Shown here one piece after another: positions 1 to 64,000 of a stretch of 64,000 nt of DNA (position 1 is the first letter of the stretch; every line of letters starts with the position of its first letter). Source of the DNA: Alphaproteobacteria bacterium (lineage in GTDB: Bacteria > Pseudomonadota > Alphaproteobacteria > RF32 > CAG-239). The notes beneath the pieces were generated by a model. It saw nothing but the letters and a program-made list of their open reading frames with translations, was not told where the DNA came from and ran no database searches. The position numbers and the translations under genes were made by a program. Where the stretch lies: assembly GCA_017626035.1 (NCBI GenBank), contig JAGAJR010000027.1:1-64000 (forward strand), given 5' to 3'.

Positions 1-32
1 AAGCCGATGCCTTACCACTTGGCGACACCCCA
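1..32 (-). tRNA. tRNA-Gln, 5' portion only (cut by window edge)
   Basis: Read on the minus strand, the first 32 bases give a tRNA 5' half: acceptor strand TGGGGTG, then CGCCAAGTGGTAAGGC for the D arm, and the start of the anticodon stem. A 5' TGGGGT with this D arm is typical of bacterial tRNA-Gln. The anticodon lies outside the window, so the isotype is inferred. Confidence 0.6.
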
Positions 33-213
33 ACAAAAAACTGTCCTCACATATTTTGAATTTTCATTCAAAACAGCAGAAGTGGTATTTCTGCCGACAG
101 CCTCGATAAAACTCAAACGCGGGCAAGCGTTGTTTCTGTTTATCTTCAATTGTGAGTTTATATCTAAGGCAAAAATTTTATTATTGCAAGCTTTTTTTAG
201 AGATTTTTATATT

Positions 214-1089
214 TTATTTTTTCAAGCGTTTTTTCTGCATTTGTTTTTTCTTTTCCTCTTTAGCTTTCAAAACATCCAAATCCCGTTCTGTTGCAATTTT
301 ATCCAAGATTGTTTTAACGACCAAATCAATCTCTTTATTTTCGCTGTAATCGGCGGGAAGAGCGAAATTGACACGATTGTCGATCAGGAGTTTCATGGCT
401 TTTTTCTTGGAATGGCTTTTCGGTTTATAAACGGCGATGGCTGTTCCGCCTCTTTCTTTTGTCAGTTTCATTGATGGAATGTCGGTCATTCCGTCGCCGA
501 AATAAATCATCCGGTTAAACGGAATAGGGCGTTCATCGTCAGGCGTATATTCATTGACGGCAATATCGTCGTTTTTGCTCAGGCCTTTATTGATTTTGGA
601 AAGAAACTGGGTTTTGATGCTGTAATTGATAATACGAGCCGGCCAGACGGGAGTGCCGTCCTCGCCGAAGGCATAAGAACAGGCAAAAACATCTTTAAAA
701 TATTGGCGGATGGATGTTCCTTCGACAATTTCTTCATATCCGGAGGAGATGATATAATGTTCGATTTCCAAATCTAAAGCCTTGCCGAAATTATTGATTC
801 TTTCAAACCAGTCGCTGACGCCGTTGTAATATTCAACGTCTTTTCCGAAATTGTTTAAAGCTTCTCGGGTTAATTTCAGTTTTTTGTCTTTGGCGACTTT
901 CATAAAATAATACATACTTCCCGTAATTTGGTCGGCTCCGTTGTTGGCGGACCAAAGATTGGCTCTTTTCCAAAAAGTATTAGGCTTCATTCCCAAAGCG
1001 GGAATAAGGCTGAAATCCTGCATATAAGATGAACTTAAGGTCTCATCAAAGTCGTAGATTAATGCTACTTTTGTGGTATTTTTCGCCAT
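214..1089 (-). CDS. HAD-superfamily phosphatase-like protein
   Basis: A 291-residue cytosolic protein of the haloacid dehalogenase superfamily, which transfers phosphoryl groups through an aspartyl intermediate. Motif I is DFDETLSS at about residue 13 and motif IV is FGDGMTDIPSMK at about residue 195, both intact. The long segment between them is a cap, and the C-terminus is a basic, Lys-rich tail. An AAGGGAGA ribosome site lies about ten bases before the ATG. It is divergent from glyS. The phosphoserine phosphatase-like branch is likely, but the substrate is not evident. A second, unrelated HAD protein lies at 5318-5905. Confidence 0.75.
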   Translation of the reverse strand: MAKNTTKVALIYDFDETLSSSYMQDFSLIPALGMKPNTFWKRANLWSANNGADQITGSMYYFMKVAKDKKLKLTREALNNFGKDVEYYNGVSDWFERINNFGKALDLEIEHYIISSGYEEIVEGTSIRQYFKDVFACSYAFGEDGTPVWPARIINYSIKTQFLSKINKGLSKNDDIAVNEYTPDDERPIPFNRMIYFGDGMTDIPSMKLTKERGGTAIAVYKPKSHSKKKAMKLLIDNRVNFALPADYSENKEIDLVVKTILDKIATERDLDVLKAKEEKKKQMQKKRLKK

Positions 1090-1174
1090 GGTATGATTAT
1101 CTCCCTTGCATTTTTGATTCAGGTATTATAAAACGAATAAGTTAAAATTTAATATATAAAAGAGGAATTTAAAT

Positions 1175-2539
1175 ATGGTAGCAACATCTATGGACCAATT
1201 GGTCTCCCTTTGTAAGCGTCGCGGTTTTATTTTTCAGAACTCCGATATTTACGGCGGCTTGCAGGGCGTGTATGATTATGGTCCGCTGGGCGTGGAATTG
1301 AAAAATAATTTGAAAAACGCTTGGTGGAGAGCCATGGTTTATGAACGGGATGACGTTGAAGGTCTGGATGCGGCTATTTTAACAAACCAGAAAGTTCTGC
1401 ATTATTCCGGACACGAAGACACATTCTCTGATCCGATGACCGATTGTCGGAAATGCAAAGGACGTTTTCGTGCCGACCATATTAAAGACGGAAAATGTCC
1501 GAACTGCGGGTCAACGGATTTAACCGAGCCTCGTCCGTTTAATTTAATGTTTAAGACGGCAATCGGACCGGTTGACGACGGAAGTTCTTTTGGCTATCTG
1601 CGTCCGGAAACGGCACAGGCTATTTTTACCCAGTTTAAAAACGTCGTCGATTCAACATCCCGCAAATTGCCGTTTGGTATTGCCCAAATCGGAAAGTCTT
1701 TCCGCAACGAAATTACACCGAGAAACTTTATTTTCCGTGTTCGTGAGTTTGAACAGGCTGAATTGGAATATTTCGTTATGCCGGGAGAAGATGAAAAATG
1801 GCATGAACTCTGGAAAGAAGCACGCATTAAATGGTGGGAAGAGCAGGGATTGAAACGCGAAAACATCAATATCTATACAACGCCGAAAGAAGATTTGGCT
1901 CACTATGCCAAAGCTTGTTACGATATTGAATATCAGTTTCCGCATGGCATGGAAGAACTGGAGGGAATTGCCAACCGCACGGATTATGACTTGGGTAATC
2001 ATACCAAAGCCCAGGAAGAAATGAACCTGACGTCTCATTGCCATGCCAATTCTGATTCAACTCAGAAATTGTGTATTATGGATGATAATAACAAATGGGT
2101 GGTGCCTTTTGTAATTGAACCGTCCATGGGGGTTGACCGCGGCGTTTTGGCCGTAATGACCGAAGCCTATACGGAAGAAGATTTGGGCGAAGGTAACAGC
2201 CGTATTGTTCTGAAACTGAAAAAACACTTGGCTCCGATTAAAGTTGCCGTTATCCCGCTGAAGAAAAATAATGAGCAGATTATGAACAAATGCCATGAAA
2301 TCAAACAAAATCTGTTGAAGTTGGGTATCGGCCGGGTCGCTTTGGAGAATACCGGAAATATCGGTAAGGCATATCGTCGTCATGATGAAATCGGAACTCC
2401 GTTGTGTATTACGGTTGACTTTGAAACAATTGAGCAACAGCCGGAATCCGTAACCATCCGTGATAGAGATACGATGGAACAACATCGTGTAAATGTAGCA
2501 GATTTGCCGCAATATTTACGCGATTATTTCAATAACTAA
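1175..2539 (+). CDS. glyS: Glycyl-tRNA synthetase, single-chain (eukaryote/archaea-like) type
   Basis: Class II aminoacyl-tRNA synthetase that charges tRNA-Gly, of the homodimeric single-chain type rather than the bacterial GlyQ/GlyS tetramer. The diagnostic motif LRPETAQ lies at residues 142-148. A zinc ribbon precedes it (Cys 91, 94, 108, 111). The motif 3 region [10 protein letters not shown] is followed by the anticodon-binding domain (about residues 355-454). At 454 residues it is a normal compact bacterial member. An AGAGG ribosome site precedes the ATG. Most alphaproteobacteria carry the tetrameric enzyme, so this type is notable. It is followed by a terminator shared with the convergent membrane-protein gene. 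Confidence 0.93.
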
Positions 2540-2556
2540 GCTGAGAATAAAAAGAA

Positions 2557-2588
2557 ATCCCCTCCGTCACATTGTGATTGGAGGGGAT
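2557..2588. terminator. Bidirectional terminator between glyS and a membrane-protein gene
   Basis: Arms ATCCCCTCC and GGAGGGGAT enclose a 14-base loop. A-rich sequence lies on the left and T-rich on the right, so it can serve both convergent genes. Confidence 0.75.
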
Positions 2589-2607
2589 ATTCTTTGGATT
2601 GTTGTTT

Positions 2608-3123
2608 TTAAGCATTTCTCCAGGCGTCTGCAACATATTCCGAAACACTCTTCCATGTTTTCCTAAGCACCTTTACCAAAAAGGTAAAAATTCCGATTAA
2701 GAAAAAGACGGCACTGGGGATACCCGAAAACCACAGAACCTCCAAGCTGGGGGTAATGTCGAAGAATATTTGAGCCATACTCCTTGACACAAAGGCTAAA
2801 ACGACAAAGCCCAGGCCTGAAGCAGCGGCGATGAAGCAGAGTAACTGATACCAGTAATCACGGCGGCTCCAACAATCTTCCCGTTCTTTCCATACACACC
2901 CAGCAGCTATGCAGAAGAGCCAGAGGGCGGAAGCGGCGAGAAGAACACCGAAACCTTCACGAAGAAGTTGTACGGAGAGGCTGGTTATCTGTATACCGCA
3001 AAAGTATTCTGCGACAAGAAACGAACCGTAGCCGAGAATGCCGATGATGATGAGTACCAGTGCTTTTGTTGCACCATTTTGATTTACGAACCATTTGAAT
3101 GGTTTGAAAACGAATTTTAACAT
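2608..3123 (-). CDS. Hypothetical multi-pass inner-membrane protein
   Basis: No family is recognised. About 171 residues from the preferred start MLKFVFKP. Predicted membrane helices lie near residues 20-40, 55-75, 95-120 and 128-150, with a basic N-terminus and a Trp/Arg-rich loop (WKEREDCWSRRDYW) between helices 2 and 3. The same frame extends upstream to an ATG at 3162 and a TTG at 3201, and none of the three starts has a strong ribosome site, so the start is uncertain. It lies convergent to glyS and shares its terminator. Confidence 0.6.
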   Translation of the reverse strand: MLKFVFKPFKWFVNQNGATKALVLIIIGILGYGSFLVAEYFCGIQITSLSVQLLREGFGVLLAASALWLFCIAAGCVWKEREDCWSRRDYWYQLLCFIAAASGLGFVVLAFVSRSMAQIFFDITPSLEVLWFSGIPSAVFFLIGIFTFLVKVLRKTWKSVSEYVADAWRNA

Positions 3124-3240
3124 AGTCTTAATATATTTAATATGATTTACGGTTATAACCATATCATATTTTTGATAGGGGTGCAAGGACAAAATTGACA
3201 AAATATGTTACGCTTTTATGACAAAAATTTAAAATAGAAA

Positions 3241-3280
3241 AACGCTTAAAAATTGTTGGAGCAATTTTAAGCGTTTTTTT
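3241..3280. terminator. Strong hairpin terminator
   Basis: Arms AACGCTTAAAAATTG and CAATTTTAAGCGTT pair with one bulged A and are followed by seven T residues. On the minus strand it ends the small ORF at 3331-3465. The rest of the 3202-3564 gap holds only that ORF and AT-rich sequence. Confidence 0.75.
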
Positions 3281-3330
3281 CTTAGTTGTTTAGCAGAAAT
3301 CAATGTTGGAGCATTAATCTCTGAGAGTTA

Positions 3331-3465
3331 TTACAAACACGAAGCTTGTTCTGGACTTTTTTCATCGTTCAGCATCATAATCGCTTGAATAAGTCCAAGA
3401 AAAATCATGCCAAAGAAGATAGCGATTGAAGCATATCCCATGACTTGTGCAATTAAAGTTCCCAT
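3331..3465 (-). CDS. Possible 44-residue small membrane protein
   Basis: A short ORF starting MGTLIAQVMGYASIAIFF and ending NDEKSPEQASCL, in a gap that otherwise lacks genes. One membrane helix (about residues 8-32) is followed by a short charged tail, the usual form of small single-span proteins. A strong terminator lies 50 bases downstream on the same strand, which supports a transcript. Against it, no ribosome site is seen before the ATG. No family recognised. Confidence 0.35.
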   Translation of the reverse strand: MGTLIAQVMGYASIAIFFGMIFLGLIQAIMMLNDEKSPEQASCL

Positions 3466-3564
3466 GATGTAAATTTTATGATGATTTATAGTAAATACAA
3501 AATCTTTAAAAGTTCTGTATTTATTTTTACTCCATTTTGCTTAATGCTGCAACAAAAAATTTTG

Positions 3565-5202
3565 TTAATTTTCTATTTTTTTACTTTCTGTTTGGTCTTT
3601 TATAATTTCGGAATATAACATTAATCCGCCGTCCAGAATATATATGTTGTCAAATCCTCTGTTGGTAAGAATACAAGAAGCGATATAAGCCGTGCGGCCT
3701 CTCATGCAATACAATACAACCTTTTTGTCATGTGGAATTGAATCCAGATTGTTGCGGATGGCTTCAACCGGGATGTTGACGGCGTTTGGCAAATGATAGT
3801 CGTCAAAGTCGGCTTTGGAACGGACGTCGATAATCATCATGTCTTCATTGCTGTCAATATCCTGAAAAGAAACGGTTTTCATCCTTTTTTCCAAAATATT
3901 CGCAGCCATGGACGCCAGATTGTTGACAGCGTCTTTTCCTCGGCTGAACGGCGGAGAATAACAAACTTCCAGTTCTTGCAAATCCCAGACTTTGGCGTTC
4001 ATTTTAATGGCCATGGAAATAATATCCAAACGTTTGTCTATACCGTTTTTGCCAATGCCTTGAGCTCCGAGAATTTTTCCGTTCTTGTCAAAAAGCAGTT
4101 TTAATAAAACCAACTCGCTTCCCGGCAGATAAGGAGCATGTGTCCAGTCGTATAACAAAACCGATTGATAAGCGATTCCGGCATCTTTGAGAATCTTTTC
4201 ATTGGCTCCGACTGCGGCTGCTGTATAACGGAAAATCTTGCTGATAGCCGTATTGAGGGCATGGGTGAATTTGCTTTTTTCTCCCCCGAGATGGTCGGCG
4301 ATGACCTGAGCTTGCTTGACGGCAAGGCCTGCTTGAGCCATGCGGGTAGGCTTACGGGTAATAAAATTGGTAACTTCCACGTCATCTCCGGCGGCATAAA
4401 TGTCTTTGTCTGACGTCTGCATATATTCATTGACTTTTAATCCGCCGCTGTCGCCAATTTCCAATTCGGCGAGGATGCCCAGTTTAACATCCGGTTTCGA
4501 ACCGGTAGCAATGATTGCAATATCGTAGTCTAATTGTTTGCCGGATGACAAAGAAACCTTTTTGTCATCAAAGGCAATAACACTTTCGTGCAAATACAGC
4601 CGAATACCGTTTTCACGGAGATGATTGTGCAGCGTAACGGCCATGTCATAATCCAAAGCCGGAAGAATATGGTTCGAGCTTTCAATGATGGATGTTTCAA
4701 TATCAAGCTGACGGAGGCTTTCTGACATTTCCACTCCGATATATCCCCCTCCGACAATAACGGCCTTTTTAACTTCATTGAGTTTAATGAAATCTTTAAT
4801 CCGCTCAACCGAAGCCAGATTATGAATGGTAAAGACCTGATCGGTCAAAACCCCGTCAATATCCGGTCGGTATTGGGCGGAACCGATGGTAACAATCAGT
4901 TTGTCGTAATATTCATCGTCTTGCCCGGCAATGCTGACTGTTTTGTTTTCTCGGTTGATGTTTGTAACTTCGGAATTAAGACGGGCATCAATATTGTAGA
5001 GTTTTTTCAGTAATTCAACGGATGCGGAAATAAGATCGTCGCGTCCGGCCGTTCCTGCCAGATAATAATTAAGCCCGCAGTTGGATACGGAAATCTCATC
5101 GTCCTTTTCCAGAATGAGGATTTCATCATTTTCATTTAAGCGTCTTAATCTGGTGGCTGCGGTTGTCCCGGCGGCACCACCTCCGATAATCAATATTCTC
5201 AT
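3565..5202 (-). CDS. FAD/NAD(P) disulfide oxidoreductase with C-terminal rhodanese domain (CoA-disulfide reductase type)
   Basis: A two-dinucleotide-binding-domain flavoprotein fused to a rhodanese domain, the architecture of CoA-disulfide reductase/persulfide reductase. It begins with the FAD fold (ILIIGGGAAG), followed by the single redox cysteine in SVSNCGLNYY (about residue 42), a second Rossmann motif for NAD(P)H (VIVGGGYIG), and the FAD motif DIYAAGDD. The C-terminal 100 residues are the rhodanese domain with loop CMRGRT. The start is set at the second ATG: GGA lies eight bases before it but only three before the upstream ATG at 5211. The likely role is thiol or persulfide redox balance. 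About 545 residues, normal for the family. Confidence 0.85.
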   Translation of the reverse strand: MRILIIGGGAAGTTAATRLRRLNENDEILILEKDDEISVSNCGLNYYLAGTAGRDDLISASVELLKKLYNIDARLNSEVTNINRENKTVSIAGQDDEYYDKLIVTIGSAQYRPDIDGVLTDQVFTIHNLASVERIKDFIKLNEVKKAVIVGGGYIGVEMSESLRQLDIETSIIESSNHILPALDYDMAVTLHNHLRENGIRLYLHESVIAFDDKKVSLSSGKQLDYDIAIIATGSKPDVKLGILAELEIGDSGGLKVNEYMQTSDKDIYAAGDDVEVTNFITRKPTRMAQAGLAVKQAQVIADHLGGEKSKFTHALNTAISKIFRYTAAAVGANEKILKDAGIAYQSVLLYDWTHAPYLPGSELVLLKLLFDKNGKILGAQGIGKNGIDKRLDIISMAIKMNAKVWDLQELEVCYSPPFSRGKDAVNNLASMAANILEKRMKTVSFQDIDSNEDMMIIDVRSKADFDDYHLPNAVNIPVEAIRNNLDSIPHDKKVVLYCMRGRTAYIASCILTNRGFDNIYILDGGLMLYSEIIKDQTESKKIEN

Positions 5203-5272
5203 TTCATACATCCTTTCTTTGTTGGCTTTCCAGATGTGTCATGAGCTATATGTATGCCCGCTTTAAAAGAAA

Positions 5273-5298
5273 TCAAGACAGCACAAAGGCTGTCTTGA
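5273..5298 (-). terminator. Terminator of the HAD gene at 5318
   Basis: Perfect ten-base arms TCAAGACAGC/GCTGTCTTGA with a six-base loop. On the minus strand it is followed by a T-rich run, just after the stop codon of the HAD gene. Confidence 0.7.
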
Positions 5299-5317
5299 AA
5301 ATGAGAAAAACGGAGCA

Positions 5318-5905
5318 TTAAACCAGTTTGAGAATATCTTCGGCGTTTTTGACCGGAATAATGCCGGAATGGTCGATTTGTTCCCAGATAGGTTCGTGAT
5401 ATTTGTTTTGAAACCACAGGGGAAAGGTTACAACACCTTTGCCCAGAGCCGCGTTCTTCGGATGATCGTCGCAAAAGAATGTCTGGTCATAGCCTTTGAC
5501 AACTTCCTGCAAAGCCTGTTTTTTCGAACCGCCTCTTTCCGTACAAACGAGTTTGTCAAAAACGTCTCCGAAAACCTGCAGAAGATTTTGAGCACGTTTG
5601 CTTTTAATTTCCTCTTTGTCGGAAACACTGGTAACAATCGCCAAATCAAAGCCTTGGGCTTTCAGTTTCTGCACCAGTTCGGGCATGTCCGGCATGGCGG
5701 GAAGCTTGGTTAAGATGTCCGAGTTGTCGAAGTATCGGCCGAATTCCATGTAGGGAGCGGGATTTTTAAGGTAGTCAAAAATAACTCCGTCCCAAAGCCC
5801 TTGCGAAAGTTTCTGTCCGGTAAATTCTTCGAAAACATCTTTCATCGGTCCCCATAAGTTGAGAAGAACTCCGTCGACGTCAAAAATAAATAATCTCTTC
5901 ATCAT
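5318..5905 (-). CDS. HAD-superfamily hydrolase, small
   Basis: A 195-residue HAD protein beginning MMKRLFIFDVDGVLLN, with motif I DVDG at the very N-terminus. Motif II is the VTS in AIVTSVSD, the motif III lysine lies in the KQALQEV region, and the acidic motif IV is FCDDHPKNA. A small helical cap sits between motifs I and II. The frame stays open upstream, but that part would encode a Lys/Ile-rich stretch unlike the family, so the start is placed here. A good promoter lies about 50 bases upstream. Substrate unknown; the phosphoglycolate-phosphatase-like branch is plausible. Confidence 0.75.
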   Translation of the reverse strand: MMKRLFIFDVDGVLLNLWGPMKDVFEEFTGQKLSQGLWDGVIFDYLKNPAPYMEFGRYFDNSDILTKLPAMPDMPELVQKLKAQGFDLAIVTSVSDKEEIKSKRAQNLLQVFGDVFDKLVCTERGGSKKQALQEVVKGYDQTFFCDDHPKNAALGKGVVTFPLWFQNKYHEPIWEQIDHSGIIPVKNAEDILKLV

Positions 5906-5951
5906 TTTTAAATATTTAGAGTGAAACATAAAAATCAAATTAAGTATGAAG

Positions 5952-5980
5952 ATAATATGTTGTGTCCAATATTTTGTCAA
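5952..5980 (-). promoter_or_regulatory. Sigma-70-type promoter for the HAD gene
   Basis: On the minus strand, -35 TTGACA and -10 TATTAT are separated by exactly 17 bases, with the start site expected about 40 bases before the HAD start codon. Confidence 0.65.
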
Positions 5981-6097
5981 GATTGTTTTGAAAATAGCAT
6001 TTATGCTGTTTTTTTGCTTGACTCTTGTCCGCATTCCTTATATAAAGCAAGCAAATTAATAGGTTTTTTACCATTAAGATAAGTATGTAACATATAA

Positions 6098-6142
6098 CAC
6101 GCCAAGGCGTGCCGCCAGTCAGCGAGGGTTCGCACACTGGCG
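6098..6142. repeat. GC-rich palindromic element upstream of ffh
   Basis: Two consecutive hairpins: CACGCC/GGCGTG with a two-base loop at 6098-6111, then CGCCAGT/ACTGGCG at 6113-6142 with an inner GCGA/TCGC stem. The block is clearly richer in G and C than its surroundings and sits in a 384-base gap with no convincing gene. Confidence 0.6.
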
Positions 6143-6166
6143 TGCAATAGTATGTAGGCACTTGTT
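6140..6166 (+). repeat. 27-bp direct repeat, copy 1
   Basis: The unit running from GCGTGCAATAG to GGCACTTGTT is identical to 6240-6266. The two copies start exactly 100 bases apart and bracket a 73-base GC-rich segment. Confidence 0.85.
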
Positions 6167-6239
6167 CCGAGATAGTGGCTGCGGATAGCAACGCGGTTTC
6201 GGGGCAAGAGGTGGAGTGGTAATCGCTCAGGCCGTGCCT

Positions 6240-6266
6240 GCGTGCAATAGTATGTAGGCACTTGTT
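6240..6266 (+). repeat. 27-bp direct repeat, copy 2
   Basis: Identical to 6140-6166. It ends ten bases before the AAGGA ribosome site of ffh, so the element abuts the ffh translation start region. Confidence 0.85.
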
Positions 6267-6289
6267 TTGAAAAATGAAGGATTAAAACG

Positions 6290-7666
6290 ATTTTTGAGGC
6301 ATTAAGTGACAAATTAAGCTCGGCTTTTTCCAAGATAACCTCCCGGGGTGTTCTGAATGAAAAAGATATTGACGAGGCAATGCGTGAAATCCGCATAGCT
6401 TTGCTTGAGGCCGACGTGTCTCTTCCGGTGGTTAAATCCTTTATTGCCCAGGTTAAAGAACAGGCTTTGGGTGAGAAAGTCGTCAAGTCTGTCAAACCGG
6501 GACAGATGGTTATTAAAATTGTTCACGATGAGTTGGTTAAATTGCTCGGAGCCGAGAGCTCGGAGCTTAATTTAGCCGCCCAGCCGCCGGTATGTATCCT
6601 GATGGTGGGCTTGCAAGGCTCCGGTAAAACCACGACTTCGGCTAAAATAGCCAATAAACTAAAAAGCAGAAAAAAAGTATTGCTGGTTTCTTTGGATATT
6701 TATCGTCCGGCTGCTCAGGAACAATTGGCTCAACTGGCTTCACAGATTAATGTCGTGTCTTTGCCGATTATTAAAGGCGAAAAGCCGGCTGAAACGACCA
6801 AAAGAGCTTTAAGTGAGGCTAAAAAAGGCGGGTTTGAAGTTGTTATTCTGGATTCTGCCGGCCGCCTGCATATTGACAACGAATTAATGAACGAAGTTGT
6901 TGAGGTCAAGAAAATTGCCAATCCGACGGAAACTTTATTGGTTGCCGATGCCATGATAGGGCAGGATGCGTGTAATGTTGCAAAAGAGTTTAATGAAAAA
7001 GTCGGCGTTACCGGTATTGTTTTGACAAGAATTGACGGCTCGGCCAGAGCCGGTGCGGCATTGTCAATGAAAATGGTTTCCGGAGCGGCAATCAAATTCT
7101 TGGGAACAGGCGAAAAAATCGATGAGTTTGAAGAGTTTCATCCGGATCGTCTGGCCGGAAGAATTTTAGGGCAGGGTGATGTGGTTTCATTGGTGGAAAA
7201 AGCCATTGAAAACGTAGACCATGCCGAAGCCGAGAAAATGGCTAAGAAAATGATGAAAGGCAAGTTTGATTTGGAAGATATGCTTGCCCAGTTGAAACAG
7301 GTTCAGAAGTTAGGCAGTATCGGAAACATTATCGGAATGCTTCCGGGATTGTCTAAATTCAAAAATCAGATTGAAGAAGCCGGTGTCGGTGACGGTCTGA
7401 TTAAAAAACAGGAGGCGATTATTCTTTCCATGACAATCAAGGAAAGAAGAAATCCCGACATCATCAAGGCTTCCCGCAAAAAGAGAATTGCGGCGGGAGC
7501 CGGGGTGGAGGTTCACGAAGTCAACAAGCTGCTCAAATCTTATGAGCAGATGTCGACGATGATGAAAAGAATGGGCAAAATGGGTGGCATGGGCTCCCTT
7601 TCTGCTCTGAAAAACGGTCCGTTGGGCGGAATGCTCGGCGGTATGGGAAAGGGGTTTCCGTTTTAA
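6290..7666 (+). CDS. ffh: Signal recognition particle protein Ffh (apparent AUU start)
   Basis: SRP GTPase that binds signal peptides and 4.5S RNA and docks with FtsY to target membrane proteins. The N domain reads FEALSDKLSSAFSKI, aligning without gaps to the usual MFENLSDKL opening of Ffh. G1 is GLQGSGKT at about residues 107-114; DSAGRL and TRIDG follow, then the Met-rich M domain to about residue 458. In this frame a stop lies nine codons before the first residue shown, and no ATG, GTG or TTG occurs between that stop and the first in-frame ATG at 6380, which would delete 30 residues of the N domain. An AAGGA site lies eight bases before ATT at 6290, so AUU initiation is inferred. It heads the operon with rpsP, rimM, trmD and rplS. 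Confidence 0.88.
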   Translation: MFEALSDKLSSAFSKITSRGVLNEKDIDEAMREIRIALLEADVSLPVVKSFIAQVKEQALGEKVVKSVKPGQMVIKIVHDELVKLLGAESSELNLAAQPPVCILMVGLQGSGKTTTSAKIANKLKSRKKVLLVSLDIYRPAAQEQLAQLASQINVVSLPIIKGEKPAETTKRALSEAKKGGFEVVILDSAGRLHIDNELMNEVVEVKKIANPTETLLVADAMIGQDACNVAKEFNEKVGVTGIVLTRIDGSARAGAALSMKMVSGAAIKFLGTGEKIDEFEEFHPDRLAGRILGQGDVVSLVEKAIENVDHAEAEKMAKKMMKGKFDLEDMLAQLKQVQKLGSIGNIIGMLPGLSKFKNQIEEAGVGDGLIKKQEAIILSMTIKERRNPDIIKASRKKRIAAGAGVEVHEVNKLLKSYEQMSTMMKRMGKMGGMGSLSALKNGPLGGMLGGMGKGFPF

Positions 7667-7714
7667 GCCATAAGGCGGAAATTCGAAAGTTAACTAAATT
7701 TAAGGAGAATATAA

Positions 7715-8113
7715 ATGGCAGTTCGTATCAGACTATCTCGCGGTGGTTCTAAAAAGCGTCCTTTCTATCGTATTGTTGCTGCTGACCAAAGAGCACCTCG
7801 CGATGGTAGATATATCGAAAAATTGGGTACATACAATCCTCTGTTGCCGAGAGAGCACGCAGAAAGATTGGTTATTGATCAGGATAAAGTAAAATCTTGG
7901 TTGAGCAAGGGTGCACAGCCGACAGAAAGATTGCAGAAGTTGTTTGCAAATCTGGGTCTTTGTGCTGCTCCGAAAATCAATGCACAGCCTAAAAAATCTG
8001 CTCCTAAAGCAAAAGCTCAGGAAAGAATGAAAGAAAAAGCTGAGAAAGCTGCCGCTGCTGCTGAAGCCGCAAAAGCTGCCGAAGCTGCTCCAGCAGAAGC
8101 ATCTGCTGAGTAA
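7715..8113 (+). CDS. rpsP: 30S ribosomal protein S16
   Basis: Small-subunit protein that helps assemble the 16S 5' domain. The conserved N-terminus [21 protein letters not shown] and the block [15 protein letters not shown] are present. At 132 residues it is longer than the usual 80-90 because of a C-terminal Lys/Ala-rich extension of about 45 residues, as in many alphaproteobacteria. An AAGGAG site precedes the ATG. Second gene of the SRP/ribosome operon, 48 bases after ffh. Confidence 0.96.
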
Positions 8114-8159
8114 TTTTGTTATTATTTAATGCTTTTTTTGCACAAAACTGGAAACTGTT

Positions 8160-8705
8160 ATGGAAAATGAAAACAGGGTTTGTCTGGGAGCCGTTGTCGG
8201 AGTTCACGGTATCAGAGGCGAAGTAAAAGTAAAAAGCTTTACCGAGGTTGCCGAGGATATTGACAGTTACGGCCCTGTGGAAGACAAATCGGGAACCAAA
8301 AAGTTTACCATAAAAGTTACCGGTTATTCCAAAGGGATATTGCGGGTAAAAATCAAGGGCGTTGACGACCGTAACACTTCCGAAAGCCTGATTGGCACGG
8401 AGTTTTATGTTTCAAGAGATGTCCTGCCGGATTTGGATGAAGAAGAATTTTACCATACGGATTTAATCGGCTTGGAAGTTCGTCTTCACACAACCGGAGA
8501 AAGTATCGGCAAGGTAAGCGGAATTTATAATTTCGGAGCCGGCGACGTTTTAGAAATAAAACTCAGCGGCGGCAAGCTTGAAATGATACCTTTTACCAAG
8601 GAATATGTCCCTGAAATAAAAATTAAGGATGGTTATATTATTGTTGAATCTGCTCAGCTGAACTTTGCTGAAGATGAGGGAGAAAACATTGACAATGAAG
8701 GTTAA
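8160..8705 (+). CDS. rimM: Ribosome maturation factor RimM
   Basis: 16S rRNA processing protein that binds S19 and acts in maturation of the 30S head. The N-terminal beta-barrel opens CLGAVVGVHGIRGEVKVK, and the PRC-barrel half contains YHTDLIGLEV and the typical GAGDVLEI. 181 residues, normal length. Its 3' end overlaps the start of trmD by 11 bases, implying coupled translation in the rpsP-rimM-trmD-rplS order. Confidence 0.94.
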   Translation: MENENRVCLGAVVGVHGIRGEVKVKSFTEVAEDIDSYGPVEDKSGTKKFTIKVTGYSKGILRVKIKGVDDRNTSESLIGTEFYVSRDVLPDLDEEEFYHTDLIGLEVRLHTTGESIGKVSGIYNFGAGDVLEIKLSGGKLEMIPFTKEYVPEIKIKDGYIIVESAQLNFAEDEGENIDNEG

Positions 8706-9384
8706 GGTTTTAACCATATTTCCGGAACTTTTTCCGGGATTTCTGGGATATTCGTTAACCGGAAGAGCCTTGAAGGAAGGGCTTTGGGCAATGGAAACCG
8801 TAAACATCAGGGATTATGCTTTTGACAAGCACGGATCTGTGGATGACACTCCCTGCGGAGGCGGTGCTGGTATGATTATGCGTCCGGATGTGTTGGGAGC
8901 GGCGATTAAAGCCAATTACAACGGCGGAAGAATAATCTATATGAGTCCGAGAGGGAAGCCTCTTACCCAGACTTTAGTCCATGAATTGAGTTCAGAGACG
9001 GATATGACCATAATCTGCGGTCGTTTTGAAGGGATTGACGAAAGAGTCATCGAAGCCTTCAATATAGAAGAGATTAGTATCGGAGATTATGTCCTAACCG
9101 GAGGTGAGCAGGCGGCACAAATTATGTTGGATGCTGTAGTGAGGTTGATTCCCGGAGTTTTGGGAAATACAGAGTCTCTGGAAGACGAGAGTTTTGAAAC
9201 CGGTCTTCTGGAACATCCGCAGTACACCAGGCCGGTAGTTTGGGAAGACAGAAAAGTGCCAGAGGTTCTGATGAGCGGACATCATCAAAATATTGCCAAA
9301 TGGCGGAAAGAAAAAGCATTGGAGTTAACAAAGGAAAAACGGCCTGATCTCTATAAGAAATATCTTGATTCTAAAGAGGTTTAG
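8695..9384 (+). CDS. trmD: tRNA (guanine-N1)-methyltransferase TrmD
   Basis: SPOUT-class enzyme that makes m1G37 in tRNAs reading CUN, CCN and CGG, preventing frameshifting. The N-terminus MKVKVLTIFPELFPG, GGGAGMIMRPDV, GRFEGIDERV and the knot signature SIGDYVLTGGE are all present. About 229 residues from this ATG. A TTG two codons upstream (8689) sits six bases after GGGAG and may be the true start; an ATG at 8665 would add an atypical extension. Overlaps rimM. Confidence 0.95.
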   Translation: MKVKVLTIFPELFPGFLGYSLTGRALKEGLWAMETVNIRDYAFDKHGSVDDTPCGGGAGMIMRPDVLGAAIKANYNGGRIIYMSPRGKPLTQTLVHELSSETDMTIICGRFEGIDERVIEAFNIEEISIGDYVLTGGEQAAQIMLDAVVRLIPGVLGNTESLEDESFETGLLEHPQYTRPVVWEDRKVPEVLMSGHHQNIAKWRKEKALELTKEKRPDLYKKYLDSKEV

Positions 9385-9422
9385 GTATATAAGGTTAAAA
9401 AAATTTATAAAGGGTAAGACTT

Positions 9423-9827
9423 ATGAACATTATCGAAAATTTAGAAAAAGAGCAGATGGATAAGCTCACAGAGGGAAAAAACATCCCTAATTTCAAAGCC
9501 GGTGATACTCTTAAGGTTCACACAAAAGTAAAAGAAGGCGACAGAGAACGTATTCAGGTTTATGAAGGTGTTTGCATCGCTCGTAAGAATGACGGATTGA
9601 ACTCTTCTTTCACAGTTAGAAAAATTTCTTTCGGTGAAGGTGTTGAACGTGTATTCCCGTTGTATTCTCCGAATGTAGCAAAAATCGAAGTATCCCGTAT
9701 CGGTAAAGTCCGTCGTGCAAAAATGTACTTCTTGCGTGCATTGCGTGGCCGTTCTGCTCGTATTGCCGATGACTTGGCTGCAGCTGCAAAAGCTCGTGAA
9801 GCAGAAAACAACAGCAATAACGCTTAG
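9423..9827 (+). CDS. rplS: 50S ribosomal protein L19
   Basis: Large-subunit protein at the 30S-50S interface. Conserved blocks [50 protein letters not shown] and [11 protein letters not shown] are all seen. 134 residues with a short Ala-rich tail. Last gene of the SRP/ribosome operon, followed by a strong terminator. Confidence 0.97.
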
Positions 9828-9848
9828 TCCGGTATATTGATTAAACAA

Positions 9849-9875
9849 AACCCCGCTTATCGGCGGGGTTTTTGT
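9849..9875 (+). terminator. Terminator of the ffh-rplS operon
   Basis: Arms AACCCCGC/GCGGGGTT with a six-base loop, followed by a T run. Confidence 0.85.
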
Positions 9876-9982
9876 TGTAAAAAATTACTTTGAAAAGTTT
9901 TAATATAAACGGATGTTATTATTTTATAAAGGTTTCTGTGTTATAAACAATCCAAATGTATAAAAGAAAAGAGGTTTGAAAA

Positions 9983-10999
9983 ATGAGTAAAATAGCCGTT
10001 ATCGGAGTTCAGGAAAGCGTTGGCCGCGAAATATTGAGTTTTTTGGAAGAAGACGGAGTGAAAGCTGCCGATGTTGTGGCTTTGGAGCCGAAATCTCCTT
10101 TAGGCAATATGGTTTCTTACGGAGAAGACGAGGATTTGGATGTTTTGAATTTGGATGATTTTGATTTTCAAAATGTCGATGCCGCCGTTTTTGCCGTTTC
10201 GGATGAAATTTCAAAAAGATATATTCCTAAAGCTTTGGCTAAAGGGGTAAAGGTTGTTGACTGTTCAAGTGCTTATTTTGCCGAGGCAGATGTTCCGATG
10301 ATTGTTGCCGGAATTAATGACGATAAGATTTATGAAAGTTCCAAAGGGTTGGTTTCGGTGCCGTCTGCCGCTGTAACCCAGATGTTAACACCGCTGAAAG
10401 AGGTTAACGAACAATATAAAATCAAGCGGATTGTCGTATCGACTTATACCTCAACTTCTGCTTACGGCAAGGAAGCCATGGACGAACTGTTTAACCAGAC
10501 CAGAAAGATTTTTATGAACGACAGCCTGGTTGATGATCAGAAAGTCTTCAACAAACAAATTGCTTACAATGTTATTCCTCAAGTCGGTGAATTTATCGGC
10601 GATGAAACGCAGTGTGAATGGGCAATGAATGCCGAAACCAAAAAAGTTCTCGGCGGAGAAGTGAAAGTTCATGCCAATTGTGCTTTTGTGCCGGCATTTA
10701 TCGGTTGCGGGCAGTTTGTTAATGTGGAATGTGAAAAAGACGTCGATGTCGATGATGCGGCATCTTTGATGAAAAAAGTCAAAGACGTGGTTGTTTTTGA
10801 CAAGCATGTGGACGGCGGCTATGTCTGCCTGACTGATGTTCAGGGAGAAGACAGCGTATATGTCAGCCGTTTGCGTCAGGATGTTTCGGTCGAAAACGGT
10901 TTCAGTTTTTGGTGCGTGGCCGATAACTTAAGAGTCGGCGTGGCTAAAAATGCGTTTGCGGTTATGAAAAAACTTTTGACAAAGGAAATCAAACAATAG
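9983..10999 (+). CDS. Aspartate-semialdehyde dehydrogenase homologue lacking catalytic residues (probable pseudoenzyme)
   Basis: 338 residues, collinear with aspartate-semialdehyde dehydrogenase (Asd, lysine/threonine/DAP pathway): IAVIG opening, IVVSTYTSTSAYGKEAMDELFNQTR, KQIAYNVIPQ, AETKKVL and FWCVADNLRVG. The active-site cysteine of NPNCSTIQ is Ala129 (VPSAAVTQ), the catalytic His is Cys242, the substrate Arg is Phe235, the phosphate-site Arg of SAFR is Phe99, and the Lys of EEWK is Ala214. The nucleotide loop GATGAVG is changed to GVQESVG. The frame is intact, so the protein is probably made but cannot work as Asd. In many relatives leuCDB and asd follow rplS, so this looks like the old asd locus repurposed. 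Eleven bases before the MscS gene, likely co-transcribed. Confidence 0.85.
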   Translation: MSKIAVIGVQESVGREILSFLEEDGVKAADVVALEPKSPLGNMVSYGEDEDLDVLNLDDFDFQNVDAAVFAVSDEISKRYIPKALAKGVKVVDCSSAYFAEADVPMIVAGINDDKIYESSKGLVSVPSAAVTQMLTPLKEVNEQYKIKRIVVSTYTSTSAYGKEAMDELFNQTRKIFMNDSLVDDQKVFNKQIAYNVIPQVGEFIGDETQCEWAMNAETKKVLGGEVKVHANCAFVPAFIGCGQFVNVECEKDVDVDDAASLMKKVKDVVVFDKHVDGGYVCLTDVQGEDSVYVSRLRQDVSVENGFSFWCVADNLRVGVAKNAFAVMKKLLTKEIKQ

Positions 11000-11009
11000 G
11001 AGCTTATCT

Positions 11010-13493
11010 ATGGGCAGCTTTTTAAGAATTTTTTCTCTGGCAGGATTACTGATTGGTTTATGTTCTTCTCCCCTTCAGGCGGCAGATGTTAAAGATGTTG
11101 ATGCCACAACCCAAGTGGTCGACAGTTTGACTTCGGAAGAAATAAATTATCAGCAGACCGGCAAACAATTGACGGAGATTGAAAATACGCTTAAAAGCGG
11201 CCAGATTTCTCGTGAAGATATCAGTGCCAAAGTCAAATATCTTGTAGATATTCGCAGCCGGATTGCCGATGCCAAAAAACAATCGGAAAAAGCTCTGGAA
11301 GCGGCACAGAAACGTTTGGAACTTTTGGGAGAGGCTCCGAAGGAAGGAGAAACGGAACTTGAGGTCATCACGCAACGCCGTAAGGAATTCAGCACGGAAG
11401 AAGCCTTTCAAAAAGCACAAGTCGCCGAAGCGGATATCCTTTTGGCTAAGATTGATGAATTGGATGTTTTGATTGTCAATGTCCGAAACAAGGAACTCAT
11501 CGGAAACCTTTTGGTTCGCCAGGAACCGTTGATTTATCCGAACGTGTTTTTCTCTTCCACCAAAATTTTTGTGCAATTCTTCTTTGACATTATTAAATCG
11601 CCGATTGTTTGGTATCAGGAAATCGGGTTGGAAAAACAGCACTATGTTAAGTCAAACCTGATACCGGTTGCCTTTTTGGTCTTATTTTCATTATGGCTGG
11701 GCGTGTATCTGCGTTTGTGGATTATGCGAAAATTCGGCTACAAGAAAGACATTGAACATCCTCGATACGGAACAAAAGTTTCCGCGGCTATTTTTGTTGC
11801 CGTGGCTTATGGCGTAATTCCGGCGACAATCATTGCCGGCTTTATGATTTGGATGTATACGACCAAAGTAATGAACATCGGATTCTTTGGATTGGTGATA
11901 AACAGTTTTCTGTATTATTCGTTGTATGTTTTGCTGGCAAATGCCATTTCCAGAGTTTTGTTTGCTCCGTATAATGAAAAATGGCGTTTGGTAAATGTCA
12001 GCACGGATAAGGCAAAACGGGTAACCGCGGCTTTGTATTTTACGGCAGTTATTATCGGTGTCGGTGCGTTTTTTGAACACGTCGCCGTTGCGGCAAATTA
12101 TTCTCTGGAATTAATTTCGTTTATCAGTGCTTTGTCTTCCGGCGGTAAAGGCTTTTGTATCGTCTTGATATTAAAGAGATTGCTGTGGGATGACGTGGCA
12201 GCTCCGGAAGAAACGGAAGAAGGAGTAGAGGTTGAGGATGACGAAGAAATAAGTTCTTCATTTAAAGTAATTTTCTTCACGTCGCTGTTTTCTTTAGGCG
12301 TATTTGCTTTGGCAATTTTCGGTTATCCGAAATTATCGTCATTTATTTTCAATCGGGTAATATTATCGGTTTTGATTATCGGTGTTTTTCTCATTATTCG
12401 CAAAACATTTAATGAAGCCATTCACCGTCTGTTGCTGCTGCGTTTCTGGGTAAGAACATTTAAACTTCGCCGCCGTTTGATAAGCAGATTGGACTTTTGG
12501 TCAAGCCTTGTCGTCGATCCTCTTTTGGGTTTCGGTGCCATTTTCAGTATTCTGAGTATCTGGGGCGTTTCGACGGATTTGCTGATACAAAGCATTAAGA
12601 AAATATTCTTAGGCTTTAAAATCGGCGGGGTCGAGGTTTCTTTGCTGTCCATCATTATCGGTATCATAGCTTTCTTTATTGCAATTACGTTGGTAAAAGC
12701 CCTCCGTGTCCGCCTGATGAATAATGTTTTGAATAAAATAGCGATAGATGACGGAATCAAACATTCTTTGGATGCCGGATTTGGTTTCTTGGGTTATGTC
12801 ATCTCGTTCCTTTTGGCAATAGCGATTATGGGCGGAAACTTAACAAATCTTGCTTTGGTAGCCGGTGCTTTGTCAGTCGGTATCGGTCTCGGACTTCAAA
12901 ATGTGGTAAACAACTTTGTGTCCGGAATTATCCTCTTGTTTGAACGTCCGATAAAAGTAGGCGATTGGGTTATTATCAACGGGGAAGAAGGCCGGGTAAA
13001 ACAGATTAATATCCGTTCAACGGAAGTGGAAACCTTCAGAAAGGCAAGTGTGATTATTCCGAACGCCAATCTGTTATCGACAACGGTAACCAACTTAACC
13101 CATAGCAATAACACGGCCCGTCTTGCCGTAACGGTGGGAGTCGCCTATGGTTCGGATACGCGTTTGGTCGAAAAAATTCTCCTTGAGTGTGCCAATGCCC
13201 ACAAAAGAGTTCAGAAAAAACCGGAACCTTATGTTGTATTCAAAGATTTCGGGGCAAGCAGTCTGGATTTTGAACTTCGTTGCTATACGACGGATATTTG
13301 GAACGGCTGGTCAATTCCGAGTGATTTGCGTTATGAGATTAACCGCCGCTTTGCGGAAGAAGGTATTGAGATACCGTTTCCTCAGATGGTTATCCATTCC
13401 GGCGATAAAGTTGCGGATAAAAGTCAATTTTATGCTCTTAAACGTCAAAACACTCTTGCAAAAAAAACAAAAGATGATACAAATCAAAACTGA
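11010..13493 (+). CDS. Large MscS-family mechanosensitive channel with periplasmic domain
   Basis: An 827-residue inner-membrane channel that would open on membrane tension to release solutes. A signal peptide (cleavage after PLQA) leads to a coiled-coil periplasmic domain (about 25-180). Many membrane helices follow (about 210-620), then the pore helix and MscS beta domain: GIGLGLQNVVNNFVSGIILL, FERPIKVGDWVIING, VIIPNANLLSTTVTN. It is much larger than MscS itself (about 290 residues) and resembles the MscK/DUF3772 group. Follows the asd-like gene by 11 bases; tRNA-Thr begins ten bases after its stop. Confidence 0.88.
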   Translation: MGSFLRIFSLAGLLIGLCSSPLQAADVKDVDATTQVVDSLTSEEINYQQTGKQLTEIENTLKSGQISREDISAKVKYLVDIRSRIADAKKQSEKALEAAQKRLELLGEAPKEGETELEVITQRRKEFSTEEAFQKAQVAEADILLAKIDELDVLIVNVRNKELIGNLLVRQEPLIYPNVFFSSTKIFVQFFFDIIKSPIVWYQEIGLEKQHYVKSNLIPVAFLVLFSLWLGVYLRLWIMRKFGYKKDIEHPRYGTKVSAAIFVAVAYGVIPATIIAGFMIWMYTTKVMNIGFFGLVINSFLYYSLYVLLANAISRVLFAPYNEKWRLVNVSTDKAKRVTAALYFTAVIIGVGAFFEHVAVAANYSLELISFISALSSGGKGFCIVLILKRLLWDDVAAPEETEEGVEVEDDEEISSSFKVIFFTSLFSLGVFALAIFGYPKLSSFIFNRVILSVLIIGVFLIIRKTFNEAIHRLLLLRFWVRTFKLRRRLISRLDFWSSLVVDPLLGFGAIFSILSIWGVSTDLLIQSIKKIFLGFKIGGVEVSLLSIIIGIIAFFIAITLVKALRVRLMNNVLNKIAIDDGIKHSLDAGFGFLGYVISFLLAIAIMGGNLTNLALVAGALSVGIGLGLQNVVNNFVSGIILLFERPIKVGDWVIINGEEGRVKQINIRSTEVETFRKASVIIPNANLLSTTVTNLTHSNNTARLAVTVGVAYGSDTRLVEKILLECANAHKRVQKKPEPYVVFKDFGASSLDFELRCYTTDIWNGWSIPSDLRYEINRRFAEEGIEIPFPQMVIHSGDKVADKSQFYALKRQNTLAKKTKDDTNQN

Positions 13494-13503
13494 TTTGCAA
13501 AAA

Positions 13504-13579
<76 letters not shown>

Positions 13580-13585
13580 TTGAAA

Positions 13586-13610
13586 AATCCTCCTTCGGGA
13601 GGTTTTTTTA
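13586..13610 (+). terminator. Terminator after tRNA-Thr
   Basis: Stem AATCCTCC/GGAGGTTT with a TTCG tetraloop and seven T residues. Confidence 0.8.
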
Positions 13611-13633
13611 TAACCGGAGTAAAGGAGACACAA

Positions 13634-13978
13634 ATGCTTCCGCCTTTAGAAGAATTTTATCCGATTCTGATAGGGACTTATATCCGCTATCAAACGGCAG
13701 GAACCTTGGTCAATGCCCAAGACGAAGGCAAAACGGAAATTCCGGCAACCAAATTCAAAATTGCTCCGGAATATTATGAACAGCTGAAAAATTGCGAAAT
13801 CCAGTCTTCTTTGATTGGTTTGAATCTGGAATATGACGAAACATCCTCTATCTTAACCAGCCGTCCGACGCCGTATTTTGTGGAACAATACGAAAATAAG
13901 ATTATGCGGGAAGTGGCTCTCAAACAAAATGCGGAAAATGAAGGCCGCTATGCAAAGTTTATTGAACTTCTGAAATAA
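13634..13978 (+). CDS. Conserved-looking hypothetical protein, 114 residues
   Basis: No family recognised. Starts MLPPLEEFYPILIGTYIRY after an AAAGGAG ribosome site; the frame is open further upstream, but only through the terminator hairpin, so this start is preferred. Soluble, mixed composition with no signal peptide or helix long enough to span the membrane, and a charged helical C-terminus (QNAENEGRYAKFIELLK). Ends 20 bases before mutY and may be co-transcribed with it. Confidence 0.65.
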   Translation: MLPPLEEFYPILIGTYIRYQTAGTLVNAQDEGKTEIPATKFKIAPEYYEQLKNCEIQSSLIGLNLEYDETSSILTSRPTPYFVEQYENKIMREVALKQNAENEGRYAKFIELLK

Positions 13979-13998
13979 TGATAATCAGGTAAGTTTTT

Positions 13999-15021
13999 AT
14001 GATACAGACAGATTTGCCCAAGCTGTTGTTGGAATGGTATGACAAACATGGAAGAGAACTGCCGTGGCGGATAAAAGGCGGAGCCCATCCCAACGCTTAT
14101 GTGATTTTGGTATCTGAATTTATGTTGCAGCAGACCGGTGTTAAGACGGTAATTCCTTATTTTCATCGTTTTATGGAAAGGTTTCCGACGGTTAAGGATT
14201 TGGCTGAGGCACCGGAAGAAGAAGTTTATCTTTATTGGCAGGGATTGGGATATTATTCCCGTGCCCGGTCTTTGCATGCGACCGCCAAAATGATTGTAAA
14301 TGAATTTGGCGGAAAGTTTCCGCAAGACAAGGAAAATGTTCTGAAACTTAAAGGTATCGGGGAATATACGGTTGCGAGCTTTCTGGCTTTGGCGTTTAAT
14401 CAACCGGAAACCGTTATTGACGGAAACGTGATTCGGGTTATTTGCCGAATGTATGGTTTGACGGAGCCGGTACCGGAAATTATGGATACGATTCGCGAAA
14501 AAGCCCGAAAGTTGACAGATAAGCACAACCCGGCGGATTATGCTTCCGCAATTATGGATTTGGGAGCCATGGTTTGCACGCCGAAGAAACCGCAATGTTT
14601 ATTGTGTCCGTGGCGGGAACATTGTCGGAGCAAAGACAATCCTGAGTTGGAAAGTATTCCGATCCGAACCAAACTACCTAAAAAGTATCGGGAAGGAAAA
14701 GTTTACCTGATACAAAATGATAAGGGCGAAATTTTTATCCGCAAAAGAAATGAGAAGGGGCTTCTTTCCGGACTTTATGAGTTTCCGTGGAGCGATGAAA
14801 GAGAGTTGTTTGCCGAATATAAACCTCAGAATACGGAATTGGAGGTTTCCCATGTCTTTACACATTTTAAATTAACTTTGAAAATTCATAAGGTTAAAAG
14901 TAATGTTGTGGATTTTGACGGGCAGTTTGCAGCTCTGTCTTCACTGGAGAAATATGCCTTTTCAACCTTGATGAAAAAGGTATATGAAAAAGCATATAGG
15001 AATAAAATCCTTGACATTTAA
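13999..15021 (+). CDS. mutY: A/G-specific adenine DNA glycosylase MutY
   Basis: Removes adenine mispaired with 8-oxoguanine. The helix-hairpin-helix domain carries SEFMLQQT with the catalytic Glu (about residue 37), the LKGIGEYTVASFLALAF hairpin, and the catalytic Asp in VIDGNV (about 140). The 4Fe-4S cluster motif Cys-X6-Cys-X2-Cys-X5-Cys lies at about 194-210 (CTPKKPQCLLCPWREHC). The C-terminal third is the NUDIX-like 8-oxoG recognition domain. 340 residues, normal length. Followed by copy 1 of a 42-bp repeat. Confidence 0.95.
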   Translation: MIQTDLPKLLLEWYDKHGRELPWRIKGGAHPNAYVILVSEFMLQQTGVKTVIPYFHRFMERFPTVKDLAEAPEEEVYLYWQGLGYYSRARSLHATAKMIVNEFGGKFPQDKENVLKLKGIGEYTVASFLALAFNQPETVIDGNVIRVICRMYGLTEPVPEIMDTIREKARKLTDKHNPADYASAIMDLGAMVCTPKKPQCLLCPWREHCRSKDNPELESIPIRTKLPKKYREGKVYLIQNDKGEIFIRKRNEKGLLSGLYEFPWSDERELFAEYKPQNTELEVSHVFTHFKLTLKIHKVKSNVVDFDGQFAALSSLEKYAFSTLMKKVYEKAYRNKILDI

Positions 15022-15041
15022 ATTGTTTTTTGCTATATAAA

Positions 15042-15083
15042 CCTTAATGCCACTTGCCGGCAGTGTATCTGAAATCCGCGAAA
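15042..15083 (+). repeat. 42-bp direct repeat, copy 1
   Basis: Matches 15536-15577 at 41 of 42 positions. It contains the palindrome TGCCGGCA. Copy 2 is the 5' half of an intact terminator; copy 1 lacks the second arm. The two copies bracket one gene. Confidence 0.85.
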
Positions 15084-15088
15084 AAAGT

Positions 15089-15541
15089 ATGAAAAAAGCA
15101 TCTGAAATAGCAGTTATCACATTTAGAATAATAATTGCGGCACTGGGGCCGTTTGTTCGTATCGTTGGGGGAACTCTCGGCTTCCTTTTTGCCGTAATAT
15201 GGCTAATCCTTTGGTTGGACAGAGAAGGGGATTGTGCAAGCAGCGGTAAGGTTTGGGATAGTGATGAAAACCGTTGCCGTGAAGATTGTTTAACTTGGAA
15301 TTCAGTCAACGGATGTATTTATATAAATGAAGAATATCAGTTTTTATTTCAGGCTTGTGCGGATAAAACACCCGATTGCGATGAGGAAAAGCTGGATGCT
15401 TTGTTTGATGAACTCTGCAAAAAATATAAAGCTCCGAAGAATCTGGAATATGGATATTGTGATTTTGAATTTGAGTTGAAGAATTGTTTTAAATTAGAAG
15501 GAGATTGGGAATATCCTGAAGAGTGTTACCAAAAGCCTTAA
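15089..15541 (+). CDS. Cys-rich single-span membrane protein, unknown
   Basis: About 150 residues from MKKASEIAVIT. One membrane helix (about 12-40, ending WLILWL) is followed by an acidic domain with ten cysteines (for example CASSGKVW, NRCREDC, FQACADKTPDC, EECYQKP), suggesting a disulfide-bonded periplasmic or surface domain. The frame stays open back to 15047 inside the repeat, but the short basic N-terminus favours 15089. Its TAA stop lies inside the second 42-bp repeat. No ribosome site is clear and no family recognised. Confidence 0.6.
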   Translation: MKKASEIAVITFRIIIAALGPFVRIVGGTLGFLFAVIWLILWLDREGDCASSGKVWDSDENRCREDCLTWNSVNGCIYINEEYQFLFQACADKTPDCDEEKLDALFDELCKKYKAPKNLEYGYCDFEFELKNCFKLEGDWEYPEECYQKP

Positions 15542-15577
15542 TGCCACTTGCCGGCAGTGTGTCTGAAATCCGCGAAA
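15536..15577 (+). repeat. 42-bp direct repeat, copy 2
   Basis: Second copy of 15042-15083, differing by one base (A to G in GTGTATCTG). It overlaps the stop codon of the Cys-rich gene and flows directly into the terminator. Confidence 0.85.
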
Positions 15578-15592
15578 GCGGATTTTTTTTGT
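15566..15592 (+). terminator. Terminator ending the repeat-flanked gene
   Basis: Stem AAATCCGC/GCGGATTT with a GAAA tetraloop and eight or more T residues. It probably once served mutY directly. Confidence 0.8.
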
Positions 15593-15612
15593 TTTAAATC
15601 GAAAGGAGAGAA

Positions 15613-15819
15613 ATGATTAAATATTGGGCTTACGCAGCAATTGCCGGAATATTGTGCCTTTGGGCATATACTCTGGGAAAACAAGAATGTGAAACAGGAC
15701 AAATAATTAAGGAAAAGAAGGAAATGGAATATGTGGTTAAGGAAAAATCTAAGATTTATGCTCGTCCTAATGCCGGTCGTGATAAGCTTCTTAAACTCAT
15801 GTACGACGGAATGTTATAA
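15613..15819 (+). CDS. Inner-membrane spanin (Rz)-like small protein
   Basis: A 68-residue protein beginning MIKYWAYAAIAGILCLWAYTLG, a signal-anchor helix, followed by a charged helical periplasmic segment and the end motif ARPNAGRDKLLKLMYDGML. An AAAGGAG site precedes the ATG. A second gene in the +1 frame begins inside it and runs past its stop, exactly the Rz/Rz1 arrangement of phage two-component spanins, which disrupt the outer membrane at lysis. It is shorter than classical Rz. No other phage genes are nearby. The alternative is one gene split by a frameshift. Confidence 0.55.
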   Translation: MIKYWAYAAIAGILCLWAYTLGKQECETGQIIKEKKEMEYVVKEKSKIYARPNAGRDKLLKLMYDGML

Positions 15820-15976
15820 CACTTGTCCGATTTATCCGGTAGCGGGAAAATCCGTGGCACGGGAATTGTCCGGTTTGGACGAGGAACAATATTCCGATAC
15901 TTGGGAATGGATAGGCCGGATTAACAAACTGCGGGAGGAATTAGATATATGTAATAAGATTGAAAAGAGGCTTTGA
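15731..15976 (+). CDS. Outer-membrane spanin (Rz1)-like lipoprotein, overlapping in +1 frame
   Basis: An 81-residue protein that starts within the preceding gene and shares 89 bases with it in another frame. Its own AAGGA site lies eight bases before the ATG. The N-terminus is a complete lipoprotein signal: basic WLRKNLR, hydrophobic core MLVLMPVVISF, lipobox LNSC with Cys24. The mature part begins CTTECYNTCPIYP and continues helical (DTWEWIGRINKLREELDIC). Independent translation signals in both frames argue against a simple frameshift and for an i-spanin/o-spanin-like pair. Function inferred from architecture only. Confidence 0.55.
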   Translation: MWLRKNLRFMLVLMPVVISFLNSCTTECYNTCPIYPVAGKSVARELSGLDEEQYSDTWEWIGRINKLREELDICNKIEKRL

Positions 15977-16024
15977 AAGATTATCTGAGTCAGGGGAACA
16001 CAATTTTTTATACAGGAGGGGAAA

Positions 16025-16432
16025 ATGAAAAAAATTTGTTTCTGTTTGACTTTGTTGTTTTTTCTGTTTGCCTGTGCAACACAGCAGAAATATGACAATA
16101 AGCTTCAAGGTTTTGTCGGGAAGACGGAAGCTCAACTGGTAAAAAAATGGGGAAGACCGAGCAGCAGCAAGATTATGGATAACGGCAATAAGGTTCTTAC
16201 CTATACCAAAGCCAATGACATTTATGTTCCGTCGGAGTTTTACCTGAACAATCCGGATATGCTTCCGGGACAGGAAACGGTTTATGCTCCGTTTACCAAT
16301 GATTACGATTTTACTCCGTATGGTGAAACTTTCGGTTACAAAGCCGAACAAATCTGCCAGACGTCTTTCCTGATTCAAAACGGCTATGTTACCGCTTGGA
16401 AATGGAAAGGGAATAATTGCGTTGCTTATTAA
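16025..16432 (+). CDS. Small lipoprotein, unknown
   Basis: 135 residues with a lipoprotein signal (MKKICFCLTLLFFLFAC, Cys17 as the lipid site). The mature domain contains FVGKTEAQLVKKWGRPS, the opening seen in SmpA/BamE-type folds and many short OM lipoproteins, and ends QTSFLIQNGYVTAWKWKGNNC. The form suggests a BamE-like fold, but no specific role can be assigned. A strong AGGAGGGG ribosome site precedes the ATG. Confidence 0.7.
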   Translation: MKKICFCLTLLFFLFACATQQKYDNKLQGFVGKTEAQLVKKWGRPSSSKIMDNGNKVLTYTKANDIYVPSEFYLNNPDMLPGQETVYAPFTNDYDFTPYGETFGYKAEQICQTSFLIQNGYVTAWKWKGNNCVAY

Positions 16433-16540
16433 TATTTAAATTAAACGGCGAACGCGTAACCAAATGTTAACTTAAGTATGGTGCAATTTGAAAAACGACG
16501 TTAAAAGACACAGAGTCTTAATTAATTTAAGGTGTGAATT

Positions 16541-16864
16541 ATGGGATTATTTTTGGATTTGCAAAATAAGTTGAAAAGCTCCGGCTTTTTAATCCTGTGT
16601 ATTCTTCTGTTCTTTTATTTCAGTTTTTACACCATCAACGGCGAGCGTGGACTTCTCCGTTATATGTATTTAAGCAAGGAGATTGTCCACGCCCGTCAAA
16701 TTGCCGAGCAATACAATGCCGAAAAAAAGAAACTGGAAGACAAAGTCCGCCTTCTTTCTTCCAATAGTCTGGATTTGGATATGTTGGAGGAACGGGCAAG
16801 GGTTGTGCTGAATTTTGCCGGAAATGATGAATTTGTCATTCTAGATACGGCGGAAAACGAATAA
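16541..16864 (+). CDS. ftsB: FtsB/DivIC-family septum formation protein
   Basis: A 107-residue bitopic protein: short cytoplasmic N-terminus, one membrane helix (about 15-33), a GERGLLRYMYL linker, then a coiled coil (AEQYNAEKKKLEDKVRLLSS) and LDLDMLEERARVVLNFAGNDEFVI, the end typical of FtsB. FtsB bridges FtsL and FtsQ in the divisome. In many proteobacteria ftsB follows eno; here eno is 30 kb away, and the neighbours are cell-wall genes. An AAGGTG site lies upstream. Confidence 0.8.
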   Translation: MGLFLDLQNKLKSSGFLILCILLFFYFSFYTINGERGLLRYMYLSKEIVHARQIAEQYNAEKKKLEDKVRLLSSNSLDLDMLEERARVVLNFAGNDEFVILDTAENE

Positions 16865-16939
16865 ATTTTTGAAAATTACAAAAAAAACGGATTTATTTTT
16901 ATCATAAAAACAAATAGATAGATTGGTTTAGGGATAACT

Positions 16940-16972
16940 ATGCAAAAAAAGCTGTATTTTTGCATTTTTTTT
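16940..16972 (+). terminator. Terminator after ftsB
   Basis: Arms ATGCAAAAA/TTTTTGCAT followed by ten T residues, in the 195-base gap before the M23 peptidase gene. Confidence 0.6.
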
Positions 16973-17059
16973 TGTTATACGTTTAAAAAATTTTGTTTTA
17001 ACGACCTGAATTTATGTACGTTGGATTTGTATAAATAGGCTTATAATATAGAAACACCT

Positions 17060-18265
17060 ATGACTGATATTATCGAAAACGTGAGTTATGATGAAAAGCA
17101 GACGCTGTTTTCCAGTAAAGAAATCATCTTCCGCAGCCGGGGTCGGGCTAAAGTCTGGACAATCTCGTCTCAGGCTCAGATAATTTTTTGGGCATTTTTC
17201 TTTTTTATCAGCATTTGGAGTTTTTATTCTTATTACATTTACAATCGTTCCGGCAAGCTTATCCATAAAAAAGACATTGAACTGGTTGAAACCCGAGACG
17301 CTTATGTGGATTTAATGACGGATTTTGTTACCCTTCATAAAAATATCAGCGGAATGTTAAGTTCCGTAGACGGGGGCGTCAATAAGAAAAAAGTGAATAA
17401 TTATAAGCAGCAGGCTTTGGTTCTTGAAGATAAAATCAAACAGATTACCAATGAAAAAGAGTGGATTAGTGATGAAAAAATCACGGAAAAAACCACATTG
17501 AGCGAAGCCATTCTGCAACGGGACATCGCTTCTTCGGAAAGGGATGAACTGAGAAAGCAGCTTGCTGTTTTGGAAGATACGATTAAAGAACTTAAAAATG
17601 CCGAAATGGAAGTCTTAAAAAAAGTGCAGACGATTGCCGATAAAGAAGTTTCCAAGGTAAAAAGTGCCTTTAACGTTATTAACGTCCCGCTGAAAAGAAA
17701 AGGGCTTTATTTTAATGCATTGGCTAACAGTAAAAAGGGCAGCAAGGGCGGATTGTATGTTCCTGACCGCAAACATGAAGTCCGCGATAAAAAGATAGAT
17801 AAAAAAATTTCCAAGATTTTTGAAAGCGTGGATGATTTGGAATATTATCGGGAAGTGATTAAAACCGTTCCGATAGGTAAACCGGTATGGAGCTATTGGG
17901 TAACCTCCCAATACGGACGACGTTCCGATCCTTTCAATAAAAAGGCCGCCAGTCATAAAGGCGTGGATTTAGCCAGCCGCACGGGAAACAAAATCAAAGT
18001 CAAAGCCAAAGGCAAGGTTATCAAAGCCGGAATGGCCGGCGGATATGGAAATTTGGTCGTTATTGACCATGGAAACGGTTTCCAAACCAAATATGCACAT
18101 CTGAATAAGATTTATGTTAAAAAAGGCGATTATTTGGAGTATGACGATACCATAGGCGAGGTTGGAACCACTGGGCGTTCAACCGGTCCGCATCTGCACT
18201 ATGAAGTTATTTACATGGGAAAAGACGTTGATCCGATGCCGTTTATAAAAGCGAAAATATCTTAG
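17060..18265 (+). CDS. M23-family (LytM) peptidoglycan endopeptidase, membrane-anchored
   Basis: 401 residues: cytoplasmic N-terminus, one membrane helix (about 38-58), long periplasmic coiled coil (about 70-215), then a LytM domain (about 285-395). The zinc ligands are seen in SHKGVDLA (HxxxD), and GPHLHYEV supplies the HLH motif. With all metal ligands present it should be an active DD-endopeptidase. It sits 11 bases before a bactofilin gene; bactofilin plus M23 peptidase pairs are known to set local wall curvature in other alphaproteobacteria and in epsilonproteobacteria. Confidence 0.9.
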   Translation: MTDIIENVSYDEKQTLFSSKEIIFRSRGRAKVWTISSQAQIIFWAFFFFISIWSFYSYYIYNRSGKLIHKKDIELVETRDAYVDLMTDFVTLHKNISGMLSSVDGGVNKKKVNNYKQQALVLEDKIKQITNEKEWISDEKITEKTTLSEAILQRDIASSERDELRKQLAVLEDTIKELKNAEMEVLKKVQTIADKEVSKVKSAFNVINVPLKRKGLYFNALANSKKGSKGGLYVPDRKHEVRDKKIDKKISKIFESVDDLEYYREVIKTVPIGKPVWSYWVTSQYGRRSDPFNKKAASHKGVDLASRTGNKIKVKAKGKVIKAGMAGGYGNLVVIDHGNGFQTKYAHLNKIYVKKGDYLEYDDTIGEVGTTGRSTGPHLHYEVIYMGKDVDPMPFIKAKIS

Positions 18266-18276
18266 GAGATAAGCTT

Positions 18277-18717
18277 ATGAAGAATTTGAAACGTATGCTG
18301 TATTTAAAGTTTGCCCGGATGAATAAACAAAGTCCGAGTGTTCCCGTTCCGAGCATTATCAGTGAAAATACACAGGTAAAAGGGGATATTATCAGCAACG
18401 GAATTATCCATATTGATGGTCGCGTGGAAGGGGATGTTACCTGCGACGAACTGGTTATCGGTATTAAGGGAGCCGTTATCGGCTCTGTTAATGTAACCAA
18501 TCTGCATTTGTATGGCGTTTTGCAGGGAAAAGCAACTGTTGATAAGCTTTTTGTTTCAAAAACGGCCAAACTTTTGGGCGATGCAACCCACAATTCCATT
18601 GCCATTGAGCCGGGAGCCTATATTGACGGGCATTGTATGCGGGCAGGAGCTCCGATACCTGCAGAACAATCCAAACCGGATTTGATGATTACGGATGCCT
18701 CCAAAAACAAAAAATAA
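18277..18717 (+). CDS. Bactofilin
   Basis: 146 residues, mostly the right-handed beta-helix of bactofilins: ISENTQVKGDIISNGIIHIDGRVEGDV followed by repeating G-x-I/V-x-G turns. The N-terminus is a short basic tail and the C-terminus is disordered (PAEQSKPDLMITD). Bactofilins polymerise without nucleotide into membrane-associated filaments that localise wall enzymes; the adjacent M23 peptidase is the obvious client. An AGGAG site precedes the ATG. Confidence 0.92.
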   Translation: MKNLKRMLYLKFARMNKQSPSVPVPSIISENTQVKGDIISNGIIHIDGRVEGDVTCDELVIGIKGAVIGSVNVTNLHLYGVLQGKATVDKLFVSKTAKLLGDATHNSIAIEPGAYIDGHCMRAGAPIPAEQSKPDLMITDASKNKK

Positions 18718-18737
18718 AAGTTTTAAAAATGGTAAAG

Positions 18738-18777
18738 GAACGGAGCAATTAGGTGTTGTCTCCGTTCTTTTTTTTTT
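18738..18777 (+). terminator. Terminator after bactofilin
   Basis: Arms GAACGGAG/CTCCGTTC with a 14-base loop and a run of T residues. Confidence 0.8.
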
Positions 18778-18816
18778 GTATAACTATGCCCATATAGAAG
18801 AAAAAGAGGATAATTG

Positions 18817-19305
18817 ATGGCTAAAAAAAGCAAAAAATCAGATTTTATCAGTACCGGTTCCGTGGCACAAAACCGCCGGGCACATTTTGATTATCTGATT
18901 GAAAAAGTATATACGGCGGGGTTGGAATTGACCGGAACGGAGGTCAAATCTCTGCGTTTGGGACACGCCAATATTAATGATGCTTACGGCATAGAGAAGA
19001 ATGAAGAGCTTTTCATGTCTAATATGTTTATTGCCGAATATGCTAATAAAGGCTATGCTTCCCATGCCGAAAAGAGAGATAGAAAACTCTTGCTGCGAAA
19101 AAAAGAGATTATTGAGATTATTAACGAACTGTCCCGAAAAGGATCAACTTTGGTTGCTATAAAATTGTTTTTTAACGATAAAGGCCGGGCTAAATTGGAA
19201 ATAGGTTTGGGACGCGGTAAAAAAATCTATGATAAACGGGAAAGTATCAAAGAACGGGATTGGAACCGGGATAAAAAACGTATTTTGAGCGAAGCCAATC
19301 ATTAA
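18817..19305 (+). CDS. smpB: SsrA-binding protein SmpB
   Basis: Binds the tRNA-like part of tmRNA and delivers it to stalled ribosomes. Typical features: AQNRRAHFDYLIEKVYTAGLELTGTEVKSLR, AGLELTGTEVKSLR with FMSNMFIAEY, then the KLFFNDKGRAKLEIGLGRGKKIYDKR beta-barrel and a C-terminal basic tail. About 162 residues. The ATG at 18817 lies six bases after AGAGGA and is preferred to the adjacent upstream TTG. No tmRNA gene is visible in the window. Confidence 0.95.
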   Translation: MAKKSKKSDFISTGSVAQNRRAHFDYLIEKVYTAGLELTGTEVKSLRLGHANINDAYGIEKNEELFMSNMFIAEYANKGYASHAEKRDRKLLLRKKEIIEIINELSRKGSTLVAIKLFFNDKGRAKLEIGLGRGKKIYDKRESIKERDWNRDKKRILSEANH

Positions 19306-19311
19306 AAAGAA

Positions 19312-19335
19312 AGCCCCTCATTTGAGGGGCTTTTT
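19312..19335. terminator. Bidirectional terminator, smpB and the convergent gene
   Basis: Arms GCCCCTCA/TGAGGGGC with T residues to the right and A residues to the left. Confidence 0.8.
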
Positions 19336-19339
19336 ATGA

Positions 19340-20488
19340 TTATCCGTTCTGTTTTCGATTATTTATGATTTGCTGTGTAATCTGTGAAGATAACTCATCG
19401 CCTTTTTTCGGAGTAACGGTTTCTTTGACTTCTCCGGAAATTCGTTTTTCAGCAATCTTGTCGGCAATAACGGTACCGGAAACTTTACCTTTGTCGCCGT
19501 TCATTTCCCTTAAAGCTTTTCTTTCTTGAAGTTCTCTTTTGCGTTCGGCAATATGGGCACGGACATCAGACATTTTTTCTCCGCTCATTGCTTTTTCTTC
19601 TGTCTGTGTCGGTTCCTCTTTTTTGTCGCCGTCTTGTCCGTTTTTAGAAGTGTCTTCGTTTTTGCCGTCTCCGGCATTTCCGGCTTCCGGATTTTCGCGA
19701 CCTTTACCTTCTTTCTGCTTGTTGGCTTCGACTTCCTGATTATGTTTGTTGATTTTTTCAACCAGTTCAGGAGACAAGCCTTTCATGCAGTCTAATGACA
19801 AGTCAATTGTTTTGTCTTTCGGTTCAAAACTCATGCCTTTCTCGAGGCAGGCGGCTACCAACAGAGAGGTCTGTTCCGGAGACATATGTTCTCCGATAGT
19901 AATGTAGTCATATTTATCAAACTGGGCGTCTTTGACGATTTTCTGATAAACGCTGAAATCTTGGGATTTAACCTTGCGGGTGTCGCCTTCTTCAAGGATT
20001 TCGCTTTCCTTACCCTCCGGAGAAGTTACCTTGTGGTATCCCGGAATTTCTTCGCCGTCGCGTTTGTTGTCATAAGCGTAATTGTTTTTCTGAGCCCATT
20101 CCGGCCAGGTTTCTTTTTTATTTTCGTTGTCTTTTTCTGTGCCTTCTTTTTCGTCGACGGTTAATCCTTTACCTTTATCTTTATCTTCGTTTTTATTTTC
20201 TTCTTCGGTATGTTCTGCTTTTTTAGCTAAATCGCCGTCTGTCAATTGTGCGACTTCAGCACCTTTTTTCCCGGCATTGTCTTTAGGCTGGGCAGCATAA
20301 CCGCTTCTTTGATACCCGCTTTTTAAGCGGTCGCGGCCGGAGGGATCTTTCATCATGTAGTCTGTGGCTGAAATGTCATGAGAACTCAGCCATTCTACGA
20401 ATTTCTCGTCCTGAAGTTCAGGTAATACGAGACCGGTATTGCTGTTGCTGGATTCTGTATGTTCTGGTAAAGCTTTGGTTTCTGACAT
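19340..20488 (-). CDS. Low-complexity cytosolic protein with one SPEQ-type module
   Basis: About 382 residues, no signal or membrane helix, extremely rich in Glu, Lys, Asp, Gly and Asn in two linkers (about 75-130 and 255-310). A folded segment lies between them (about 135-250): WPEWAQKNNYAYD, then YDYITIGEHMSPEQTSLLVAACLEKGMSFEP. The helical C-terminus (HIAERKRELQERKALREM) may be a coiled coil. The start is placed at the ATG eight bases after GGAG; the earlier GTG overlaps that site. The SPEQ block recurs in the 733-residue protein at 34419. No function known. Confidence 0.75.
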   Translation of the reverse strand: MSETKALPEHTESSNSNTGLVLPELQDEKFVEWLSSHDISATDYMMKDPSGRDRLKSGYQRSGYAAQPKDNAGKKGAEVAQLTDGDLAKKAEHTEEENKNEDKDKGKGLTVDEKEGTEKDNENKKETWPEWAQKNNYAYDNKRDGEEIPGYHKVTSPEGKESEILEEGDTRKVKSQDFSVYQKIVKDAQFDKYDYITIGEHMSPEQTSLLVAACLEKGMSFEPKDKTIDLSLDCMKGLSPELVEKINKHNQEVEANKQKEGKGRENPEAGNAGDGKNEDTSKNGQDGDKKEEPTQTEEKAMSGEKMSDVRAHIAERKRELQERKALREMNGDKGKVSGTVIADKIAEKRISGEVKETVTPKKGDELSSQITQQIINNRKQNG

Positions 20489-20523
20489 AATCTTCACTCC
20501 GGTAAGGTTATTTTATTAAACTT

Positions 20524-20552
20524 AGTATATCCTAAAATGAATCTGTTTTCAA
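20524..20552 (-). promoter_or_regulatory. Sigma-70-type promoter for the low-complexity gene
   Basis: On the minus strand, -35 TTGAAA, 17-base spacer, -10 TATACT, about 36 bases before the start codon. Implies the gene is transcribed separately from tadA. Confidence 0.65.
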
Positions 20553-20579
20553 TACATTTTTCGGAAATTCTGTCTAGTT

Positions 20580-21059
20580 TTAATTTTTTTGTAACAAATC
20601 TTTTTTCTTTCTTTTTTGTTTAAAGAAATTTTTCAGTATTTCCGAGCATTTGTCTTCCATAATTCCTCCGATAACCTGAGGTTTGTGGTAGCATGTTTCC
20701 GCTTCGTAAAAACGGACGCCGCTGGTAACGGCTCCGCCTTTTTTGTCAAAAGCTCCAAAATAAAGGGTTTCTATTCTGGCAAAGGAAATGGCCGCCGCAC
20801 ACATGGTGCAAGGTTCAAGCGTTACATACAAGTCCATTCCCCGCAGGCGGTTGGTTCCGAGTTTTTCGCACGCCCGGCGTATGGCGGAGATTTCGGCATG
20901 GGCAGTGGCATCCAGAACATGTTCGCTCAGATTATATGCCTCGCTGATGATTTCTCCTGTCTGCGGATTGACTACGACCGCCCCGATGGGAACTTCATCT
21001 TCTGCGGCGGCTTTTTGTGCCAATTCCAGACATCTTTGCATATAAGGGTTTTCGCTCAT
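20580..21059 (-). CDS. tadA: tRNA-specific adenosine deaminase TadA
   Basis: Converts A34 to inosine in tRNA-Arg(ACG). Zinc/catalytic motifs are intact: HAE at about residues 54-56 and PCTMC with Cys 84 and 87 (from the chosen start). VPIGAVVV and the GAVTSGVRF region are typical. About 159 residues. The ATG at 21059 lies five bases after AAGGA, whereas the upstream ATG at 21074 would place that site inside the gene. Divergent from rluB. Confidence 0.92.
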   Translation of the reverse strand: MSENPYMQRCLELAQKAAAEDEVPIGAVVVNPQTGEIISEAYNLSEHVLDATAHAEISAIRRACEKLGTNRLRGMDLYVTLEPCTMCAAAISFARIETLYFGAFDKKGGAVTSGVRFYEAETCYHKPQVIGGIMEDKCSEILKNFFKQKRKKKDLLQKN

Positions 21060-21124
21060 AAATATCCTTTGCATTTTTTCGAATTTATATTAAATTAACA
21101 GCAAAATTATAAGGAAAAATTAAA

Positions 21125-21847
21125 ATGGCAGAAAGAATTGCAAAATTTATGGCTCGTTCCGGAGTTTGTTCCCGTCGGGATGCGGAAGAACTGATTCGCC
21201 AAAAGAGGGTAACCGTAAACGGAGAAATTGTCGAAACGCCGGCATTTAATGTGGAAGGAACCGAAAAAATCCTTTTAGACGGAGAAAAACTTCCTCAAAT
21301 GGACGATACCCGCCTGTGGCTGTATTATAAACCGGTCGGCTTATTGACAACACATAAGGACACGCAAGACCGGCAAACGGTTTTTGCCAATCTTCCTGCC
21401 GGAATGCCCCGGGTTATCTCGGTCGGACGTCTGGATTTAAATTCCGAAGGCTTGCTGCTGTTGACGAATAACGGAGAGTTGTCCCGTAAGCTGGAACTGC
21501 CCGAAAATGGTTGGAGCCGTCGTTATAAAGTAAAAGTCCATGGTTTTCTGGATAAAAAGAAATTGGCGGCACTCAGTCAGGGAACAACCGTAGACGGTAT
21601 CAATTACGGGCCGGTGAAAGTTGAAATTGAAACTGAAAAGGGAACGAATGCCTGGTTGATTGTAACCTTAAACGAAGGAAAAAACCGCGAAATCCGTAAA
21701 TTGATGAAATCTGTCGGTTTGGATGTCGCCCGCCTGATTCGGCTTTCTTACGGACCGTTTCAGCTTGGCAGTTTGAAAAAAGGCGAGGTAAGGGAAGTTC
21801 ATCAAAAAGTTTTGCGGGAACAGTTGGGAAGCAAATTCAAATTATGA
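21125..21847 (+). CDS. rluB: 23S rRNA pseudouridine synthase RluB/RsuA family
   Basis: 240 residues: S4 RNA-binding domain (about 1-60, RIAKFMARSGVCSRRDAEELI) then the RsuA-type catalytic domain with GRLDLNSEGLLLLTNNG, catalytic Asp104. The end motif GKNREIRKLMKSVGLDVARLIRLSYGP matches RluB more than RsuA. Its stop overlaps the rsmD start by four bases (ATGA), implying translational coupling of two rRNA-modifying enzymes. Confidence 0.88.
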   Translation: MAERIAKFMARSGVCSRRDAEELIRQKRVTVNGEIVETPAFNVEGTEKILLDGEKLPQMDDTRLWLYYKPVGLLTTHKDTQDRQTVFANLPAGMPRVISVGRLDLNSEGLLLLTNNGELSRKLELPENGWSRRYKVKVHGFLDKKKLAALSQGTTVDGINYGPVKVEIETEKGTNAWLIVTLNEGKNREIRKLMKSVGLDVARLIRLSYGPFQLGSLKKGEVREVHQKVLREQLGSKFKL

Positions 21848-22392
21848 GAATTATCGGCGGAAATTATCGGGGAAAAAAACTTTTCACTCCGGAAAACAAT
21901 GATGTCCGTCCGACGGCAGACAGGGCAAGGGAGGCCGTGTTCAATATTTTGGCCTCAAAATTGGAAAACCGCTGGCCGGAATATAATTTGGTGGATGTTT
22001 TTTCCGGAACGGGAGCTTTTGCTTTGGAAGCTTTGTCCCGGGGAGTTAATTCTGTCTGCCTGATTGATAAAAATACAAAACTTTCCGCCAAAAACGTCAA
22101 TCTTTTTCCTCAAGAGAAGGAACGTATACGACTAATAACGGCTGATGCTCTCCGTCTTCCTGCGGCACATCGCCGCTATAACCTGGCTTTTATGGACGCA
22201 CCTTATCAAAAAGGACTGAGTTCTCTGGCGTTGAATGAACTTTGCGACAAAGGCTGGCTGGATAAAAAGGCTTTGTGCATTGTGGAAGTGGAAAAAACGG
22301 AAACGCTGAATGTTCCCGAAAGTTTTGAGATTCTGGACGAACGCGTTTACGGCTTGGCAAAATTCTTTTTTTTGCAGCTGAAAAATATTTAA
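21844..22392 (+). CDS. rsmD: 16S rRNA (guanine966-N2)-methyltransferase RsmD
   Basis: 182-residue SAM-dependent methyltransferase acting on the 30S subunit. It opens MRIIGGNYRGKKL with RPTADRAREAVFNIL, the SAM site DVFSGTGAFALEALSRG, and the catalytic motif as DAPY instead of the usual DPPY. Second gene after rluB, overlapping it. The Pro-to-Ala change in motif IV is worth noting but the rest is intact. Confidence 0.9.
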   Translation: MRIIGGNYRGKKLFTPENNDVRPTADRAREAVFNILASKLENRWPEYNLVDVFSGTGAFALEALSRGVNSVCLIDKNTKLSAKNVNLFPQEKERIRLITADALRLPAAHRRYNLAFMDAPYQKGLSSLALNELCDKGWLDKKALCIVEVEKTETLNVPESFEILDERVYGLAKFFFLQLKNI

Positions 22393-22450
22393 AAATCTTG
22401 ATAAATTTTAGGCGTTGGTGCTAATATTCCTCTCGTTTTAGGAGAATAAA

Positions 22451-23281
22451 ATGTGTGGCACTGAAAATTTGACTTTACAAAAACAAATCAACGAAATTGA
22501 TACGGAGTTGTATAACCTGCTTATGAAAAGAACCGAGCTGGTTAAACAACAGCCAGAAAACGCGGTTGAAAACACTCTGGGAAAAGAAGCCGCTATTATC
22601 AAAATGCTGCTGAAAAATCATAAAAGCGATTTTCCTGAATATGTGATTGCCAAAATCTGGCGTGAGATTTTAAGTGCCAGTGCCGGCTTGAAAGAAAAAT
22701 TAAAAATATCGGTCTTTGCCAAAGACGATGATGATGCCCTGATTCGGATTATTCAGGAACATTTCGGCAGTTACATCGACTATGTTACCTATAATTCTTT
22801 TGGTGCCGTTATGAATGAACTCAGTTCTCATAATACTTGTCTGGCGGTTATTCCTTGTGATAATGCCGCTATCAACGCCAAACCTTGGTGGGCAGGCTTT
22901 TCCGCATCGGATACGGCAGACAGCCTGAGAATTGTTGCCAAACTTCCTTTCCTTCGCAATAAGGAAGACAAAGATTGTGAAGAGGCTTATGTTGTGGCTC
23001 TTTCTCCGACGGATCAAAGCGGGTCGGACATTAGTCTGGTAAATGTTGAAACTCACAAGGACATAAGTGCGTCCACCGTGGTAGAAAATTTGGAAAATTC
23101 CGGGTTTACGGAAGCAAAGGTTGTGCGTGTCGCCAATGTCGATGATGAAACTAAATTTTGCCTGGTTGAAGTAAACGGCTACATTACACCGGATAAATCT
23201 TGTGTCCGAAATGCCGAAAAGATAGAGATATTTAAAAAAATCAATATTGTCGGAACTTATGCCAAGCCGATAGTCTTATAA
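22451..23281 (+). CDS. Chorismate mutase (AroQ-type) domain protein
   Basis: 276 residues. The N-terminal 85 residues form an AroQ-fold helical chorismate mutase domain (LQKQINEIDTELYNLLMKRTELV with the arginine-free alphaproteobacterial pattern), which would turn chorismate to prephenate. The remaining part resembles a prephenate dehydratase-like/ACT segment but lacks a clear TRF catalytic motif, as in other alphaproteobacterial chorismate mutase proteins. GGAG lies before the ATG. It ends six bases inside the convergent DUF2125 gene. Confidence 0.75.
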   Translation: MCGTENLTLQKQINEIDTELYNLLMKRTELVKQQPENAVENTLGKEAAIIKMLLKNHKSDFPEYVIAKIWREILSASAGLKEKLKISVFAKDDDDALIRIIQEHFGSYIDYVTYNSFGAVMNELSSHNTCLAVIPCDNAAINAKPWWAGFSASDTADSLRIVAKLPFLRNKEDKDCEEAYVVALSPTDQSGSDISLVNVETHKDISASTVVENLENSGFTEAKVVRVANVDDETKFCLVEVNGYITPDKSCVRNAEKIEIFKKINIVGTYAKPIVL

Positions 23282-24334
23282 TTTTTTTACCGGAATATTT
23301 TCAATTAAAACTTCCCCGGAATTAAAGTTTATCGGGGTGGTAATCGTATTGTACCGGTCATCTTTCCTGAGTTTGAAGGCTTTGTTGTTCAATAATATTT
23401 TAACGACAAAAGTCCCCTTCCTGTCGAGAAGATTATCTTTTTCCAATAAATCAAGCGTTTCAATAAAAGCTTTGGACGAAGTCATCAAATGCAGATTCGG
23501 TTCCAGTTTTTCATTAAAATACATATCGCCCCTGGCCACCATAAGCAGTGGATTCCAATTGACAATTAACCTCTTGATGTCAATCATTCCTCCCGAATGC
23601 AGCCATTCGTCAATGCTTTCCCGATAAGTTTCCGCAGTTTGGATTTTTCCGGCGACATTGGCATGGATGTAAATTCTGAAAATATCCTTATCCAAAGGCT
23701 GGTCGACAGAACTGTCTATATGGATGTTTTTGATGTTGATTGTGCTTTCGAAAAACGGGTTAAACTTGAGTCCGTCTTCCGAGTCTGTTTTTTGAACGGA
23801 AACATTGAAATATTCGGCAGACAACACATCCGTAATCTGAAAATTTTTTGCCGTCATATTCAATTCTTTGAGCCCGTTGTCATTAAATTGAAGTTTGGTT
23901 GTCAAATTCGGTGTGGAGAGATGGTAAATATTTAAACCTTTTTGAAAACTTTGTTCCGGACTGAAAGAAAGTTTAAGATTTTGGGAACTGAATAAGGACG
24001 AGCCTATTTTCAATTCCGGAATATGCCATTCATAATAATTTTTCCCATCCAACGAATAGATTTTTAATCCGTTGATTGTGAGAATGTTAAAAGGAGAAAA
24101 ACGGTTGAAATTTAAGTTTTCATAAGAAAAATCATACCCCGTTTCCGTTATTGATTTTTCAAATTTGACAATTTCCTGTTTGAGAATGGAAATTGTGTAA
24201 CCGCGGACAAACCAAAAAATCAGCAGCGATAAAGTGATAAATCCGCTGATGATGGCAGAAAGCACCACCGTTCCGTTTAAACGGAATTGGCTCTGCCGGA
24301 CAGGAATTTTTTCTGGTTCATCATCAATAATCAC
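23276..24334 (-). CDS. DUF2125-family envelope protein
   Basis: 352 residues: short cytoplasmic N-terminus, one membrane helix (about 24-46), then a large beta-rich periplasmic domain with SPFNILTINGLKIYS and repeated LxLxF strands, matching alphaproteobacterial DUF2125 proteins of unknown function. The start codon is GTG, with AGG about ten bases upstream. Last gene of the leftward ftsE-ftsX-ydcF-plsC-DUF2125 run, 14 bases after plsC, which suggests a role in the envelope. Confidence 0.75.
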   Translation of the reverse strand: MIIDDEPEKIPVRQSQFRLNGTVVLSAIISGFITLSLLIFWFVRGYTISILKQEIVKFEKSITETGYDFSYENLNFNRFSPFNILTINGLKIYSLDGKNYYEWHIPELKIGSSLFSSQNLKLSFSPEQSFQKGLNIYHLSTPNLTTKLQFNDNGLKELNMTAKNFQITDVLSAEYFNVSVQKTDSEDGLKFNPFFESTINIKNIHIDSSVDQPLDKDIFRIYIHANVAGKIQTAETYRESIDEWLHSGGMIDIKRLIVNWNPLLMVARGDMYFNEKLEPNLHLMTSSKAFIETLDLLEKDNLLDRKGTFVVKILLNNKAFKLRKDDRYNTITTPINFNSGEVLIENIPVKKL

Positions 24335-24348
24335 GGCTGACCTACCTT

Positions 24349-25098
24349 TTATCCCAGCATATTACAGGTGTAAGGATAATTTTTAACAGTCTCTTCATTG
24401 AGTTCTCGGCATTTGGCTTCAATACGTTTTTCCAATTCGCTCATAAATTCTTTTTTATCCAGATTAGCCGGCATCGGTTCCATAAATTCAATAATAACCT
24501 TTCCCGGATACCGCATAAAAGAAGCTTTTGCCCAGAAAAATCCCGTATTTAACGCAACCGGAACCACCGGCACGTTTAAATTTTGAGCAATAAACAAAAG
24601 TCCCGGTTTATATCCTTTGACTGTTCCCGGCTTTACCCGTGTTCCTTCCGGAAAGATAATAATCGGGCGTCCGTTTTTAATCCTGTCTTTAGCTTCTTTG
24701 AGCATATTTTTCATTGCGGCACCTCCGGCAGAACGGTCGACCGGGATCATTCCGTAAAAATATTGAGCCCAGCCGAAAAGCGGGATATAAGTCAGTTCCT
24801 TCTTCAGGACAAACACCAGTTTCGTTATATAAGAAGAAAGACAGTAAGTTTCCAGAGCCGATTCGTGCTTTGAGGCATAAAGAACACCTTCTTGTTTCAT
24901 ATATTCTTTGCCCCGGATTTCAATCTGTAATCCGACAATGATTTTCAAACACCATAAAATAAACGGCATAAATCCGTAATTCCACATTTTAATCGTTGCT
25001 TTGCGGTTAAACAGCCCGACAACGGAGGTAACCGTGCAGCCCAATGCTAAAGTGGAATAAGCGATGATGTTAAAAATAAGCGAGCGTATGAAAATCAT
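24349..25098 (-). CDS. plsC: 1-acyl-sn-glycerol-3-phosphate acyltransferase PlsC
   Basis: Makes phosphatidic acid by acylating lysophosphatidic acid at the inner membrane. 249 residues with an N-terminal hydrophobic helix pair. The catalytic motif reads KHESALET, an HX4E form of HX4D common in this sub-family; motif III is IIFPEGTRVKPG, and VPVVPVALNTG provides motif IV. Its ATG lies two bases before the upstream stop, so it is coupled to the ydcF-like gene. Confidence 0.88.
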   Translation of the reverse strand: MIFIRSLIFNIIAYSTLALGCTVTSVVGLFNRKATIKMWNYGFMPFILWCLKIIVGLQIEIRGKEYMKQEGVLYASKHESALETYCLSSYITKLVFVLKKELTYIPLFGWAQYFYGMIPVDRSAGGAAMKNMLKEAKDRIKNGRPIIIFPEGTRVKPGTVKGYKPGLLFIAQNLNVPVVPVALNTGFFWAKASFMRYPGKVIIEFMEPMPANLDKKEFMSELEKRIEAKCRELNEETVKNYPYTCNMLG

Positions 25099-25099
25099 T

Positions 25100-25675
25100 T
25101 TACATTCCTGACAGTAAGTTGGTTTTTACATAAACAAACAGAAATTTGTTATATTCCGAAGCGACCAAAAGAAATGAACCGAAATTCTTCCACCATTTGG
25201 CCGAAACCTTCTCTGAATATACCGGATGAATAATGATTTTCAAGTTTTTATTCAAAGCCCGAAATTCCTGAACGCTTCTCGGCAGGTGGTAATTTGAGGT
25301 TACCAAACGAATGGAACGAATATTGTTCCGTTTAATCCAGTCTGTTGCTTCAATGGCGTTTTCGACCGTGTTTTGAGATTTGTCTTCAATTTCTATTTCC
25401 GGTTTTCCTGTCAGTTTAACGGCATTTAGTTTTTCAATGTCTTTTCTGGGAATGTCTTTTTGAACGCCGGAAATCAACAAACGGGGAGCCATTTCTTCAT
25501 TGAGCAGTTTAACGGCGGCAGAAATCCTGTTGCGTCCGCCGGTAAGGGCAATAATGGCATCGGTTTTGGTCCGGTTGTCTGTTTGGTAGGTGTTGATTGT
25601 TCGGTTAAACAGGATAAAACCGGCAGCCCAGAAAATACACAAACAAATAATCAAATAACATACAGTTTTTTTCAT
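25100..25675 (-). CDS. YdcF/SanA (DUF218) family protein
   Basis: 191 residues with an N-terminal signal anchor (about 5-25) and a DUF218 Rossmann-like domain: DAIIALTGGRNRISAAVKLL, PRLLISGV, SQNTVENAIEATDWI and the TSNYHLPRSVQEF motif. Members affect envelope permeability and may act on lipid carriers or cell-wall precursors. Between ftsX and plsC, in the order usual for alphaproteobacteria. Confidence 0.85.
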   Translation of the reverse strand: MKKTVCYLIICLCIFWAAGFILFNRTINTYQTDNRTKTDAIIALTGGRNRISAAVKLLNEEMAPRLLISGVQKDIPRKDIEKLNAVKLTGKPEIEIEDKSQNTVENAIEATDWIKRNNIRSIRLVTSNYHLPRSVQEFRALNKNLKIIIHPVYSEKVSAKWWKNFGSFLLVASEYNKFLFVYVKTNLLSGM

Positions 25676-25679
25676 CGGC

Positions 25680-26594
25680 TTACATCATTTTTTCTAAAGT
25701 GCGTTTAACGGTATAATAAGCCGTAACCATGGCTATGACGGCGGCAAAGGCCGGCAGGCTTAATATTTCCAGCCAGTCTCCGATAGAAAGGCGAGCCTCG
25801 CTGATGATACCGCCTTCAATTTGTTCCGAAAGGCGGGAAATCATAAAAATTGTCGGAACGGCAAGCATAATTCCGATAATTCCGCCGACAAATCCGAGCA
25901 TGCCGATATGTTTGGCATATTGCTGGGCAATGTAAGCGTCTTTGGCTCCGAGCGTATGCAAAATTTCAATAATATATTGGTGCAGGCCGAGACTTGTCCG
26001 GGTGCTGTAAGTGATAGCCCCCGAGGTAACGGCAATTACCAAAACCAAAACAGTCAAAGCCAGCATTTTCAAACCGTCGGCAAATTTAATCAGCTTGTTG
26101 AGCCAGAGTTTGTGGTTGTCGAGCGTTGCCAAAGGAGAAGCCTCGGCCAGCTTTTCGGCCAGCTTGGCAAAATCCGGTTCGGCATCGGCTTTCAGTTTTA
26201 CGTCAAGAATTCTCGGTATCGGAAGATTCTTTAAGTCAACACCGTCGCCCAGCCAAGGTTGAATAAGTTTTTGCAGCTGTTTGTCCGTTAACGGGGTAAC
26301 ACTTTCCACTTCCGGCAGAGATTGCAAAACTTCAAGAGCTTTCTGCTGGTGTTCCAGGGTGCCTTTTTGTGCTTTTTGCACATTGGCGTCGTTAACAGGC
26401 ATAATCTGCACGGTTAGGGAACCGAGAATACTTTCGTTCCAGGTAACCAGCATGGAATTAATGGAAAGAACGCCGGCAAGCGTAACCGCAAAAAGAAATA
26501 CGGCAATACAAATCATAACTTGAAGAAACAGGCTGGAACTGTCATCTTTCAACGGGAGTTCCTGTTTGCGGCTGATAAGATTTTTATTGCTCAT
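25680..26594 (-). CDS. ftsX: Cell division permease FtsX
   Basis: Membrane partner of FtsE; the complex transmits a signal through the periplasmic loop to peptidoglycan hydrolases at the septum. About 304 residues: helix 1 at about 27-50, a periplasmic domain to about 165, then three helices (about 168-190, 222-250, 268-295). The start is the ATG five bases after GGGAGG; the open upstream extension lies inside that site. It overlaps the ftsE 3' end by 11 bases. Confidence 0.9.
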   Translation of the reverse strand: MSNKNLISRKQELPLKDDSSSLFLQVMICIAVFLFAVTLAGVLSINSMLVTWNESILGSLTVQIMPVNDANVQKAQKGTLEHQQKALEVLQSLPEVESVTPLTDKQLQKLIQPWLGDGVDLKNLPIPRILDVKLKADAEPDFAKLAEKLAEASPLATLDNHKLWLNKLIKFADGLKMLALTVLVLVIAVTSGAITYSTRTSLGLHQYIIEILHTLGAKDAYIAQQYAKHIGMLGFVGGIIGIMLAVPTIFMISRLSEQIEGGIISEARLSIGDWLEILSLPAFAAVIAMVTAYYTVKRTLEKMM

Positions 26595-27312
26595 GGCTGC
26601 CTCCCGCATTTCTGAGTGAAGAAGACGGATATAAAATCCTCAGGTTTCGGTTTTGCAAATGCAGGCACGGATAAGCAAAATCCGCAATCAGTTTTTCACT
26701 GTGCGTGGCGATAACAACGGTGGTGCCGAGTTTGTTGAGTTCAACGAAAAGTTTCATCAGTTTCGGAGCAATATCATTGTCGACGTTTCCTGTCGGTTCA
26801 TCGGCCAAGAGCAGATCCGGACGGTTGATAACGGCTCTGGCAATGGCAATGCGTTGTTTTTCACCACCGGAAAGGGTAGCAGGCGTAGCTAAAATGTGCT
26901 TATCCAGTTCAACCCACTGCAAAAGTTCCGTTACGCGTTTTTTTACCTCGCGTTCGTCCATGCCGCAGACTCTTAACGGCAGGGCAACGTTGTCAAAAGC
27001 AGACAGGTGGTCGAGCAGGCGGAAATCCTGAAAGACAACGCCGATACGGCGGCGAAGCATGGACAAACTGTCCCGATTGGTAAAATTGACGTTTTTGCCG
27101 AAAACGCTGACAACGCCCCGGCTTGGCTTTTGAGCCAGATACATCATACTCAAAAGGGACGTCTTTCCGGCTCCGCTTTTCCCGGTCAAAAAGTGAAACG
27201 AACCTTTTTTAAGCGATAATTTTATATCGCTTAAAATCTCCGGCCCTTGTCCATAACGGATTCCGACATTTTGCATTTCAATAATTGAAGGTGTGGTCGT
27301 ATTTTTCTGCAA
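26584..27312 (-). CDS. ftsE: Cell division ATP-binding protein FtsE
   Basis: ABC ATPase of the FtsEX divisome complex. 242 residues with Walker A GKSGAGKTSLL, Q-loop VFQDFRLLDHL, signature LSGGEKQRIAIARA, Walker B LLLADEPTG and the H-loop in VIATHSE. The start is TTG at 27312, eight bases after GAGGAG; an in-frame ATG 12 codons later (MQNVGIRYG) has no such site. First gene of the leftward operon, divergent from the zinc-ribbon gene. Confidence 0.93.
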   Translation of the reverse strand: MQKNTTTPSIIEMQNVGIRYGQGPEILSDIKLSLKKGSFHFLTGKSGAGKTSLLSMMYLAQKPSRGVVSVFGKNVNFTNRDSLSMLRRRIGVVFQDFRLLDHLSAFDNVALPLRVCGMDEREVKKRVTELLQWVELDKHILATPATLSGGEKQRIAIARAVINRPDLLLADEPTGNVDNDIAPKLMKLFVELNKLGTTVVIATHSEKLIADFAYPCLHLQNRNLRILYPSSSLRNAGGSHEQ

Positions 27313-27381
27313 TTTGGCAACTCCTCAAAAAACTTCTCATACGATACAGCAATATTATATTTAATAAAATATTTTTTTTCT

Positions 27382-27409
27382 TTGATTAAATGGTTTTTAT
27401 GCATATAGT
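27382..27409 (+). promoter_or_regulatory. Sigma-70-type promoter for the zinc-ribbon gene
   Basis: -35 TTGATT, 16-base spacer, -10 TATAGT, ending 20 bases before the ATG at 27429. Confidence 0.5.
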
Positions 27410-27428
27410 GAAACAAAAGAGGTAAAAA

Positions 27429-28262
27429 ATGCTTGTATCATGTCCAAAATGTAAAGTCAGCTATGCTATTGAGGCTGATAAAATACCGGAAAACGGTCGC
27501 AAACTCCGCTGTGCAAAATGTGGGGAAATCTGGGTATGTTATAAAACGGACTTGATTGATGCAGCAGCGGAACAAAAGTCTCCTCAAGAGGAAACAACTG
27601 TTTTTGAAAACACGGAAACTCCGTCTGTGGAAACAGAAACTGCGGCCGAAACCGCGAAACCTGATGAGACGGCGGAACAGCCTGCCGAACCGGAACCACC
27701 GGCTCCGGATGACATGAAAGAAATTTTTGCCCGCTTATCCCAACAAACGGAAAATATTTTTGCCGAAGAAAAAGCCCTGCCGATTCATGAACGTTTTTGG
27801 ACCCGGGTAAAATTTGCTCTGGGACTGCATAAAACAGCTAACAAAGTTTATTTTGCAGGAACGTTTTTGCTGCTTTTTCTGTTGTTTATGTTTTATGTTC
27901 GCTTTGAGGTTGTCCGGCTGCTTCCGGGAATGGAAAGAATATACTCCGCGGTGGGAATTGTTTCCCGTATTCCGGGAGAAGGGCTGGAGTTTCAGAATGT
28001 CATCCGCAACGAATATGAAGAAGATTATGTCCGCAAGTTGGAAATTAAAGGTTTTTTGGCAAATACCAAATCCCAGACAATAGAAGTTCCGTCAATCAGG
28101 GTCGAGCTTTTGGATAAAGAAACGGAAAGGTTATACGAACAGGAACAAGATGCTCCGTTGAAACGACTGGGAGCCGGAAGCCGCATGGCTTTCCGCATAG
28201 TCATTACCAAACCGCATTTGATGACAAAATACATCTATTTGACTTTGGTTGATAAGAAGTAA
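27429..28262 (+). CDS. Zinc-ribbon (MJ0042-type) membrane protein, DUF3426-like
   Basis: 277 residues. The N-terminal zinc ribbon has CPKCKVSY and CAKCGEIW (four Cys), a disordered acidic/Pro-rich linker (about 45-100), a membrane helix (about 139-157), and a periplasmic beta domain (about 180-277). Homologues sit divergent from or next to ftsE in many alphaproteobacteria. Function unknown; a link with cell division is suggested only by position. A GAGG site precedes the ATG. Confidence 0.8.
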   Translation: MLVSCPKCKVSYAIEADKIPENGRKLRCAKCGEIWVCYKTDLIDAAAEQKSPQEETTVFENTETPSVETETAAETAKPDETAEQPAEPEPPAPDDMKEIFARLSQQTENIFAEEKALPIHERFWTRVKFALGLHKTANKVYFAGTFLLLFLLFMFYVRFEVVRLLPGMERIYSAVGIVSRIPGEGLEFQNVIRNEYEEDYVRKLEIKGFLANTKSQTIEVPSIRVELLDKETERLYEQEQDAPLKRLGAGSRMAFRIVITKPHLMTKYIYLTLVDKK

Positions 28263-28285
28263 GTTTTAGAGGAAAGATATATGAA

Positions 28286-28313
28286 CAAAAGCCTCCCATT
28301 TGGGAGGCTTTTG
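28286..28313. terminator. Bidirectional terminator, zinc-ribbon gene and argS
   Basis: Perfect 13-base arms CAAAAGCCTCCCA/TGGGAGGCTTTTG with a two-base gap. Confidence 0.85.
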
Positions 28314-28318
28314 TGTGA

Positions 28319-30046
28319 TTAAGCTTTTTTAAGCATGACTTCCGGAGATTTTATGCCAAGCAGATTTAACAGCATTGCCAAAATGTCTCTCACCAGAGTT
28401 GCCAGACGTAAACGGGAAGCTGCGATTTCAGGGCTTTCGGCGTTCATAATGGATGAAACATTATAAAATGTACTGAAAGTCTGTGCCAGCGTATAAACAT
28501 AATCGGACAGAATGCTCGGTTCTTTCGATTCGTGAGCCCTCATAACCGTATTGTTCAATTGGGCGATTTTCAAAGCCAGAGTACGTTCTTCCGGGTTAGT
28601 AATAATAACGTTTCCGGATTTGATATTTTCGGCCTTGCGGATAATGGAGTTAATCCGGGCGATGGCATATTGGATATACGGGCCGGTTTTTCCCTCAAAT
28701 TTTGCAAAGTCTTCCAAGTCAAAAACATAGCCGGAAGCAATATTGTTTTTCAAATCCTGAAATTTGATGGCTCCGATGGCAATTTCAGAGACCAGATTTT
28801 CAATATAGGCGGCATTGTATTGTTTATCCGGTTCCGGCATGGATTCACGAACTTTATCTTTGGAAAGCTTAATTAAGTCTTCCAGATTCATAACACCGCC
28901 GTCCCTGGTTTTGAAAGGTTTTCCGTCCGCTCCGTTAACTGTTCCGAAACCGATATGCAGAAGGTTGACATTCGGAGCAATACCGAGTTTTTGAGCAACT
29001 TCGAAAACCTGTTCAAAGTGTAAGGATTGGCGTTTGTCTACCACATAAATAATTTCGTCGGCGTTCAAGTCGTCAACCCGCATTTTAATTGTGGCAATAT
29101 CGGTAACCTGATAAGCAAACCCGCCGTCGCTTTTAACCAGGATAACCGGAGGTTTGGGTTTGTTCGTCTCTTCCAGGCGGATAATGGTTGCTCCGTCGTC
29201 AATTTCGGACAAGCCTTTGTCTGCGGCAATTTTAACAATATCGGAACTGGCTTGGTGAGCATCGCTTTCGCCCAGCCATAAGTCAAAATGAGCTTCCAGT
29301 TCGTCATAGTTTTTCTTAACGGCGTCAATGGAAACTTTGCGTAAATGCTGCCAAGCCTTGCGATATTCCGGATTGCCGTTTTGCAGTTCGGCGGTAATCA
29401 CGCGGGCGGTTTCCTTAGCGGTTTCGTCTTCTTTGCAGCGAATATTGGCTTTTTTGTAAAAGGCGGAAATTTCTTCAATATTATAAGATTCTGCTTTGGA
29501 GAGGTTTCCGTCCTGATTAATGATTTCAGCCAGAATCATTCCCATCGGAGTTCCCCAGTCGCCAAAGTGAACGTCGGAAATAACCTCATTGCCGACAAAA
29601 GTTTCAATCCGACGGATAGATTCGCCGATAACTGCGGAACGTAAGTGTCCCACATGGAGAGATTTTGCCACATTCGGTCCCCCGAAATCCATAACGATTT
29701 TCTTTGGGCTGGCAACTTTTTCGCAGCCTTTGCGGTCATCTGCCGATAAGTTGTCAATAATCCGGCCGATGAAACTGTCGGTAAGGGAAATGTTGATGAA
29801 ACCCGGTCCGTCGACGGAAACTTTTTCAATGTCGGCGTCTTGCTCCAGCCGGCTTGCGATTGCCTGGGCGATTTCCCGCGGATTTTTCTTTTCCTGTTTG
29901 GCCAGAGCCAACGCACCGTTGCATTGCAAGTCGCTCAAATCCGGTCGGTCGGAAACCTTAACGACGGCGAATTTCGGGTCTAAATTTAATTCCTGAAAGA
30001 TTGTGTGTAATTTTTGGTTGATTGTTTTTTCGATTGATAAATCCAT
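28319..30046 (-). CDS. argS: Arginyl-tRNA synthetase
   Basis: Class I enzyme charging tRNA-Arg. 575 residues: N-terminal Add-1 domain, the HIGH-like motif HVGHLRSAVIGES at about 136-148, GDWGTPMG, the LHIGFGTVNGADGKPFKTRDGGVM segment that replaces KMSKS, and the all-helical DALR anticodon domain at the end. Length normal. Likely co-transcribed with nothing upstream except the small lipoprotein gene 20 bases away on the same strand. Confidence 0.95.
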   Translation of the reverse strand: MDLSIEKTINQKLHTIFQELNLDPKFAVVKVSDRPDLSDLQCNGALALAKQEKKNPREIAQAIASRLEQDADIEKVSVDGPGFINISLTDSFIGRIIDNLSADDRKGCEKVASPKKIVMDFGGPNVAKSLHVGHLRSAVIGESIRRIETFVGNEVISDVHFGDWGTPMGMILAEIINQDGNLSKAESYNIEEISAFYKKANIRCKEDETAKETARVITAELQNGNPEYRKAWQHLRKVSIDAVKKNYDELEAHFDLWLGESDAHQASSDIVKIAADKGLSEIDDGATIIRLEETNKPKPPVILVKSDGGFAYQVTDIATIKMRVDDLNADEIIYVVDKRQSLHFEQVFEVAQKLGIAPNVNLLHIGFGTVNGADGKPFKTRDGGVMNLEDLIKLSKDKVRESMPEPDKQYNAAYIENLVSEIAIGAIKFQDLKNNIASGYVFDLEDFAKFEGKTGPYIQYAIARINSIIRKAENIKSGNVIITNPEERTLALKIAQLNNTVMRAHESKEPSILSDYVYTLAQTFSTFYNVSSIMNAESPEIAASRLRLATLVRDILAMLLNLLGIKSPEVMLKKA

Positions 30047-30065
30047 TTCAGAAGTTCCTCGTTAT

Positions 30066-30383
30066 TTATTTAACGCATTTAAAATAAAAGTGGTTCGGGA
30101 CAAACAGGCGGCAGGTAAACACGGTTTGTTTGACCGGTTCGGCATATCGTCCGGTGTCGTTGTTAATACATTCTTCATCGGCCAGTTTTTTGATTTGACC
30201 GTAATCCGTCCAGAGTTTGTTATAACAAACGGCGGGAGCATCGGGAAGGGATTCTCCCACATAAAGCTTGTCGAGATTTCTGACGCCGGCATCTCTGCGG
30301 CGGTCGATAAACGGCTCAAACTGGGAACAGGCGTTTATAAACAAAGTCAAAGCCAGCAGATTTGCAATTTTTACCCTAGACAA
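30066..30383 (-). CDS. Small lipoprotein, unknown, upstream of argS
   Basis: 105 residues with signal KIANLLALTLFINAC (Cys19 as lipid site). The mature domain contains LYVGESLPDAPAVCYNKLWTDYGQIKKLADEEC and four cysteines, ending FVPNHFYFKCVK; the beta-rich Cys pattern is seen in other short alphaproteobacterial lipoproteins. The start is TTG, nine bases after GGAG; there is no in-frame ATG to compete. Role unknown, probably cell-surface or outer membrane. Confidence 0.7.
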   Translation of the reverse strand: MSRVKIANLLALTLFINACSQFEPFIDRRRDAGVRNLDKLYVGESLPDAPAVCYNKLWTDYGQIKKLADEECINNDTGRYAEPVKQTVFTCRLFVPNHFYFKCVK

Positions 30384-30428
30384 TTTTTAAATCTCCATTA
30401 CATTTAAGAAACTAAGAGTCATATATAT

Positions 30429-31061
30429 ATGAAGAAGAATAAAATGAAAAGTCAAAATATACCGGAAAATAAATATATTGGAGATGAAGCTTTTACCAAG
30501 CTCTTAAATCACTATAATTGCCCGACGCCGTTGTACCTGGTAAAAATGAAGTTTGCCGGGGCGATTTGCAGTCCGAATTTGGAACTTCGGCCGACTGATG
30601 TCATCTCTTCTTTTTGGGAACCGGGGCGGGAGCCGCGTTTGGAAACCAAAGATGAAGCGGACTTGTTCTTTAAGTTCTTTATGGGATTATGGGATGACGT
30701 TTTTGAACAGGTAAAAGCCAATAAAATCATTTTGGAAAAAGTGAAATGGAACGGCAGAGAGGAACTGACAAACTTGTGTTACCGCCGATTTAACGAGGTT
30801 GAACTTGGTTATGTCGAAGGGTTCTGGGGTGGAAAAGAGGATTTGAAAATCTCGGCCTATTTGGCGGAGATAATTGATTCTTTGAGCGAATTATCAAGTG
30901 TTTACAGTGTGTTGGCTAAAAAACTTGACAAGAGCGAAAATATGTCGGAGATTGCAAAAACCCTTGAACATACAGACAAAATGGTAAACAGGGCGATTGG
31001 TTTTATTATTGAAAATTCTGTTTTGCCGAGAATGGAAAGTCTGAAAAGGGTCGTACACTAA
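30429..31061 (+). CDS. Hypothetical cytosolic protein, 210 residues
   Basis: No family firmly recognised. Soluble, largely helical: PTPLYLVKMKFAGAICSPNLELRPTDVIS, FFKFFMGLWDDVFEQVKAN and a helical C-terminal half. The form is reminiscent of YecA/UPF0149-type small helical proteins, but there is no Cys-rich end. A second ATG lies at codon 6. No strong ribosome site. Twenty bases before the nitroreductase gene, so probably co-transcribed. Confidence 0.65.
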   Translation: MKKNKMKSQNIPENKYIGDEAFTKLLNHYNCPTPLYLVKMKFAGAICSPNLELRPTDVISSFWEPGREPRLETKDEADLFFKFFMGLWDDVFEQVKANKIILEKVKWNGREELTNLCYRRFNEVELGYVEGFWGGKEDLKISAYLAEIIDSLSELSSVYSVLAKKLDKSENMSEIAKTLEHTDKMVNRAIGFIIENSVLPRMESLKRVVH

Positions 31062-31080
31062 CAAAATAAGGATACATACT

Positions 31081-31617
31081 ATGGATTTGATGGAAGGCTT
31101 GTTAACCAGACGTTCAGTACGCAAGTATGAAACGGAAAGAAAAATTGACAAGGAAACAATCAAAGAAATAATCAAAGCCGCCCAATATGCACCGACGGCT
31201 CATAATAAACAGCCGTGGGAATTTCTGGTCGTTGACGACAAGGAAGTTTTGGAACATCTGCGTCATATTCAGCGTTGGACGTCTTTTGCCAAAGACGCCG
31301 CTTGTGTTGTTTTTGTCTGCGGAGATACGGAAAAGTCTTTCAGCCGCAATAAAGAAAACGAGAAGTGGACCTTTATCGATGTGGATTGTGCAATAGCAAC
31401 GGAAAACCTGATGCTTGCCGCTTGGGCCAAAGGGATCGGCACCTGCTATTGCGGAGCCGCTCCGATGCAAAGGGTGGTAGACGATTTGAAAGAATATTTG
31501 CATCTGCCGGAAAATATTCGTCCGTTTGCGATTATTACCATGGGGTATCCGGCCGAAACTCCGAAACAGCCGGAAGGCAGATATAACCCGGATAAAATTC
31601 ACTGGGGCAAATGGTAA
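31081..31617 (+). CDS. Nitroreductase-family flavoprotein
   Basis: 178-residue FMN-dependent oxidoreductase. It opens MEGLLTRRSVRKYE (the R-R-S-x-R FMN phosphate site), has APTAHNKQPWEFLVV, a central AIATENLMLAAWAKGIGTCYCG, and the end ITMGYPAETPKQPEGR. Such enzymes reduce nitro compounds, quinones or flavins with NAD(P)H; the substrate is not evident. An ATAAGGA site precedes the ATG, and a terminator follows. Confidence 0.88.
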   Translation: MDLMEGLLTRRSVRKYETERKIDKETIKEIIKAAQYAPTAHNKQPWEFLVVDDKEVLEHLRHIQRWTSFAKDAACVVFVCGDTEKSFSRNKENEKWTFIDVDCAIATENLMLAAWAKGIGTCYCGAAPMQRVVDDLKEYLHLPENIRPFAIITMGYPAETPKQPEGRYNPDKIHWGKW

Positions 31618-31621
31618 TAAA

Positions 31622-31646
31622 AAACCCTCCGTCAGGAGGGTTTTTT
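31622..31646 (+). terminator. Terminator after the nitroreductase gene
   Basis: AAACCCTCC/GGAGGGTTT with a GTCA loop and a T run. Confidence 0.8.
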
Positions 31647-31648
31647 AT

Positions 31649-31721
31649 TACCACGTCTTAGAAAATTTAATGAACAAAGGCAGCGGCAGCAACCGAGGCG
31701 AATTTAACTTTCTAAGTGGTA
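31649..31721. other. Inverted repeat in the gapA upstream gap
   Basis: TACCACGTCTTAGAAA pairs with TTTCTAAGTGGTA (two unpaired bases) around a 44-base loop. An open frame MNKGSGSNRGEFNF begins within the loop and runs 46 codons to 31810, but it has no ribosome site. May be structured RNA or a degraded gene end. Confidence 0.35.
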
Positions 31722-31806
31722 TCAGAAGCAAAGCTCTGACCAAACTTAAGTATATACGGTATTTTCTTCCTCCTTCGGGCGGGGTTTGCATAACTGCATA
31801 TTTAAC

Positions 31807-31839
31807 TTGAAAAAAATCAATTTAGTGCTACATTAGCAC
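31807..31839 (+). promoter_or_regulatory. gapA promoter with overlapping operator palindrome
   Basis: -35 TTGAAA (31807-31812), 16-base spacer, -10 TACATT (31829-31834). The perfect palindrome GTGCTAcatTAGCAC (31825-31839) covers the -10, the position expected for a repressor site. Confidence 0.6.
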
Positions 31840-31856
31840 CGATTAAAATAATGCCG

Positions 31857-31874
31857 GTACGGGGCGTTCCGTAC
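31857..31874 (+). promoter_or_regulatory. 5' UTR hairpin before gapA
   Basis: Perfect GTACGG/CCGTAC arms with six-base loop, downstream of the promoter and 28 bases before the start codon. May stabilise the transcript or serve as a protein site. Confidence 0.45.
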
Positions 31875-31887
31875 ATAAATATATTAA

Positions 31888-32910
<1,023 letters not shown>

Positions 32911-32920
32911 TTTGAATTTT

Positions 32921-32980
32921 CCCTGCTGTTTGGTTTTCGGCGGCTTAAGCTTTGCCGAAGGTCGGCAGCGGGGAATTTTT
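32921..32980 (+). terminator. Attenuator-like hairpin between gapA and pgk
   Basis: CCCTGCTG pairs with CAGCGGGG (one G-U), enclosing an inner TCGGC/GCCGA stem, then AATTTTTATTT. Probably reduces pgk relative to gapA. Confidence 0.5.
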
Positions 32981-32996
32981 ATTTAAGGATAAGTAA

Positions 32997-34205
32997 ATGG
33001 AATATAAAACAATCAATGATTTGGGAAATTTGAACGGCAAAGTAGTTATGCTTCGTGCCGATTTGAATGTTCCTATGGATGAAAATTTTAACGTCACCAA
33101 CACTGCCCGTATTGACCGCACGGTTCCGACCATTAAGGAACTGATGAACAAAGGGGCTAAAGTGGTTGTTGTTTCTCACTTCGGCCGTCCGGAAGGTAAA
33201 GGCGATATGAAAAACTCTCTTTCCCATATCGTAAAAGATTTGGAAAAATCCCTGGGCAAGAAAGTTGTTTTTGTTGATGATTGTATCGGCCCGAAAGTTG
33301 AAGAAGCCGTTAAATCTTTGCGGAATGACGAAATTCTCTTGCTCGAAAATCTTCGTTTTTATAATGAAGAAAAGAAAGGCGATGAAAAATTTGCCGAAGA
33401 ACTGGTTAAACCGGTTGATGTTTATGTTTCCGATGCTTTCTCTACCGCACATCGTGCCCATGCTTCCATGGTTGCGGCAGCCAAACTGCGTCCGGCAGCT
33501 ATGGGACTGTTAATGGCTGAAGAAGTAAACGCTCTGTCCAAAGGCTTGAATGATCCGAAACGCCCGTTAATGGCCATTGTCGGCGGTTCAAAAGTTTCTA
33601 CAAAATTGGATTTGTTGAACAATTTGGTTAAAAAAGTTGATAAATTGGTTATTTCCGGCGGTATGGCTCATACCTTTATGAAAGCCAGCGGAATTGACAC
33701 GGTCAACGAAGCTAACTCTTTGGTTCAAATGGATATGCTGGATACATCCAAAGAAATTATGAAAACGGCTAAGGAAAACAACTGTGAAATCATTTTGCCT
33801 CTGGATGTTGTTGTTTCTAAAGAATTCAAGGCCGATGCCGAACATAAAACCGTTGACTTGGAACATATTCCTGCCGAAGGTTGGATTTTGATGGATGTCG
33901 GTGCTAAAACCGTTGAATCTATCAATAAAAAACTGGAAGAATGCAAAACTTTGGTTTGGAACGGTCCGCTCGGTGTGTTTGAGTTGAAACCGTTTGACAA
34001 TGCCACCAACAAAGTTGCCGAAAAAGCCGCTGTTTTGACCGGAGAAGGCCGTTTGATGACGGTTGCCGGCGGCGGAGATACGGTTTCCGCTCTGGAAAAT
34101 GCCGGTGTGGCTAAGAAATTCTCTTATATTTCTACAGCCGGCGGTGCATTTTTGGAATGGATGGAAGGAAAAGAACTTCCGGGTGTTGTTGTTTTGAAAA
34201 AATAA
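32997..34205 (+). CDS. pgk: Phosphoglycerate kinase
   Basis: Makes ATP from 1,3-bisphosphoglycerate. 402 residues: LRADLNVPM, RIDRTVPTIKELM, SHFGRPEG, LLENLRFYNEEKK, VGGSKVSTKL, and the nucleotide loop GGGDTVSALE near the end. Ends FLEWMEGKELPGVVVL. AAGGA precedes the ATG. Second gene of the gapA-pgk unit, followed by a strong terminator. Confidence 0.98.
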   Translation: MEYKTINDLGNLNGKVVMLRADLNVPMDENFNVTNTARIDRTVPTIKELMNKGAKVVVVSHFGRPEGKGDMKNSLSHIVKDLEKSLGKKVVFVDDCIGPKVEEAVKSLRNDEILLLENLRFYNEEKKGDEKFAEELVKPVDVYVSDAFSTAHRAHASMVAAAKLRPAAMGLLMAEEVNALSKGLNDPKRPLMAIVGGSKVSTKLDLLNNLVKKVDKLVISGGMAHTFMKASGIDTVNEANSLVQMDMLDTSKEIMKTAKENNCEIILPLDVVVSKEFKADAEHKTVDLEHIPAEGWILMDVGAKTVESINKKLEECKTLVWNGPLGVFELKPFDNATNKVAEKAAVLTGEGRLMTVAGGGDTVSALENAGVAKKFSYISTAGGAFLEWMEGKELPGVVVLKK

Positions 34206-34223
34206 CAAATTCCGAATAATTGA

Positions 34224-34253
34224 AAAACCCCGTTGGCAGCAGCGGGGTTTTTT
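34224..34253 (+). terminator. Terminator of gapA-pgk
   Basis: AAAACCCCG/CGGGGTTTT with a ten-base loop and T run. Confidence 0.85.
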
Positions 34254-34351
34254 GTATAAATTCTTTACCGGTTTTTTACCAATCATCCATAAAATTAAAA
34301 CAATAGTGTAAAATAATTTAGACTTAAAGCGGATATTTTTGTCAAATTATA

Positions 34352-34379
34352 TTGTTTTTTTCGAAAAATATGCTAATAT
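34352..34379 (+). promoter_or_regulatory. Promoter for the 733-residue protein gene
   Basis: -35 TTGTTT, 16-base spacer, -10 TAATAT, with TSS about 30 bases before the ribosome site AAAGGA. Confidence 0.45.
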
Positions 34380-34418
34380 AAAAATAATTATATACAATTT
34401 CAGTAAAGGAATTTTGCA

Positions 34419-36620
34419 ATGGCTGATGAAAAACCGATGAGATCATTTACATATTCAACTGCACATGTCGGTAGCAGCTATAGCCCGGAACAAGTCGGTA
34501 AGATGTTGTCCAACAGGGAAAAGAGAATTGAAAAAAATCTGGCTGAAATAAATGACCGTCTTCAGGGAGCTATGGATAACGGGGAAGACGTTAAAGCCAT
34601 AGTCGCCGAAAAAAATGCGATAATAGCAGAACGAAATTCCTGCCAAAAACAAAAGGAAATGTACGAGGAAAATCCTCAGCTCTATTCCAATCTGTTTGCC
34701 ATTGAACAAAATTCAAAAAAATCCGAACAAGACCTGTTAGAAGAACAAAATGGCGAAAAAGCCAAGGAACCGGATAGCCAAACCATGATTGCCAGGGGCG
34801 GCAACGGGGAAATGTGTCTGGCTGTTAAAATGCAGATGGAAGGCAGTCCGTTCAGTTTTGCTCTGCGGGACGGTAAAGTAACTTTCCCGGATTCAGAAGT
34901 TTCTCCTGAACAGATGAAAATGATTATGGACTTCCTGTGGCGGAGAGGTATCAGAGATTTTGATTTGCCTAAAGGGGCAGAGGTTGAGCCGAAAATTGCC
35001 GACAGCTTTAATAAAGCCAAAGAAAAATTCGATTCTGAAATGGTTGACCCGGGAATGGAAAACATTCAGGGTATATCCGGCCCCGGAGATGAAAATACAC
35101 CGGAAGCTACGGATGAAGAGGCAATGCTGAGCCCTGCCGAACGTTGGGCAAGGGATAATCAGGAAACAAATCATTCGGAAATTTCTGCCGGAGAAGAAGG
35201 TATGGCCGGCAATAGCGGTACTTCCGGCGGTAACAGCAGTGGAAATACCGAAGGCGGAAGTTCTTCGGAAGGTAATGAAACTGAAAAAGAGCACAAAAGT
35301 TTCTTTACTAAAGTAAAAGAAGTTTTTGATGAGCCGGAATGTCAGAAAAAAGCCGAAGCCCATATTGAAGATATGTTGTCTAACGGTTTGCATAAACGCT
35401 CCGAATATTCTTATTTCAAACGTGCGGGAGCTTTGCGTTACGGAGATTTCGGCTGGACAGTTTACAGCAGCTATGCCAAAGGCAATGAAAATAACCTTAA
35501 ATTAGACGGTAAACGGGATAAAGACGGTAATGTCAATTCAACTTTTGAATTCCGTTTATATGTCCGTCCGAATAAAGACGGCAAAGGGGTTGACGTCGGT
35601 TACGCTATGCCGAACGGTAAAACGGTCAGCAGCGATGTGGCGGATGAAGTGATAGCCATTCAAAAAGCTCAGGGTAACAGCCATGTCAGCTTAAAAAATA
35701 TTCCGAATAATGATTTGGGCGAGTTTCGCAAAGCCTGCGGACGTGCTTTGGTCGTTCCTGTCGGTATTGGTTTGGACAGACGCAAAGTCAAACAAATGAT
35801 GAAAGAAGCCGAAGAACGCGGCACAGAAGAAGAAATCCTGAAATATGGATATGAAATGGCTTTGCAGATGGAAAGAAATGCTTTGAAGAAGTCCAAAGGG
35901 GAAAAAGAACTCAAAGACATGAATACGAGTGATGCAAAATATGCGGCAGAGTTAAAAGCGGCATATGAATATACACCGTTCCGAAATCAGTATGAAGGTG
36001 TAATGCGTAAAGGTCTGGAAGGCGAAATTAAAGACGGAAAAGCTGAAAATGTAATTGCTGCAGCTAAAGCAGTTTCTAAAGTTTATGATCTTTATGAAAA
36101 TAACGGCAACTGGGGAATGGCTGTCGCCGAAATGAGTAAAAACCTTCCAAGTATGGAGCGGGAAGCTGCTAATGCCACCGGCGAAAAAAAGAAGATGCTT
36201 CAAGACGAAATAGCAAAGATTAAAGCGGCAGAAAAAGAAATAGAGAAAAATCCGGCTGTCGGAAATAAGCCGATAAGAGAATTCAGCGGAGAGCAAATGG
36301 GAATGCTGTATAATGCAGTATCCATAGGCGGTCGGGATCAAGCTAAAAAGGATTTGGATGATGCTTTAAAGAAAAACCGTGAATTAGCCCCGGAAGAAAG
36401 AGAAAATCCAAATCAGATTATTCGTCGGATGGTTAGCGATGCTCATGATGAGGTAAGCGAAGTTTCCAATCGGCTGGAAGATAACGGTGTTAAGAGATTA
36501 TATGTCCCGAAATTCGGAACCCCGACCTATGATTTTCCGATAAGACAGCAAAACAACACAAACACCAATACCAATACAAACGGTAGAAGGTCAACTCGTG
36601 GAGGGGGACATTCACGTTAA
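34419..36620 (+). CDS. 733-residue modular low-complexity protein, unknown
   Basis: Cytosolic, no signal or membrane helix. N-terminal coiled coil (about 25-95); a compact module SEVSPEQMKMIMDFLWRRGIRDF at about 165-200; an acidic Gly/Ser/Asn linker (about 220-300); a second folded part (about 310-470) with VADEVIAIQKAQGNSHVSLKN, which has the same helix-turn-strand outline; a long helical region (about 480-680); and a Thr/Asn then Arg/Gly tail (TNTNTNTNGRRSTRGGG). The SPEQ module also occurs in the protein at 19340. Monocistronic with its own promoter and terminator. It recalls modules attached to large mobile-element proteins (LPD type), but this is only a resemblance. Confidence 0.8.
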   Translation: MADEKPMRSFTYSTAHVGSSYSPEQVGKMLSNREKRIEKNLAEINDRLQGAMDNGEDVKAIVAEKNAIIAERNSCQKQKEMYEENPQLYSNLFAIEQNSKKSEQDLLEEQNGEKAKEPDSQTMIARGGNGEMCLAVKMQMEGSPFSFALRDGKVTFPDSEVSPEQMKMIMDFLWRRGIRDFDLPKGAEVEPKIADSFNKAKEKFDSEMVDPGMENIQGISGPGDENTPEATDEEAMLSPAERWARDNQETNHSEISAGEEGMAGNSGTSGGNSSGNTEGGSSSEGNETEKEHKSFFTKVKEVFDEPECQKKAEAHIEDMLSNGLHKRSEYSYFKRAGALRYGDFGWTVYSSYAKGNENNLKLDGKRDKDGNVNSTFEFRLYVRPNKDGKGVDVGYAMPNGKTVSSDVADEVIAIQKAQGNSHVSLKNIPNNDLGEFRKACGRALVVPVGIGLDRRKVKQMMKEAEERGTEEEILKYGYEMALQMERNALKKSKGEKELKDMNTSDAKYAAELKAAYEYTPFRNQYEGVMRKGLEGEIKDGKAENVIAAAKAVSKVYDLYENNGNWGMAVAEMSKNLPSMEREAANATGEKKKMLQDEIAKIKAAEKEIEKNPAVGNKPIREFSGEQMGMLYNAVSIGGRDQAKKDLDDALKKNRELAPEERENPNQIIRRMVSDAHDEVSEVSNRLEDNGVKRLYVPKFGTPTYDFPIRQQNNTNTNTNTNGRRSTRGGGHSR

Positions 36621-36658
36621 AATAACAAAAGCCTCTCTGTTGAGAGGCTTTTGTTATT
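36621..36658. terminator. Long perfect inverted repeat terminator
   Basis: Seventeen-base perfect arms AATAACAAAAGCCTCTC and its complement with a four-base loop, directly at the stop codon of the 733-residue gene. Confidence 0.85.
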
Positions 36659-36661
36659 TTA

Positions 36662-36692
36662 AAAAACCTCCCCGTAAAATGGGGAGGTTTTT
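36662..36692. terminator. Terminator of glgP
   Basis: AAAAACCTCCCC/GGGGAGGTTTTT with a seven-base loop, bidirectional; on the minus strand it ends glgP. Confidence 0.85.
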
Positions 36693-36716
36693 CTATTGCA
36701 TAAATCAGTGTTCTGA

Positions 36717-39194
36717 TTAGTCAACCGGCTTAATATGCCAGATATTCTTGGCATAATCCATGACGGAGCGGTCGCTGGAGAAGTTTCCGATACGGGCCAC
36801 ATTCAGAATAGCCATTTTAGCCCATTTATTCTGATCAAGATAATCTTTTTCAGCCTGATGAATAGCGTTGGTAAAGGCTTCTAAATCAGCCAGAACAAAG
36901 TAATAATCTCTGTTCAGCAATTCTTCGTAAATGACCTTAAACAGCAAGACATAGTCTTTTTCGCAGAACATATTGGAGTTCAGGGCATTCATAATTCTTT
37001 TGATATAATCGGAATTCTCGTAATAAGCTTTCGGATTATAGCTGTTGTTGGTTCTCATTTCGTGAATTTGCTCTTCTCTCAACCCAAAGAGATAGAAGTT
37101 ATCTTCGCCGACGGCCTCTCTGATTTCAATATTGGCACCGTCATACGTTCCGACGGTAAGAGCTCCGTTAAGGGCAAATTTCATATTGCCGGTTCCGCTG
37201 GCTTCAAACCCTGCGGTAGAACTTTGAACGCTGACATTGGCAGCCGGAATAAGATGTTCGGCGACCGAAACTTTGTAATCAGGAATAAAGACCACTTTCA
37301 ACATTGTGTTGGCTCTCGGATCGTCATTAATAACCTGAGCGACATTGTTGATTAATTTAATGATTAATTTGGCAAAGTTATATGACGGAGCGGCCTTTCC
37401 GGCAAAGATATAAGTCTTCGGGGCAATCGGTTTGACACCGTCTTTGATAATGGCGAGATATTCGCCGATAACATGCAAAATCGTCATCAGTTGGCGTTTG
37501 TATTCGTGAATTCTCTTGGCATGGACAATAAACATGCTGTCCGTGTCCACAATAACGCCGGAAGCGTCAAAAATTCTCTTGGATAAACGGTCTTTGTTTT
37601 GTTTTTTGATGTCGATAAACTTTTTAATAAAGGTCTTATTGTCGACAAATTTTTCAATGCCTTCCAACAAGTCCAAATTAGTAACCCATTCATCGCCGAT
37701 TGATTTTGTAATCAGGGCGGCTAGAGCCGTGTTGGCATGGAGCAGCCAGCGACGCGGGGTAATACCGTTGGTAACATTGGTAAATTTCTCCGGCCATAAC
37801 TCGTAAAATTCCGGAACCAGAGAAGTTTTAATCAGTTCGGAGTGCAGTTTTGCCACGCCGTTGACGGAGAAAGAACCGACAATGGAAAGGTTGGCCATGC
37901 GGATAATCTGCTTGTCGCCTTCTCCGTAAACAATCGTAACCTTGTCCAATTTTGCCGTATCGTTGCCGAATTTTTCTCTGGCAAATTCGATAAAGCGGCG
38001 GTTGATTTCATAAATAATCTGCAAATGTCTCGGCAGCATTTGTGAAAACAGTCTGGCCGGCCAGGTTTCCAAAGCTTCCGGAAGCAAAGTATGGTTGGTG
38101 TAAGCAAATACTTTGGTTGTAATTTCCCAAGCGGTATCCCAGTCTTGGCCGTGAACATCCATTAACAAACGCATCATTTCCGGAATGGCGATTGCCGGGT
38201 GCGTGTCATTGAGCTGAATACAAACCATATCCGGCAGGCCTTTGAAGTCGTTGCTCTTTTCCAGATAACGGCGGATAATGTCCTGAATGGCACAGGAAAC
38301 AAAGAAATATTGCTGTGTCAAACGAAGTTTCTTTCCGGATTCAACCGCATCGGACGGATATAAAACTTTTGAAACGGTTTCAGTCTGAATTTTTTCCTTA
38401 ACGGCTTCAATATAACCGCCTTCGTTAAAGATGTTGATGTCTAACTCATCATCGGTTTTGGCGGAGAATAAACGCAGATAGTTGACGGATTTTCCGGCAT
38501 AGCCGACAATCGGGAAGTCAAAAGGAACACCGTAAAGATGTTGGGTGTTCATCCAAACATAGCTTTTTTCGCCGTTGGCATTGGTAAAGGTTTCAACTTC
38601 GCCGAAAAGGGGAATTTTAACAGAACGGTCAGGACGGGAAAGCAGCCAAGGAGAATTTTCTCCCAGCCAACTGTCTGCCTGTTCAATCTGATAACCGTTT
38701 TCAAATTTCTGTTTAAATAAACCGAATTGATAGTTCAGGCCATAGCCGAACCCGGGAATTCCGAGGGAGGCCATTGAGTCCAAATAGCAGGCGGCAAGCC
38801 TTCCCAGACCGCCGTTACCCAAAGCCGGGTCATATTCGGCGTCAAAAATTTCTTCCAGAGAGAAATCCGGCATTCCGTCAATTTTAATGTTTTTGATAAT
38901 GTCAAACAATCCGAGATTATGCAGATTGTTTTCAAGAGAACGCCCGATGAGATATTCCACGGAGAGATAGTAAATTCTCTTTGAGTTGGCTTTGTTGTAT
39001 CGAGCCATGGTTTCATACATTTTATCCATGGCAAATTCGCGGACGGCAAGAGCAATGGCTTGTAAAGCCTCGTCTTTGTTGAGCTCGCTTGCCCGTTTAC
39101 CGATAAAATATTTGATATAATGCTCGATAGACAGCTTGAGTCTGGCTTTGTCAATTTCGCTGATAATCGCAGAATCTTTATTACTCAATCTCAT
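36717..39194 (-). CDS. glgP: Glycogen/maltodextrin phosphorylase
   Basis: Releases glucose-1-phosphate from alpha-1,4-glucan ends. 825 residues, normal length. YLSVEYLIGRSLENNL, DPALGNGGLGRLAACYLDS, LNDTHPAIAIPEMMRLL, and the PLP-lysine motif EASGTGNMKFALNGALTVGT (about 670) are intact. Only one base separates the AAGGGG site from the ATG; a TTG two codons inside lies at ideal spacing and may be the true start. No other glycogen gene is in the window, so the substrate pathway cannot be completed here. Confidence 0.95.
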   Translation of the reverse strand: MRLSNKDSAIISEIDKARLKLSIEHYIKYFIGKRASELNKDEALQAIALAVREFAMDKMYETMARYNKANSKRIYYLSVEYLIGRSLENNLHNLGLFDIIKNIKIDGMPDFSLEEIFDAEYDPALGNGGLGRLAACYLDSMASLGIPGFGYGLNYQFGLFKQKFENGYQIEQADSWLGENSPWLLSRPDRSVKIPLFGEVETFTNANGEKSYVWMNTQHLYGVPFDFPIVGYAGKSVNYLRLFSAKTDDELDINIFNEGGYIEAVKEKIQTETVSKVLYPSDAVESGKKLRLTQQYFFVSCAIQDIIRRYLEKSNDFKGLPDMVCIQLNDTHPAIAIPEMMRLLMDVHGQDWDTAWEITTKVFAYTNHTLLPEALETWPARLFSQMLPRHLQIIYEINRRFIEFAREKFGNDTAKLDKVTIVYGEGDKQIIRMANLSIVGSFSVNGVAKLHSELIKTSLVPEFYELWPEKFTNVTNGITPRRWLLHANTALAALITKSIGDEWVTNLDLLEGIEKFVDNKTFIKKFIDIKKQNKDRLSKRIFDASGVIVDTDSMFIVHAKRIHEYKRQLMTILHVIGEYLAIIKDGVKPIAPKTYIFAGKAAPSYNFAKLIIKLINNVAQVINDDPRANTMLKVVFIPDYKVSVAEHLIPAANVSVQSSTAGFEASGTGNMKFALNGALTVGTYDGANIEIREAVGEDNFYLFGLREEQIHEMRTNNSYNPKAYYENSDYIKRIMNALNSNMFCEKDYVLLFKVIYEELLNRDYYFVLADLEAFTNAIHQAEKDYLDQNKWAKMAILNVARIGNFSSDRSVMDYAKNIWHIKPVD

Positions 39195-39318
39195 TCCCCT
39201 TTAATTTTAAACATACTATTTTATCCCAAACGCTAAATTAAATTGTTTGAAATATGGTTAATAATATATAACAATTTTTCAGATTTAATATATGTTATGA
39301 GAATTTTAAGAAATAAAG

Positions 39319-39347
39319 TTGCAAAATTCTCCGTAAGTTAATATACT
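39319..39347 (+). promoter_or_regulatory. Promoter for the tolC-like gene
   Basis: -35 TTGCAA, exactly 17 bases, -10 TATACT, 39 bases before the start codon. Confidence 0.6.
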
Positions 39348-39385
39348 TTGACCCAAAATTAAAAAAAATATAGAGGTGAGCTTTT

Positions 39386-40744
39386 ATGAAAAAAACTTTT
39401 CTGTCGGTTCTGCTGATTGCTTCGGCACTTTCCGGGACGGCAAACGCCCAGAGTATATTTGAGGCATTGAGTTCAGCATATAACACTAATCCGACTTTAC
39501 AGGCTCAGAGAGCCTATTTGAGAGCTGTGGACGAAAACGTGGCAATTGCAAAATCAGGATATCGTCCGAACGTTTATCTGCAGGGAAGCTATACGGACGC
39601 TGATGTTGACAGCAATATCGCTCCGAAAAATCAGGATAACACCAAAACTTCATTGGCAGCAAAAGTCAGTCAGCCGCTTTTTAACGGTTTTTCTACGGTA
39701 AACGGGGTTAAATCGGCCGACAGTTTGGTGCGTTCCGAGCAGAATAACCTGTATAACGTGGAGCAGCAGGTATTTTTGGAAGCCTCAACCGCATATTTGG
39801 ATGTAGTTAAAAATACCGCCATCGTGGATTTGCAGAAAAATAACGAAAAACTGCTTAAAAAAAGATTGGATGAAACCAAGGAACGTTTTAACGTCGGTGA
39901 AGTAACCAGAACCGATGTGTCCCAAGCTCAGGCACGCTACTCCAAGGCCATTTCCGACCGCATCGCGTCTGAAGGCGATTTGGAAGCGTCCAAGGCTGTT
40001 TATACCAGAATTATCGGCGAAAATCCGGGAAAATTAAATTATCCTTCCGATATTCGGGAACTGCTGCCGAAGAATTTTAATGATGCTTTGGATTATACCC
40101 GTGTTAACAACTATTCGATTAAACGGGCAAAAGAACTCTTAAATTCAAAAACTTATGACGTGGCTGCCAATAACGGTTCCTTGCTGCCGACGGTAACTTT
40201 GGACGGAGAAGTTTCCAAGAACAAAACCTCCGGGGATATGTATGATGAAAATCCGGAAATAGATAATGTCCAGTGGGGCGTCAATATGAAGGTTCCTCTC
40301 TATTCTGCAGGGGAAACCAGAGCTAAAATCCGTCAAAGCAAATATCAAAAATGGCAGGCACAGGAACAGGTTATGGAAGCTGAAAGACAAGCTGTTTCCG
40401 ATGTAACAAGTTCTTGGGAATATATGATGTCTAACAAGGCTAAAATAAAATCCATTAAAGATCAGGTTAAGGCCAATGAAGTCGCCCTTGACGGTGTTCA
40501 AAAAGAAGAGGCTCTGGGCAACCGGACTATCTTGGATGTTTTGGACGCTTATCAGGAGTTGTTGAACTCTAATGTTGAAGAGGTTAAGGCTCGCCGGGAT
40601 TTCTATGTGTCAGGCATGAGTTTGCTGCTGTCTATGGGCAAATTGACTGCGGAAGAATTAAAATTGAATGTTGATTTGTATGACGCAAAGAAATATTATA
40701 AAGAAACTCGAGGAAAATGGTTGTCCTTGTCCGTTGATAAGTAA
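39386..40744 (+). CDS. tolC: TolC-family outer-membrane efflux channel
   Basis: 452 residues with a signal peptide (MKKTFLSVLLIASALSGTANA, cleaved before QS). Two OEP repeats: the first with AYLRAVDENVAIAKSGYRPNVYLQGSY, GEVTRTDVSQAQARYSKA; the second with VKMKVPLYSAGETRAKIRQSK-type strand and GNRTILDVLDAYQELLNS. Forms a trimeric channel for type I secretion and drug efflux. AGGTGAG precedes the ATG. No pump or adaptor gene adjoins it, so it is probably shared by several systems. Upstream of popZ and valS, as in other alphaproteobacteria. Confidence 0.92.
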   Translation: MKKTFLSVLLIASALSGTANAQSIFEALSSAYNTNPTLQAQRAYLRAVDENVAIAKSGYRPNVYLQGSYTDADVDSNIAPKNQDNTKTSLAAKVSQPLFNGFSTVNGVKSADSLVRSEQNNLYNVEQQVFLEASTAYLDVVKNTAIVDLQKNNEKLLKKRLDETKERFNVGEVTRTDVSQAQARYSKAISDRIASEGDLEASKAVYTRIIGENPGKLNYPSDIRELLPKNFNDALDYTRVNNYSIKRAKELLNSKTYDVAANNGSLLPTVTLDGEVSKNKTSGDMYDENPEIDNVQWGVNMKVPLYSAGETRAKIRQSKYQKWQAQEQVMEAERQAVSDVTSSWEYMMSNKAKIKSIKDQVKANEVALDGVQKEEALGNRTILDVLDAYQELLNSNVEEVKARRDFYVSGMSLLLSMGKLTAEELKLNVDLYDAKKYYKETRGKWLSLSVDK

Positions 40745-40765
40745 TGATAACGAATAGGTAAAAGT

Positions 40766-42082
40766 ATGGCAGAAGAAACTCAGGAAGATTTATCCATGGA
40801 AGACATCTTGTCCTCTATCCGCAATATATTGATAGAAGACAATGCTGACCAACAGGCTCATAAAAATGACGTGTCCGATGTTGAGGAGGATATGCCTGAG
40901 GCTCCTTTGCCGGAAGATATTGCTGCCTTTCCGGATATTGACATTCCCGATGTTTCCTCCAATGAGGATGAACCGTTGGACTTGGGAACGCTTGAACTGC
41001 CTGAGGTTGATGTTCCGTCCGTGGATGAAGAACCTCTGACTTTGGAGGATGACATTTTAGATTTGTCATCATCAATGATTATTGACGGAAAACCGCAGGA
41101 AAAGGCTCCAGTTGCCAATGTTGCCCTGACGCCGGAACCTGAAGTTTCAACTCCGGAACAGGAAGAAACAACGCTTGAGGCCCAACCGGAACTTGAAGAA
41201 GCCCAAGAGGAAGTTACCTTGGATGACATTGATTTTACGGCATCTCTGGCCGGCTTGGTTTCAGACGAGATTCAAGAGAACAATGCTGAAGAAATAAAAG
41301 AAGATGAGGAAATCTCTCTCCCAGAAATTTCTCTCCCTGAAATTGAAAATTTTGCAGAAGACGATGATAATGATCCGACTGACGGAGCATTGTTGGCAGC
41401 TGCGGCCAAACCGGAATTGGAAGCTGTTTTGGATGAACATGAAGTAACCGCGGAAGAACCGGTTGAAGAAACGCCGGCAATAGATGCTGATTTTTCGGAA
41501 ACGGAAGACGCTGAACCAATCTTTGCCCCGGAAGAAAATGTCAGAAGAGAATTTGACGCCAACCAGATTTACGAAGAGGCATCAGAGCAGCCGGTTATTG
41601 AGGAAATCCCGGCAGAGGAAGAACCTTTGGTTGACAATGATACTTTAAATGAGATTCTCAACCTTCAATCTCAAGTTAAGGAAGCGGAATCGGAACCGAA
41701 GGTTGAAACGGTGTCGGAACCTGAGAAGGAAAGTGATGCGATAGATGTTTCCGCCAGCATCATCAGCAATTTTGCCAAAATGTTTGCTGACAAAAAAGAG
41801 GAACAACCTCAGCAGGAAATTTTGCCGCCGGCTGTCGAAAGTTCTAAAAATATTGATATGCCTTTGGCAATGTCTTTAGGCAGCGGAAACTTGACTTTGG
41901 AAGATATTGTCAAAGACACGGTCAGCCAAATCGTGGAAAAAAATCTGCAGTCCGTCAACCATATTGCAACGCAGGAAATCAGCCGCCAGACAAAAGCTTG
42001 GCTGGATGCTAATCTGCCAAAGCTGGTTGAAGCCGTTGTTAAGCAGGAAATTGAACGAGTGATGGTAAAGGTTGGTAGATAA
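40766..42082 (+). CDS. popZ: PopZ/DUF2497-family polar organising protein with long acidic linker
   Basis: 438 residues. The N-terminal helix QEDLSMEDILSSIRNILIED is the PopZ signature used for client binding, and the C-terminal 65 residues (LEDIVKDTVSQIVEKNL ... LPKLVEAVVKQEIERVM) are the oligomerisation helices. Between them is about 330 residues of Glu/Asp/Pro-rich disordered linker, far longer than in Caulobacter PopZ (177 residues in total). PopZ anchors the chromosome origin and cell-cycle proteins at the pole. Position between tolC and valS agrees with the family. Confidence 0.85.
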   Translation: MAEETQEDLSMEDILSSIRNILIEDNADQQAHKNDVSDVEEDMPEAPLPEDIAAFPDIDIPDVSSNEDEPLDLGTLELPEVDVPSVDEEPLTLEDDILDLSSSMIIDGKPQEKAPVANVALTPEPEVSTPEQEETTLEAQPELEEAQEEVTLDDIDFTASLAGLVSDEIQENNAEEIKEDEEISLPEISLPEIENFAEDDDNDPTDGALLAAAAKPELEAVLDEHEVTAEEPVEETPAIDADFSETEDAEPIFAPEENVRREFDANQIYEEASEQPVIEEIPAEEEPLVDNDTLNEILNLQSQVKEAESEPKVETVSEPEKESDAIDVSASIISNFAKMFADKKEEQPQQEILPPAVESSKNIDMPLAMSLGSGNLTLEDIVKDTVSQIVEKNLQSVNHIATQEISRQTKAWLDANLPKLVEAVVKQEIERVMVKVGR

Positions 42083-42113
42083 TCGTAATTCGATTACCGG
42101 CCTAAAACATTTT

Positions 42114-42147
42114 TGCCCCCAAACAATTTAAAGTTTGAGGGCATTTT
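42114..42147 (+). terminator. Weak terminator after popZ
   Basis: TGCCCCCAAAC/GTTTGAGGGCA with one mismatch and a short T run. Confidence 0.5.
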
Positions 42148-42219
42148 GCGGTTTACAGCTCGCATTTTTGTGAGTATTATACGAAAAATTTTAAGCTTAA
42201 ATACAAGGATATAAAACGA

Positions 42220-44862
42220 ATGTTGGATAAAACTTATACCCCGAAAGATTTTGAAGAAAAGATTTATGCGGATTGGGAAATGTCCGGAGATTTCAAACCG
42301 GATATGCGTTCAAACAAAGATAATTTTGCCATAGTTATTCCGCCGCCGAACGTAACCGGTGTTTTGCATATGGGACACGCTTTGGACGATACGCTGCAGG
42401 ATATTTTGGTTCGCTATAACCGTATGCTGGGCAAAAATGTTTTATGGCAGGTCGGAACGGATCACGCCGGTATCGCGACACAAATGGTTGTTGAAAGAAA
42501 TCTGGCTAAAGAGGGGATTTCCCGTCATGATTTGGGACGTGAGAAATTCGTTGAAACCGTATGGAAATGGAAAGAAAAATCCGGCGGTACGATTACCAAA
42601 CAGCTTCGCCGCCTGGGAGCTTCCTGCGATTGGTCGAGAGAGCGTTTTACCATGGACGAGGGGTTATCCCGTGCGGTTCGCAAAATCTTTGTCAACCTGT
42701 ATAAAGACGGCTTGATTTATAAAGCGAAAAAACTGGTTAACTGGGATTCCAAATTTATGACCGCCGTTTCCGATTTGGAGGTTATTCAGAAAGAAACCGT
42801 CGGAAAAATGTATTATTACAAATATCCGATTGAAGGTTCTGAAAACGAATTTATCCATATTGCCACGACCCGTCCGGAAACCATGTTCGGCGATACGGCC
42901 GTAGCGGTAAGTGCGGAGAATGAAAAACTGAAACATTTAATCGGTAAAAATTGCATTATTCCGATTATCAACAGAAGTATTCCGATTATTGCCGACGAAC
43001 ACGCCGATCCGGAAAAAGGAACCGGTGCGGTTAAAATTACGCCGGCTCATGATTTTAATGACTTTGAAGTCGGCCGCCGCCATAATCTGCCGTTGATTAA
43101 CATTTTGAATCCGGATGCGACACTGAATGAAAATACCCCGTTTGAGGGTATGAAAACTTTGGAAGCCAGAGAGAAAACCATTGCCAAACTTGAAGAACTC
43201 GGCTTTATGGAAAAAATTGAAGACCACCCGATGGTTATTCCTTACGGAGATCGTTCCGGTGTGATTATTGAACCTTTGATGACGGATCAATGGTTTGTTG
43301 ACGCACCCGTTCTGGCCAAAGAAGCAATCAGAGCCGTTGAACAGGGCGAAATGGAGTTTGTTCCGAAGTCTTATGAAAAGACTTATTTTGAATGGATGAG
43401 AAACATTCAGCCGTGGTGTATTTCCCGTCAGCTTTGGTGGGGACATCAAATGCCGATTTGGTATGGACCGGACGGCGAAATTTTCTGTGAAGAAAATGAA
43501 ACGGAAGCTAAAGAAGCTGCCGCCAAACATTATGGCAAAGAAGTCGAATTAACCAGAGAAACGGATGTTTTGGATACTTGGTTCTCTTCCGGATTATGGG
43601 CTTTTTCAACTTTGGGATGGCCTGATAAATCCGAATATCTGGATAAGTTTTATCCGACATCGGTTCTGGTTACCGGATTTGACATCATCTTCTTCTGGGT
43701 TGCCCGTATGATGATGATGAGTATGTATATGATGAAGAAGGTTCCGTTCAAAAAATGCTATATCCACGGTCTTGTTCGTGATGAAAAAGGGCAGAAAATG
43801 TCCAAATCCAAGGGCAACACGGTTGACCCGATGGAAACCATTGAAAAATATGGGGCAGATGCTTTGCGTTTCTTTATGGCAGCCATGGAAACTCAGGGAC
43901 GCGACGTCAATATGTCGGAATCCCGTATTGCCGGATACCGTAACTTTGCCACTAAATTGTGGAACGCCGCTCGTTTCTGCGAGATGAACGAATGCAAGCC
44001 TGTTGCCGGTTTTGACGAGAACAGTGTCAAACTTCCGGTTAACAAGTGGATTGTTGCCAAAGCCAAACAGGCATCAAAAGAAGTAACCGAATACCTGAAT
44101 GCTTATCGTTTCTCCGATGCCGCCAATGCGGTTTATCAGTTTGCATGGGGAACTTTCTGCGATTGGTATATTGAGTTAAGCAAACCGATTTTCTATGGCG
44201 AAAATGCCGAAGAAACCGTTGAAACCAGAGCAACCGCAGCTTGGGTCTTGGATAGAATTTTAATGATTTTGCATCCGTTTATGCCGTTTATTACAACGGA
44301 ATTGTGGAACAATATCAGTGAACGTAATGTCAAATTAATCCATGCCCAATGGCCGTTAAACGAAAAGATTGACACGGAAGCTTTGGGAGAAATTGACTGG
44401 GCGGTTGATTTGATTTCTGCCGTTCGTTCTCTTCGTTCCGGCATGAACATTCCGGCCGGGGCAAAACTGACGATTTATCTGAAGGATGCCAATGCATCTT
44501 CTTTGGCTAATCTGCAAAACCTGAATAAGATGATTTGCACGCTGGCTCGTCTAGAGAAGATTGAAGCCTTCGGAGCCAAGCAGGAAATCAGCAAAGATAT
44601 GGTTCAACAGGTGTTCAAAGAAGCCGTTATTCTGATGCCGTTAAAAGGCGTTGTTGATTTTGCGGCTGAAAAGGAACGCTTGTCCAAAGAGTTGGAAACA
44701 CTGAACAAAAACTTGGAAGGCTATGCCCGCAAGCTGAGCAACCCAAGCTTTGTAGAGAGAGCACCGGCCGCAGTGGTTGAAGAAGAAAAACGCCGCCAGG
44801 CCGAAGCTTTGGAAAATAAAGCTAAAGTGGAAGAAGCTTTGGAAAGAATAGCCAACTTCTGA
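42220..44862 (+). CDS. valS: Valyl-tRNA synthetase
   Basis: Class I enzyme charging tRNA-Val with editing. 880 residues: the HIGH motif as PPPNVTGVLHMGHAL (about 45-58), the CP1 editing domain with TTRPETMFGDTAVAV, WCISRQLWWGHQMP, the KMSKS motif GQKMSKSKGN (about 523), the anticodon domain, and a C-terminal coiled-coil arm. Normal length for an alphaproteobacterial ValRS. AAGGAT lies before the ATG. Confidence 0.97.
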   Translation: MLDKTYTPKDFEEKIYADWEMSGDFKPDMRSNKDNFAIVIPPPNVTGVLHMGHALDDTLQDILVRYNRMLGKNVLWQVGTDHAGIATQMVVERNLAKEGISRHDLGREKFVETVWKWKEKSGGTITKQLRRLGASCDWSRERFTMDEGLSRAVRKIFVNLYKDGLIYKAKKLVNWDSKFMTAVSDLEVIQKETVGKMYYYKYPIEGSENEFIHIATTRPETMFGDTAVAVSAENEKLKHLIGKNCIIPIINRSIPIIADEHADPEKGTGAVKITPAHDFNDFEVGRRHNLPLINILNPDATLNENTPFEGMKTLEAREKTIAKLEELGFMEKIEDHPMVIPYGDRSGVIIEPLMTDQWFVDAPVLAKEAIRAVEQGEMEFVPKSYEKTYFEWMRNIQPWCISRQLWWGHQMPIWYGPDGEIFCEENETEAKEAAAKHYGKEVELTRETDVLDTWFSSGLWAFSTLGWPDKSEYLDKFYPTSVLVTGFDIIFFWVARMMMMSMYMMKKVPFKKCYIHGLVRDEKGQKMSKSKGNTVDPMETIEKYGADALRFFMAAMETQGRDVNMSESRIAGYRNFATKLWNAARFCEMNECKPVAGFDENSVKLPVNKWIVAKAKQASKEVTEYLNAYRFSDAANAVYQFAWGTFCDWYIELSKPIFYGENAEETVETRATAAWVLDRILMILHPFMPFITTELWNNISERNVKLIHAQWPLNEKIDTEALGEIDWAVDLISAVRSLRSGMNIPAGAKLTIYLKDANASSLANLQNLNKMICTLARLEKIEAFGAKQEISKDMVQQVFKEAVILMPLKGVVDFAAEKERLSKELETLNKNLEGYARKLSNPSFVERAPAAVVEEEKRRQAEALENKAKVEEALERIANF

Positions 44863-44882
44863 TTTCTGAGCCTAAAAACACA

Positions 44883-44914
44883 AAAAGAGTGCTTCTGTTA
44901 AGAGGCACTCTTTT
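44883..44914 (+). terminator. Terminator after valS
   Basis: AAAAGAGTGC/GCACTCTTTT with a 12-base loop. Confidence 0.75.
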
Positions 44915-44962
44915 GCGATGGTGGTAAGGCTATCACTTTTGCGATGGTGGTAAGGCTATTAC
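44911..44962 (+). repeat. 26-bp tandem repeat, two copies
   Basis: The unit TTTTGCGATGGTGGTAAGGC plus six bases occurs twice head to tail with one difference. It spans the stop codon of the membrane protein on the minus strand and touches the valS terminator. Confidence 0.8.
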
Positions 44963-45655
44963 TTTTACGATAAACTTCATAAAATCGGCAATAAAAAACA
45001 TTCCGATAAAGTTAAGATAAAGCTGAATAGCCGTTTCAATAACCGTTTCTTTGATTTCAGTTTGGTCGAAACCGGTAAACTCGGGAAGCTGTTTTCTGAA
45101 ATGAAAAACATCATGGGTATTATAAAGTCCGAAAATCAGGGCAACAATACAAAAAGTAATGTGCATCTTTAAATATTCCGGAGAAAATATCCCTTTCAAC
45201 CCTTCCAAAAGAGCAGATACAGCCACACAAGTAAACATGATGTGGAAAAGCTCTCTGTAACCGAGAAAATTTTTAACCTTCAATCCCCACCAGACGGAAA
45301 GCATAAAGATCGTAACCGCCAGAATACAACCGAAAACGACAGTTCCGACAGTATTGCGGGCAATTATCCAAACCAAGGGAACAGACATTGCCGTTGTCAG
45401 TAACAGAAACAGGATGATGCTGTTAAATTTTTTGCAAATCCTTTCTCTGAAAGACACGACAATACAGGGAATGATAAATGAAAACACGCTGACCGAGGCA
45501 TACACGGCTTGATGTTCAGCTTTATTCGATATGAGCAAGCTGTATAAAATCATGGTGCACAGGGTTGTTAAAATCACTCCGCAAAATGTAATGGCAATTG
45601 CTGCAGTCAATAACTGAAATTGCTGTTTTTTGAATATAAACTGATATTTTTCCAT
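44933..45655 (-). CDS. Seven-helix membrane protein, BI-1 (Bax inhibitor-1) family-like
   Basis: About 240 residues from MEKYQFIFKKQQF with seven predicted membrane helices and short loops. The end, ETAIQLYLNFIGMFFIADFMKFI, matches the characteristic last part of bacterial BI-1/YccA proteins (ALxLYLDFINLF), and the preceding GLYNTHDV recalls their YDTQ. Central signature motifs are weak, so the call is tentative. The reading frame runs further upstream to 45700 without a better start. The last nine residues are coded by a duplicated 26-bp unit. Proteins of this family act as leak channels or protease modulators. Confidence 0.5.
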   Translation of the reverse strand: MEKYQFIFKKQQFQLLTAAIAITFCGVILTTLCTMILYSLLISNKAEHQAVYASVSVFSFIIPCIVVSFRERICKKFNSIILFLLLTTAMSVPLVWIIARNTVGTVVFGCILAVTIFMLSVWWGLKVKNFLGYRELFHIMFTCVAVSALLEGLKGIFSPEYLKMHITFCIVALIFGLYNTHDVFHFRKQLPEFTGFDQTEIKETVIETAIQLYLNFIGMFFIADFMKFIVKVIALPPSQK

Positions 45656-45739
45656 AAAAAATATATAATAAATACGTAAATAACAAAGGTGTTGTAGCAA
45701 ATAAAAGTAAGGAATGCAATATTTTTGTTTGGTTGCAAA

Positions 45740-45765
45740 AAAAGGCAGGAAATTTCCTGCCTTTT
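45740..45765 (-). terminator. Terminator of the small secreted peptide gene
   Basis: Perfect 13-base arms AAAAGGCAGGAAA/TTTCCTGCCTTTT with no loop bases, followed on the minus strand by a T run. Confidence 0.75.
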
Positions 45766-45787
45766 CGATTACCTTTTGAAACGAAAG

Positions 45788-45919
45788 TTATTCCGATGAA
45801 CCGTTTATGGATGAACTTTCTCTGCCATCGGCGTCTGTAACGGGTCTAATGCCGGCAGAAGCAAAGTCGGCGGCAAATACAGCAATAAGTAACACCAATA
45901 CACCTACATATTTTTTCAT
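45788..45919 (-). CDS. Small secreted peptide (43 residues)
   Basis: ORF starting MKKYVGVLVLLIAVFAADF: basic start, hydrophobic core and a cleavage site after ASA, leaving a mature peptide of about 21 residues (GIRPVTDADGRESSSINGS, then SE). An AAGGA ribosome site lies seven bases before the ATG, and a perfect terminator follows 22 bases after the stop, so the unit is complete. No family recognised. The mature part is hydrophilic and lacks cysteine. Confidence 0.6.
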   Translation of the reverse strand: MKKYVGVLVLLIAVFAADFASAGIRPVTDADGRESSSINGSSE

Positions 45920-45988
45920 GTTTTTTTCCTTAGTTTTTGTTTCACACCAACATCAGGATAATCGGAAGAGATTAATATTCCATAAAAA

Positions 45989-46014
45989 AAGAGGGATGAA
46001 ACATCACCCCTCTT
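45989..46014 (-). terminator. Terminator of eno
   Basis: AAGAGGGATG/CATCACCCCTCTT with one bulged base and a short loop, with T-rich sequence on the minus strand. Confidence 0.7.
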
Positions 46015-46034
46015 AATCTTTTTCAGAAGAAAAT

Positions 46035-47321
<1,287 letters not shown>

Positions 47322-47444
47322 CTAATTAATTTACAAAATGAACTGCGTATAACTTGGTTTATTTTTGCCCGGATGTCAAGCGAAAGAAACATCTCATCAG
47401 ACATTTTTTATTTGCACTTGCATATCTTCGGGGGAAAGAATACT

Positions 47445-47507
47445 ATGGCAAAAAATGTATCATTAGGTCTTGTGGCAGTAATGGGAGCTATTAATTTAAG
47501 CTTGTAA
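47445..47507 (+). CDS. Possible 20-residue hydrophobic peptide
   Basis: MAKNVSLGLVAVMGAINLSL after a GGGGGAAAG ribosome-like site at six-base spacing, in the 245-base gap between eno and the dCMP deaminase gene. Could be a leader, a small toxin-like peptide or chance. There is no terminator after it, so it could be read into the deaminase gene. Confidence 0.25.
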   Translation: MAKNVSLGLVAVMGAINLSL

Positions 47508-47557
47508 GTTTAGGATTTGCTGATAAAATATATTCCGATAAATCAAGGGAGAAAAAA

Positions 47558-48022
47558 ATGTTTTCAGACAAATGGCATCAACGTTTTATGGAAGTGGCCG
47601 AACTGGTTGCCACTTGGTCCAAAGATCCGTCAACCAAAACCGGGGCAATTGTGGTCGGTCCCGACCGCGAAATCAGAGCCACGGGGTATAACGGATTGGT
47701 TCGGGGCGTGGATGACAACCGCCCGGAGAGAATGGAACGTCCGACGAAATATGACTTTTTTGAGCATGCTGAACGTAATGCGATTTATAATGCCTGCCTG
47801 ACCGGAACCTCATTAAAAGGTTGTGTGATGTATGCCACGCACGCACCTTGCACGGATTGTGCCCGGGCGATTATCCAGTCGGGAATAAAAATGGTGGTAA
47901 CCCACGAAGTGCTGATTGACGAAAAAACTCCGCAAAACACCTGGCGGGACAAATTGGTTTATTCGCAGGAAATGTTTAAGGAAGCCGGGGTGGAATGTAA
48001 ATACCTTCCGGCGAAAAAATAA
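47558..48022 (+). CDS. Deoxycytidylate (dCMP) deaminase family protein
   Basis: 154 residues with zinc-dependent deaminase motifs HAERNAIYNA and PCTDCARAII, and the start WHQRFMEVAELVATWSKDPSTKTGAIVV that is typical of ComEB/dCMP deaminase. It would supply dUMP for thymidylate synthesis. AAGGGAG precedes the ATG. Followed by an unrelated response regulator. Confidence 0.88.
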   Translation: MFSDKWHQRFMEVAELVATWSKDPSTKTGAIVVGPDREIRATGYNGLVRGVDDNRPERMERPTKYDFFEHAERNAIYNACLTGTSLKGCVMYATHAPCTDCARAIIQSGIKMVVTHEVLIDEKTPQNTWRDKLVYSQEMFKEAGVECKYLPAKK

Positions 48023-48146
48023 ATCCGTAAATTTGTCGGTTCAGCCCTTTAAAAGTCTTTTTACCTAATTATATACTAATAAAAATCAGCAAAACTAAAA
48101 CTTTTGTGCTATGCGGCACGGTAAAGCATATAATTGGGAGATTGCG

Positions 48147-48785
48147 ATGAAAGTTCTTATAGCAGATGACCACGCCTTGTTTCGGGACGGCTTAAGTATG
48201 CGTCTGGAACAAATAGACCCGAAGTCTGTCATTTTTCAAGCAGCGAATTTTACTCAGGCACTTAAAATCGTCAATGATGAAAAAAAACTGGATTTGGTTA
48301 TTTTGGATTTGGATATGCCCGATATGCATTGGGAAGCCGGGGTGGAAGAAATTAAGAAAAAATCCGACGGAGCCCGCTTTGTGGTTATTTCCGCTTCCGA
48401 AGACGCCCGCTGCATTCGCAAAACTTTTGATGCCGGGGTCAGCGGTTATATCCCGAAACGTTCCGATCCTAAAATTCTGAATAGTGCTTTGCAGTTGATT
48501 TTGGATGGCGGAACTTATTTTCCGACATCTATTTTGGAAAATAATAATTCTTCGGCCGGAAATGTCTCAGAAAACAACAGTAAAGGCAAAGGAAAAACGC
48601 TGACTAACCGCCAGTCGGAGGTTTTGGGTTTTGTCGCCAAAGGAATGTCCAATAAGCAGATTGCTTATGAAATGGGCGTCAGCGAAGCAACGGTTAAACT
48701 GCACATCAACGCGTTGCTGCGTTCTTTGGGCGTAACCAATCGGACGCAAGCGGTGGTAACTGCCCAACAACAGGGAATAATTTAA
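48147..48785 (+). CDS. NarL/FixJ-type response regulator (orphan)
   Basis: About 212 residues. The receiver domain has KVLIADDHALFRDGL (acidic pair), phospho-Asp in VILDLDMPD, the switch Ser in VVISASED, and Lys in YIPKRSD. After a linker, a LuxR-type HTH reads LTNRQSEVLGFVAKGMSNKQIAYEMGVSEATVKLHINALL. The start is the ATG after GGGAG; the frame continues back to 48111. No histidine kinase is adjacent. Targets unknown. Confidence 0.88.
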   Translation: MKVLIADDHALFRDGLSMRLEQIDPKSVIFQAANFTQALKIVNDEKKLDLVILDLDMPDMHWEAGVEEIKKKSDGARFVVISASEDARCIRKTFDAGVSGYIPKRSDPKILNSALQLILDGGTYFPTSILENNNSSAGNVSENNSKGKGKTLTNRQSEVLGFVAKGMSNKQIAYEMGVSEATVKLHINALLRSLGVTNRTQAVVTAQQQGII

Positions 48786-48789
48786 GACA

Positions 48790-48811
48790 AAGCCCCTTTT
48801 TGAGGGGCTTA
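48790..48811. terminator. Terminator after the response regulator
   Basis: AAGCCCC/GGGGCTT arms with a short T/G loop; serves the convergent HTH gene as well. Confidence 0.65.
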
Positions 48812-48815
48812 AATT

Positions 48816-49097
48816 TTACTTTTTAGGCTTAGAAAGAAATCCTGCGTAAACATGAAGTTGATAATAATTGGCCAGCTTTTGGATAAGTTTCCAGTTGACG
48901 GCTTCCCGTCCGATTTCCACATTGTCCAAATCTCTCTGCTTAATCTGCAAATCCATACAGACAATGGAAGAGTTTATTTTCCGCTTTTGGCGGATACGAA
49001 ATAAGTGCATCCCCAAAGAGCGTTGAATAGCTTTACGGATAGATTTGTTTTCCGATTGATAGAAAAAATTAGTTTTAATTTTATGTTCAGTCATCAT
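48816..49097 (-). CDS. Small HTH (XRE/Cro-like) DNA-binding protein
   Basis: 93 residues. A central lambda-repressor-like fold: LGMHLFRIRQKRKINSSIV, then DLDNVEIGREAVNWKLIQKLANYYQLHVYAGF. Basic and soluble. An AAGGAG site lies nine bases before the first ATG. Just upstream on the same strand is a structured RNA with a terminator whose T tract can pair with the sequence directly in front of this ribosome site, suggesting regulation of this gene by its leader. Confidence 0.65.
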   Translation of the reverse strand: MMTEHKIKTNFFYQSENKSIRKAIQRSLGMHLFRIRQKRKINSSIVCMDLQIKQRDLDNVEIGREAVNWKLIQKLANYYQLHVYAGFLSKPKK

Positions 49098-49125
49098 CTT
49101 TTCAAACTCCTTATTTTGTTTTGGT

Positions 49126-49284
49126 AAAACAAAACCGCCTTAAGAATTTAAGGCGGTGGAGCTGAAAAACTGTACACTAACAGTCCTGCTTCTTCGACCA
49201 AAGGCTTATACCGCAGACTCCACCGAAGGTGGATTATTTAGTGTAGGATGTTTTTCAGACACCGCAGTCCATCTCTGAACTGCA
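49126..49284 (-). ncRNA. Structured RNA (leader or sRNA), unknown class
   Basis: A promoter (49291-49319), about 160 bases of paired sequence and a perfect terminator, with no coding frame. In order on the minus strand: hairpin GCAGTTC/GGACTGC; a long closing stem CTGAAAAAC/GTTTTTCAG plus TACACTAA/TTAGTGTA; within it, hairpin TCCACC/GGTGGA and a GTCTGC/GCAGGAC hairpin; then terminator stem ACCGCCTTAA/TTAAGGCGGT and TTTTGTTTT. The final T tract is complementary to AAAACAAAA just ahead of the HTH gene ribosome site. It matches no RNase P, tmRNA, 6S or SRP signature I can recognise. Confidence 0.55.
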
Positions 49285-49290
49285 AAAAGG

Positions 49291-49319
49291 ATGATAAAGC
49301 AAATAGATTAATTATTCAA
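49291..49319 (-). promoter_or_regulatory. Promoter of the structured RNA
   Basis: On the minus strand, -35 TTGAAT, 17-base spacer, -10 TATCAT, with start expected at about 49284. Confidence 0.6.
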
Positions 49320-49364
49320 GCCACAATCTTATAAGTGGCAGAGAGAAGCCAACGAGCGTTTCTG

Positions 49365-49387
49365 GGCACTCACTCTCCACAGCCAAC
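49365..49387 (+). repeat. 23-bp direct repeat, copy 1
   Basis: GGCACTCACTCTCCACAG plus CCAAC; it matches 49436-49458 at 21 of 23 positions. Between them are a GTGCCG/CGGCAC hairpin and GC-rich sequence. Confidence 0.75.
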
Positions 49388-49435
49388 TAATGCCCGTGCC
49401 GGCTCGGCACCGCCGGCCACCCAACAGGGAGTTAA

Positions 49436-49458
49436 GGCACTTACTCTCCACAGCTAAC
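49436..49458 (+). repeat. 23-bp direct repeat, copy 2
   Basis: Second copy, 71 bases on. It is followed by the palindrome AAACTGG-C-CCAGTTT and a GC-rich stretch up to the lexA stop codon. The block 49330-49502 holds no gene. Confidence 0.75.
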
Positions 49459-49502
49459 CGAGGCGATCAAACTGGCCCAGTTTGGCCCGTGGCCGCTGGC
49501 CA

Positions 49503-50159
49503 CTAATGATAGGTGCGAAGTAAACCGGAAAGAATACCTTGAACTTTAACGCGGGAAGGGTGGAGATGCCGGGTTTCATACGCCTGATTGCAAGGAATGA
49601 GAAGAACTTCGCTTTTTTCTTTGCGGATGATTTTAAGGGTAGCTTCACAGTCGTCAACCAAGGCAACGACAATATCTCCGTTATTAGCCGATTCGGCCTT
49701 TTTGATAATAGCGGTATCTCCGTTGAGAATACCGGCTTCGACCATGGAATCTCCTTCAACGGTAAGGGCATAATACATCCCTTTGCTGACCATTTCAAAC
49801 GGAACGGAAATGGTTTCCGTTTCATTGGCAATCGCTTCAATCGGCGTTCCCGCGGCAATTTTCCCGTAAAGCGGGATTTGGGCGGAACTGTTTTGAAGAG
49901 CAATTTCCCGCTTTTTCTCTTCCTCAATAATAGCCTTTGGTTTGAATTTCGGCATTTTTATCACTTCAAGAGCCCGGGCTTTGTGCGGAAGCTTGCGGAT
50001 AAATTCCCTCTCAATCAATGCTTCGATAAGGGCGTGAATACCGGACTTTGACTTTAGCCCGACAGCTTCCTTCATTTCTTCAAACGACGGGGAACAGCCG
50101 GTTTCCTTGATGATTTTGTTGATAAACATCAAAAGCTTGTACTGTTTTTGTGTAAGCAT
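49503..50159 (-). CDS. lexA: LexA repressor
   Basis: SOS regulator. About 218 residues. The winged-helix N-domain reads LTQKQYKLLMFINKIIKETGCSPSFEEMKEAVGLKSKSGIH. The autocleavage site Ala-Gly lies in KIAAGTPIEA (about 103-104), catalytic Ser in GDSM (about 138) and Lys in ATLKII (about 176). The start is MLTQ; an earlier in-frame ATG at 50171 would add four residues. An SOS box lies about 25-55 bases upstream, so autoregulation is expected. Confidence 0.95.
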   Translation of the reverse strand: MLTQKQYKLLMFINKIIKETGCSPSFEEMKEAVGLKSKSGIHALIEALIEREFIRKLPHKARALEVIKMPKFKPKAIIEEEKKREIALQNSSAQIPLYGKIAAGTPIEAIANETETISVPFEMVSKGMYYALTVEGDSMVEAGILNGDTAIIKKAESANNGDIVVALVDDCEATLKIIRKEKSEVLLIPCNQAYETRHLHPSRVKVQGILSGLLRTYH

Positions 50160-50181
50160 GGCTGTCTCCATAAAAAAACTA

Positions 50182-50213
50182 GAACACTTAATATAAATGT
50201 TCTAGTTTAGTTC
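50182..50213 (-). promoter_or_regulatory. LexA operator (SOS box) with an extra half-site
   Basis: GTTC-TAGTTTA-GTTC at 50199-50213 is the direct-repeat SOS box of alphaproteobacteria (GTTC-N7-GTTC). A third half-site GAAC at 50182-50185 forms the perfect inverted repeat CTAGAACA/TGTTCTAG, with 11-base spacing, with the first GTTC. Confidence 0.8.
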
Positions 50214-50237
50214 TGTTTCTTTGTCAACAGAAAAAGC

Positions 50238-51227
50238 TCACATCGTTTTAGCGGAATTAAGAGCCGAGCGAATAATTTTAGACACGGTGTCTCCTTGAGA
50301 CCGCGTCGTTTTAGTGCTGCCTGTTCCGGCTTGGGCAAAACGGCGATTTAAATTTTGAACTTTCTGCCGATGTTCTTGCTTGCGTTCCGCCAAGGTTTTG
50401 CGAGTTTGATCGTTTTTCTCTACGGAAGCCAGATAGGTAACGGCCTGTTTTTGGGCCTGAGAACATGCAGCGGCAAGTTGAGCGTCTTTCCATTGGATGG
50501 TATTGTCTCGGAAAGAAGTCAAAGCCTTGTTTTGCAAGTATGAATTCTTGCTTGTGTATTTGGTAATAAAAGCTTCGCTGTTAATTTTTTCAAGACTTCC
50601 GGCATTTTTCAAAGCTGTAAAAGGAGCCGATGAATAAGGACCTTTGACATAACTGCGGGCAAACAGGGATAAAACCACCGGATGAATGTCTGAAAGCATA
50701 ATCGGTGTTTTCTTTTTGTTTTTGGCGTCAGTAATCAAAGATTTTTGAAGGCGTCCGAAACACTCCGGCAAATAAATCTGGCAAAGAAAATCTTCCTGAG
50801 CCTGCGTAAACAATTCGCTTTGAGAGGCCGCCAAAGCTTTCCATTTGGCGTCATTAACCCTATAAACGTCAATAACCTGTCCTTTTTTGTTTTTGCCTTT
50901 TGTTTTGGTAACCGAAAGCTTGCCTTGTAAAGGCTTGTAAATATCATTTTGGTTGATGAATTTTATCAGTCGGCTGACATTGTACCCGTCAAGCTGGTTG
51001 ATGCCGTGATAAGTACTTCCGGGCGAAATGGTTGCCGCCGGATTAGCCGAACCTTTGGTTTCTGTGGTGGAACTGAGCCAAGCCAGAGAACCGTTGCATT
51101 TATCATTGTAGTTTTTTTGTCCGAACATACTCAGGGAAGAAGCAAAAAGCAGGGCGGAAGCACCAAGAACTTTCAGTTCATCCACACGTGTACGCCAGAC
51201 ACTTTTTTGTCTGTCGTCTTTTTTCAT
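50238..51227 (-). CDS. Secreted protein, unknown
   Basis: 329 residues with a hydrophobic N-terminal segment (LGASALLFASSLSMFG) that may be a signal or anchor. The central domain contains ISPGSTYHGINQLDGYNVSRLIKFINQ, QEDFLCQIYLPECFGRLQKSL and SDIHPVVLSLFARSYVKGP; its order recalls muramidase- or lysozyme-like folds attached to phage and secretion systems, but no catalytic pair can be assigned. The C-terminal quarter is basic and helical (TRKTLAERKQEHRQKV). Divergent from lysS. No family recognised. Confidence 0.65.
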   Translation of the reverse strand: MKKDDRQKSVWRTRVDELKVLGASALLFASSLSMFGQKNYNDKCNGSLAWLSSTTETKGSANPAATISPGSTYHGINQLDGYNVSRLIKFINQNDIYKPLQGKLSVTKTKGKNKKGQVIDVYRVNDAKWKALAASQSELFTQAQEDFLCQIYLPECFGRLQKSLITDAKNKKKTPIMLSDIHPVVLSLFARSYVKGPYSSAPFTALKNAGSLEKINSEAFITKYTSKNSYLQNKALTSFRDNTIQWKDAQLAAACSQAQKQAVTYLASVEKNDQTRKTLAERKQEHRQKVQNLNRRFAQAGTGSTKTTRSQGDTVSKIIRSALNSAKTM

Positions 51228-51374
51228 TTTTTTTCTCCGTTTATTTCAACGGCAATATAACCTCTGTATGAAAGTTTGTCCAGATGGAATATGCATTTAT
51301 TTGTTGAAAAAATTTTTGATACGTTTATAGTGCTTAGCAGAAATTTAACCGCATAATAATTGGAAATTGTTAAG

Positions 51375-52847
51375 ATGACTGAAGAGACTAATATTCACCG
51401 TGAATCCAGATTGGCAAAACTGAAAACTTTGCAGGAAAAAGGATATAATCCGTATCCGTATAAATTTGTGCCGAATGCTTATGCTGCGGATTTGCAGGAA
51501 AAATATAAAGATTTGGAAGCCGGTGCCGACACTGAAGACCGCGTAACCGTTGCCGGCCGTGCCATGGCTGTCCGCAACAGCGGAATGTTTATTGATTTGA
51601 AGGACGTCAGCGGCAAAATTCAAGTTTTCTGCCATAAAAACCACTTGAACGAGGAAGAACTGGAACGCCTGAAATGTCTTGACGTCGGAGATATGGTCGG
51701 TGTCAGCGGTTATGTCCGCAGAACGCCGAGAGGCGAACTCTCCATTGCTGCCGAAAAATTTGACATTATCGCCAAGTCTTTGCAGCCGCTGCCGGAAAAA
51801 TTCCACGGATTGACGGATGTTGAAGCCCGTTATCGCCAACGTTATGTTGACTTTATTATGAATGATGACAGCCGTGAAATTTTCAAAAAACGCTGCCAGA
51901 TTACTTCCGCAATCAGACGTTATTTTGAAGAACATAACTTTTTGGAAGTTGAAACGCCGATGCTGCACCCGATTATGGGCGGTGCAAATGCCAAACCGTT
52001 TATTACGCACCATAATACCTTGGATACGGATTTGTATCTGCGTATTGCTCCGGAACTTTACCTGAAAAAACTGGTTGTCGGCGGCTTTGATCGTGTGTTT
52101 GAAATCGGACGTAACTTCCGCAACGAGGGAATTGACAAGAGCCATAACCCGGAATTTACCGCTTTGGAAGCTTATCAGGCTTATGCCGACTATAACGATA
52201 TGGCTGAGTTAATTCCGTCATTGCTGGCTTATGTCGCCGAAAAAGTTCTGGGAACAACCGTTCTGAATGTTAACGGAGAAGAAATCGACCTCTCCAAACC
52301 TTTTGTTAAAAAATCCATGATTGAGCTGGTTAAAGAATATACCGGAGCCGACTTTATGACTGTTGATACGCTGGAAGAAGCCCAGGCCTTGGCTAAATCT
52401 GTCGGGGTAGATGCTTCTGACTGCATTTCCTGGGGAAAGGTTATTTCCGAAGTGTTCGACGAGAAAGTCGAAGCCAAACTCATTCAGCCGACATTGGTAA
52501 TGGATATGCCGCGAGATATTTCTCCTTTGGCAAAAACGCACCGTTCCAATCCGCGTTTGGTTGAGCATTTTGACGCTTATGTTGCCGGAATGGAAATGGG
52601 ATGTGCTTATTCCGAATTGTCCAATCCTCTGGAGCAGAGAGAACGCTTTGAAGCTCAAGGAGCCGATCGTGAAGCCGGAGATGACGAAGCCCAGATGATG
52701 GATGAAGACTTCATCAATGCTCTGGAAAACGGTTTTCCTCCGACCGGCGGAATGGGAATGGGTATCGACCGTTTGGCAATCTTGCTGACCGGTTCGGCAA
52801 CTATTCGTGATGTAATTGCATTTCCGACCCTGCGTAAAAGAGATTAG
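51375..52847 (+). CDS. lysS: Lysyl-tRNA synthetase, class II
   Basis: Charges tRNA-Lys. About 490 residues: an N-terminal OB-fold anticodon domain ([22 protein letters not shown]), motif 1 in [14 protein letters not shown], motif 2 in [21 protein letters not shown], motif 3 in [20 protein letters not shown]. The ATG at 51375 begins [12 protein letters not shown] as in the family; a TTG at 51360 is the only upstream alternative. It is followed within three bases by the YibQ-type gene. Confidence 0.96.
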
Positions 52848-52849
52848 CC

Positions 52850-54136
52850 TTGTCGGCAAAGAAAAAGCAGAAACAGAAAAAACACCGCCTCCGGCGGCAA
52901 ATGAAGCCGTTTTTCAAAAATGGCAAGTATCTGTTTGCTGCTTTTTCTTTATTTTATTTGTTTTTGGTTTTTGGGCTTAACTCGGATATTTCCCGACCGG
53001 ATGTCAAAACCAGTTTTCAGCAGAACCTTGAATATATTGCGGCAAGGGAAACTATCCCGGCCGAGTTGCTGAAATGTTATCCGACGGCAGGGGAGGCGGC
53101 TGTCGAGCAAGTGTCTGAAAAAGATGCCGAGTTTATTGCCCAGGCTCTTGATGTTGAAGAAGACGCAACCGATATTGTCTACCGTTTGTCTGAAAAAATG
53201 CGGGAAGATGTGTCAACCGTTTTGCCTGAGTGCCAATCGGAATTATTTGAAAAACTCCCGCAGATAAATCAAATTTCCGTTCCGGAGCCGGAAGAGGCGG
53301 AATATTCCGAATATGAAGAGGAATTGCCTCAGAATGTCATTGATGACTTTTGGGAAAAAGACCATACTCAGGAAGCCGGTTACCGGATTAACCTGAATCA
53401 TAAAAACATTAAGGAAATTGAAGTTTTAGTAAAGCATAAGCCGGTTTATTTCGGAAGCAGGCCGCTGATTGCCGTGGTAATTGACGATATGGGAATTAAC
53501 CGCAAAAGAACTAAAGACATCAGTTCCCTGCAAGCTCCGTTAACCTCTTCTTTTCTGACTTATGGACGCTCTTTGCACGAACAGGTTGACGAAGCCTTTG
53601 CCGCCGGACATGAGATTATGATACATGTTCCCATGGAGCCGAAAAAAGCGTCTAATCTGGCTCCGGATACCTTGACCGTGCAAATGGACGAAGCGGAAAT
53701 CAAATCCGGATTAAATAGGATGTTATCTCTTTTTAACAATGTTAAAGGAATTAACAATCACATGGGCAGCCGCTTTACGGAAGACCGTGAGCGGATGGGA
53801 TATGTAATGGATATCTTGAGCGAAAACAATCTGTTCTTTTTGGATTCAAAAACTTCTGCCCGTTCGGTGGGTAAAGATGTTGCCCGCCAAAACGGAGTCG
53901 ACTATGTGCACCGCCATGTCTTTCTGGATAACGAAAATAAATTGGACTATATCATAAAACAACTGGAAATAACCGAAAAAATCGCAAAAAAGAACGGCTA
54001 TGCCGTAGCTATCGGCCATCCGAAAAGCCAGACTTTTGAAGCTCTGAAATTATGGCTGCCGACGTTAGATGACAAAAATGTCCGTTTGGTGCATCTGAGT
54101 AAAATTGTGAACTTGTTGAATCCTCAGGAAAAATAA
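52850..54136 (+). CDS. YibQ-type divergent polysaccharide deacetylase
   Basis: 428 residues: basic N-terminus (SAKKKQKQKKHRLRRQ), membrane helix (about 28-45), variable acidic part (about 60-190), then the DUF610 domain with IAVVIDDMGINRKRT, LTSSFLTYG, HEIMIHVPMEP, NNHMGSRFT and AVAIGHPKSQTFEAL. The NodB-like metal residues Asp-Asp and His are present. The start is probably the TTG three bases after lysS; an ATG at 52901 would omit the basic leader. The substrate is likely an envelope polysaccharide. Confidence 0.82.
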   Translation: MSAKKKQKQKKHRLRRQMKPFFKNGKYLFAAFSLFYLFLVFGLNSDISRPDVKTSFQQNLEYIAARETIPAELLKCYPTAGEAAVEQVSEKDAEFIAQALDVEEDATDIVYRLSEKMREDVSTVLPECQSELFEKLPQINQISVPEPEEAEYSEYEEELPQNVIDDFWEKDHTQEAGYRINLNHKNIKEIEVLVKHKPVYFGSRPLIAVVIDDMGINRKRTKDISSLQAPLTSSFLTYGRSLHEQVDEAFAAGHEIMIHVPMEPKKASNLAPDTLTVQMDEAEIKSGLNRMLSLFNNVKGINNHMGSRFTEDRERMGYVMDILSENNLFFLDSKTSARSVGKDVARQNGVDYVHRHVFLDNENKLDYIIKQLEITEKIAKKNGYAVAIGHPKSQTFEALKLWLPTLDDKNVRLVHLSKIVNLLNPQEK

Positions 54137-54165
54137 AATATTTTGACAAATTAGCCAAAATACTC

Positions 54166-54193
54166 TTGCAAAATAGAAAAAATGTGCTAAAGT
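54166..54193 (+). promoter_or_regulatory. Possible promoter for the lipoprotein at 54275
   Basis: -35 TTGCAA, 16-base spacer, -10 TAAAGT, in an AT-rich gap of 138 bases. Confidence 0.4.
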
Positions 54194-54274
54194 TATCTTT
54201 AATATTTGATAGCTTTATAGATTTATTTTGAGTTTTTTTAACATATTTTTTTATTTTAAACTTAATCTTAGCTT

Positions 54275-54979
54275 ATGAAAAAGGTTGTTTTTGCTGCTTT
54301 TATGGCAGTTGCGGTTTTACTGACTGCAAGTTGTGGAAAGACTTCCGGTACTAACGGAAGCAGTGTGGAAGAGACAGCGGTTCAGGGAACCAAGTACACA
54401 ATCACCAAGGAGATTACCTCTGATAAAGCCAAGTATGGTGTAAAGGTCGGCAATACTCAGACGATTGAAAATTCCTACGAAAGTATGACCTATTTTCACG
54501 GATTTTTTATCGCGAATAATGTAAGCGATCTTGGAGGAACAATCTTATCTGAAAGAGTACTTTTGGATCCTAAAAACGGGAAAACTGTTATGACCAGCGA
54601 TACGATAACCTACTGTGAAGAAGGTTATTTCATCGGGAAAACGAGAGACAAGACGGACGTCTATTTCCCGGAAACCGGAGTTGGATTCTACGCTTTGGAT
54701 GGTTATGCCATATCCGGCAATGTTATTCTGGCGAAAGGATATGAAGATTGGGGAGCTTATACGACTTCCAATGACACAATCCTTGGTCCCCATTACAAGC
54801 AGATTATCTTGCTTGAAAAGGGAAAAGAACGACAGTATCTCATTCAAGAAGACGGTGTCTGGCTTAGATTAAACGCACAAGGGGAGGCAATAGCCCAAGT
54901 ATCTGCCGCCGAAATGAAAAAGCTGAAGAAGCAAGGCGGATGGCAGAAAGATGCGGGAGCTTTTGTTTTGAAAAAGTAA
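54275..54979 (+). CDS. Lipoprotein, unknown
   Basis: 234 residues with signal MKKVVFAAFMAVAVLLTASC (Cys20 as lipid site), a short Gly/Ser/Thr linker, and a beta-rich domain with repeated aromatic strands (YESMTYFHGFFIANN, GYFIGKTRDKTDVYF, GVGFYALDGYAISGN) that looks like a WG-repeat or beta-propeller-like fold. No family assigned. No ribosome site is clear. Monocistronic, followed by a terminator. Confidence 0.7.
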   Translation: MKKVVFAAFMAVAVLLTASCGKTSGTNGSSVEETAVQGTKYTITKEITSDKAKYGVKVGNTQTIENSYESMTYFHGFFIANNVSDLGGTILSERVLLDPKNGKTVMTSDTITYCEEGYFIGKTRDKTDVYFPETGVGFYALDGYAISGNVILAKGYEDWGAYTTSNDTILGPHYKQIILLEKGKERQYLIQEDGVWLRLNAQGEAIAQVSAAEMKKLKKQGGWQKDAGAFVLKK

Positions 54980-54996
54980 AGCACTCTCTGAATCAT

Positions 54997-55040
54997 AAAA
55001 GAAATCCCTGCAAGCTTCCGGCTTGTCAGGGATTTCTTTT
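54997..55040. terminator. Terminator between the lipoprotein and phosphatase genes
   Basis: AAAAGAAATCCCTG/CAGGGATTTCTTTT with an inner CAAGC/GCTTG stem; symmetric, serves both sides. Confidence 0.8.
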
Positions 55041-55071
55041 ATTGTATAAAACATAGTCAAATTATAGATAT

Positions 55072-57414
55072 TTACTTGATTTTTATTTCGATTTTTAGAA
55101 TATTCTTACCGTTTTCACGAGAATACATTATTGAATCTGCCATTTTTTTTGCAATAAATATGCCTAATCCCCCGATAGGACGTTCTTGGAGCGGTTGAAA
55201 AATATCAGGATCCCGATGTTCAATCGGGTTATACGGCTTGCCTTTATCCATGAACTTCAAGCTGTATGTGCCTTTGTATAATTCGGTTTTGATATGGACT
55301 TCTCCCCCATTTTCATAAGCGTATAAAGCAATATTTGAAAACAATTCTTCAGTAGCGACAATTATTTTTGTTCTGATGTCTTTGGAAATCTCTTTTTGCA
55401 TCATGTCCTGCTCAATAAAATCCAAAACAATCCCAAGTTTTCTGACATCTGCTTCAATAGTCAGGGATTCTGAATCTTGTCCGCGATAATGGAATGCCAA
55501 CATTGTGATATCATCAGATTGAGGCGAGTTTTGACTAAAGTCCTTGATGTCGGATATAATGGTGTTGATAAGTTCGGTCGGAGAACCGGAGTATTGTCGC
55601 AAAACATTTTGCAGGCGTTCTTCTCCGTAAAATTGTCTTTCATTGTTTTCCGCTTCGGTTATGCCGTCTGTATAGAGAAAAACGCAACTGTTGGGCAAGA
55701 GTTTTATTTTTTCGGTTTTATAAGAAGTTCCTTCTTTTACCCCTAAAATAAAATTTGGTTTTGGGGTGATTTTTTTGCATTTTTGATTGGCAATTAAAAA
55801 AGGCGGCAAATGTCCGGCGTTAACATATTCCATGACACCGGTTTTGAGGTTGATAATGGCTAAAAAGGCAGATACGAACATACACATACTGTTGCCTTCA
55901 CATAATGCGTTGTTTACCTGTTCAAACAATTTAGCCACGGAAGAGGTGTGTTGTGCCGTATGTTTTATCACTTCTTTTGCTCGCATCATATATAATGCCG
56001 CGGAAATACCTTTCCCCGAAACATCGGCAATGACAATGGCAATTCGGTTTTTGCTCAAGAAGAAAAAGTCATAAAAATCTCCGCCGATTTGTTTTGCCGG
56101 AATCATCAAGGCATTCAGCTGAAATTCTTTTTGTTCCGGAAAATCAAGAGACAGGGCTGAGAGTTGAATTTTTTTTGCAATATCCAACTCGCTCAAAACT
56201 TTTTGTTTTTCGGAAATTTCCGCCTTTTCTTTATCAATATATGTCAGAAGGTTTGTCCGCATGTTATGAAAAGCGGTGGATAAGGTTCCTATTTCGTCAT
56301 CAGAACATGTTTCTGATACAATTTCAGAGAAATCTCCTTTACCATATTGGGTCGCTATTTTGGCGATTTTTAACAATGGACGAATGGAATAATAACAAAT
56401 TTTATTGATTAAAAGTAATAAGAGCAGTATGACGGCAATTACGGAAACAACAATCATAATCTGCAGATCATATACCGGTTTAAATAATTCTTTATAAGAA
56501 AAAATTAAACAAACCCCCCAATTAAGATGAGGTACCGGAGCATAAAAGGAAATAGTCGGCTCCGGATAAATAGATGAGTAGGGGAGCTGCATTTGCCCGG
56601 ACTGTCCGGAAAGCACTTTTTTTCCGATTTGGGAAAGTTTTGGTAAATTTAAACGGGAGGCAAGCTCATAGATGGTTGTTTTTAAGTTTATTTCAGGGTC
56701 GGGATGGGTAATATACAATCCGGTCTTAGAAATTAATACCAGATTTCCCTCATCCTGAAAAGGTGATTGTTCAATATGTTGAAGAATATCCTGTAAACCA
56801 ATGGAAATAGAAACCAGTCCGCTGAAAACGTTTTCTCCCTGAAATTTAAACGGCAGAATACAAGAAATAACCATCCTTTTATCTGGAGTAACGGGGCTGA
56901 TGTAAGGTTCTGACCAAAAAATTTTTTCATCATTGTCAGCACCTTTCAATTGAGGATATATCCCGTAAAAATCATTGATTTTTTCTTTATTAAAGAAAAA
57001 AGATTTATCCTGAGCAAATGAGGAATATAATGTTCCTGAAGAGGAATTGGAAGAAGAAAAAGTATAAACTGCGGCATGAGATAAATCTAGACCTGAATTG
57101 TAAACGGTTTTAATTGTGGATTTAAGAGCAATTTCTATTGAGTTGCCATCATCTGCGTCAAGCTGTTGCAAAGTGTTTCTCAAACCTCTGACAGCTTGTT
57201 CCGTTTCCAAAACCAAATGGTTAATATTGCTAACGGCAGCGTGAATGGAATGAGCAGAATGTTCCAAAATCTGCTCTTCTATAATCATTTTAGAACGGGA
57301 AGAGACAATGCTTAAAAGCAACACCACGCCTAAAAGAACGCCGGCCAAAACACCGAGGCTCAATTTAAAAACCAGAGATTGCTTTCCAAACCACTTTTTA
57401 CCGAAACAATTCAT
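55072..57414 (-). CDS. Membrane sensor PP2C (SpoIIE/RsbU-type) phosphatase with anti-sigma-like kinase domain
   Basis: 780 residues. TM1 (about 17-38), periplasmic Cache sensor (about 45-300), TM2 (about 322-343), HAMP (about 345-400), coiled coil, SpoIIE PP2C phosphatase (about 425-640: PAKQIGGDFYDFF, VIADVSGKGISAAL, NAGHLPPFLI, LYTDGITEA, SDDITML), and a C-terminal HATPase_c_2 domain (about 650-780: ATEELFSNIALYA, FMDKGKPYNP, GGLGIFIAKKMAD). It can in principle both phosphorylate and dephosphorylate a STAS protein. It overlaps the STAS gene by one base. Confidence 0.9.
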   Translation of the reverse strand: MNCFGKKWFGKQSLVFKLSLGVLAGVLLGVVLLLSIVSSRSKMIIEEQILEHSAHSIHAAVSNINHLVLETEQAVRGLRNTLQQLDADDGNSIEIALKSTIKTVYNSGLDLSHAAVYTFSSSNSSSGTLYSSFAQDKSFFFNKEKINDFYGIYPQLKGADNDEKIFWSEPYISPVTPDKRMVISCILPFKFQGENVFSGLVSISIGLQDILQHIEQSPFQDEGNLVLISKTGLYITHPDPEINLKTTIYELASRLNLPKLSQIGKKVLSGQSGQMQLPYSSIYPEPTISFYAPVPHLNWGVCLIFSYKELFKPVYDLQIMIVVSVIAVILLLLLLINKICYYSIRPLLKIAKIATQYGKGDFSEIVSETCSDDEIGTLSTAFHNMRTNLLTYIDKEKAEISEKQKVLSELDIAKKIQLSALSLDFPEQKEFQLNALMIPAKQIGGDFYDFFFLSKNRIAIVIADVSGKGISAALYMMRAKEVIKHTAQHTSSVAKLFEQVNNALCEGNSMCMFVSAFLAIINLKTGVMEYVNAGHLPPFLIANQKCKKITPKPNFILGVKEGTSYKTEKIKLLPNSCVFLYTDGITEAENNERQFYGEERLQNVLRQYSGSPTELINTIISDIKDFSQNSPQSDDITMLAFHYRGQDSESLTIEADVRKLGIVLDFIEQDMMQKEISKDIRTKIIVATEELFSNIALYAYENGGEVHIKTELYKGTYSLKFMDKGKPYNPIEHRDPDIFQPLQERPIGGLGIFIAKKMADSIMYSRENGKNILKIEIKIK

Positions 57415-57725
57415 TAGGCTTTTTCAACAATATTTTGAAATCCTACAAGATCAAAAATTGATTTGTTAAAATCAGAAACATTAATAATCTTCATGATACC
57501 GCCGCAGGCCTTCATCATTTTTTCATAATATAAAAAGACTCTTAATCCGGAAGAGAAAATATATTCCACATCTTTCAAGTCAAAAATAAGTTCATTTACA
57601 CCGGTTAAATCAATTGCTTTTTCCAGTTCCGGAGATGTGTTTGGGTCAAGCCAGCCGGCTAATGTACATACTAAAATTCCGTTTTGTCTTGTCTGCTCAA
57701 TTTTGATTGTTATTTCTGGTTTCAT
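57414..57725 (-). CDS. STAS-domain anti-sigma factor antagonist
   Basis: 103 residues, one STAS domain: GILVCTLAGWLDPNTSPELEKAI, ELIFDLKDVEYIFSSGLRVFLYYEKMM. The Ser of the FSSGLR loop (about 59) is the normal phosphorylation site. It is the expected substrate of the adjacent SpoIIE/HATPase protein; phosphorylation state would control binding to an unseen partner. No sigma factor or separate RsbW is in the window. Confidence 0.88.
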   Translation of the reverse strand: MKPEITIKIEQTRQNGILVCTLAGWLDPNTSPELEKAIDLTGVNELIFDLKDVEYIFSSGLRVFLYYEKMMKACGGIMKIINVSDFNKSIFDLVGFQNIVEKA

Positions 57726-57877
57726 TACTTACTCCTAATAGTGCAAACACAAATTAAAGGATATAACATCCTCTGTCAATAGTTTCGTATATTGTTCTCT
57801 AAGAGAAAAAAAGCACTTTTTCAGAGGAATTGTTTAGTGCTAATAGTTTCACAACGAATTTCAAAATTAAGAATAGA

Positions 57878-57917
57878 AAAAATCCCAACGATTGCATAAG
57901 CAATTATTGGGATTTTT
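57878..57917 (-). terminator. Terminator of the 257-residue paralogue gene
   Basis: AAAAATCCCA/TGGGATTTTT with an inner ATTGC/GCAAT stem, followed by a T run on the minus strand. Confidence 0.7.
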
Positions 57918-57961
57918 ACGGAATTAGGGGAGACAGTTTTACGCAAAGGTCTTGTTACCGT

Positions 57962-58735
57962 TTAAAAATTGTCATCTCTGACAATTTTCATGTCTTTTAC
58001 CAAGTAAAGAGAAAAATATCTGTCAATCTGCGTTCCCGGACAAGTTATGACGTTTTTGGTTACCTGTTTTGTCACATCAAAACTTAGGATATCCTTATAT
58101 TTATTCTGACACAAAATCGAGAGAGAATCAGCAATCTGTTTTCTTCTCATCGCAGCCAGACTGATATTTAATCTGTCTTTATGGCGAATTATTAATTCAC
58201 ATTCTTCAACGGTAGGATAACGCCATCCGTCTTTAATCTCAGCGGATGTTTTATGTACCGTAAAGTCTGATCCGGCATATTTCAGAAGCGTCATTTTCTC
58301 ATCGGAATAAGATAGGATAATTCCTCTGACTTTTACGCCGGGTATGGCACGGTAATCAGGAAGAATATCACCCGTTGTATAAACGTATCCTCCAATAATC
58401 ATATTTTGAGACGGGGCAATTCGAATTATTCCTTTACTAAACGACGTTATCGAAGGAAATTTGTTGTCCTCTTTCCCATCACTCTTTGCCTGAACTTCTT
58501 CAATATCATTGCCCGAAACAAAATTCAGAGAAGGGCGTTGATTGTCATCTTCCGATAAGTCGGATTTTAGCAAATCCGCTTTTATTTCATCGCCATTTTT
58601 ATAAACGATGCTTAATGTGATATTTTTTATTTCCCCGGTCGCTATCCAGTTTGTAAAAATCTCCAGAGGAGACAACCCCAATCTCTGCACCATATCGTTT
58701 ATCAACATAGTGTCAGTAAAATTTTTTTGTTCCAT
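57962..58735 (-). CDS. Paralogous protein B, with a DUF1566/Lcl-C-like domain
   Basis: 257 residues. N-terminal helical module MEQKNFTDTMLINDMVQRLGLSPLEIFTNW; a middle acidic linker; then a domain with VRGIILSYSDEKMTLL, GWRYPTVEECELIIRHKDRLNISL and an end YFSLYLVKDMKIVR, in which the LPT-x-xE and terminal V-R segments recall the DUF1566/Lcl C-terminal fold. No signal peptide. No clear ribosome site. It aligns without gaps over the first 20 residues to the protein at 58749, so the two arose by duplication. Function unknown. Confidence 0.65.
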   Translation of the reverse strand: MEQKNFTDTMLINDMVQRLGLSPLEIFTNWIATGEIKNITLSIVYKNGDEIKADLLKSDLSEDDNQRPSLNFVSGNDIEEVQAKSDGKEDNKFPSITSFSKGIIRIAPSQNMIIGGYVYTTGDILPDYRAIPGVKVRGIILSYSDEKMTLLKYAGSDFTVHKTSAEIKDGWRYPTVEECELIIRHKDRLNISLAAMRRKQIADSLSILCQNKYKDILSFDVTKQVTKNVITCPGTQIDRYFSLYLVKDMKIVRDDNF

Positions 58736-58748
58736 GTGTGTTTTAATT

Positions 58749-59558
58749 TTAGTTAATACTAATAACTCTTATGCTGAATGAAGCGGATGAAGCGGATTTT
58801 TCCGGTACTTCTCTCGTTATTGCGTTTTCCAGATTAAAAATGCTGGCTGTTAATTTTGAAGCGTCTTTGCTTTGATAAAAAAAGTCTTTTATTTTTTTCA
58901 AATTAATATGCAACTTTAGAAAGGCAGCCTGAAGAATATCTTTATAACAAAATATTACTTCACATTCTTCATAATATGGAAAGCGGCAGGAAGAGGGAAG
59001 TTTTTTCAAAGCCCGTCCATAACCGCAATGCTGTTCGCAAATATTCAGAAGCCACAGCAGATTATCACGTTGATCAAGAAGGATTCCGGCAAAAACAAAA
59101 TGTTGTTTTTGTTTTGCCTCGCGAGATAAGGGAGATTTTCTTATAAAAACCTTGTTTCCCTGCAAATAGGCAAACATACCGCACCTGGTGGATAAGATGG
59201 TTTCAGGAGTAAGTTCAAATGAAGCGTCTGCTTCATCCCAACTTCCTTCAAAAAAATCATTTTTTCCGGTCGATACATCAACGGCAGGGGCTTGCTTCTC
59301 TGTGTCTTTCTGAGAAAATGCGTGGTCTGATACGGAAATTTCGGCAGAATCTGTAACAACACCATCATTTTGTTGTGAAACAATCGGAGCTGTAACACAA
59401 GAAACGGATGTTTTTGCAAAATTTGCATTTTGCACAATGTCAACCAAAGATAAAACGTTATCTTCCAACCAATTCAGTGTAAGAATACTGGGACAAACAT
59501 TTAATCGCTTCATCATTAAAGCAATTAAATCAGAATTAGGCAAATTGTTGTTTTTCAT
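58749..59558 (-). CDS. Paralogous protein A, with a DUF1566/Lcl-C-like domain
   Basis: About 269 residues. It begins MKNNNLPNSDLIALMMKRLNV, then SILTLNWLEDNVLSL, a disordered linker (about 55-115), and a domain with GMFAYLQGNKVFIRKS, AGILLDQRDNLLWLL and CRFPYYEECEVIFCYKDILQAAF. The start is set by gapless alignment with the paralogue at 57962; an ATG ten codons earlier also exists. It and the paralogue are separated by 13 bases. Next on the strand is the STAS/phosphatase pair. Function unknown. Confidence 0.6.
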   Translation of the reverse strand: MKNNNLPNSDLIALMMKRLNVCPSILTLNWLEDNVLSLVDIVQNANFAKTSVSCVTAPIVSQQNDGVVTDSAEISVSDHAFSQKDTEKQAPAVDVSTGKNDFFEGSWDEADASFELTPETILSTRCGMFAYLQGNKVFIRKSPLSREAKQKQHFVFAGILLDQRDNLLWLLNICEQHCGYGRALKKLPSSCRFPYYEECEVIFCYKDILQAAFLKLHINLKKIKDFFYQSKDASKLTASIFNLENAITREVPEKSASSASFSIRVISIN

Positions 59559-59723
59559 ACTAGTAATTTTGATAAAATAATTATACATAATGAACTTTGC
59601 TTTCAGAGGGAATACTCTAAATTTGTCCCCTTGTCAATCTCTTTGGGGATGACAAACTTGTTTATATTGGTGATTTGTATATCGGAAGTATAAGTATCTC
59701 GCCCGAAGCGATGTTGGAATTTA

Positions 59724-59764
59724 ACCACTAAAAAAGCCCTCCTAAAGAGGGCTTTTTTAGTGGT
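59724..59764 (-). terminator. Terminator of tRNA-Glu
   Basis: Eighteen-base perfect arms ACCACTAAAAAAGCCCTC and complement with a five-base loop; the arm begins within the encoded CCA of the tRNA. Confidence 0.85.
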
Positions 59765-59835
59765 GATCCCAACGAGATTCGAACTCGTATCGCCACCGTG
59801 AAAGGGTGGTGTCCTAACCATTAGACGATGGGACC
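59761..59835 (-). tRNA. tRNA-Glu (TTC anticodon)
   Basis: 75 bases: acceptor GGTCCCA/TGGGATC, D arm TCGTCTAATGGTTAGGAC, anticodon stem CCACC/GGTGG around CTTTCAC (anticodon TTC), T loop GTTCGAATC, discriminator A, encoded CCA. Confidence 0.95.
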
Positions 59836-59961
59836 ATTTGTCAGAACAAGGGCATATATATATGGTATTTTTATTTCGGTCAAGCAAAAAATTACGAAAA
59901 TAATATTTTTTTCTTGGTGCCATAAAAAAATAATGTTAAATCTTCTTGGAAAGAGGCAAAC

Positions 59962-60864
59962 ATGCATGATATTTGGAACCCTTGGCACGGATGTGTCAAA
60001 AAAAGCGAAGGCTGCCGCAACTGTTATATGTATTTTCTTGATAAACAAAGAAATCAGGATGGTCGGCGGATTTATAAAGTAAAAAACAATTTTGATTATC
60101 CCCTGCAAAAGAATAAAGACGGACGATATCGGGTTTTGAGCGGGGAACAGCTTCGTGTTTGCATGACATCGGACTTCTTTTTGCAAGAGGCGGATGAGTG
60201 GCGTCCCGATGCCTGGAAAATCATCGGGCAAAGACAGGATGTGATTTTCTTTTTGTTAACCAAACGTCCGGAACGGGTGGCACAATGCCTTCCTCACGAT
60301 TGGGGCGATGGCTGGGAAAATGTCTTTTTTAATGTCAGTTGTGAGAAACAGGCGATGGCCGATGAGCGAATACCGATAATGTTGGGTTTACCGTTTAAAC
60401 ATAAAGGAATTATGGCGGCTCCTTTTATTGGGCCGGTCAGTATAAAGAAATATATTGGTAGCGGACAGATAGAGCAGGTAATTGCCGGGGGAGAGAATTA
60501 TGACGGTTCCCGCTCACTGAATTATGAATGGGTAAAATTTTTGTATGAGGAATGTGTGGACGCGAATATTCGTTTTTGCTTTATTGAAACGGGAACATAT
60601 TTTATTAAGGACGGAAAAACATATCATCTTCCCGATAAGCGTTTGCAAAGCGAAATGGCTTGGAAATCAGGATTGCAGTTTGCCGGAAAAGCATTGGAGT
60701 TTAACTTGGCACAACCGCCTCGGGATGATTTGTTCGGTAATTCTGTTTCATATCAAAAAGTCTGGCGGGAACAATGCAATACCTGTGGCAGCCGATTGAT
60801 ATGCAATGGCTGTTCGCAATGCGGAAACTGTGAAAAAGCAAGCGTTAAAACAACCCGGAAATAA
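59962..60864 (+). CDS. DUF5131-family (phage Gp37/Gp68-like) protein
   Basis: 300 residues. The N-terminus MHDIWNPWHGCVKKSEGCRNCY has the CxxxSxGCxxCY signature of DUF5131, thought to bind an Fe-S cluster in a radical-SAM-like fold. Further conserved parts: LLTKRPERV, NVFFNVSCEKQAMADERI, GIMAAPFIGPV, VIAGGENYDGSR. The C-terminal 30 residues form a separate Cys cluster (CNTCGSRLICNGCSQCGNC). GAGG precedes the ATG. It overlaps fhs tail to tail by 20 bases. Biochemical function unknown. Confidence 0.8.
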   Translation: MHDIWNPWHGCVKKSEGCRNCYMYFLDKQRNQDGRRIYKVKNNFDYPLQKNKDGRYRVLSGEQLRVCMTSDFFLQEADEWRPDAWKIIGQRQDVIFFLLTKRPERVAQCLPHDWGDGWENVFFNVSCEKQAMADERIPIMLGLPFKHKGIMAAPFIGPVSIKKYIGSGQIEQVIAGGENYDGSRSLNYEWVKFLYEECVDANIRFCFIETGTYFIKDGKTYHLPDKRLQSEMAWKSGLQFAGKALEFNLAQPPRDDLFGNSVSYQKVWREQCNTCGSRLICNGCSQCGNCEKASVKTTRK

Positions 60865-62515
60865 CGCCGTTTTTATCGACGTCAATTCTTTCTGCGGCCG
60901 GCTTTTTCGGCAGTCCCGGCATTGTCAAAATATTGCCGGACAAAGCAACGATAAATCCGGCACCGGCAGATAATCTGACATCTCTGACAGTCAGGGTATG
61001 CCCTTGCGGAGCACCCAAGAGCGATGCGTCGCCGGAGATGGAGTTTTGCGTTTTGGCAATGCAGACCGGAACGCCCGCGTATCCGTTGGCTTCAAATTCT
61101 TTCAGCTTGGAAAGGGCCATATCGGAAAATGCCACTTTTTCGGCCCGATAGATTTCTTTGGCAATGGTTTCTATTTTCTGTATCGGAGGCAAATCATATT
61201 CATATAACGGATGATAGAGGGAAGGGGATTCCGTTAGTCTAATGACAGCTTTCGCCAGTTCCTCAGCTCCTTTGCCGCCGTTCTCCCAAGCGGAAACAAT
61301 AACGGCTTCGGCTCCTTGTCTTCGGCATAACTCTTGAAGAAGTTTAAGTTCAGCTTCACTGTCGGCAGAGAATTGATTAATGGCAACGACCGTCGGCAAA
61401 TTAAATTTTTTCAAGTTTTGCAAATGAATTTCCAGGTTGGCAAAACCCCGTTCAAGAGCTGCTGTATCTTCCATGCCGAGGGCGTCTTTAGGCAAACCGC
61501 CGTGCATTTTTAAGGCACGCACGGTGGCGACGATAACGGCGGCGGAAGGTTTCAGCCCCGCAGTCGGGCATTTAATGTCCAAAAACTTTTCTGCTCCCAA
61601 ATCGGCTCCGAAACCGGCTTCCGTAACCACATAATCAGCCAGACGCAAAGCGGTTTTTGTCGCAATGACGCTGTTACAGCCGTGGGCAATGTTGGCAAAA
61701 GGTCCTCCGTGAACCAGAACCGGCGTTTTTTCAAGAGTTTGAACAAGATTAGGTTTAATCGCATCCTTCAAAAGGGCGGCCATGGCTCCGTGAGCGTTTA
61801 ATTGTCCGGCGGTAACATAACTGCCTTTGGTGTTTTTGCCGATAACGATGCGGGCAAGGCGTTGTTTTAAATCTTCAATATCTTCGGCAAGACAAAAAAT
61901 CGCCATAATTTCGCTGGCAACACTGATGTCAAAATGGTCTGTTCTCGGAACGCCGTTTATTTCGCCGCCTTGGGCAACAGTAATTTCCCGAAGGGCTCGG
62001 TCATTCAAATCCAAGCAGCGATTCCAAAAAATACTCTTCGGGTCGATATCCAGTTCGTTGCCGTGTTTAATGTGATTGTCAATCAAAGCAGAAAGCAGAT
62101 TATTGGCGGAAGTAATGGCGTGAATATCTCCGGTAAAATGCAGATTGATTTCTTCCATTGGCACGATTTGAGCATATCCGCCGCCGGTTGCCCCTCCTTT
62201 TATGCCGAAGCACGGTCCCAAAGACGGCTCGCGAAGAGCGGCAAGAACTTTTTTGTTCAAGCGTTTGAGGGCATCGGTCAAACCGATGGATATGGTGGAT
62301 TTTCCTTCTCCGGCGGGAGTGGGGGTAACCGCAGTAACCAGAATCAGCTTTCCGTTCAGAGGCAAAGAGGATAATTCGCGAAGCTTTTCAAAAGAGATTT
62401 TGGCTTTATATTTTCCGTATAATTCCAAGTCGTCTTCGTCCAACCCGATATTTTTTCCAATTTCGGTAATCTTCTCGGGAATATTGTTTTGAGAAATTTG
62501 AATGTCGGAAAGCAT
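60845..62515 (-). CDS. fhs: Formate-tetrahydrofolate ligase
   Basis: Makes 10-formyl-THF from formate, ATP and THF, feeding one-carbon units into purines and formyl-Met. 556 residues with the P-loop TPTPAGEGKSTISIGL, EPSLGPCFGIKGGATGGGYAQI, NLLSALIDNHI, GGPFANIAHGCNS, TEAGFGADLGAEKF and PTVVAINQF. Normal length. The ATG at 62515 follows an AGGTG-type site. Monocistronic. Confidence 0.96.
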   Translation of the reverse strand: MLSDIQISQNNIPEKITEIGKNIGLDEDDLELYGKYKAKISFEKLRELSSLPLNGKLILVTAVTPTPAGEGKSTISIGLTDALKRLNKKVLAALREPSLGPCFGIKGGATGGGYAQIVPMEEINLHFTGDIHAITSANNLLSALIDNHIKHGNELDIDPKSIFWNRCLDLNDRALREITVAQGGEINGVPRTDHFDISVASEIMAIFCLAEDIEDLKQRLARIVIGKNTKGSYVTAGQLNAHGAMAALLKDAIKPNLVQTLEKTPVLVHGGPFANIAHGCNSVIATKTALRLADYVVTEAGFGADLGAEKFLDIKCPTAGLKPSAAVIVATVRALKMHGGLPKDALGMEDTAALERGFANLEIHLQNLKKFNLPTVVAINQFSADSEAELKLLQELCRRQGAEAVIVSAWENGGKGAEELAKAVIRLTESPSLYHPLYEYDLPPIQKIETIAKEIYRAEKVAFSDMALSKLKEFEANGYAGVPVCIAKTQNSISGDASLLGAPQGHTLTVRDVRLSAGAGFIVALSGNILTMPGLPKKPAAERIDVDKNGVISGLF

Positions 62516-62597
62516 AAAGCACCTCAGCGTAAATTAAAAAAACAGATGTTATTATATTCATAATTTTGCTTAAAAAAAGATAAATCTTGTCAGGCTC

Positions 62598-62629
62598 TTG
62601 ACAAATGAAATTATAAGGTTAAGTATAAA
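62598..62629 (+). promoter_or_regulatory. Possible promoter for the leader and large gene
   Basis: A consensus -35 TTGACA with a TATAAA 20 bases later (longer than ideal; AAGTAT lies at 17). About 45 bases before the leader ORF. Confidence 0.35.
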
Positions 62630-62671
62630 TGCGTTATTCATCTGATGGTGAATTTGGATAAAGGATAATAA

Positions 62672-62722
62672 ATGTCTGTAAACGAGGTTAAATTTTCTGT
62701 TTTTTTCTGGTGGCACTGCTAG
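62672..62722 (+). CDS. Possible leader peptide MSVNEVKFSVFFWWHC
   Basis: A 16-codon ORF with AAGGA seven bases upstream, ending Phe-Phe-Trp-Trp-His-Cys. Its last codons lie within the hairpin TGGCAC/GTGCCA (62711-62727), and its first part contains ACGAGG, which pairs with CCTCGT at 62733-62738. Such an arrangement is like a translation-coupled attenuator, but no T-tract terminator follows. Could be chance. Confidence 0.3.
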   Translation: MSVNEVKFSVFFWWHC

Positions 62723-62803
62723 TGCCATATTTCCTCGTGTCTGAATTTACAATTTAAAAAATCTGTTTTTTATCACATCAATTTCTTAAAATGGAGATGA
62801 ATA

Positions 62804-64000
62804 ATGTCTTTTGAATATTCCGTAGAAAACTGCGGCCGTGTTAAAATGGCCGGAGGAACTTTTCAAACCTATTATGACCTGGCGGCTCCGATTTACGGAG
62901 TGGAAAATCCCGCTGCCGCCGAAATAATCGAAACTCACGATAATTTTCGCAATCTTCGCAACCGCCCGCCGTTTGATTTGCTGTTGGCTTTTTTTCCGGA
63001 TGATTATAAAAATATTCAATATCGCCTGCGGGGAGCGGGAGCTTACCGCCATTTGCGGATGGATCAGGGACCGGGCGGAAATTTTACCCGCTTTGATGTC
63101 GGAACGCCGAAAAGACTGCATTTTGATATTACGGGAGAAAAAGGGTTTGCCATGCCGGAAGCCCTGATAAGCGAACAATTGGAACATTTTGGAAGTCAGC
63201 AGATTAAAACCGTTGCTTCCCAATTGCAAAACAGTTTTGAAAATAATGATTATAAAAGAACCGCCGCATTGGTAAATAAATTTACGGTTTTGGCCGAGAA
63301 GGAAGGATTAAAACTCCATACCGGAGAAAATGTCGGAAGTAAAAGCGGCTTTTTCTTTATTCGCCCGGCAGAAACAAATGTTACGGCCGGCTTCCCGATA
63401 GAGAAAATCCCGCAGCTGAGAGCAAAAATTGATGAAGCAGTCAATAAAACCTTTTCTTTGGCGGAATATGCAAGGGAAGACCTCCGTTCCGGAACAAATT
63501 TCGCCCGGGCAGTGGAACGTGCGGAGCAAAAATATGAAGAACGGGGCGGATGCGATTATACCGGCGAAGGATTGCTGTATTTTCAGCCGGATTGTTTTGT
63601 TGACAATCAGGGAAATATTGAAATTGAGAAAATCAATATGCCGGATGTCGGAATGTTCCTGACCATGCTTAACCGCCCGCAGAACAGCAGCCTGCAAAAA
63701 GTTGTCGATGCCAATCTGATGTTGAAAGACCGCCTGAAACAAACGGCGTCAAAATTTTTAACCAAGGATGAAATTGTTTTGGTAACCAGAGACGAAGTTA
63801 TTGATCAACGTTCCGATACTTTGGAAATTCTGGAAATTAAAGCCTTGTCGGAGCTTTTGGAGAGTATTGGCAAAACGGTTAAAGTCAAGAAACTTTCCGA
63901 GCATGAGGAAATCAATAAAAACAGTGAAATCCTGCTGCTGAATGTCGATGGGAAACACAAAGATTTTGCCGGCTTTGCCGAGGATATTGTCCGTAGAGAT
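62804..64000 (+). CDS. Large unknown protein, 3' end outside the window
   Basis: An open frame of at least 399 residues from MSFEYSVENCGRVKMAGG, with GGAG before the ATG. No signal or membrane helix. Conserved-looking segments: PPFDLLLAFFPDDYKN, FTRFDVGTPKRLHFDITG, GSKSGFFFIRPAETN, DYTGEGLLYFQPDCFVD and EKINMPDVGMFLTML. The EKINMPDVG region and general layout faintly recall ATP-grasp-type ligases, but no defining motif is seen. The protein is unidentified and may be co-regulated with the leader upstream. Confidence 0.6.
   Translation, partial: MSFEYSVENCGRVKMAGGTFQTYYDLAAPIYGVENPAAAEIIETHDNFRNLRNRPPFDLLLAFFPDDYKNIQYRLRGAGAYRHLRMDQGPGGNFTRFDVGTPKRLHFDITGEKGFAMPEALISEQLEHFGSQQIKTVASQLQNSFENNDYKRTAALVNKFTVLAEKEGLKLHTGENVGSKSGFFFIRPAETNVTAGFPIEKIPQLRAKIDEAVNKTFSLAEYAREDLRSGTNFARAVERAEQKYEERGGCDYTGEGLLYFQPDCFVDNQGNIEIEKINMPDVGMFLTMLNRPQNSSLQKVVDANLMLKDRLKQTASKFLTKDEIVLVTRDEVIDQRSDTLEILEIKALSELLESIGKTVKVKKLSEHEEINKNSEILLLNVDGKHKDFAGFAEDIVRRD

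Follow-up and report, generated by a model that had tools for sequence, protein, structure and literature searches.

The minus strand of the window (the whole 64,000-nucleotide stretch that was analysed) carries a promoter followed by an RNA of about 150 nt, an intrinsic terminator and the gene for an XRE-type HTH protein (Table 1). We think it probable that this RNA is a leader-encoded antisense-type RNA of the C4/sRNA-Xcc1 kind that has been turned into a transcription attenuator of the HTH gene; the direction of switching, release by RNase P and the targets are the parts of this reading that we infer. Both folds of the RNA, their covariation, the terminator, the linked gene, the sRNA-Xcc1 architecture and the C4 logic of sRNA-Xcc1 were computed directly. 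The family of the window RNA appears to be a diverged and much-multiplied offshoot of the RF02221/C4 antisense RNAs that is absent from Rfam; phages carry such antisense RNAs ahead of their antirepressor genes.

Table 1. Features of the leader RNA and its surroundings in the window
Feature	Position	Strand	Remarks
Upstream stretch with GTGGAGAGTRAGTGC repeats	49320-49500	-	Recurs upstream of other RNA copies
Sigma-70-type promoter of the RNA	49291-49319	-	TTGAAT, 17-nt spacer, TATCAT
Complete terminated leader RNA, ~150 nt	~49284 to ~49130/49134	-	5' end placed from promoter and conserved start TGCAG
P0, 5' hairpin	49264-49283	-	8/8 pairs changed on both sides; 97.7% of cells paired
a1 segment CTGAAAAAC	49250-49258	-	Partner a'; covarying helix 2 and predicted fold
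b1 segment TACACTAA	49238-49245	-	Partner b'; helix 3, 7/7 pairs changed on both sides, 94.7% paired
Switch hairpin HB, TCCACC TTC GGTGGA	49219-49233	-	Covarying helix 4; 3' arm doubles as P1 5' strand
P1 5' strand CGGTGGAG, C4/sRNA-Xcc1-like fold	49218-49225	-	Covariation and fold; equals the RF02221 outer stem in bridging locus L244
P2 hairpin, conserved internal loop TATAAG / TCGAAGAA	49185-49217	-	Helix 5: 99.0% paired, 5/5 pairs change on both sides
P3 hairpin ACTGT..ACAGT	49169-49184	-	ACTG/CAGT kept in 74/102 copies; forms in 3'-fragment folds
b' segment TTAGTGTA, in P3 loop	49180-49173	-	Partner of b1
a' segment GTTTTTCAG	49162-49170	-	Pairs with a1; partial complement of SD region
P1 3' strand CTCCACCG	49154-49161	-	Last four bases shared with terminator base
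Intrinsic terminator ACCGCCTTAA ATTC TTAAGGCGGT, 10-bp stem	49134-49157	-	Followed by T tract TTTGTTTT
Inverted repeat TTTTGTTTT-ACC-AAAACAAAA, 3' of terminator	49114-49134	-	Exact in window sequence
Shine-Dalgarno (SD) AAGGAG of HTH gene	49107-49112	-	Within GGAGTTTGAAAA, partly pairable with a'+CTCC
93-aa XRE/Cro-C1-type HTH protein gene	48816-49097	-	Behind leader

At this locus, covariance model R2 matched positions 49158-49284 with 118.4 bits, and the 165-nt minus-strand RNA was predicted to fold with -61.4 kcal/mol (z = -5.6), a value that none of 200 shuffled sequences equalled. An initial annotation, made from the letters of the sequence, had described a promoter, a closing stem holding two hairpins and a terminator here; all of these are present on the minus strand, and 104 relatives support the closing stem and the hairpins. 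Promoters of the same type were found at an equal distance in the other copies of the genome and in relatives. By DNA search, the genome (1.64 Mb) contains six full copies and fragments, and by model search seven full copies and two interrupted ones. The full copies share the order promoter, P0, branched RNA, terminator, T tract, AAGGAG (or close) and HTH start, and their leader stems differ from one another with compensating changes. In the two interrupted copies (L007, 1405-1526, and L008, 593-716, both on the minus strand), the 5' half is intact, and one foreign hairpin sequence, common to both copies, replaces or interrupts the 3' half. The repeat GTGGAGAGTRAGTGC is found twice in the window, at 49366-49380 and 49437-49451 on the minus strand, and six of its seven occurrences genome-wide lie shortly upstream of an RNA copy; it is possibly part of a mobile or regulatory unit. 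The module's immediate upstream neighbour is a lexA-type gene of the same orientation (LexA_DNA_bind and Peptidase_S24; 49503-50171, minus strand).

The wider distribution was surveyed, with one genome per species, using a covariance model (R1) that was extended to R2, both with rough E-values. Of 55 relatives, 28 gave covariance-model matches, with between 1 and 59 copies per genome, and the RNA was detected in 121/153 genomes of the order (a survey in which per-genome counts above 22 were recorded only as at least 22). Ten of 289 sampled genomes of the class were positive, several other families among them. When about 85,000 species were scanned with a DNA pattern, the matches that passed the model came only from uncultured Alphaproteobacteria or 'proteobacterium' MAGs. 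Pattern matches outside the Alphaproteobacteria failed the covariance model and were rejected, as was a viral origin, since the single IMG/VR pattern match failed it too. Tandem arrangements were also seen, with three consecutive RNAs in one genome (G024:C2, L053 151-778) and two RNA-HTH units in another (G434, L241 1501-2097).

Across 104 sequences, 94.0% of the cells of the leader fold were in standard pairs, compared to 64.9% after shuffling, and the covariation score was 0.80, compared to 0.25 for shuffled alignments and 0.11 or less when the fold was slid. The covariation of the leader fold is overwhelming. The bases that are conserved and unpaired are AUAAG, CGAAUAA and GACUG, the last of them invariant. 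A lack of covariation among related genomes and a match to a known Rfam family had been named beforehand as grounds for giving up the RNA; the covariance search instead gave the very strong signal above, and the window copy matches no Rfam family. No Rfam model reached its gathering score at the window, and at E≤10 the region gave only chance matches, of which MicA, snR47 and others lie far below the cut-off and were rejected; 6S RNA, SRP RNA, tmRNA and the known riboswitches were rejected as well.

A second fold competes with the first. Two partners are open to GGUGGAG, the 3' arm of HB: the local one, and CUCC together with the terminator base (CUCCACC). The initial annotation had pointed out this alternative, which proved to be real and covarying. 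The first extension pair of P1 is kept in 88/101 copies and occurs as GC, TA, AT and CG, and the mean extension of P1 is 2.43, compared to 1.03 in shuffles (maximum of 2000, 1.46), and also exceeds all of 2000 within-genome shuffles. HB, P1 and the terminator thus have strands in common and are mutually exclusive. Folded on its own, the 3' fragment that runs from P1 to shortly beyond it took the three-stem P1/P2/P3 form in all copies tried; in two copies of the genome (L006 and L018), P1 was disturbed in the predicted fold once the terminator was added to this fragment. The scan detects a terminator in 90 of 102 copies, starting at most 4 bases from the end of CUCC, and the remaining copies have larger loops. 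As judged from sequence, both the terminator and the competing helix are thus kept in relatives, as in a terminator/antiterminator pair. Since 64/104 copies break the third GG(A/U)G:CUCC pair, this helix was rejected as part of the leader fold and CUCC was assigned to P1 of the C4 fold. A seemingly conserved local 5' hairpin, GGNGN/NCNCC, was set aside, being only moderately above mixed pairs (59 vs 34 perfect). The inverted repeat at the T tract, which had been proposed to connect the terminator with the HTH leader, is exact in the window, where its hairpin leaves the ribosome site itself uncovered; it is retained in the genome's own copies, with one compensatory change, but is not universal in relatives, where at least 6 bp of TTTTGTTTT/AAAACAAAA are found in 52% of 100 copies compared to 16% in shuffles.

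The three-stem form led to sRNA-Xcc1 (RF02221, gathering cut-off 53 bits). The Rfam model has P1 of the window RNA as its outer stem and, in its AAUA..AAUA hairpin, the counterpart of P2, while the 5' half of the window RNA lies outside the model. The window copy itself does not match RF02221 even at E≤10. Several copies of the clade match it in register, below the cut-off, at about 29-36 bits (35.6 bits for G008:C7:72127), and only distant relatives pass it, such as the bridging locus L244 (R2, 53.5 bits; RF02221, 56.2 bits); a further locus, L245, scores 35.0 and 31.6 bits, respectively. P1, P2 and P3 are found together in the 3' part, as seen from the 3'-fragment folds and the covariation of P1 and P2, and a' and b' are complementary to the upstream a1 and b1 in the clade (helices 2 and 3; as a positive control, 7.83 vs 5.24). 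The two RNAs share the outer stem P1, a P2 with an AAUA-type internal loop, P3 and the a'/b' segments; both are multi-copy in some genomes and precede genes of small DNA-binding proteins (SymE in the case of sRNA-Xcc1). The window clade differs in carrying a1/b1 within one compact RNA, in lacking the extra hairpin and U-run between b1 and P1, in having its terminator fused to P1 with XRE or surface-protein genes behind, in lacking b2 at the ribosome site, and in scoring below the Rfam cut-off. The R2 search returned no canonical sRNA-Xcc1 loci beyond Alphaproteobacteria-like intermediates. The RNA had been put forward as possibly new, which stands insofar as the window copy has no Rfam match and falls insofar as it is a diverged relative of the RF02221/C4 antisense RNAs. 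A second, RF02221-like subfamily is present in the same genome (L255 1501-1585 on C16, minus strand; also C12:9740 and C25:44233), and at L255 a terminator-like hairpin, an 11-nt complementarity between a' and the SD (UUCGAACAUCC/GGAUGUUUGAA) and a lipoprotein-like gene behind the RNA were observed.

The sRNA-Xcc1 loci, in turn, follow the antisense logic of phage P1 C4. In 8/10 RF02221 loci tested across the phylum, the next gene encodes SymE, Bro-N, KilA-N, P22_AR_N or Phage_pRha. The b' segment in the P3 loop has two pairing partners, a segment upstream and the next gene's ribosome site (0/1000 permutations each), and a' pairs upstream (0/1000) and, more weakly, downstream (53/1000); examples are CTGTTTGC/GCAAACAG at L286 and AGTTTAGA/TCTAAACT at L274. 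C4 of phage P1 has the same plan, with complementarities of 14 nt downstream and 8 nt upstream and the Rfam element c4-a1b1 upstream. According to PMC5320573, RNase P excises C4, and the a'/b' loops of this RNA act at the ribosome site as well as upstream of it. In sRNA-Xcc1 loci (L268-L297), a hairpin followed by UUUUUGUG(U)CC lies 40-90 nt ahead of the RF02221 match, and P1 C4 shares this feature; this, too, points to RF02221 and RF01695 being one system. In the literature collection that we searched, no paper was found that ties sRNA-Xcc1 to C4 functionally.

The window RNA resembles C4 of phages P1 and P7 (RF01695, with its partner c4-a1b1, RF03163) in being a three-stem RNA in the leader of the gene it would control, with a1/b1 upstream and a'/b' inside, and in occurring in multi-copy sets, of which C4 sets with variable a' are known from A. 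baumannii. The window copy gave no significant match to RF01695 or RF03163, nor did R2 match phage P1 C4. C4 acts on translation at a2/b2, whereas the window clade has a terminator and no b2: its b' has no complementarity to the downstream ribosome site (4.98, compared to 4.95 in shuffles) and that of a' is borderline, and therefore the classical cis target of C4 is absent from the clade. SD sequestration by a' was rejected as the main switch because of this borderline, weak signal. With terminator/antiterminator attenuation leaders, the RNA shares mutually exclusive helices of which one includes part of the terminator stem; unlike in those leaders, the signal appears to be RNA pairing rather than a ligand, a tRNA or the translation of a leader peptide.

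We propose that the promoter yields an RNA of about 150 nt in which, by default, a1 would pair with a' and b1 with b', HB would hold the 5' strand of P1 and the terminator would form, leaving the HTH gene mostly unread. If a1/b1 were removed by cleavage, or captured by a second RNA whose a'/b' code is identical, the 3' part could refold into the three-stem C4 form (P1, P2 and P3), which would expose a' and b' to other RNAs and melt the base of the terminator, this base being all that P1 removes, with more read-through as the expected outcome. The 3' part may be released by RNase P as in phage C4; a GGU stands at the 5' end of P1 in the window, and GGW is the RNase P site in C4-type RNA. By analogy with C4, the RNA probably acts both as a leader and as a free sRNA.

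The genes behind the RNA bear on whether it acts in cis. The HTH protein has seven matches in its own genome, one of them partial, and the HTH proteins of six copies are 95-100% identical. Its AlphaFold model (pLDDT 80) has a four-helix XRE-like domain whose nearest folds are HipB-like, and the proteins of relatives match HTH_31 and HTH_3. A small HTH protein (mostly 73-118 aa) is encoded next in 105 of 143 copies examined, its start, with an SD, mostly about 60 nt behind the RNA. A structured leader before the HTH gene, as initially annotated, is thus borne out by the mutually exclusive pairing, the terminator and the gene order. In two genomes, G022 and G027, RNA copies precede secreted or surface-type proteins. 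Large paralogous families of this kind follow the RNA at eight G022 loci (L139, L143, L147, L151, L157, L161, L162 and L180), and many of the 59 RNA matches of G027 stand before paralogous secreted or surface proteins; in these genomes the RNAs may form a repertoire-control system.

It could alternatively be argued that the RNA is a purely trans-acting sRNA, whose gene ends at the terminator and whose a'/b' regulate other mRNAs, with the HTH gene transcribed separately. The perfect terminator would suit such an RNA, some copies have no HTH gene immediately behind them, sRNA-Xcc1 was detected as a single band of about 100 nt (PMC2996969), and the 21 C4-like sRNAs of A. baumannii form one group (PMC5320573). 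We nevertheless regard this explanation as unlikely, given the regular position of the HTH start and its SD, an interval behind the terminator that is short in the genome's own copies and in many relatives and leaves little room for a second promoter, and the masking of a'/b' by a1/b1 within the RNA itself.

Comparison of close paralogues within one genome further showed that the conservation of a1b1 and b'a' ranks among the lowest of all segments (0.65-0.81, with 0.77-0.92 for coding sequence), on short segments, in gapped alignments, with pairs chosen for similar coding sequence. As these segments are among the least conserved and yet complementary, the pairing code appears to change fast while its self-complementarity is kept, which is suggestive at the level of sequence. 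Such segments suit a base-pairing code and not a ligand pocket, and they count against a metabolite- or ion-sensing riboswitch, in which the P2 internal loop with the invariant GACUG would form the pocket and the ligand would decide between HB with the terminator and the GGAG/CUCC helix. Conserved unpaired bases, a covarying strand-exchange switch and a transcription terminator as expression platform are what one would expect of a riboswitch. However, the downstream genes encode small HTH proteins, or surface proteins in two genomes, and no metabolic pathway, a genome can hold as many as 59 copies, and the conserved loop also belongs to sRNA-Xcc1. We therefore consider a riboswitch, which the initial annotation had entertained, improbable: the unpaired bases that the window RNA conserves agree with the internal-loop hairpin of sRNA-Xcc1, and the relatives act by base pairing. 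Least probable of all is that the leader is a binding site of the HTH protein itself, autoregulating through the RNA or through the TTTTGTTTT palindrome as DNA, since the co-occurrence of RNA and HTH gene and a palindrome kept in the genome's own copies and enriched in relatives are set against the same RNA standing before unrelated surface-protein genes in G022 and G027 and a palindrome missing from about half the copies.

These findings add to the known RNAs a large family absent from Rfam, found in uncultured Alphaproteobacteria MAGs, several of them labelled rumen, and reaching 59 copies in one genome of 1.5 Mb. They also join two families that have so far been separate: on one side the C4 antisense RNAs of phage immunity, on the other sRNA-Xcc1, which has been described as an sRNA that acts in trans and is linked to virulence. 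In Xanthomonas integrons, no cassette is more widespread than the one in which sRNA-Xcc1 lies upstream of symE (PMC12444791), and the link to C4 gives sRNA-Xcc1 a concrete, testable function in the control of SymE and antirepressor genes. More tentatively, and as a possibility rather than an expectation, each copy may carry a private code, a1/b1 with a'/b', that changes faster than the promoter, P0 and the gene and yet stays self-complementary. The dozens of copies of a genome would then be a set of orthogonal RNA switches, each opening solely for an RNA of its own code, from a sibling copy or an invading phage, and controlling HTH regulators or a large surface-protein repertoire, so that the family would offer a natural series of possibly orthogonal RNA switches.
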